From: a virus | IMG/VR virus record: IMGVR_UViG_3300006928_000150 | Coordinates: 1 to 20,138 of that record | Direction: 5' to 3' (one strand) | Length of the DNA stretch: 20,138 nt | Shown here: piece by piece, positions 1 to 20,138 of the stretch | Layout: each line of letters starts with the position of its first letter | How positions within the stretch are numbered: position 1 is the first letter of the stretch | The notes under the pieces: generated by a model | The model's input: the letters and a program-made list of their open reading frames with translations, nothing else | Databases searched by the model: none | Told to the model about the DNA's origin: nothing | Made by a program: the position numbers and the translations under genes

Positions 1-135
1 ATCATCAGATGCTGTCCCGTTTCGTTGGTTAACCAACAGTTTGATAAGCCCCATGATGATCTCTACATCTTGCGATGAGATGTCAGCAGTAAGAGCCATG
101 ACAGGTATGTCGTTTTCTTGTGTAATGTTTGGCAT
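1..135 (-). CDS. Hypothetical protein, 3' part cut by window edge
   Basis: An open frame on the minus strand starts with ATG at 135 (MPNITQENDIPVMALTADIS...) and runs off the left edge after 45 codons. A strong Shine-Dalgarno sequence, AGGGAGG, lies seven bases before the ATG, and a promoter with TTGACA/TAATAT boxes lies just upstream at 170-198. No motif is recognised. The visible part is a small soluble protein with an amphipathic stretch (VEIIMGLIKLLVNQ). It is transcribed away from the gene at 235, and the two share one compact regulatory region. The gene is supported by its RBS and promoter rather than by homology. Confidence 0.7.
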   Translation of the reverse strand, partial: MPNITQENDIPVMALTADISSQDVEIIMGLIKLLVNQRNGTASDD

Positions 136-150
136 GTTAGCCTCCCTTTA

Positions 151-224
151 TTTGTTAAGTTCACCTATTATATTACTTGACAATATAAGATATGTCAACT
201 AATATTGTATATAAACTTAACAAA
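151..224. promoter_or_regulatory. Divergent overlapping promoters with flanking inverted repeat
   Basis: Plus-strand promoter: TTGACA 177-182, 17-bp spacer, TAATAT 200-205, for the gene at 235. Minus-strand promoter: TTGACA on complement 193-198, 17-bp spacer, TAATAT on complement 170-175, for the gene starting at 135. The two -35 boxes form a near-palindrome at 177-198, so one polymerase would block the other. An 11-bp perfect inverted repeat (TTTGTTAAGTT 151-161; AACTTAACAAA 214-224) encloses both promoters. It could be an operator pair, or each arm may simply be part of the leader shared by several genes here. Confidence 0.7.
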
Positions 225-234
225 GGAGGACAAT

Positions 235-414
235 ATGTCTAATCTACAAAACCTAGAAACAGAAGAGAAGATCTATCAAGAAGTGATTGATGACAACTCA
301 TCTGAAATGCAGCTAAAAATTGAAGCATTAAAGATCGCCTTTAGTTGTGATCGTGATACAGCAATTGACATGATTGCCGAAGCAACCATTAACAAATGGA
401 GGAATCAGCAATGA
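235..414 (+). CDS. Small hypothetical phage protein (59 aa)
   Basis: The start is ATG 235, because AAAGGAGGA ends only four bases upstream. An earlier in-frame ATG at 205 lies in the promoter -10 box and is rejected. The product is acidic and helical (MSNLQNLETEEKIYQEVIDD...), ending in a segment that resembles a UBA-like or small helical bundle motif (residues about 25-55, with ALKIAFSCDRDTAIDMIAEA). There is no catalytic motif or membrane segment. Its stop TGA overlaps the ATG of the next micro-gene (ATGA), so the two are probably translationally coupled. Function unknown. Confidence 0.75.
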   Translation: MSNLQNLETEEKIYQEVIDDNSSEMQLKIEALKIAFSCDRDTAIDMIAEATINKWRNQQ

Positions 415-479
415 TGGAGTTTGCTATAACCACAGCGGTGCTTGTCGCTATTTGTGGAATACTTGCAACAAAGGATTAG
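411..479 (+). CDS. 22-aa putative single-pass membrane micro-protein
   Basis: An ATGA overlap with the preceding gene opens a 22-codon frame, MMEFAITTAVLVAICGILAT plus KD, almost entirely one hydrophobic helix. A GGAGG at 398-402 lies nine bases before the first ATG, good for either of the two tandem ATGs. It is followed directly by a strong terminator at 516-543, so it closes a two-gene transcript. Phage micro-proteins of this shape can be membrane effectors or lysis helpers, but nothing here shows a specific role. Its short length keeps confidence moderate. Confidence 0.5.
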   Translation: MMEFAITTAVLVAICGILATKD

Positions 480-515
480 TCCCCTAATAGTTCACCACAA
501 TCTGTTGCAAGTAGG

Positions 516-543
516 AACGCCCTCGAAAGAGGGCGTTTTTTTT
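516..543 (+). terminator. Intrinsic terminator with GAAA tetraloop
   Basis: A stem AACGCCCTC (516-524) / GAGGGCGTT (529-537) is closed by a GAAA loop and followed by eight T residues (536-543). This is a textbook Rho-independent terminator for the transcript of the genes at 235 and 411. Confidence 0.93.
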
Positions 544-548
544 CGCAC

Positions 549-669
549 GCCAGCCGTCTGGCCAGGCCACACTCTTTTTTAGACAGGACAGACAAGCAAG
601 CGCTTCGCTTCACCTAGCCTAAAGGCCCGGTCTTGCTTGTCTGTCCTCGGCGGAATAAACAAGCAAGCA
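549..669. repeat. Divergent copy of hairpin-plus-tag repeat, with inverted second copy
   Basis: GCCAG/CTGGC (549-553/558-562) forms a GC-rich hairpin followed by a T-rich linker and GGACAGACAAGCAAGC (586-601), a variant of the repeat found at 1147, 1917, 1989, 2057 and 2129. A perfect 16-bp inverted copy of AGGACAGACAAGCAAG (585-600) lies at 632-647, and a third fragment, ACAAGCAAGCA, at 659-669. The gap between two convergent genes therefore contains this element in both orientations, bracketed by two terminators. Confidence 0.7.
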
Positions 670-670
670 C

Positions 671-699
671 AAAAAAGGGCCACCCGAAGATAGCCCTTT
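671..699 (-). terminator. Intrinsic terminator of the 719-1027 gene
   Basis: AAAGGGC (674-680) pairs with GCCCTTT (693-699). Read on the minus strand, the stem is followed by six T residues (671-676). It lies 19 bases past the stop codon of the minus-strand gene ending at 719. Confidence 0.85.
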
Positions 700-718
700 C
701 ACACTAACAAGGAGGCGT

Positions 719-1027
719 TTAGTGTTTGGTTGATTCGTTTGCTTCTGCTTCGTCCAAAGCCTTCAGCGCATACTTGTCAGCATGTCTAACTGCCTCCCTT
801 ATTGTGTCCATCGCTTCTTCTCTTTGCTCAGAGTCATCTGCTAAAGCACAGAGAATAAACCCGCATATATGTTTGACTAAGTGCTCTATCAACATCTGCG
901 CGTCAGTTGTCTCGCCTGTTGTCTCGCCTCTTTCTTTGGTGAGGTTCAGCATAGTTTCGCCCAACGCTTCTACAGATGTTTGCGTGATTCTAAACACTTC
1001 TTCATACTCTTTTTCGTATTCGTCCAT
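719..1027 (-). CDS. Hypothetical acidic helical protein (102 aa)
   Basis: The ATG at 1027 is preceded on the minus strand by AAGGAGAGCGTC and by a full promoter (1058-1086); a terminator follows at 671-699, making it a complete monocistronic unit. The product starts MDEYEKEYEEVFRITQTSVE and is rich in Glu, Asp and Lys, with mainly helical character. A mildly hydrophobic central stretch (about 49-62, HLVKHICGFILCAL) may be a buried helix rather than a membrane segment. No known domain is recognised. The strong, separate expression signals suggest a host-interaction or regulatory role, but this is inference. Confidence 0.75.
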   Translation of the reverse strand: MDEYEKEYEEVFRITQTSVEALGETMLNLTKERGETTGETTDAQMLIEHLVKHICGFILCALADDSEQREEAMDTIREAVRHADKYALKALDEAEANESTKH

Positions 1028-1057
1028 GACGCTCTCCTTGTTATTAGTTGAACCTAT

Positions 1058-1086
1058 ATTATAGGACAGGTCTTATATAATTACAA
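1058..1086 (-). promoter_or_regulatory. Promoter for the 719-1027 gene
   Basis: On the minus strand: TTGTAA (complement 1081-1086), a 17-bp spacer, then TATAAT (complement 1058-1063). It is followed by a leader of the type AGGTTCAACTAATAACAAGGAG, whose design recurs before other genes in this arm. Confidence 0.78.
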
Positions 1087-1112
1087 CACTTATTTTGACC
1101 ATCCCTTCCATC

Positions 1113-1174
1113 GCCCAGCCAGGGCCGGGCCGCTGGTATTTTTTGTCAGAACAGACAAGCAAGCAGTCTGTTCT
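1113..1174. repeat. Hairpin-plus-tag repeat copy, tag itself in a 9-bp stem-loop
   Basis: A GC-rich segment with CCAGC (1115-1119) / GCTGG (1132-1136) is followed by TTTT-GT and the 19-base core CAGAACAGACAAGCAAGCA (1147-1165). Here the core is followed by GTCTGTTCT (1166-1174), which pairs with AGAACAGAC (1148-1156) to give a perfect 9-bp stem with a 9-base loop. This isolated copy lies in the non-coding gap between two minus-strand genes. Confidence 0.8.
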
Positions 1175-1186
1175 AGGGCGGCCCTC

Positions 1187-1230
1187 AGAACCACCAAGCG
1201 CGCCCATGCTGGATTAATCTTGGTGGTTCT
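1187..1230. terminator. 12-bp perfect inverted repeat behind a gene end
   Basis: AGAACCACCAAG (1187-1198) and CTTGGTGGTTCT (1219-1230) are perfect inverted copies with a 20-base loop. They start ten bases after the stop codon (1241) of the minus-strand gene. No T-run follows on that strand, so it may be a transcript-end stabiliser or Rho-assisted terminator rather than a classical intrinsic one. Confidence 0.5.
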
Positions 1231-1240
1231 TGGGCGGTGG

Positions 1241-1783
1241 TCAGCAGATGCTGAACCCTCCGCAGTTTTCAACAAAGTGTTGAAACTCTTTGACATTGTC
1301 CACTTCAAAAGGATAGCTAGTTCTAGAGTCTTTGCGCTTTCCTTTGCCTTCACAGCCATTGCAATCACCTTGCACATACTCGTCGTCTCGTTGACCAGTA
1401 CCGTTGCAAATTGGACACTCGACCAATGGCATTGCTTCAATGGCTCGATCATAAAGGACTTTGTAGCTCTCGACACCACCGTTGTCTAACTCGATCTTCA
1501 AAGCGTTGGCAATATACTTGCAAGTCTCTGCGTCGATCTCGTGCCCACTGTTCTCGTGTCCATAAGAGTAATCTTCTTCACTAAGAACCTCAGAACAAAG
1601 CTCATAAACATAGTCCCAAAGTGGTCGCCAAAACCAAACATTGTTTCTAAAGTATTGACCACTTTTAGCTTGACCATCAAAATAGTCTTGCCATGCTTTT
1701 TCCTGCCATTCTTCTGGCATATTCTCGTCAGGTCGTGGTGCTGCTTCTGTTGTTGGATTTAATCCATATACATCCATTCCCAT
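1241..1783 (-). CDS. MGMDVYG-type phage protein with DnaJ-like zinc motif
   Basis: The start is ATG 1783, because AAGGAGAACAAC directly precedes it; an upstream in-frame codon at 1822 would overlap the promoter. The N-terminus MGMDVYGLNP and the segment YFRNNVWFWRPLWDYVYELC (44-63) are typical of a widespread uncharacterised phage and bacterial family. Residues 123-148 carry CPICNGTG and CNGCEGKG (Cys 123, 126, 141, 144), the repeat of the DnaJ central zinc-binding domain; two repeats would make one zinc centre. There is no J-domain, so it is not a full co-chaperone. A role in protein or nucleic-acid binding is plausible but unproven. It has its own promoter at 1814-1842. Confidence 0.85.
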   Translation of the reverse strand: MGMDVYGLNPTTEAAPRPDENMPEEWQEKAWQDYFDGQAKSGQYFRNNVWFWRPLWDYVYELCSEVLSEEDYSYGHENSGHEIDAETCKYIANALKIELDNGGVESYKVLYDRAIEAMPLVECPICNGTGQRDDEYVQGDCNGCEGKGKRKDSRTSYPFEVDNVKEFQHFVENCGGFSIC

Positions 1784-1813
1784 GTTGTTCTCCTTGTTTG
1801 TTAAAGAACCTAC

Positions 1814-1842
1814 ATTATACAAAATATCCTATAAAAATACAA
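1814..1842 (-). promoter_or_regulatory. Promoter for the 1241-1783 gene
   Basis: On the minus strand: TTGTAT (complement 1837-1842), a 17-bp spacer, TATAAT (complement 1814-1819). The leader GTAGGTTCTTTAACAAACAA then runs into the RBS AAGGAG. Same layout as the promoter at 1058-1086. Confidence 0.78.
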
Positions 1843-1882
1843 ACCTTTTTTCACCAACTGCTGTGTTGCGATCTGCTGCTAA

Positions 1883-2147
1883 CGCCGGGCCCAGGCCGCT
1901 GCTGGCGCGTTCTTGTCAGAACAGACAAGCAAGCACCAATAGCTACATTACGCGCGCCAGCGGCAACCTGGGACGCTGGGTCTTTTGTCAGAACAGACAA
2001 GCAAGCAGGGCTATGATCCTGCTGCCAGGCTGGCCCAGGGACGGCAGCTCTTTTGCCAGAACAGACAAGCAAGCACCTACAGCTACATTGTGTGCACCAG
2101 CCGCGGCCCTGGGAAGACGCCCTTTTGCCAGAACAGACAAGCAAGCA
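1883..2147. repeat. Array of four hairpin-plus-tag repeats, candidate iterons
   Basis: The 19-base core CAGAACAGACAAGCAAGCA is exactly repeated at 1917-1935, 1989-2007, 2057-2075 and 2129-2147, with 72-, 68- and 72-bp periods. Each is preceded by TCTTG or TTTTG and a GC-rich inverted repeat: CGCC/GGCG 1883/1904, CCAGCG/CGCTGG 1957/1974, GCTGCC/GGCAGC 2021/2043, CCAG/CTGG 2097/2109. The first and third intervals also share a stretch like AGCTACATT. This 376-bp gap (1784-2159) has no credible gene. The array ends two bases before the first DnaA box, so an origin role is likely. Alternatives are a regulatory RNA array or a REP-like intergenic element. Confidence 0.85.
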
Positions 2148-2148
2148 G

Positions 2149-2190
2149 TTATCCACAGGTTATCCACAGTTTTTGGGAAAGTTATCCACA
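2149..2190 (+). other. Three perfect DnaA boxes, candidate replication origin
   Basis: TTATCCACA occurs at 2149-2157, 2160-2168 and 2182-2190, all in the same orientation, with starts 11 and 22 bp apart (one and two helical turns). This is the E. coli consensus DnaA site. Two boxes lie within the 3' end of the nuclease gene, and the second contains its stop codon. Together with the adjacent repeats and AT-rich DNA at about 2520-2660, this has the appearance of a replication origin. Confidence 0.75.
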
Positions 2191-2582
2191 GCTTTTGCCC
2201 ATGATTCTTCGAGCACGGCCCAAGAACCTTGGTCCCCGGTCCATATAGGTTCTGTTTTTAGCCCATGGACGACCAACGACTCGACCTGGGACGCATGATA
2301 GAGGTGCATCGTAAATTTTCTGGGGGTAGAAGGGCGGAGGGCCTGTACCAAGATAAAAGCGGGCGTATCTGCTCTCTCTTCGTGATATGCGATCTGGTGC
2401 GGCGATAGCGAAACTTTATTACTTTGGGTTACTTTAAGTTCAGCAGTAAAGTACACGCCAGCTGGAGACACCCCCAATACATCGGGAATACCGAGATTAA
2501 CCCATGATTCAATGCGTATCAGCCGAAACGATTTCAAATTCGTTTTAACTTTTTTCCAAAATAAAGACTCTTTTTTAGCCAC
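2160..2582 (-). CDS. PD-(D/E)XK nuclease, VRR-NUC / resolvase-like
   Basis: The protein (140 aa) shows the nuclease core: Glu25 in helix 1, GIPD with Asp34, AELK with Glu48 and Lys50, and Gln63 in the following helix (SLSPHQIAYH). This arrangement is typical of VRR-NUC and Holliday-junction-resolvase-type phage endonucleases, which cut branched or damaged DNA using Mg2+. The start is GTG 2582; an in-frame stop lies just upstream and there is no ATG until the C-terminal half. No clear Shine-Dalgarno precedes it, which is unusual here. Its stop codon lies inside a DnaA box, so gene end and origin candidate overlap. The C-terminal ~50 residues have no recognised motif. A role in recombination or replication-intermediate processing is inferred. 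Confidence 0.82.
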   Translation of the reverse strand: MAKKESLFWKKVKTNLKSFRLIRIESWVNLGIPDVLGVSPAGVYFTAELKVTQSNKVSLSPHQIAYHEERADTPAFILVQALRPSTPRKFTMHLYHASQVESLVVHGLKTEPIWTGDQGSWAVLEESWAKAVDNFPKNCG

Positions 2583-2748
2583 AGTAAGTCGAGTGTATCA
2601 AACTAGAATAAAAATAACTTGATATATAAGACAGGTTTGATAGACTTGAGTAGTGTAGAGAAATAACTTTCTACACGGATAAACGACGGGTAGTGTCGGT
2701 TTCGATTGGCACTACTTGTAAAAACAAACTTAACTAAGGGAGTTAATT
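2583..2748 (+). promoter_or_regulatory. Promoter and structured leader of the clamp-like gene
   Basis: A possible promoter is TTGATA 2619-2624, 16-bp spacer, TAGACT 2641-2646. Transcription would start near 2653, exactly where a stem GTGTAGA (2653-2659) / TCTACAC (2670-2676) begins. A second stem, GTAGTGTC (2690-2697) / GGCACTAC (2708-2715), with one G-T pair, follows. The leader ends in AAACTTAACTAAGGGAG before ATG 2749. The two hairpins may protect the RNA or respond to a signal; no known riboswitch class is recognised. Confidence 0.5.
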
Positions 2749-3390
2749 ATGGACAAAATAAAACACTTAAACGGCGAAATGTTAGCCAGAGCTTGCGCTT
2801 TTGCAGCCAAGCCAAAAGACCCACGCTTCTATTTAAGAAGTGTGTTTGTTGAACGCAGAGAAGAGGGAGGTGTTTACATTGTATCTACCAATGGCCATGT
2901 TCTTTGTTGTTACACAGATCCTTTTGCAATACCTCACTTGGATTTTGATAGTGTAATGATAGACATTTATCAAGAAAACTCATCTAGGATTAAACCAATC
3001 TTTACTCAACTAAAGAAAACTAGTGAAGCTAGAATTGATGTTGAGGATCAAGATGGACAAGGTGGTGTTTCTATTCGATACAACGACGATACGACTTTTG
3101 TAAGAACCATTGAAGGGACTTTTCCTGACTGGCAACAGATATTTAAGCAAGAAGTTGAGCATCAAGAAAATGTAAGTTTTGATCCAAAATACTTGGGTTT
3201 ATTAAAAGACTTTGTATTAAAAGGATCAAATGATTCAGTCACGCTTCTTCGATCTAGTACAGAGAAAGTTAATATCTTTCAGACACCGAATGGAGTTGTT
3301 GGAGTTATGCCAAGAAAAACACAGGACCTAGACGACAATGAACTTTTGAGCTCAGAAGTTGCGATTCTTGAAGAGGTGTCCAATGGCTGA
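2749..3390 (+). CDS. Short DnaN-like sliding-clamp protein
   Basis: Several segments match landmarks of the bacterial DNA polymerase III beta clamp in order: VYIVSTNGHVL (42-52; compare LVATDGHRL in DnaN), IEGTFPDWQQIF (121-132; compare the DGRFPDYRRV motif), FDPKYLGLL (144-152; compare FNVSYVLDVL), and GVVGVMPRK near 182-190 (compare the C-terminal YVVMPMR). At 213 aa it is much shorter than a 366-aa clamp and appears to hold only the equivalents of domains II and III. It may be a trimmed clamp, a clamp mimic or a clamp-loader-interacting factor. The RBS is GGGAG seven bases upstream. It opens a ten-gene operon, and its stop overlaps the next start by eight bases (ATGGCTGA). Confidence 0.65.
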   Translation: MDKIKHLNGEMLARACAFAAKPKDPRFYLRSVFVERREEGGVYIVSTNGHVLCCYTDPFAIPHLDFDSVMIDIYQENSSRIKPIFTQLKKTSEARIDVEDQDGQGGVSIRYNDDTTFVRTIEGTFPDWQQIFKQEVEHQENVSFDPKYLGLLKDFVLKGSNDSVTLLRSSTEKVNIFQTPNGVVGVMPRKTQDLDDNELLSSEVAILEEVSNG

Positions 3391-3403
3391 ATATTACAAA
3401 CCA
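3373..3403 (+). repeat. 31-bp direct repeat, first copy at a gene junction
   Basis: This segment is identical to 3569-3599. It contains the last codons of the upstream gene (EVSNG, stop) and, in another frame, the first codons of the next (MAEYYKP). Two codons further upstream differ between copies only synonymously (LE: CTTGAA and CTAGAG). Confidence 0.95.
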
Positions 3404-3586
3404 ACAATAGAAGAAAGCAGTAATGCTTTGTTTAATTGTTTAGATATAAAAAGAACGCTTGAGTCACACAACCTTATGAACACCACTAGAGTTCATGGTG
3501 GAACAGAGAATGAAGATACACTCGGAGATTTAATATCTGATGTCATTTTATTTTTAGAAAAACTAGAGGAGGTGTCCAATGGCTGA
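3383..3586 (+). CDS. Hypothetical 67-aa protein bracketed by direct repeats
   Basis: The start is ATG 3383, preceded by GAGGTG. The first seven residues, MAEYYKP, are identical to those of the next gene, and the last seven, LEEVSNG, to those of the preceding clamp-like gene, because a 31-bp direct repeat spans both junctions. Between them lies a unique acidic region (TIEESSNALFNCLDIKRTLE... ending DLISDVILFLEK). It overlaps its neighbours by eight bases on each side. No domain is recognised. The structure suggests that this gene was inserted at, or created by duplication of, a pre-existing junction. Function unknown. Confidence 0.75.
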   Translation: MAEYYKPTIEESSNALFNCLDIKRTLESHNLMNTTRVHGGTENEDTLGDLISDVILFLEKLEEVSNG

Positions 3587-3599
3587 ATATTACAAACCA
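3569..3599 (+). repeat. 31-bp direct repeat, second copy at the next junction
   Basis: Exact copy of 3373-3403, 196 bp downstream. The offset is 1 modulo 3, which is precisely what lets the inserted gene start in the second frame of copy one and end in the first frame of copy two. Confidence 0.95.
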
Positions 3600-3800
3600 G
3601 GCACTCGCAAAGAAGTTGTTTATTCTACAGACGACGAAAGCAAAGGCGCTGTTATGTTGGGTTGGGGCAGAGGTAAGGTGCTGTTTGAAAAAGATCCAAC
3701 AACAGGTGAGATAACTTGGATTGATCCTAGTGAAGATGCTAGGGTCAGCCAAATTCTTATCAGCAGAGCAAAAGTAATCTACAAGAAGTCGGAACATTGA
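3579..3800 (+). CDS. Hypothetical 73-aa protein
   Basis: The ATG at 3579 lies inside the 31-bp repeat, behind GAGGAGGTG, a good Shine-Dalgarno sequence. The protein (MAEYYKPGTRKEVVYSTDDE...) looks like a small beta-rich soluble domain; KVLFEKDPTTGEITWIDP (34-51) resembles a beta hairpin. A basic tail ends RAKVIYKKSEH. No catalytic motif is visible. It overlaps the next gene by one base (TGATG). It may be the original partner directly downstream of the clamp-like gene before the 67-aa gene was inserted. Function unknown. Confidence 0.78.
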   Translation: MAEYYKPGTRKEVVYSTDDESKGAVMLGWGRGKVLFEKDPTTGEITWIDPSEDARVSQILISRAKVIYKKSEH

Positions 3801-4006
3801 TGTTGCGGTTACTTGGTTTGGTACTTATCGTTCTTGGTTTGGTTTTGCTAGACCTATCCACGCTTCCAATCAAGAACGATTTGTACTTTCTGTATTTACT
3901 AGGAACATTTAATAACCTTTTTTCACTTAACTACACTACAGCTGTTGCACAATCTTTTTTGTGCGCTTCAGTTGTTTGTTGTGGCATTTACCTGACAACA
4001 AAATGA
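3800..4006 (+). CDS. Two-helix small membrane protein (68 aa)
   Basis: The start is ATG 3800, overlapping the previous stop as TGATG; an in-frame TTG one codon earlier is less likely. Two hydrophobic segments are clear: residues about 2-20 (LRLLGLVLIVLGLVLLDL) and about 44-64 (AVAQSFLCASVVCCGIYL), separated by a short polar/aromatic loop. This is an inner-membrane topology. Such a protein could be a holin-like or superinfection-exclusion factor, but there is no lysis gene nearby to support a holin call. It overlaps the next gene by four bases (ATGA). Confidence 0.72.
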   Translation: MLRLLGLVLIVLGLVLLDLSTLPIKNDLYFLYLLGTFNNLFSLNYTTAVAQSFLCASVVCCGIYLTTK

Positions 4007-4119
4007 ATGAGAAAAAGAAAGATTGGAAGAAAGTTTATTATTTTAATGGGAAGAAAGTTTCAAAGAAAGATTATGATAAGATACCAGATGGTCCCAGAAA
4101 ATTTTATGGTTTTAAATAA
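4003..4119 (+). CDS. Lys-rich 38-aa micro-protein
   Basis: Starting in an ATGA overlap and ending in TAATG with the next gene, this 38-codon frame reads MNEKKKDWKKVYYFNGKKVS... and ends RKFYGFK. It is strongly basic, with aromatic residues, and similar in look to small ribosome- or DNA-binding phage peptides. It fits the gap between two other genes exactly, and its stop-start overlaps on both sides argue that it is real. No domain is recognised. Confidence 0.62.
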   Translation: MNEKKKDWKKVYYFNGKKVSKKDYDKIPDGPRKFYGFK

Positions 4120-4319
4120 TGAGAATTAAAAACAAAGAACATCAATCATTAGGGTTTAAAGAAATAAAGCAGTTGGTTTTGGAATATCCTAATGACGCTG
4201 CTTTGGGTAAATACATTAGAGAAATGTATTGGAAACAAAGAGAAATACACGAAAACTGTGGTACGCCTGAATGTTGCAACACTTGTGAGCCCGATTGGAT
4301 AGACGCAACACCGACATGA
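4119..4319 (+). CDS. Hypothetical 66-aa protein with Cys cluster
   Basis: The ATG at 4119 overlaps the previous stop (TAATG). A helical N-terminal part (FKEIKQLVLEYPNDAALGKYIREMY) is followed by a cysteine cluster CGTPECCNTC near residues 47-56, which could bind zinc. The segment around YIREMYWKQREIHEN loosely resembles VQQMYDSNCRERREHG in the gene at 4429, so the two may be distant duplicates. Its stop overlaps the next start (ATGA). Function unknown. Confidence 0.72.
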   Translation: MRIKNKEHQSLGFKEIKQLVLEYPNDAALGKYIREMYWKQREIHENCGTPECCNTCEPDWIDATPT

Positions 4320-4432
4320 AATTAATAACTAAAATCCTAGACCCTATTTTTAATTTGTTTGATTGGATTAGACAGAAAATCTACAAAATTAAAAACGGAC
4401 CTATACAAACCATACCGAGGAAAAAAGAATGA
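4316..4432 (+). CDS. Amphipathic basic 38-aa micro-protein
   Basis: The frame begins in ATGA with the previous gene and ends in ATGA with the next. The peptide starts MKLITKILDPIFNLFDWIRQ and ends in a basic tail (IPRKKE). The first 25 residues form a likely amphipathic, membrane-associating helix. Its perfect fit between two genes supports translation. No homology is recognised. Confidence 0.6.
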   Translation: MKLITKILDPIFNLFDWIRQKIYKIKNGPIQTIPRKKE

Positions 4433-4635
4433 CAAAAATATGGCGAAAAAACGAATGGGAAGAAATGACTGAAGAGCTTCAAAAAGAGCCTAAGTTTTAT
4501 TATTTTGTTCAGCAAATGTACGACAGCAATTGTCGAGAAAGAAGAGAGCATGGACAAAGAGAATTTCGAAATGTTTTTGACTATTACAGGGAATATCCTG
4601 ATTGGTTGAAACAAAAATTTTACGGCGAATCTTAA
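4429..4635 (+). CDS. Hypothetical charged 68-aa protein
   Basis: The start ATG 4429 overlaps the previous stop by four bases. Its Shine-Dalgarno is probably GAGGAAAAAAG within the upstream gene. The product (MTKIWRKNEWEEMTEELQKE...) is highly charged and helical, with many aromatic residues, and ends YREYPDWLKQKFYGES. There is no membrane segment or catalytic motif. It ends one base before the DUF3310 gene. Confidence 0.72.
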   Translation: MTKIWRKNEWEEMTEELQKEPKFYYFVQQMYDSNCRERREHGQREFRNVFDYYREYPDWLKQKFYGES

Positions 4636-4636
4636 A

Positions 4637-4894
4637 ATGACTGACATGGTAAACAGGCCTCCTCATTACAACCAAGGAGGGATAGAGTGTATTAAAGCTA
4701 TTGAAGCAAGTATGACACCAGAAGGGTTTCGAGCTTATTTAAAAGGAAATATTATCAAATATTTATGGCGTTATGAGTATAAAAATGGTATAGAAGATTT
4801 AAAGAAGGCTCAATGGTACTTAGCAAGATTGAGACTTCTAGTAGAAAAACAAGGTGAAAACGATGCAGGATTACCAACTGATAAAGAAACCTGA
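4637..4894 (+). CDS. DUF3310 family protein
   Basis: The sequence NRPPHYNQGGIECIKAIEAS (6-25), then FRAYLKGNIIKYLWRYEYKN and GIEDLKKAQWYLARL, is the signature of the DUF3310 family: PPHY, a Gly-x-E-x-I step and the KGN-IKYLWRY helix. Members are small proteins common in phages (often called nucleotide kinase-like because of an arrangement in phage T7 and relatives), but their biochemical role remains unclear. The length of 85 aa is usual. The last ~15 residues are a non-conserved tail that overlaps the next gene by 32 bases. It is the best-conserved member of this small-gene operon. Confidence 0.92.
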   Translation: MTDMVNRPPHYNQGGIECIKAIEASMTPEGFRAYLKGNIIKYLWRYEYKNGIEDLKKAQWYLARLRLLVEKQGENDAGLPTDKET

Positions 4895-5021
4895 TGAATA
4901 CTTGTTAATTAGTTCTAATGGACAAAAAGTTAGGCTTTGTACTCAAATTGAAAAAGAAGCACACAAGCTGGCAAAAAGAGCCATAAGACTATTAAACAGG
5001 ACTAATCAGAACCTTCAGTAA
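4863..5021 (+). CDS. 52-aa basic protein at operon end
   Basis: The ATG at 4863 lies inside the DUF3310 gene in another frame, with AAGGTG about eight bases upstream. The 52-residue product begins MQDYQLIKKPDEYLLISSNG and continues as a basic helix (IEKEAHKLAKRAIRLLNRTN). The N-terminal half looks like a small beta hairpin and the C-terminal half like an amphipathic helix. It runs 20 bases into the 3' end of the convergent terminase small subunit gene. It is long enough and coherent enough to be real, but no family is recognised. Confidence 0.6.
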   Translation: MQDYQLIKKPDEYLLISSNGQKVRLCTQIEKEAHKLAKRAIRLLNRTNQNLQ

Positions 5022-5511
5022 ATACAGCCTCTTCTGCCTCTAAGAGAGGTTTGTAGTCTGACAACAGGTCCTTAATTCTTTTCTTGATTTCAGTTTCAGA
5101 TAAAGAATCCAAAGAACCTGTACGGATCTCTTTACGCTCAACATAAAGTCCCGCAGCCCTCCCTCTTTGCACTTCAGCTGACACCGCAGCAGTCAAATTA
5201 CCTTTTTCTAAGGCCTGATCTCGAATGTCTGCTAATTTTCTAACATGCCTACCAAATGTAACTTCATACTTCCGATCTACTTCAGCTTGGAGTTCTCTTA
5301 TATATCTGACTACAACAGGGTATTTTTGTGGGTTTAAAAGTTCTGATGCTCTGACATGCGCACTTTCTTTGCTGTACCCGGCTGAAATGGCGCACTCGGT
5401 TTGTGTTTTAGATCCGTCGTTATAAACAAACTCTTTTGCAAACTTAATTTGTTTGTGAGTCAGGTGTTTATCGTTTCGACCTTGTAAGTTTCCTGATGTT
5501 CCCTTTGGCAT
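5002..5511 (-). CDS. terS: Terminase small subunit
   Basis: The 169-aa protein carries the N-terminal helix-turn-helix of the Terminase_2 type: LTHKQIKFAKEFV, then a Gln-Thr-Glu-Cys-Ala segment, AISAGYSKESAHVRASELL and NPQKYPVVVRYI (about 17-69). A long helical region for oligomerisation follows, with an acidic C-terminus (LLEAEEAVFTEGSD). TerS rings recognise the packaging start site and pass DNA to the large terminase. The start is ATG 5511, with no Shine-Dalgarno; a -10 box ends five bases upstream, so the message may be leaderless. It lies on the minus strand alone: no large terminase follows downstream, where plus-strand small genes converge on it. The repeat-rich block upstream is a candidate recognition site. 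Confidence 0.85.
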   Translation of the reverse strand: MPKGTSGNLQGRNDKHLTHKQIKFAKEFVYNDGSKTQTECAISAGYSKESAHVRASELLNPQKYPVVVRYIRELQAEVDRKYEVTFGRHVRKLADIRDQALEKGNLTAAVSAEVQRGRAAGLYVERKEIRTGSLDSLSETEIKKRIKDLLSDYKPLLEAEEAVFTEGSD

Positions 5512-5516
5512 ACTGA

Positions 5517-5546
5517 ATTATAACCATCAAAGTAAAAATAAGTAAA
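5517..5546 (-). promoter_or_regulatory. Putative promoter for terS, leaderless
   Basis: Minus strand: TTTACT (complement 5541-5546), an 18-bp spacer, TATAAT (complement 5517-5522), then five bases to ATG 5511. With a normal start distance, the RNA would begin at or next to the A of ATG. Confidence 0.55.
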
Positions 5547-5552
5547 GATTTT

Positions 5553-5828
5553 TCACCGCACCCACCGCACCTCCACCGCACCTCAGTCAGGTTAGGTGAA
5601 AACCCCTATAAACAAAGGCTTTCGTCCAAAACGCACCTCCGCACCTCGCTTTTTGAAAAAAATTTCTGATTAGTTTTTTGTAAAAAGCTAGAAATAGAAG
5701 TTCAGGTTAGGTTGTAGTTGTCTATATAGGAAAACAAGACCCCTTGATTTTAAAGGGTTTCAGGCGTACCATACCTCGATTTTCACCTAACTTTTAGTGA
5801 ACTTCTGCGTTTTTTTGAGGTGCGGTGG
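5553..5828. repeat. CGCACC repeats and nested inverted repeats upstream of terS
   Basis: ACCGCAC occurs at 5555, 5564 and 5575 (9- and 11-bp steps), and CGCACCTC again near 5632 and 5640. CCACCGCACCTC (5573-5584) is perfectly inverted as GAGGTGCGGTGG (5817-5828). Inside these, GTTAGGTGAAAA (5590-5601) pairs with TTTTCACCTAAC (5780-5791), and GAAGTTCA (5697-5704) with TGAACTTC (5798-5805). TCAGGTTAGGT is directly repeated at 5587 and 5703. The whole gap 5512-5889 has no credible gene. It may be a packaging (cos/pac) site, an origin or an operator. Confidence 0.75.
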
Positions 5829-5889
5829 ATAAATCAACACAAAACCCCTAGAAATTAAACTTTTATGCCTATAAATTGGAGCTTACCTC

Positions 5890-6042
5890 ATGGAAATAGC
5901 AAGAAAACTCTGGAAAATGACCAAAAGTCCCTGGTCCTTCGTCCCTCAAAAACTCAATGAACGTCAAATTGTACAATTCCTACTCGACGTATTTTTATCC
6001 ACAATTATACTTGTATGTATGGGACTAGTTTTATATACTTAG
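5890..6042 (+). CDS. Small protein with C-terminal membrane helix (50 aa)
   Basis: The ATG at 5890 follows GGAG (5878-5881) by eight bases. The product begins MEIARKLWKMTKSPWSFVPQ, a basic aromatic N-terminus, and ends in one hydrophobic helix (FLLDVFLSTIILVCMGLVLY). It is probably a tail-anchored or single-pass membrane protein. The next gene starts three bases after its stop, so the two are likely co-translated. No homologue is recognised. Confidence 0.6.
   Translation: MEIARKLWKMTKSPWSFVPQKLNERQIVQFLLDVFLSTIILVCMGLVLYT
6011..6039 (+). promoter_or_regulatory. Possible internal promoter before 6046
   Basis: TTGTAT 6011-6016, 17-bp spacer, TATACT 6034-6039, six bases before ATG 6046. It lies within codons of the preceding small gene, so it may be chance. 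If used, the 6046 message would be leaderless. Confidence 0.35.
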
Positions 6043-6045
6043 TCC

Positions 6046-6558
6046 ATGAACATATTTTATTTCGACGAAGATCCATGGCGCGCGGCTGAAATGCAACCCG
6101 ACAAAATGTTGGTAAAAATGCCATTGGAAACCGCGCAAATGTTATGCACCGCGCATCGCATATTGGACGGAGATAAATACGCAGACGAGGTAGGATTATA
6201 TAAAAAAGCATACATGAACCACCCTTGTACGATCTGGGCTAGAGAAACATCTGGCAATTATGGCTGGCTACTTAAACACTTTCTTGCGCTGTCTTTAGAA
6301 TATCACTATCGGTATAACAAAGATCACGCCAGTTATGAAAAACTTGCTTGGTCTTTAAGCAGTTTGCCACAAAACATAGTCCTTGGGCCAATGACCCCCG
6401 TTGCACTTGCTATGCCAGACGAGTACAAGTGCGATGATCCAATAGAATCTTACAGAAAATATTGCATAGCGGAAAAGACTTATGCAAAATGGGAAAACGG
6501 CAGGGAAAAACCACCATGGTGGACGCCGTGCCCAAAAGATTTAGCCAACGCTAGTTAA
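6046..6558 (+). CDS. Conserved phage protein (170 aa), DNA-glycosylase-like annotation uncertain
   Basis: Conserved landmarks are FDEDPWRAAEMQPDKMLVKM (6-25), LETAQMLCTAH (27-37), HPCTIWARE followed by NYGWLLKHF, a Tyr/Arg-rich YHYRYNK, and near the C-terminus MPDEYK...YRKYCIAEK plus KWENGREKPPWW. This pattern occurs in a family found in many large and marine phages. Some members are labelled pyrimidine-dimer DNA glycosylase in databases, but I see no clear T4 endonuclease V signature, so I do not assert that function. The many conserved His, Asp, Lys and Trp residues suggest an enzyme or nucleic-acid binder. No Shine-Dalgarno is evident; translation may be coupled to the gene ending at 6042. 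Confidence 0.8.
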   Translation: MNIFYFDEDPWRAAEMQPDKMLVKMPLETAQMLCTAHRILDGDKYADEVGLYKKAYMNHPCTIWARETSGNYGWLLKHFLALSLEYHYRYNKDHASYEKLAWSLSSLPQNIVLGPMTPVALAMPDEYKCDDPIESYRKYCIAEKTYAKWENGREKPPWWTPCPKDLANAS

Positions 6559-6686
6559 GTTTACGGACAAAAAGTGGTCCCAGTTCGTAAAACACAGAAA
6601 AGTTTGTTTGTCTGCGTTGGCGATTCTCCCAAAGAAATGGACGAGCAAACAATGGGGCCACACACTTAACTAAATTGGAGAGAATT

Positions 6687-7748
6687 ATGAAACCTCAAAC
6701 AGTATTGAGCGCTTTTGACGGCATGAGCTGTGTACAAATCGCTCTTAGACAACTGGGCATACCCATCAAACAATATCTCGCATCAGAGATCGACAAATAC
6801 CCAATACAAATCACGCAAAAAAACTATCCAGATACGATACAACTGGGCGACATAACAAAAGTATTTGCAAAAGACTTGCCACCCATAGACATTCTAGTAG
6901 GCGGTTCGCCATGTCAGGGTTTTTCTTTTGCGGGAGATCAATTGGCTTTTGATGATCCGCGCTCCGCTTTGTTTTTTGAGTTTGTAAGACTGTTAAAAGA
7001 GTGCAAACCAAAATACTTTCTATTAGAAAATGTGCGCATGAAAAAAGAGTTTCTTGATGTCATCACAGAGCAACTTGGTGTCGAACCAATACTAATCAAC
7101 AGCGCATTGGTCAGCGCGCAGAACCGACAAAGATACTACTGGACCAACATAGAAGGCGTCGAACAGCCTGAAGATAGAGGTCTTGTATTAAAAGACATAT
7201 TGGAAGACTCGGACTGGGTTACAGATCGGGACAAATCGCATTGCCTCGATGCCAACTACTTCAAAGGTGGCAATCTTAAAAGCTATTTTGAAAAACACAG
7301 AAGGCAGTTGGTGTTCAACAAACCCGTTCAAGTCGGCACAGCAGACATCAAAGGCTATGACATCATCAAACGCGTGTACTCACCCAAAGGCAAATCACCC
7401 ACGCTTACAACCATGCAAGGCGGACACCGAGAGCCAAAAGTTTTAGTGTCTAAGAAATCTGTAGAGAAATATGTTCCCGATAAGGACGCTAAGTTCTGTG
7501 ATCCTTATAACAAGAAAACAATTAAAGGAGATAAATCCACCACTCTTAGAACCAATAGTTCAAACGGAAACATGTGGGTAAACGATCCAGAAGTTTCTTG
7601 GCGCAAACTCACACCACTCGAGTGCGAAAGATTACAAACAGTACCCGATGGGTACACCGAAGGCGTCAGCAATACGCAACGCTATAAAATGTTGGGTAAC
7701 GGCATGACGGTAGAAGTCATCAAACATATATTTAAGAACATTAAATAA
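6687..7748 (+). CDS. DNA (cytosine-5-)-methyltransferase, orphan
   Basis: All key C5-methyltransferase motifs are present: motif I FDGMSCVQIAL (10-20, AdoMet binding), motif IV GGSPCQGFSFAG with catalytic Cys76, motif VI ENV (114-116), motif VIII QNRQRYYW (145-152), and motifs IX-X from WRKLTPLECERLQ to GNGMTVEVI (305-340). The target-recognition domain lies between about 155 and 300. At 353 aa it has the normal length. It transfers a methyl group from AdoMet to cytosine C5. There is no partner restriction enzyme nearby, so it probably protects phage DNA from host restriction or regulates gene use. The start is ATG 6687, after TTGGAGAG; a TTG four codons earlier is rejected. Its 3' end overlaps the convergent large gene by eight bases. 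Confidence 0.95.
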   Translation: MKPQTVLSAFDGMSCVQIALRQLGIPIKQYLASEIDKYPIQITQKNYPDTIQLGDITKVFAKDLPPIDILVGGSPCQGFSFAGDQLAFDDPRSALFFEFVRLLKECKPKYFLLENVRMKKEFLDVITEQLGVEPILINSALVSAQNRQRYYWTNIEGVEQPEDRGLVLKDILEDSDWVTDRDKSHCLDANYFKGGNLKSYFEKHRRQLVFNKPVQVGTADIKGYDIIKRVYSPKGKSPTLTTMQGGHREPKVLVSKKSVEKYVPDKDAKFCDPYNKKTIKGDKSTTLRTNSSNGNMWVNDPEVSWRKLTPLECERLQTVPDGYTEGVSNTQRYKMLGNGMTVEVIKHIFKNIK

Positions 7749-10700
7749 ACTTTTGCCCGTAATCGCCTAGGTTTAGAACCTCATGCACAGGTGAGGAACC
7801 TTTGACCAAACCGCCTTTCTGCATCTTGCCTTCAAATCCACCGCCTTCGATAAGCATTTCTCGAAGCGGTGCGATTTCCAATGCAAAAACATCCACGGGT
7901 TTTTCTACTGTTTCTCCTGTTTCTGGATCTCTCACCATTGCTTCAAAATCAAATATCTTTTTAAAGTCCAAATCAAACTGTTTAGCTATTTGCTGTGCTT
8001 CGTTAATAGCGTCCATGTAAGGACTTGTTGGACCACCTCCTTGACTTGCCGTAGGAATATAAAGGTGAGTCACATTGGGATCATGCATAAGACTTTTTAC
8101 AATCGTAAGTTGAACCATAGCCTTGGGCCAGTCTTTCTTCAAAGGCATATCAGGAGTTACACCACGACCCGTCGCCGTGGCTTCAGACTCCCTTGTTTTA
8201 AGATCAGAAAACTCGCTTAAAGCTGGTAGATTACCCTCATCAGACGCTCGTTTATACAACTCAAAAAGCGCTGGGCTGTGTACCATGGCTTCTTCAAAAT
8301 ACGGTTTGTACAACTCAGCAACTTCTTTTCTGTAATAATCTGCGGCAACATTTTCAATTCGATTTAGTTTTGCTTGTATCCTTTGCCCCAAATCACCGAT
8401 TTCTGGATCTCCAATCGCATCACGGCTTATTAAACCAAGTTTAAAAAGAGAACCAGGTTTGTATGTAAAGGTTCCGTCTCCAATCCAATCCTCAGTCAAA
8501 GTGTCGGCTTGTTCTTTAGTTGGAATCACTCCCAACACTTCTTTTAACATTCTACCTATAGTAGGCTCATCTGAATATGTATCAACATCATCTTTAAATT
8601 GAGATTCTGCTATACTTTTGCCAAAGTCTGCATACATGTCACTGGCTTTTTTCATATTTTCACGCAACTCACCTGAGTTTTTTAAATTCGTATAAATATT
8701 ACTGGGAAGGATTTCTTGAAGAACCGAAACATACGCAGAAGGACCAACACTGAGATCACGCAATGCGCTTGGTTTTAAATACTCGCCTCTATCAAAGTTT
8801 GGCAACAAAGAATATAAAGCTACTCCAGGAGCGCTTGGAAACGCAACAGCTTGAAGTTGTTCAACAGCTTTTTCAAACATTTGACCGTTTTCTAATCTGT
8901 CAAACTCTTTTCTCGTAAGTTTGGTTCCACCAGCCTTGCTTTTGTAAATAAAGTCGTTGTACGAAGGTCTTGTGCTTTGCACCCAACCATGCGCTCCCGA
9001 CTGTACTTCGGTCATGTTTACGCCCATGGTGTTTTTGTATTTACCATCTGGCCCATGGCTAAACATACCGCCACGCATCCATGCCAATGTCCCGTCTCCA
9101 GTCCAATGGTGCATGTTGTCTCTAAAAGTATAGTAATCAGGATCACGATGTTTTATTTCTTCTTGGTAAATAGCGATTCTTCTAAGTTGTTCGTTCATAG
9201 GAGCGGTTAAATTTATGTCAGGAGGAAGCTGAGACAATCTGGCCTCTCCTTCTGGATCAAGTTCCGCATCATAATTTAAAACAACTTCTATGTCTTCGCC
9301 CAATCTTCTTAGTTCAGGTGTGCCGTTTCCTTGAAACTCGCTAAACGTTTGCATACCTGCGCCGTGTTTTGGTATATAAGGCTCAATCGGTCTTCCTTCC
9401 GATTCCACAGAAGGAAAGAACATGGAGTTGAGAGAAACTATTCCAGCCATTCTTTCGTCGGCTTTTTCTTTTGCAGCGTCTAACTTGTTTTGCATTTCCA
9501 TATCTTGTTGAGCAGGAAACTCTAGTATTCTGGTTTCAACATCGTTTGAATCTTCTAAAGTATCTATAAGTATCTTAGGTGCATCAACTTTTTCTAATTC
9601 CTCTTTAACAATTTCCAAATACCTGTTTCCGAAATAAGTGTCTCTATCAAACCTTTCATCTAAGTTTGGAATAGCAAAAGAAGTGTAGTCGTCTCTGTTA
9701 ACCGTCCCACCAGCATCCGACAACAAAATACCGTTAAACGCAGACAAATGATTTACATACCTATCTATGATGTCTTGTTTGGTAACTGTTTCTTTTCCTT
9801 TGTTTAAAAGAAAATCAGCTATTTTTCCTTCTATGGCTCTCGTAGCAAACAAAGAATTTTTATTTTTTGCATGTTTGAACATGCCGTGCGATTTTTTACC
9901 TTCTCCTGGTGCAAGTTCAATGTTTAAAAGCTTTAACGCTTCGTCAGCTGGCACTCCTTTTTTAGGAAAGTTTGCTAACAAAGGATTTTCTGGAGACAAA
10001 AATTTACTGTATGAAAAAAAGGTTGGCTCAACCATCCCTTGTTTTGAGTTGAATAAAATGTCCGATTGTTCTTCGCTAAACCTTGGCTTTACCATTCCAA
10101 GCGGAGGGGTGGCGCCTCTAGGAAAATCAGCGTCAAACTGGTTTATGTCTTGGTCTACTGAAGGAACCTTTAACAAAGGAGGTTTGTTGTAGATGTCTTT
10201 TCCTTTAATTTTTGGCTCATTAAGGTACATTTCAGGTCTTGAAGACTTCACTTCGTCGTAATAACCTTTAGCTGATTCTGCAACAAAATCTAAAATCTTG
10301 TATTCATCCAGTCCAATCAAACGCTCATCGTCTGTGTATTCTGGCACTATAAGATAAGCGTTGTCTGTTGAAACCTTACCCATTATTCTTTTAACGAAAG
10401 GAACAACATCCTTTTCTTTTATGCCAAATTTTTCCGCTGCAGAAAGCATTTTAGGAAAAAGCTCGTCAAAGTTTTGTGCATCAACGTTTCCATCGGACAT
10501 TTGCGTAGCCCCTATTTCTAAAAAATCTATTTCAGAAGGCTCATACGCTTTTATTAAATTTGGATATAAAGACTCTGCTGTAACTTTCGCATTAATTTGA
10601 GCTTGTTCTATTCTAGCCTCTCTTTCTCTTTCTGCGTCTTGTGATACGACGGGAGTTTCTTCAACAACTTCTTGTGTGTCTTTTTTCTTTCCAAAAAATT

Positions 10701-11451
10701 TTGTAAAAAGATTAGCGCCCAGCGTTCCGTCTTGCACTGGAGGAGCAATTTGTCCTACAGCTTGTGTACCAATCTGCGTGCCTCCTCCAGCACCAGCCCC
10801 CAATAAACCTTCTCCAACCGCTGCTTTTGGATCAATTTGTAGCCCAGCTTCTGTAAGCGCTGTACCACCAATCTGCTCTATTGCTCCTTGGGCGCCTTCA
10901 GTTACCCCCTCAACAGCTGTAGCTTTACCCACCTGTTTGATTGTGCTGTTCAATACTCCAACATTTTTAATACCAACAGCGTTTAACACACCACTGGCTG
11001 CCGCTGTTCCAAGCGCACCTGTCCAATCTTCCCAGTTTGGTTCTGTTCTGCCTTCATTTCTTGCTCTTTCCAATGCAACAGGACCAGCAATCTGCACCGC
11101 TTCAAACAAACCAGGACCCAACAAAGCACCAATAGCCATACCTGCTGGACCAGAAACAGTTGCTCCAATAGCTGCGCCACCTGCTCTTGTCGTTAAACTC
11201 CCAGCAATTTGTCCAGCTTGTTCAAATATTGCTCTTGGAAAATATTCCCAGTTAAACCCTTCGCCTTGGGCATTGATAAATCTTTCTGCTGCTACCTCGT
11301 AGTTTTCTGGTTCTTCAACCAAATCACGCATAAACTTTTCCCAACCCTCCATACCAAGGGCTTGAAAAGTGGTTGCCATGTTCTCCAGGGGTTGATCTAT
11401 TGCGTATCGAAAAGCCGAAGAAAGGCTTGTATCTTTGGGGGTAGTCGCCAT
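7741..11451 (-). CDS. Large polyvalent / internal virion protein (1236 aa)
   Basis: This is the largest gene of the window. Residues about 75-125 and 185-240 are Gly/Ala-rich with glycine-zipper patterns (GGAAIGATVSGPAGMAIGAL), as in ejected internal virion proteins that insert in membranes. The centre and C-terminus contain features of phage 'large polyvalent protein-associated' domains: MTEVQSGAHGW (near 815, compare the EIQSD motif), and DWPKAMVQLTIVKSL followed by THLYIPTASQGG (about 1107-1140). The end reads KMQKGGLVKGSSPVHEVL. Its job is probably to enter the host with the DNA or to form the core. I chose ATG 11451, but GTG 11466, directly abutting the previous stop, is possible; AGGGG sits unusually close to the ATG. 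It is the last gene of a minus-strand operon behind an SNF2 helicase. Confidence 0.82.
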   Translation of the reverse strand: MATTPKDTSLSSAFRYAIDQPLENMATTFQALGMEGWEKFMRDLVEEPENYEVAAERFINAQGEGFNWEYFPRAIFEQAGQIAGSLTTRAGGAAIGATVSGPAGMAIGALLGPGLFEAVQIAGPVALERARNEGRTEPNWEDWTGALGTAAASGVLNAVGIKNVGVLNSTIKQVGKATAVEGVTEGAQGAIEQIGGTALTEAGLQIDPKAAVGEGLLGAGAGGGTQIGTQAVGQIAPPVQDGTLGANLFTKFFGKKKDTQEVVEETPVVSQDAEREREARIEQAQINAKVTAESLYPNLIKAYEPSEIDFLEIGATQMSDGNVDAQNFDELFPKMLSAAEKFGIKEKDVVPFVKRIMGKVSTDNAYLIVPEYTDDERLIGLDEYKILDFVAESAKGYYDEVKSSRPEMYLNEPKIKGKDIYNKPPLLKVPSVDQDINQFDADFPRGATPPLGMVKPRFSEEQSDILFNSKQGMVEPTFFSYSKFLSPENPLLANFPKKGVPADEALKLLNIELAPGEGKKSHGMFKHAKNKNSLFATRAIEGKIADFLLNKGKETVTKQDIIDRYVNHLSAFNGILLSDAGGTVNRDDYTSFAIPNLDERFDRDTYFGNRYLEIVKEELEKVDAPKILIDTLEDSNDVETRILEFPAQQDMEMQNKLDAAKEKADERMAGIVSLNSMFFPSVESEGRPIEPYIPKHGAGMQTFSEFQGNGTPELRRLGEDIEVVLNYDAELDPEGEARLSQLPPDINLTAPMNEQLRRIAIYQEEIKHRDPDYYTFRDNMHHWTGDGTLAWMRGGMFSHGPDGKYKNTMGVNMTEVQSGAHGWVQSTRPSYNDFIYKSKAGGTKLTRKEFDRLENGQMFEKAVEQLQAVAFPSAPGVALYSLLPNFDRGEYLKPSALRDLSVGPSAYVSVLQEILPSNIYTNLKNSGELRENMKKASDMYADFGKSIAESQFKDDVDTYSDEPTIGRMLKEVLGVIPTKEQADTLTEDWIGDGTFTYKPGSLFKLGLISRDAIGDPEIGDLGQRIQAKLNRIENVAADYYRKEVAELYKPYFEEAMVHSPALFELYKRASDEGNLPALSEFSDLKTRESEATATGRGVTPDMPLKKDWPKAMVQLTIVKSLMHDPNVTHLYIPTASQGGGPTSPYMDAINEAQQIAKQFDLDFKKIFDFEAMVRDPETGETVEKPVDVFALEIAPLREMLIEGGGFEGKMQKGGLVKGSSPVHEVLNLGDYGQKFI

Positions 11452-11466
11452 ACCCCTATCATACAC

Positions 11467-11730
11467 TTAATGTCGGTTTGAAAAAAGTCCTTGGTCCGTC
11501 GTTGTTTGCATAATAAACGAGGCTAGTTCGACCATTGTCTCTCGGTCAAGGTCCATAGTGTTTGTAACAGAAGACAACAGCACAACCAAAGCAGTGGCTA
11601 TTTCCCAAGGGCTTACACTTTCTTCTTCAAAATGTTCTCGTATGATTGGGATCATATCGGCAACAATTATATCTACGGTTGTTTGTGTCATTGGGTGATC
11701 CAAGTATTCTTTTACTGTGTCTGTACTCAT
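11467..11730 (-). CDS. Hypothetical 87-aa protein
   Basis: ATG 11730 lies 12 bases after the SNF2 helicase stop and has a weak AAAGG upstream. The product is acidic and helical (MSTDTVKEYLDHPMTQTTVD...), with a hydrophobic stretch (ATALVVLLSSV, about 45-55) that is probably a buried helix. No domain is recognised. Its stop codon abuts the start region of the large polyvalent gene, so the three genes form one minus-strand operon. Confidence 0.75.
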   Translation of the reverse strand: MSTDTVKEYLDHPMTQTTVDIIVADMIPIIREHFEEESVSPWEIATALVVLLSSVTNTMDLDRETMVELASFIMQTTTDQGLFSNRH

Positions 11731-11742
11731 TATTATAGCCTT

Positions 11743-13191
11743 TTATTTAAACCAGTTTCGTATTTCTCCAAGAACCTCGTTGCTAATTTTAACTTTACTC
11801 AAAAGGTTTTGAAGGATTTTTTCATCAACAGTGTTCTTTGATACAAGGTCGATGTATGTGCAGCTTTTGTTTTGCCCTATTCTATGAATCCGATCCTCGG
11901 CTTGCACTCTAAGTTCTAAATCATAGGAATTAGAATAAAATATCATGGTACTCGCTTCAGTTAAAGTAATACCTCGACCACCTGTTTGTGGGTTAGAAAT
12001 GAAGTAGCGCAACTCAGACTCTGGATCTTGAAACCTATCAATTATTTTTTGTCTTTCGTCTTGTGGTGTTTTGCCGTAGTAAGAAGCCACAGACCGTTCA
12101 CCAAACTTATCAGCTATTGCTTTTTGTAACTGCTCAATGTCAGTTTGAAACACAGCAAAGATAACAACTTTGCCAGATGTTTCTTCTAGTAGGTCTAGCA
12201 CAGCACGTACTCGATTGTTGTTAAGAACAATTGTTTCACCGTCTTCGTTACGCAAACTACCAGCAACGACTTGTTGCAACCGCATGATCTGTGTCAAAAC
12301 ATTCATGGTGCTAAACACTTCGTTCTCTAAAACCATCAATGCTTTTTGTTTCATCGTGCCATACGCTTTTTTCTGTTCATCGGTCAGCTCAACATAACGC
12401 TTTGTATATACTTTGGCAGGAAGGTCTAGGCATTGGTCCTTAGTCTTACGAATGGAAAAGTCTTTGATGGATTCTTGAAGCTCCTCAAGCCTTTGAAAAC
12501 CTACAATTTGTTGAAAGCTGTGCGATCCCATGCGACGCGCTTGAGTGATTGCATAACGTGCGCTGAACGCATAATAACTACTGAACCCCAACAAGTTAGG
12601 CGACAGAAAATAACACTGGCTGTACAAATCCAACGGTGCTTTTGTAATGGGAAACCCTGTAAGGATTCTTCGATAGTCAGCTAGAGGTGCCAACTTGATT
12701 AAATGTTTTGTTCTTTTAGCTTTCGGATTTTTTATCGTAGTGGATTCATCAATGGCCATCATTGCATCGTGCGTAACCAAAAACTCTTCCACAAATTTAC
12801 ATGCTTTGACAGTAGCAAAAGCCTCTACGTTGACTAGAAATATATTTAGTATGCCGTCGCTGTCACCTTCGACCATTTCTTTGTAGTCCTTGAGCCATTG
12901 TTTAGTATGATTAGGCTGCCAAACCAAAACGTTTCTTTGTATGTGATCAGGCAAATGTTTGTTTACCTCATGCACGTCCCAGTTTCTTAAATTACCTTTT
13001 GGTGATACAATTAAGAGTCCAGAAATTTTTTCTTGGTCAAACAATATAGCAGCGTTGTCTAACAAGATTTTTGATTTGCCAAGACCCATTTCAAGGAAAA
13101 GTGCGTAAAGATTTTTGTGAGCACTCTTAGCTAAAGTTTCTCGTTGGTGTTTGTAAGGTTCGGTTTTGTAATTATACGTCTCTATATCCAT
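11743..13191 (-). CDS. SNF2-family DEAD/H-like helicase
   Basis: Superfamily 2 motifs appear in order: YKHQRETL (13-20, Q-like motif), EMGLGKSK (34-41, motif I, Walker A), AIDESTT (146-152, motif II as DEST), ILTGFPI (176-182, motif III), and RIHRIGQNKS (about 434-443, motif VI, typical of SNF2/Rad54 proteins). Such ATPases translocate on duplex DNA and displace proteins or remodel forks. At 482 aa it is a compact two-domain enzyme with no accessory domain. I chose ATG 13191 (MDIETYNYKT...) because AAGGA lies at a good distance; ATG 13200 and 13233 are in frame. It is transcribed from a promoter that overlaps the opposite replication-operon promoter. It heads the operon that ends with the large virion-type protein. 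Confidence 0.93.
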   Translation of the reverse strand: MDIETYNYKTEPYKHQRETLAKSAHKNLYALFLEMGLGKSKILLDNAAILFDQEKISGLLIVSPKGNLRNWDVHEVNKHLPDHIQRNVLVWQPNHTKQWLKDYKEMVEGDSDGILNIFLVNVEAFATVKACKFVEEFLVTHDAMMAIDESTTIKNPKAKRTKHLIKLAPLADYRRILTGFPITKAPLDLYSQCYFLSPNLLGFSSYYAFSARYAITQARRMGSHSFQQIVGFQRLEELQESIKDFSIRKTKDQCLDLPAKVYTKRYVELTDEQKKAYGTMKQKALMVLENEVFSTMNVLTQIMRLQQVVAGSLRNEDGETIVLNNNRVRAVLDLLEETSGKVVIFAVFQTDIEQLQKAIADKFGERSVASYYGKTPQDERQKIIDRFQDPESELRYFISNPQTGGRGITLTEASTMIFYSNSYDLELRVQAEDRIHRIGQNKSCTYIDLVSKNTVDEKILQNLLSKVKISNEVLGEIRNWFK

Positions 13192-13227
13192 TATTTTCAT
13201 ATCCTTCGTTATTCGTTTAAATATTTC

Positions 13228-13264
13228 TTGCAATCTATTGTACGGATAGTATAAGATTAGTCAA
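13228..13264. promoter_or_regulatory. Divergent overlapping promoters of the two main operons
   Basis: Plus strand: TTGCAA 13228-13233, 16-bp spacer, TATAAG 13250-13255, for the gene at 13267. Minus strand: TTGACT (complement 13259-13264), 16-bp spacer, TACAAT (complement 13237-13242), for the SNF2 helicase. The two share the same ~37 bp, so they cannot be occupied at once. Same layout as at 170-205. Confidence 0.62.
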
Positions 13265-13266
13265 CT

Positions 13267-13563
13267 ATGACGAGAGGACGAAAGAAAAAAATCATTTTGG
13301 AAATCTGTAGCAACAGACAAAACCAGTGGTTTATAAATTTCACCCCTCATCAGAGTTTCGGCGAATCTTTAGGTCCGTTCAACAGCTTGGATGAGTCATT
13401 AAGATATGTGTACACTATACTGGATGAACCAGAACACAGTGTTGAAGTCGTAGAGGTTAACAACGAAGGCCTTATATTTTTTGTGCCTGACTTTGAGATC
13501 AACTACGAACCGAAGAAAGAAGAAAACAATAACGTAATACCAATAGAACGAGGCAAAAAATGA
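13267..13563 (+). CDS. Hypothetical 98-aa protein, first gene of replication operon
   Basis: ATG 13267 lies only 11 bases after a -10 box and has no Shine-Dalgarno, so the message is probably near-leaderless. The protein begins MTRGRKKKIILEICSNRQNQ, a basic patch, followed by a beta-rich domain (WFINFTPHQ, GPFNSLDESLRYVYTILDE) and an acidic/Asn-rich tail ending VIPIERGKK. No domain is recognised. It overlaps the next gene by four bases (ATGA). Its place at the head of the operon suggests a replication-linked or regulatory role. Confidence 0.75.
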   Translation: MTRGRKKKIILEICSNRQNQWFINFTPHQSFGESLGPFNSLDESLRYVYTILDEPEHSVEVVEVNNEGLIFFVPDFEINYEPKKEENNNVIPIERGKK

Positions 13564-14123
13564 AAGAACTATTTGAAGAGAGTATAAGAAAACAGGTCGA
13601 GGATGTAAAAGAAACAGATGTCAAAAGTCTCAGCAACCTCTGTAATGACCTACTCACCCTTGAGGCGAAAATCGGAAACACTGAAGAAGAACTAAGACGC
13701 TATAAAGAACAGTCTAGGGAACTCAGTGAACAAGTAATACCTGATAAGCTCGCAGAGCTTGGAGTTTCTGACTTGAAACTATCAGACGGCTCTCGCATAT
13801 CAGCAGAACCATTTTATAGCGCACGAATTACAGCACAAAATTTACAGACAGCACATGAATGGCTAAGAGAAAACGGTCACGGTGACATTATAAAGAACAC
13901 CTTAACCGTTACTTTTGGTCAGGGAGAAGATGTGCTGGCCAAAGAATTGGTAGACCAGCTTGCGAAACAAGGCTACATGCCAGAAACAAAAGAAGCTGTT
14001 CATCCAAGCACCTTACGCGCTTTCGTAAAAGAAAGAATCGAGTCGGGTGATCCATCGTTTGATGTGTCAACACAGAAAAGTTTTTCTGTTTACACTGGCA
14101 AACGCACAAAAATAAACCGTTGA
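13560..14123 (+). CDS. Conserved coiled-coil phage protein before the SSB-like gene
   Basis: The N-terminal third is a likely coiled coil (about 5-60; LEAKIGNTEEELRRYKEQSR). After it come a short IPDKLAELGV segment, a DGSRISAEPFYSARI region, HEWLRENGHGDIIKNTLTVT, and a C-terminal HPSTLRAFVKERIESG. This layout, coiled coil then 'no-stronger-than-DG' strand and WLRENG helix, is common in phage proteins encoded next to ssDNA-binding or recombination genes, but their biochemical role is not established. The start ATGA overlaps the previous stop. At 187 aa it appears full length. Confidence 0.8.
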   Translation: MKELFEESIRKQVEDVKETDVKSLSNLCNDLLTLEAKIGNTEEELRRYKEQSRELSEQVIPDKLAELGVSDLKLSDGSRISAEPFYSARITAQNLQTAHEWLRENGHGDIIKNTLTVTFGQGEDVLAKELVDQLAKQGYMPETKEAVHPSTLRAFVKERIESGDPSFDVSTQKSFSVYTGKRTKINR

Positions 14124-14145
14124 ATAAATAAAGAGGAAATAAGAT

Positions 14146-14943
14146 ATGGCAACGAAGAAAAGTAATGGGACTTCTATAACGTCCCTATTTGAAAACATCG
14201 AAGAAAAAGGTTTCGGTGAACTCGGAGCGGAAGACCTTCGCACTCCACGAATCAGCATAGTCCAAGCGCTGTCTCCACAGAGACAAAAAACATCTAGTGA
14301 CTATCTAGCTGACGCGGAGGAAGGCGATCTGTACTACAGTGGAAGCAACATTGTCGTCAATGGCGACGAAGGTGTGCTCTTCCTACCTACTTACTACAGC
14401 AAAACACTCGTTGAGTGGGGCTTGCGTGAGAAAGGCGGAGGCATCAAAGGTGTCCACCCTTCGGATTCAGACCTTTTGAACCGATGCACACGCGATAGTC
14501 AAGGTAGATTGATTACACCAGGAGGGGAAACTCAACTGACTGTAACAGCCAACCACTATGGCTTCGCGCTTATTGATGACGTAGCACAAAAATGCGTTAT
14601 GAATATGACAGGATCGCAACTAAAACATTCGCGTGCGTGGAACACATTGATCCAAGGTACAAAGATGAAAGGAGCAAAAGGCATGTTTACGCCCCCAGCT
14701 TACTCGCATTGGTACCGTCTATCCACACAAGTCGAGTCCAATGATAGAGGTAGCTGGTACAGTTACCACATCACACAGGAGCGGGTGTTAGAGGAAAGCG
14801 AAAAGGATCTCTTTGCAGAAGCAGAAGAGTTCGCTAAGTTCGCATCTTCTGGTGCACTGGATCAGCTAGGTGGACCTAGCAGCAGTTCTAGTAGCAGTCC
14901 TGCGTTGGAACAGTCTGGTAAGAAAGCTGACTGGGAAGACTAA
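14146..14943 (+). CDS. Putative phage ssDNA-binding protein
   Basis: The 265-aa product starts MATKKSNGTSITSLFENIEE and contains DLRTPRISIVQALSPQ (30-45), then a beta-rich body (SNIVVNGDEGVLFLPTYYSK) and many aromatic residues (SHWYRLSTQ). The C-terminus has a flexible Ser-rich linker (about 244-252) followed by the acidic tip KKADWED. An acidic tail after a disordered linker is the hallmark of ssDNA-binding proteins, which use it to recruit replication partners. Its place directly before primase, helicase and polymerase agrees. The OB fold itself cannot be confirmed by eye. The RBS is GAGGAAATAAGAT. A strong hairpin follows at 14951-15015. Confidence 0.68.
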   Translation: MATKKSNGTSITSLFENIEEKGFGELGAEDLRTPRISIVQALSPQRQKTSSDYLADAEEGDLYYSGSNIVVNGDEGVLFLPTYYSKTLVEWGLREKGGGIKGVHPSDSDLLNRCTRDSQGRLITPGGETQLTVTANHYGFALIDDVAQKCVMNMTGSQLKHSRAWNTLIQGTKMKGAKGMFTPPAYSHWYRLSTQVESNDRGSWYSYHITQERVLEESEKDLFAEAEEFAKFASSGALDQLGGPSSSSSSSPALEQSGKKADWED

Positions 14944-14950
14944 ATAAAAA

Positions 14951-15015
14951 AGGATACCCCTCTGTGTATTGTGTATAGACAAATAAACAATAATTGAGTC
15001 CAGAGGGGTATTCCT
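14951..15015 (+). promoter_or_regulatory. Long intercistronic RNA hairpin
   Basis: ATACCCCTCTG (14954-14964) pairs perfectly with CAGAGGGGTAT (15001-15011), and the stem extends with AGG/TCCT around a one-base bulge. Inside, TATTGT (14967-14972) can pair with ACAATA (14987-14992). There is no T-run. It lies between the SSB-like gene and primase and may be an RNase III site, a stability element or an attenuator. Confidence 0.7.
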
Positions 15016-15032
15016 AGAGACAAGGAAGCTAT

Positions 15033-16625
15033 GTGAAAGAAAAAGCAGAAATTTTGATGAGCATTTTCTCTGGTTTAACTAGAGCACACGGAATTTATGA
15101 AATAACAGGAAAGCAAAAGAACACAGCGAAAGGAATTAAGAAAGAAGGCAGAGGAAAAACTCTGCATCAACCAGTTACAACAGAGCTTTGGCAAAAACAC
15201 GTTGCCGGAGAGGTATCAATAGGGATTATTCCTTTAACAGATGATGAAAAATGTTCTTGGGGATGTATTGATGTGGACGAATATCCCATTAATACAAAAC
15301 AAATTCTGAAAACAATCAGTGAAATGCAACTACCTCTTGTACCCTGTATGACAAAATCAGGCGGGGTTCATCTGTTTATGTTTACAAAAGAACCAATACC
15401 CGCGTTTAAGTTTCAAAACAAACTAGAAGAGATAGCGGCAGCAATGGGTCGTACAGGTGATGAGATATTTCCAAAGCAGTACGAATGGTCAAAGCAGTTG
15501 CCTCAAGAAAAGCAAACAGGAAACTGGTTAAACATGCCATATTTTTCTGGAGACGATACTACACGATACGCTCTCAACTCAAAGGGAGACGCTTTAAGTA
15601 TTGAAGAGTTTGTAAGGGTTGTAAAAAGAAGATCAATCAGCGAGGAAGATTTAGACAAGTTTGTTGCGATAAAGAAAAGTCGCAAGAAGCAATTAGACAA
15701 GAAGAATGGTTTGTGGGAAGAAGCTCCACCTTGTTTGGTACACATGAAACTAAACGGAGTTCCAGAGGGTACAAGAAACAACGCAATGCTAAATTACGGA
15801 GTATTTTTAAGAAAGGTTTATCCTGAAGGTGAAGAGTGGAAAGACAAACTACAGGAAGTAAACAAGACAGCTTGCACAAACGCTTTGTCTCACAGCGAAC
15901 TTAACTCAATCATACAAAGCTTAGAAAAAACCGATTATAAATATCAGTGTGGTAAAGACCCACTAAAAGGTTTTTGTCAGAGCGGTATCTGTATAACCAA
16001 AAGATACGGCATAGACGCATCACAAAGAGAACCTGTTTATGGTGGTCTTAGAAAGTACATGACTGATCCACCTCTTTGGCATTTAGATATTGATGGCCAA
16101 ACAATTGTTTTAGAAACAAAACAGCTTCATAACTTTTCGTTATATCAACAGAAATGTATGGAAGTTTTGAATATATGCCCACCTGATAAAAAGAAATCAG
16201 ATTGGGTTGCACAACTTAACGCATGGTTACAAGAAGTGCAGATAGTTGATGTGCCTTCTGATATGACAAAGAGAGGGGTGTTAAAAGACGCAATCTACGA
16301 GTTTTGCAGAATATCAGAGTCCTCTTCTCGTATGGCTTTGGTTTCTGGTGGCGTGTATAGACACGAAGAAGACAATTTAAAAGAGTGGTGGTTTACAGGT
16401 AGAGATGCAGTCATCTTTATACAAGAGTTTAAAAAAATGAGAAACATTAAAGAAGCAGAAGTGTTTACACAGTTAAAAGAAATGGGAGGACTTAACGCAT
16501 CTAAATGGGTTGACAAGGCTGTTGGAAACAAAAAGGTTTGGATTATGGATGTTAAAGAGATAAACGAAGATGCTGTGTCTTTAGATGATTTTAGACTAGA
16601 AACGGAGGACAAAGAATGGGAGTAA
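15033..16625 (+). CDS. DNA primase, archaeo-eukaryotic (TOTE-like) type
   Basis: The catalytic core shows motif I as CIDVDEY (Asp80, Asp82), motif II as SGGVHLF (109-115), and GNWLNMPYF (163-171), the signature of TOTE-like AEP primases. An N-terminal segment (LTRAHGIYEI, ELWQKHVAGEVSIGI) is also typical. Residues 234-320 form a primase C-terminal-like helical domain with four cysteines (234, 306, 315, 320), which may hold a metal or Fe-S centre. The last ~200 residues are an unrecognised, partly helical domain. The enzyme makes primers for the polymerase. The start is GTG 15033: the ATG two bases earlier is followed at once by a stop, and AAGGA lies about seven bases upstream. It overlaps the helicase gene by ten bases. 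Confidence 0.85.
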   Translation: MKEKAEILMSIFSGLTRAHGIYEITGKQKNTAKGIKKEGRGKTLHQPVTTELWQKHVAGEVSIGIIPLTDDEKCSWGCIDVDEYPINTKQILKTISEMQLPLVPCMTKSGGVHLFMFTKEPIPAFKFQNKLEEIAAAMGRTGDEIFPKQYEWSKQLPQEKQTGNWLNMPYFSGDDTTRYALNSKGDALSIEEFVRVVKRRSISEEDLDKFVAIKKSRKKQLDKKNGLWEEAPPCLVHMKLNGVPEGTRNNAMLNYGVFLRKVYPEGEEWKDKLQEVNKTACTNALSHSELNSIIQSLEKTDYKYQCGKDPLKGFCQSGICITKRYGIDASQREPVYGGLRKYMTDPPLWHLDIDGQTIVLETKQLHNFSLYQQKCMEVLNICPPDKKKSDWVAQLNAWLQEVQIVDVPSDMTKRGVLKDAIYEFCRISESSSRMALVSGGVYRHEEDNLKEWWFTGRDAVIFIQEFKKMRNIKEAEVFTQLKEMGGLNASKWVDKAVGNKKVWIMDVKEINEDAVSLDDFRLETEDKEWE

Positions 16626-18157
16626 CAAAATACTATGGTCCTCCAGGAACAGGGAAGACAACAACTTTGTTAAACATCATAGAGAAAAGCATTGATGAGG
16701 GCGTTGCGCCAGAGCGAATTGCTTTTATATCTTTTTCTAAGAAAGCAGCGGAGGAAGGTAAGACCAGAGCACATGTTAAGTTTGGTTTGACTTTTGAAGA
16801 GATGCCTTACTTCTGCACAAGCCATGCTTTTTGCAAAAGAGTTATGAGCATATCACATGTGGTAGGTGGCAGAGATGTGTTTGATTTTTTAAGAGAATAC
16901 GAGTTTAGACTTACAAAAGAATACCCTAACAACGCAAGAGCGATTAGGTCCGTGGTCCAAGATCCTTACTTCGACATCATAGAGCGCGCAAAAACAAACT
17001 GTCGGTCTTTAAAAGAAGAGCGTTTGTCCTTGGACGTTGAGCAAAGAAAAGGGGTTGTACCACACATGTTGGAACCGTTATCAGAAGCTTGGGAAGAGTT
17101 TAGGTTGTCTCGAACACCTGTTTTGTTTTCTTTTGCTGATATGATTGTGAGCTTTTTGGAAGATGGTACAGCACCGCCACTGGATCTTTTGATTGTAGAC
17201 GAAGCACAAGACTTAGCTGAACTGAACTGGCGTTTGGTTGACAAGTTGGCACAGACCACAGAGAAAGTTTACATAGCTGGAGACGACGACCAAGCTATAT
17301 ACGAGTGGAATGGAGCAAGGCCAGAGAGGTTTGTAAACTATGACGGAGATAAAATAGTACTAAATCAGTCCTATAGGATACCGAGCACTGTACACCCCAT
17401 TGCAAAAAGAATATCAGAAAGAATTGTTAGCAGAGAACCAAAAGAATATAAACCCAGAGAAGAGTTAGGAACAGTTAACAATGTATCATCAATAGAAACA
17501 CTACCTTTAGAAAAAGGCCAGTGGTTGGTTATGGCATCTTGCGATTACATGCTGACAGACACATCTAAGGGATACAACGTTAGAAAGTTTTTGATTGATA
17601 ACGGCTACCCTTTTGCTCACAACCAATACAGATACATTCCTTTAAGAATGGTTTCAGCCATAGACACTTGGAACAAGATAAAAACAGAAGAAGTAACTTT
17701 GGCAGAGCTTGATGATTTGTATTACTACTTAGGAAAACAAGGAGTAAAAAGAGGTTTTATAAGCAAGGTAGGACAAGACAAAGAACTGGGACACAAAGTA
17801 ACTTTACAAGAAGCCATGGATAACTATGGTTTGAAAGAAGAAATACTAGACAAAACATGGAAAGAATTATTTGACAAAAGCATAGACGTAGAAAGAAAAG
17901 CATTTATTGAAAAAGCAATGAACAATAAAGAAGACCTACATGGAGAACCGCGGATTGTTATTTCTACAATACACCAAGCAAAAGGCGGTGAAGCGGAGAA
18001 TGTAGCTGTGTATCTTGATTTATCGAAAGCACAGAAGCGTTCTTCAACACTACAACCCGATGGGCTACACAGACAATTCTACGTTGCGGTCACACGCACA
18101 ATAGAGAACCTGTATTTTATAAAAGCCCAAGATGATTACTATAGGTATGTTATATGA
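16616..18157 (+). CDS. UvrD/Rep-like superfamily 1 helicase
   Basis: Motifs in order: GPPGTGKTT (8-16, Walker A), FISFSKKAAEE (38-48, Ia), DEAQD (195-199, II), GDDDQAIYEWNGA (222-234, III), QSYRIP (251-256, IV), STIHQAKGGEAE (near 450, V), YVAVTRT (489-495, VI). This is a complete 3'-5' type SF1A ATPase, unwinding DNA for replication or repair; Rep/PcrA-like or Dda-like roles are both possible. At 513 aa it is shorter than UvrD (~720), as expected for phage versions lacking some 1B/2B insertions. It may stand in for the usual replicative helicase, since no DnaB is seen here. The RBS GGAGG lies inside the primase gene, and the stop overlaps the polymerase start (ATGA). Confidence 0.95.
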   Translation: MGVTKYYGPPGTGKTTTLLNIIEKSIDEGVAPERIAFISFSKKAAEEGKTRAHVKFGLTFEEMPYFCTSHAFCKRVMSISHVVGGRDVFDFLREYEFRLTKEYPNNARAIRSVVQDPYFDIIERAKTNCRSLKEERLSLDVEQRKGVVPHMLEPLSEAWEEFRLSRTPVLFSFADMIVSFLEDGTAPPLDLLIVDEAQDLAELNWRLVDKLAQTTEKVYIAGDDDQAIYEWNGARPERFVNYDGDKIVLNQSYRIPSTVHPIAKRISERIVSREPKEYKPREELGTVNNVSSIETLPLEKGQWLVMASCDYMLTDTSKGYNVRKFLIDNGYPFAHNQYRYIPLRMVSAIDTWNKIKTEEVTLAELDDLYYYLGKQGVKRGFISKVGQDKELGHKVTLQEAMDNYGLKEEILDKTWKELFDKSIDVERKAFIEKAMNNKEDLHGEPRIVISTIHQAKGGEAENVAVYLDLSKAQKRSSTLQPDGLHRQFYVAVTRTIENLYFIKAQDDYYRYVI

Positions 18158-20031
18158 GTTTTGTTTACAAACCCCCAACAGAATGGACTCCACCCGATGT
18201 CTTTCCAACACAACTATTAAAAGACGCAAAGGAGATTGCGATTGACTTAGAGACAAAAGATCCCAGTCTAAAAGAATTAGGCCCCGGATACATTCGTGGA
18301 GATGGAGAAGCCGTAGGTATATCTATTGCTTGCGACGGCTTTGCTGATTACTTTCCTTTTGCACACGAGTCAGGATTTAACTTTCCAAAGAAACGAGTTT
18401 TAGATTTTGTTAAAGACGTTGTATCAGAGCAACAAGACAAAGTGTTTCATAATGCAGGATACGACATAGGTTGGTTGAAAAACGAAGGCATAGATGTCAG
18501 CGGTAAGATTATAGATACCATGATCGTCGCACCTTTGATAAACGAAAACATGTTTTGGTACACACTAAACTCACTAGGAAGAGAATACCTACAAGAAGGA
18601 AAGTCTGAAGCAGAACTTAGGCAAGCGGCTGAAGAGTGGGGATTAGATCCAAAAGCAGAAATGTGGAGACTGCCTTCTGCTTATGTTGGAACCTATGCAA
18701 CACAAGATGCTGCTTTGACACTTAAACTTTGGAACCACTTTAAAATACATTTAGAAGACCAAAACCTTTGGAATGTTTTTGAACTAGAAATGAGAGTGCT
18801 TCCTGTGATTTTAGACATGAAGCAAAGAGGTGTTCGCGTAGATGTTGAAAGAGCTTCTATTCTTAAAAAGAAACTGATTGCTAGAGAAAAGAAGATTATA
18901 AAAGAAATACTCGATGAGTCTGGTGTTAAAGACATACAGCTTTGGGCTGCAAACTCTTTATCTAAAGTTTTTGATGCAATGAAGCTGTCATATTCTAGGA
19001 CTCCAACAGGTCTTCCAAGCTTTACCAAAGCGTTTTTAGAAAACCACACGCACCCAATAGCACAGAAGATAAGAGAAGCTAGAGAAGTAAACAAAACACA
19101 CAGCACATTTATAGATTCTATTCTAAAGCATGAGCACAACGGACGCATACACGCTGAGATCAGACAGCTGAAAGGTGAGTCAGGTGGCACAGTCACTGGT
19201 CGGTTGTCCATGAGCAATCCAAACTTACAACAAGTGCCTGCGAGAAACAAAGAGATAGGCCCTTTGATTCGGTCTTTGTTTTTACCAGAGAAAGGAGAGA
19301 AGTGGTGTTCAGCTGACTTCTCGCAACAAGAACCAAGAATACTTACACACTATGCCAGTCGGTCTAAGTACGATGGAGCAGAGGCTATTGCTGACGCTTA
19401 TCAACAAGGAGACGCAGACTTTCACCAAGAGGTTGCAAACCTAGTGGGTATCGACAGAAAGACAGCTAAGACAATAGGACTTGGAATTATGTATGGCATG
19501 GGCAAAGGAAAGTTAGCAGATCAGTTAGGTGTTTCTGTAGGCGAAGCATCAGACATATTAGCTAAGTTTAACACCTACGCACCTTTTGTTAGACAACTTG
19601 CTGACTCTGTGATGAGAAGCGCAAGTCAAAGAGGATACATAAAAACAATACTAGGAAGGCGCTGTCACTTTGATATGTGGGAACCACTTAGATACGGAAC
19701 AGGTAGACCCATGAAATACAAAGAGGCTGTGCATGAATACAACGGAGAAATTAAACGAGCGTTTGTTTACAAGGCGCTCAATAAACTAATTCAAGGTTCG
19801 GCTGCTGACATGACGAAGCAGTCCATGGTCCAGTGTTTTGAGGCGGGGTACCCCCCTCTGCTTCAAGTGCACGACGAGCTGGTGTTCTCAGTCAGGGATA
19901 AAGAGGACGTTAGCAACATCTGCAAACTCATGGAAGAAGCCGTTCCTCTGGATGTTCCAAACAAGGTTGATGCCGAGGTTGGAAAGAACTGGGGCGATTC
20001 TATGATCGCAAAAACCCAAGATATATCTTAA
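18154..20031 (+). CDS. polA: Family A DNA polymerase with 3'-5' exonuclease, Leu762 type
   Basis: The exonuclease domain shows DLE (Asp31, Glu33), HNAGYD (99-104) and YATQD (181-185), so proofreading is likely active. The polymerase domain has motif A ADFSQQEPR (Asp388), motif B RKTAKTIGLGIMYG (435-448) and motif C VHDE (His573, Asp574). There is no 5'-3' exonuclease. The residue matching E. coli Phe762 is Leu443 (codon 19480-19482); this site controls nucleotide selectivity and fidelity and varies between Phe, Tyr and Leu in viral polymerases. At 625 aa it is a standard phage replicative enzyme. Start ATG 18154 overlaps the helicase stop by four bases. It completes the SSB-primase-helicase-polymerase set. 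Confidence 0.97.
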   Translation: MSFVYKPPTEWTPPDVFPTQLLKDAKEIAIDLETKDPSLKELGPGYIRGDGEAVGISIACDGFADYFPFAHESGFNFPKKRVLDFVKDVVSEQQDKVFHNAGYDIGWLKNEGIDVSGKIIDTMIVAPLINENMFWYTLNSLGREYLQEGKSEAELRQAAEEWGLDPKAEMWRLPSAYVGTYATQDAALTLKLWNHFKIHLEDQNLWNVFELEMRVLPVILDMKQRGVRVDVERASILKKKLIAREKKIIKEILDESGVKDIQLWAANSLSKVFDAMKLSYSRTPTGLPSFTKAFLENHTHPIAQKIREAREVNKTHSTFIDSILKHEHNGRIHAEIRQLKGESGGTVTGRLSMSNPNLQQVPARNKEIGPLIRSLFLPEKGEKWCSADFSQQEPRILTHYASRSKYDGAEAIADAYQQGDADFHQEVANLVGIDRKTAKTIGLGIMYGMGKGKLADQLGVSVGEASDILAKFNTYAPFVRQLADSVMRSASQRGYIKTILGRRCHFDMWEPLRYGTGRPMKYKEAVHEYNGEIKRAFVYKALNKLIQGSAADMTKQSMVQCFEAGYPPLLQVHDELVFSVRDKEDVSNICKLMEEAVPLDVPNKVDAEVGKNWGDSMIAKTQDIS

Positions 20032-20056
20032 AATATACTGTAAAATAGGAGTCGAA

Positions 20057-20138
20057 ATGGACACAAAAAAATGGAAAAGTGTAGCAATACGCAGAGAAAT
20101 CGTTGATATAGCCGCTGAAATCGGTGAAAAAACGGAAA
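20057..20138 (+). CDS. Start of small probable ribbon-helix-helix protein, cut by edge
   Basis: ATG 20057 follows AGGAG (20047-20051) by five bases. The visible 27 codons read MDTKKWKSVAIRREIVDIAA and then EIGEKTE. A short basic strand of the type W-K-S-V-A-I-R followed by a helix is the pattern of ribbon-helix-helix (Arc/CopG) DNA-binding proteins. It would be a regulator at the end of the replication operon. The frame is open to the window edge, so the rest cannot be judged. Confidence 0.6.
   Translation, partial: MDTKKWKSVAIRREIVDIAAEIGEKTE

Follow-up and report, generated by a model that had tools for sequence, protein, structure and literature searches.

Stem-loop origins of rolling-circle replicons combine a constant loop with a variable stem. 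Plasmid iterons are described as lying in phase with the DNA helix (PMC5043065), and standalone VRR-NUC proteins cleave four-way junctions (PMC4103454). Here we compare systems of these kinds with an array of short direct repeats (tags) in the window, a 20,138-bp linear virus record (Table 1). The locus belongs to a marine podophage lineage, the relatives of the pelagiphages HTVC027P and HTVC023P. Comparison of the relatives supports the description of the array as a conserved non-coding cis element. We propose that it may be a cis-acting, origin-type replicator locus, which would recruit DnaA in the window's lineage (probability about 0.42).

Table 1. Features of the array and its surroundings in the window.
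Feature	Position	Strand	Remark
Variant tag	584..602	+	Pairs with 631-646; ~15 bp inverted repeat between two convergent terminators
Variant tag	651..669	+	3 mismatches
Solitary tag as stem-loop AGAACAGAC-AAGCAAGCA-GTCTGTTCT	1148-1174	+	From folding and a stem survey of relatives
'MGMDVYG' protein gene	1241..1783	-	Left of array; weak DnaJ-type zinc motif
Array tag 1, CAGAACAGACAAGCAAGCA	1917..1935	+	Exact match
Stretch with three GC-rich inter-tag spacers	1936..2128		Variable; structure reflects composition only
Array tag 2, CAGAACAGACAAGCAAGCA	1989..2007	+	Exact match
Array tag 3, CAGAACAGACAAGCAAGCA	2057..2075	+	Exact match
Array tag 4, CAGAACAGACAAGCAAGCA	2129..2147	+	Exact match; 1 base before DnaA box 1
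DnaA box 1, TTATCCACA	2149..2157	+	Exact match
DnaA box 2, TTATCCACA	2160..2168	+	Exact match; supplies nuclease stop codon (TAA)
DnaA box 3, TTATCCACA	2182..2190	+	Exact match
PD-(D/E)XK nuclease gene	2160..2582	-	Predicted Holliday-junction-resolvase/VRR-NUC fold; array's fixed neighbour in relatives
AT-rich block	2540..2750		Between nuclease and clamp genes; nearest block also present in relatives; ~400 bp from boxes
Sliding-clamp-like gene	2749..3390	+	Divergent from nuclease; weak matches (DNA polymerase III beta, phrog_947)
Small terminase subunit gene (Terminase_2)	5002..5511	-	Bears on packaging

The tags of the array follow one another at 72, 68 and 72 bp, and a fifth, solitary exact copy of CAGAACAGACAAGCAAGCA lies at 1147 on the + strand. 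An earlier note on this DNA had described four exact 19-bp cores at 68–72 bp, ending two bases from three perfect DnaA boxes. The array of four and the perfect boxes stand, but the copy at 1147 was unlisted and brings the total to five, and the gap to the boxes is a single base (2148). Allowing up to three mismatches, seven tags were seen in the window against 0.02 expected from shuffles, all on the + strand. The window thus has the several direct repeats of one sequence that mark an iteron origin, and the three boxes, perfect by sequence match, would provide its DnaA sites. A second recurring motif, approximately ACCAAYAGCTACATT, opens many array units (1853-1965 in the window; spacers in the relatives). 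No known RNA families or tRNAs were found in the window, and a description of the tag motif was not found in the literature.

An 18-mer scan of viral contigs returned 27 loci and a tag-plus-DnaA pattern 21, and a search with the nuclease protein was used to remove the bias of motif searching. At 61 of the 64 nuclease loci whose sequence extends 400 bp past the gene, which include near-duplicates and represent 57 distinct downstream sequences, at least four GCTTG (CAAGC on the tag strand) lie within 400 bp past the nuclease. Four CAAGC past the nuclease on the opposite strand were seen at 1/64 loci, and upstream of the nuclease none of 61 loci had at least four pentamers on either strand. These relatives are uncultured contigs, apart from a few named phage records. 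Their tags number 162 forward versus 8 reverse, and the position of the array is fixed across ~40–100% nuclease identity, with CAAGC-NN heptads in distant metagenomic relatives (39–43%). The core ACAAGC(A/G)AGC is invariant, as the search pattern imposed, and the tag's 5' part is clade-specific (GAACAG, GAAAAG, GAAATG, GAACAA or GAGCAA). The place of the polar array is conserved; rapid turnover affects its spacers and this 5' part. Spacings range from 45 to 126 bp with no preferred phase modulo 10.5, and this lack of helical phasing would count against an origin.

In 84,980 cellular genomes the exact 18-mer occurred at chance level only; we rejected the tag as a host repeat, its seven single matches in 257 Gb being close to what chance would give. 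Many contigs stop close to the array, where assembly breaks at repeats and physical ends are both possible. Near the array of a 60-kb relative (G011), the first 118 bp recur at ~59287 with 97% identity (L045 1-118; L047 19287-19404), through either partial duplication or assembly overlap.

Among named phages, the cultured SAR11 phage HTVC027P carries 13 GCTTG in 300 bp at 16505, past the nuclease. This is the most clustered 5-mer of its genome (Poisson p 1.6e-20); CAAGC clusters again at 50.6 kb, there inside a coding gene. The hypothetical HTVC027P_gp32 (L142 16499-16747, - strand) overlaps both the CAAGC array and the end of the nuclease gene; the nuclease is unannotated on its own strand, and gp32 may be spurious. 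023Pt_psg01 has 7 GCTTG (p 5e-11). HTVC023P has, directly past the nuclease homologue, three copies of TTGAGA(A/T)TAACAACGAAA, 56–58 bp apart, so that a 19-bp core unrelated to the window's tag occupies the same place. Its 33-bp repeats after terS (12469-12567), which look like a repetitive small ORF, were excluded from the counts. No CAAGC array was found in the parts read of CRP-901 (30-53 kb) and Pag-Yong1 (20-65 kb), and with TerL only 36–45% identical these two phages are uninformative for packaging versus replication. In DSL-LC04 (L058 18943-19344) the nuclease homologue and the gene annotated as small terminase overlap; they share a strand but apparently not a frame.

The order terS, nuclease, array, terL is found in HTVC027P, 023Pt_psg01 and the window's relatives, and it suits a pac region, in which a small terminase ring would read the polar direct repeats and direct TerL to start headful packaging, with polarity setting the direction. 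In HTVC027P/023Pt the array lies within ~1 kb of terS, a closeness that would favour a packaging site over an origin; in the window the distance is about 3 kb. TerS belongs to Terminase_2, the repeats recall those of SPP1 pac (PMC4737164), and the adjoining Holliday-junction-resolvase-like nuclease could debranch DNA before packaging. However, DnaA boxes, for which no packaging role is known, are fused to the array. TerS is 96–99% identical across relatives with differing tag 5' parts and would therefore have to read the core only, and DSL-LC04 has the nuclease and a related TerS (42%) but no CAAGC array. Moreover, the DNA-binding domains of SF6 TerS were reported to show no preference for pac repeats (PMC4737164). 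We consider a pac region unlikely, though it is the chief competitor of the origin-type reading.

The earlier note had also placed a GC-rich hairpin before each core. Compared with dinucleotide shuffles, the four units folded as DNA gave z = 0.44, -0.88, 1.64 and 1.54; for 90 spacers of relatives (58% GC) the mean was z = -0.12, no better than shuffles. A GC-rich hairpin per unit, with z about 0, was thus rejected. Of the five copies, the solitary one alone forms a real hairpin, which runs through the tag (z = -3.06 for the segment 1105-1176). In solitary copies the tag supplies the 5' arm and the loop of the stem; most array copies have no 3' arm. Perfect stems of at least 7 bp around a AAGCAAGC loop occur in 44/454 distinct-context tags of the relatives against ~0.14 expected (the per-tag chance multiplied by 454). 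Stem alleles differ on both arms (AGAACAGAC, AGAAAAGAC, AGAAGAAAC, AGAAAAAAC, AGGACAGAC) around a constant loop core. These examples were picked because they pair, and an identical pattern could arise by quasi-palindrome correction, so that selection for the hairpin is putative.

The same perfect stems and compensated alleles would be produced if the tags were self-spreading palindromic repeats without phage function, like GC clusters or REP elements, which spread through slippage, template switching and gene conversion and are tolerated in the intergenic space past the nuclease. The modular, hypervariable spacers and the homogenisation of the 5' allele within a genome agree with such spreading. 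Neutral repeats would not be expected to show strict polarity, a fixed place and an invariant core, nor would one expect HTVC023P to have an unrelated repeat there, and we regard this origin of the tags as quite unlikely.

A role in transcription, in which hairpins would end or block it between convergent genes and DnaA would act as a regulator, appears very unlikely. The array does lie between convergent genes in several relatives, in some units GC-rich DNA runs into a final TTTT, and terminator-like sites occur at 1124 and 1966 on the + strand. But the spacers fold like shuffles, many units have no T run, and terminators more distinct than these, at ~520-540 (judged by eye) and 673-700, fall outside the tags. 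The orientation of the array is also kept when a neighbouring gene is inverted: in L035/L037 the 1241 homologue faces the other way beside an unchanged array, which points to a function at the level of DNA, not of the transcript.

The DnaA boxes of the window are all on the + strand, spaced 11 and 22 bp, and where present in relatives they form a helically spaced cluster (11 and 21–22 bp). They are confined to the window's sub-lineage, with nuclease identity of ~67% or more, and absent in the 50–57% group. Even within the former, several genomes have degraded (TTGTCCACA, ATATCCACA) or absent boxes. Most relatives beyond the window's close group keep the array without them, which would argue against an origin, and the boxes appear to have joined the locus late and not to belong to its conserved core. 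Searching relatives for the core beside DnaA boxes, a check proposed in the earlier note, thus found the array conserved but the boxes only in a sub-lineage, with losses. Its layout of iterons plus DnaA boxes holds as a conserved non-coding cis array fused to boxes in the window's lineage, but this pairing is not the conserved state. Box 3, required by no search pattern, is intact in 18/19 close relatives, and the middle box and linker drift; the invariance of box 1 is not independent evidence, because box 1 was part of the selection. A fourth perfect box (5995-6003), conserved in several close relatives, was rejected since it lies in a small ORF (FLSTII) and its conservation is probably coding.

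Being lineage-specific and overlapping the 3' end of the nuclease gene, the boxes could also serve DnaA titration or a DnaA-dependent regulation unrelated to initiation in the window's lineage. We find this highly improbable for only three boxes that are fused to a polar array and at which no promoter-like site was found.

The nuclease gene that had been reported alongside the array is indeed there (2582-2160, - strand), with its TAA stop inside box 2. The AlphaFold model of its product (pLDDT 89.7) has as best PDB matches 4qbn (VRR-NUC, E 7.7e-04), archaeal Hjc and RecU, and a sequence profile matches 4qbn with E 0.01. We therefore predict a PD-(D/E)XK resolvase fold of the VRR-NUC/Hjc Holliday-junction-resolvase type. 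The best PHROG match of the clamp-like gene is labelled RusA-like resolvase. As noted earlier, no initiator gene is recognised nearby: the 719, 1241, nuclease and clamp products have no initiator domain, which would weigh against an origin. The 719 and 1241 products had been named as candidate binding proteins. The absence of such a domain lends this no support, and in some relatives the 1241 homologue stands in the other orientation to the array. The AT-rich DNA described alongside is present (1780-1860, left of the array, and 2540-2750), but it coincides with promoter regions, and where the flanking genes of relatives converge it does not adjoin the array, again a point that would speak against an origin. 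GC skew, suggested as a check, is uninformative on origin or packaging, because raw skew tracks gene direction (in the 60-kb relative) and skew at four-fold sites has no common pattern at the array; no skew of the replication type was seen.

Promoter-like regions of short genes (170-220, 1058-1086, 1795-1850 and 2619-2646) share a TATAAGAYATGTC/TATAAGACAGGT-like stretch that lies between the -35 and -10 hexamers or close to them and may be a phage operator. The primase at 15033-16625 matches an AEP-TOTE domain, in a phage with polymerase A and an SNF2-type helicase.

The DnaA boxes, the polarity of the array and the neighbourhood of replication genes would argue for an origin. The phage's replication genes include polymerase A, a UvrD-like helicase, an AEP-like primase and the clamp-like protein. 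For a replicator, we envisage that a phage protein would bind the CAAGC repeats and build a multi-copy nucleoprotein platform. In the window's lineage, host DnaA would bind the three boxes beside this platform and help to open the DNA or load the helicase; DnaA would be an accessory in one lineage and not the universal initiator. Opening might occur at the AT-rich block between the nuclease and clamp genes, a possible unwinding site, after which the AEP-like primase, UvrD-type helicase and family A polymerase of the phage would copy the genome.

More tentatively, and with the odds against it, the locus may represent a class of replicator defined by its place: a polar short-repeat array beside a resolvase-like nuclease, with fast sequence turnover and, in one lineage, host DnaA boxes grafted on. 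Its repeats would be CAAGC-based in most members and another 19-mer in HTVC023P. The presence of the conserved cis element in cultured HTVC027P, at ~16.5-16.75 kb, makes its function directly testable, and relatives with and without DnaA boxes provide a natural series.

Comparison with known systems places the locus among several types. In a comparison from general knowledge, the solitary tags resemble rolling-circle stem-loop origins in their changing stems around a constant AAGCAAGC loop, whereas no HUH Rep protein is recognised and most array copies have only one arm of the stem. Like the pac sites of the headful phages SPP1 and SF6, the window has direct repeats near terS and a Terminase_2 small subunit; it differs in its DnaA boxes, in an array outside terS and in more copies of one short core. 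HTVC027P, HTVC023P and 023Pt_psg01 share with the window related replication genes and a repeat array past the nuclease homologue, but their arrays consist of CAAGCNN heptads or a different 19-bp core and have no DnaA boxes. Iteron origins with DnaA boxes (plasmids P1 oriR, RK2 and pSC101; lambda ori for the iterons) differ from the window in that its repeats are spaced 68–72 bp without helical phasing and no initiator gene is recognised; several relatives have no adjacent AT-rich unwinding region and distant relatives no DnaA boxes. Nevertheless, the window shares with these origins several direct repeats of ~19 bp near replication genes and, with those of P1, RK2 and pSC101, adjoining DnaA boxes.

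Follow-up and report, generated by a model that had tools for sequence, protein, structure and literature searches.

How phages gain small accessory genes while keeping their operons intact is an old question, for which homologous joints have been weighed against random joints followed by selection. The question is raised in compact form by one locus in the window analyzed here, a stretch of 20,138 nucleotides of DNA from a marine phage (IMG/VR record IMGVR_UViG_3300006928_000150), where a 67-aa gene sits between the two copies of a direct repeat and overlaps both of its neighbors.

Architecture and contents of the junction

The perfect 31-nt repeat, identified by self-comparison of the window, occupies positions 3373-3403 and 3569-3599 at a spacing of 196 nt, and the match extends to 37 nt at 95% when the upstream codons are included (3367-3403 versus 3563-3599). 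Given the base composition of the window, approximately 1e-10 repeats of this kind are expected by chance. In each copy one ORF terminates and the following one starts, such that a beta-sliding-clamp-like gene (2749-3390), the 67-aa gene (cassette A, 3383-3586) and a 73-aa gene (3579-3800; relatives at 18 loci in 18 contigs) succeed one another with an 8-nt overlap at each step, all on the plus strand as are the other features described here. The first-pass annotation of this DNA had proposed a repeat carrying a stop and the following start, a cassette placed exactly at an overlapping junction and an offset that equals 1 modulo 3, all of which our comparison bears out. Contigs L001 and L011 also carry this gene between two repeat copies, ruling out an assembly error in the window record.

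The last codons of the clamp-like gene (EEVSNG, with a TGA stop at 3388-3390) hold the left connector, GAAGAGGTGTCCA (3370-3382), which lies within that gene and serves as the Shine-Dalgarno sequence of the 67-aa gene; the corresponding position reads GAGGAGGTGTCYA in the empty junctions of L002, L005, L006 and L007. Codons 1-7 of the 67-aa gene (3383-3403) are a copy of the 73-aa gene's first 21 nt (ATGGCTGAATATTACAAACCA), identical to 3579-3599, and the annotation was thus correct that the first seven residues derive from the downstream gene. Nucleotide identity to L027, L028 and L011 delimits a transferable body that includes the trailing connector (3410-3576). This right connector, GAGGAGGTGTCCA (3566-3578), provides both the last codons of the 67-aa gene and the Shine-Dalgarno sequence of the 73-aa gene, the downstream resident of the junction, and the TGA stop of the 67-aa gene (3584-3586) lies inside the start of that resident.

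The clamp label is a fair one since beta clamps account for all 12 PDB sequences matched by the gene's profile at E<=1 (best 8e-4) and the gene matches phrog_947, a processivity factor of the polymerase processivity family (E 1.8e-8). Its best PHROG match is phrog_3007, annotated as a RusA-like resolvase (E 4e-19), its Pfam match to DNA_pol3_beta_2 falls below the cut-off, and the AlphaFold model is too poor to be usable (pLDDT 42). The 67-aa protein is predicted to form a two-helix hairpin (pLDDT 84). No Pfam family matched it at E<=1, the only PHROG match was at chance level (E 0.37), and none of 130 PDB matches to the fold reached E<=0.001; the ribosomal proteins prominent among the many weak PDB matches were treated as chance for a helical hairpin. 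For the 73-aa gene, Pfam returned only a sub-threshold match to Hfq_1 (13.6 bits, cut-off 27).

Comparison of the site at which the clamp-like gene meets the 73-aa gene (junction J1) across the window and 18 other contigs revealed seven states. Six of these 19 contigs are empty at J1 (L002, L005, L006, L007, L020 and L023), and the other 13 are filled with one of six contents: cassette A in three (the window, L001 and L011), cassette B (MKRFKVK...) in four (L003, L008, L009 and L010), B followed by D (MSKLTKK...) in L012, cassette C with a GTG start in L004, cassette E (MSKYNEH...) in L013, and cassette G (MSKVKEYK...) in three (L019, L022 and L021, the last of which begins inside G so that the left side of G lies outside the contig). 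At the junction, L008-L010 are near copies of one another, as are the window and L001, and L019 and L022. The annotation had suggested searching relatives for the empty junction or for other genes between the same flanks, and both are found; it had also expected ordinary descent if all relatives carried the 67-aa gene, which is missing from J1 in 16 of the 19. Deleting one repeat unit in silico likewise generates the direct junction that the annotation had anticipated, and the product resembles L007 and L002.

Gap lengths reflect this variability. Across the window and 17 other contigs, with measurability varying by junction, J1 falls into seven size classes (-5, 92, 137, 171, 191, 322 and 451 nt) plus a shifted empty form (about -52 nt in two outgroup contigs), while the next six junctions are nearly constant; the exceptions are the TM|g4003 junction, longer by 178 nt in 8 contigs, and the last junction, with 19 or 221 nt. 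At TM|g4003 (window position 4003) the additional 178 nt, present in 8 of the 16 other contigs measured, provide a 38-aa gene with an extended N-terminal part (MKTNISIKL...) and look like a domain gain or loss rather than a connector cassette.

A shared right edge and a variable left edge

The connector, GAGGAGGTGTC, is read in frame as EEVS and doubles as the Shine-Dalgarno sequence of the next gene. In all four downstream settings of cassette A, identity runs through AGAAAAACTAGAGGAGGTGTC and then diverges, and the tail ...EKLEEVS is encoded by this same AGAAAAACTAGAGGAGGTGTC in distant phages. Two assertions of the annotation are not supported by this comparison: the tail of the 67-aa gene is the cassette's own rather than seven residues drawn from the upstream gene, and the CTTGAA/CTAGAG difference, which had been taken as the trace of a longer and older duplication, merely separates CTAGAG of the cassette from CTTGAG/CTTGAA of the clamp gene. 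The terminal sequence ahead of the next start is (G/A)AGGAGGTGTC in close copies of A, B, C, D, F, G and I, with divergent ends in E (AGAGGGAATGTC) and in H of L134 (GAGGAGGATTGGG). The cassettes have no stop codon of their own; the next gene provides one as ATGGCTGA, ATGACTAA, ATGAGTAA or ATGAGTAG, or farther downstream where the cassette precedes F or the gene beginning MSTRSN, and cassette A takes from the next gene only its final residue or two and the stop. Measured from start to start, 17 of 21 cassette copies have a length of 1 modulo 3.

The TC of TGTC is not known to give extra pairing with 16S rRNA. TGTC follows a GGAGG in start position at 20 of 84 sites, homologous sites of related contigs each being counted separately, and the next commonest continuation occurs at 6. 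The resident clamp gene ends with the GGAGGTGTC tail even in the empty outgroup junctions of L020 and L023. Other connectors, each present on both sides, are AGGTGTCCCTATG in L029-L031 (A homolog, 70%) and AGGAGATTTCTGATG in L126 (B homolog, 58%). L126, from another phage lineage, contains at 900-1900 a run of small genes around the B homolog with repeated AGGAGATTTCTGATG as joints. A search of all viral contigs with a 16-nt connector pattern returned 65 stretches, a number that carries no claim as many are chance by estimate; cellular genome contigs gave 12 pattern matches, among them one weak, partial match.

The left edge is organized less uniformly. Left and right connectors match over at least 11 nt in 10 of the 21 cassette copies, which are not independent of one another, as against 1.4% of 5729 same-contig start pairs. 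This comparison is conservative because the null contains the connector sites themselves, and its anchored matching overlooks G of L019, whose connector (GGAGGTGTCTGATGATG) is shifted. The window copy is among the ten, with 13 nt anchored and 31 in all. The remaining 11 copies match over fewer than 11 nt, indicating that matching joints at both edges are not required, and hardly any match is seen for A in L027, the B homologs in L127 and L128, E in L013 and H in L028. The left edge coincides with a connector in A of L028, the A homolog of L029 and D of L012.

Where the left edge departs from the connector, two cases are informative. In the window and in L011, A begins with 21 nt copied from the 73-aa gene's start (with one silent difference in L011), and this copy is limited to window-type cassettes, being missing from the differing starts of A in L027 and L028. 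In L011 the start on A reads MAEYYKP and that on its own 73-aa gene MTNYYKQ, a mismatch from which A and its copied start appear to have entered the L011 background as a unit. In L132 the 17 nt upstream of D match the tail of B, as at the B|D joint of L012, and are fused to a different gene; judged from these alignments, the left edge of L132 is an illegitimate join, and the match suggests that its D derived from a B-D array.

Movement of single genes and the likely mode of exchange

The same cassettes recur at a second junction (J2), located before the MSTRSN gene in L027, L028 and L132. L027 and L028 are distant from the window (PolA 48-49% and other shared proteins 32-69% identical at the amino acid level), and the body of cassette A at their J2 is identical to that of the window at 163 of 167 nt in each case, with F inserted between A and the MSTRSN gene in L028. 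Between L027 and L028 themselves, A is identical at 167/167 nt and the adjoining MSTRSN gene at 416/462. Cassette A differs at a single position between the window and L011 (166/167 nt), a pair whose clamp genes share 83.1% identity and whose downstream genes start differently, and cassette B matches at 172/173 nt between L003 and L012, whose clamp genes are 85.2% identical. Cassette D occupies both J1 (L012) and J2 (L132) with 271/278 nt identical, and L132 has in common with L027 and L028 the MSTRSN gene and the gene upstream of it, D taking the place of A. F (167/173) and H (150/164) are held by both L134 and L028 in different order. Overall, identity between contigs is 97.6-100% for the cassettes against 83-93% or far lower for the genes flanking them, which makes doubtful the annotation's view that the arrangement is not very recent. 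The identity of A in L027 and L028 beside a diverged MSTRSN gene, together with the presence of A and D at two loci, indicates, by sequence comparison, recent movement of single small genes, both among distant phages and from one locus to another.

Two further features of these contigs were noted. At 600-720 of L132, compared with L027 and L028, the gene beginning MSESIITQ is absent and the gene upstream shows a new 3' end at the entry point of D. In L134, small genes form a long array at 1-5000, several of them starting in a similar context (AGGA..ACTAATG or ACTATG), and GAGGAGGTGTC joints occur between 3165 and 4606.

We consider J1 to be, with good probability, a site where short gene cassettes, each running start to start, are exchanged at a shared ribosome-binding-site connector. 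A cassette would consist of a start codon, a small ORF and the in-frame connector GAGGAGGTGTC(N), with the stop supplied by the next gene. As the resident junction already holds a connector, a cassette ending in one could recombine there, the right edge presumably arising as the 11-16 nt connectors pair by homology; insertion would leave a connector on both sides, rendering the slot reusable and allowing arrays to grow, deletion between connectors would restore the empty site, and overlap of the genes would maintain translational coupling. In the window, the left edge would represent an illegitimate join after codon 7 of the 73-aa gene, leading to the duplicated start. A right edge at the connector combined with a left edge formed either at a connector or by illegitimate joining is the best-supported mechanism from these comparisons. 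Counting against it, a length of 11-16 nt is little for RecA-type recombination, and joints might persist there only because selection favors good ribosome-binding sites. Among the window proteins scanned, no recombinase was recognized with confidence and no integrase was seen, a tyrosine integrase and an attC site being the marks of integron-type gene cassettes; the sole recombination-related label is the RusA-like one, the top PHROG match of the clamp gene.

The main alternative holds that joints form at random and selection then sifts them: cassettes land anywhere, the translatable landings survive, and the connector is simply a tail inherited with each cassette that has no role in pairing. 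The varying left edges in the window, L027 and L132 and the several copies with unmatched joints accord with such a process, as does a TGTC tail passed on in this manner. We nevertheless judge it unlikely, because the resident clamp gene has the GGAGGTGTC tail in L020 and L023 where no cassette is present, the right edge of A is exact in four of four settings, and the connectors of L029 and L126 differ in sequence yet match at both sides. A local tandem duplication of 31 bp, with the gene arising or captured between the copies as the annotation literally read it, would explain the perfect repeat and the seven copied codons; it is very improbable and largely refuted by L027 and L028, given that distant phages contain the gene body with a different start and other cassettes at J1 lack the 21-nt start copy, which is a real but secondary duplication. 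Scarcely credible is vertical descent from an ancestral array lost repeatedly by deletion between connectors. The in-silico deletion does yield the empty form, and where the clamp gene is more diverged the junction is either empty (L020, L023) or filled by a different gene (L019, L021, L022), so that losses are possible, but neither the cassette identities far above those of flanking genes nor the residence of A and D at two different junctions fits such descent, and no large intact array of A-E in order was seen among the contigs compared.

Connector exchange could also be read more broadly, as a cassette system that works without an enzyme and attaches its genes at the ribosome-binding site itself. 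Genes ending in the shared in-frame connector would then be added, swapped and deleted across distant phages, always translationally coupled, with insertions regenerating their own site and lineages using connector dialects (GAGGAGGTGTC, AGGTGTCCCTATGA and AGGAGATTTCTGATGA); this we put forward tentatively, as a possibility that falls short of an even chance.

Relation to known systems and genomic context

J1 is a clear, well-resolved variant of known phage modular exchange of the boundary-sequence type. The nearest precedent is gene 68 of Island3 among the cluster I mycobacteriophages, a small gene inserted between similar sequences of ~50 bp whose C-terminal 18 residues resemble those of the upstream gene, and for these phages recombination at short shared sequences has been proposed (PMC3029335). 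Unlike that example, the locus here accepts many alternative cassettes in a single slot and uses an in-frame Shine-Dalgarno sequence as the joint; some of these cassettes are shared with a second junction of distant phages, and the left edge can lie within the following gene. Exchange by homologous recombination at the boundary, one hallmark of such sequences, is suggested here by the cassette edges only. Of the other hallmarks, empty and alternative forms among relatives are present (6 empty, 13 filled), and the same short sequence at both edges is seen over at least 11 nt in 10 of 21 copies and not in the other 11.

A run of small genes with overlapping stop and start codons also recalls lambda ninR, reportedly described by Kroger and Hobom in 1982 as a 'chain of interlinked genes'. 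The nin-type ATGA overlap is not the rule here, where overlaps are 8 nt in the window and ATGA appears in a single cassette copy (F in L134). According to the portion of the literature covering lambda nin, its small genes are joined by overlapping stop and start codons (PMC8022706), and lambdoid ATGA joints overlap by 4 nt, whereas those described here overlap mostly by 8-17 nt and include an 11-nt constant connector. The Start-Associated Sequences of Cluster K mycobacteriophages resemble the connector in placing a short conserved sequence with a Shine-Dalgarno core before unrelated small genes. They are 13 bp of different sequence (GGGATAGGAGCCC versus GAGGAGGTGTC) at 11-19 copies per genome, as against 0-3 copies of the full connector pattern per record, and the passages that describe them contain no cassette exchange, which is seen here from sequence comparison (PMC3203893). 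One homologous and one illegitimate edge are likewise combined in homology-facilitated illegitimate recombination, described for linear DNA entering bacterial chromosomes (PMC3240628); the process proposed here is inferred from phage sequences only. Relaxed phage recombinases could work on short or imperfect homology (PMC3945230). In the Pfam, PHROG and PDB comparisons the 67-aa protein shows no sign of being a mobility protein of the kind carried by transposons or homing elements.

By PolA, the nearest isolates to the window phage are HTVC023P-type pelagiphages (52-53%). A paper treating that group reports cross-family multigene transfer, and the string 'ribosom' is absent from its main text (PMC9599517). 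No GGAGGTGTC connector occurs in the first 25 kb of cultured HTVC023P or in 30 kb of DSL-LC04. Among 50,697 isolate phage records the 67-aa protein has no relative at E<=0.1, H and a B homolog have none among isolate phages at E<=0.01, and the clamp protein is found in four distant isolate records only. Our literature search found neither junction nor connector, weak evidence of absence since subscription papers lay mostly outside its coverage.

The joint described here is visible, short, in frame and common to unrelated genes and distant phages, and thus the homologous-joint and random-joint ideas become separable by experiment. As a repeated in-frame Shine-Dalgarno sequence, the connector also offers a search handle for pools of exchangeable small phage genes.

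Upstream of the clamp-like gene, positions 2147-2201 of the window contain three close copies of a motif with TTATCCACA, which we take to resemble DnaA boxes. These adjoin four copies of a 29-nt repeat (1907-2147; spacing 72, 68 and 72), with a fifth at 1137, and the repeats at 1907-2201 mark a possible replication origin or set of iterons.
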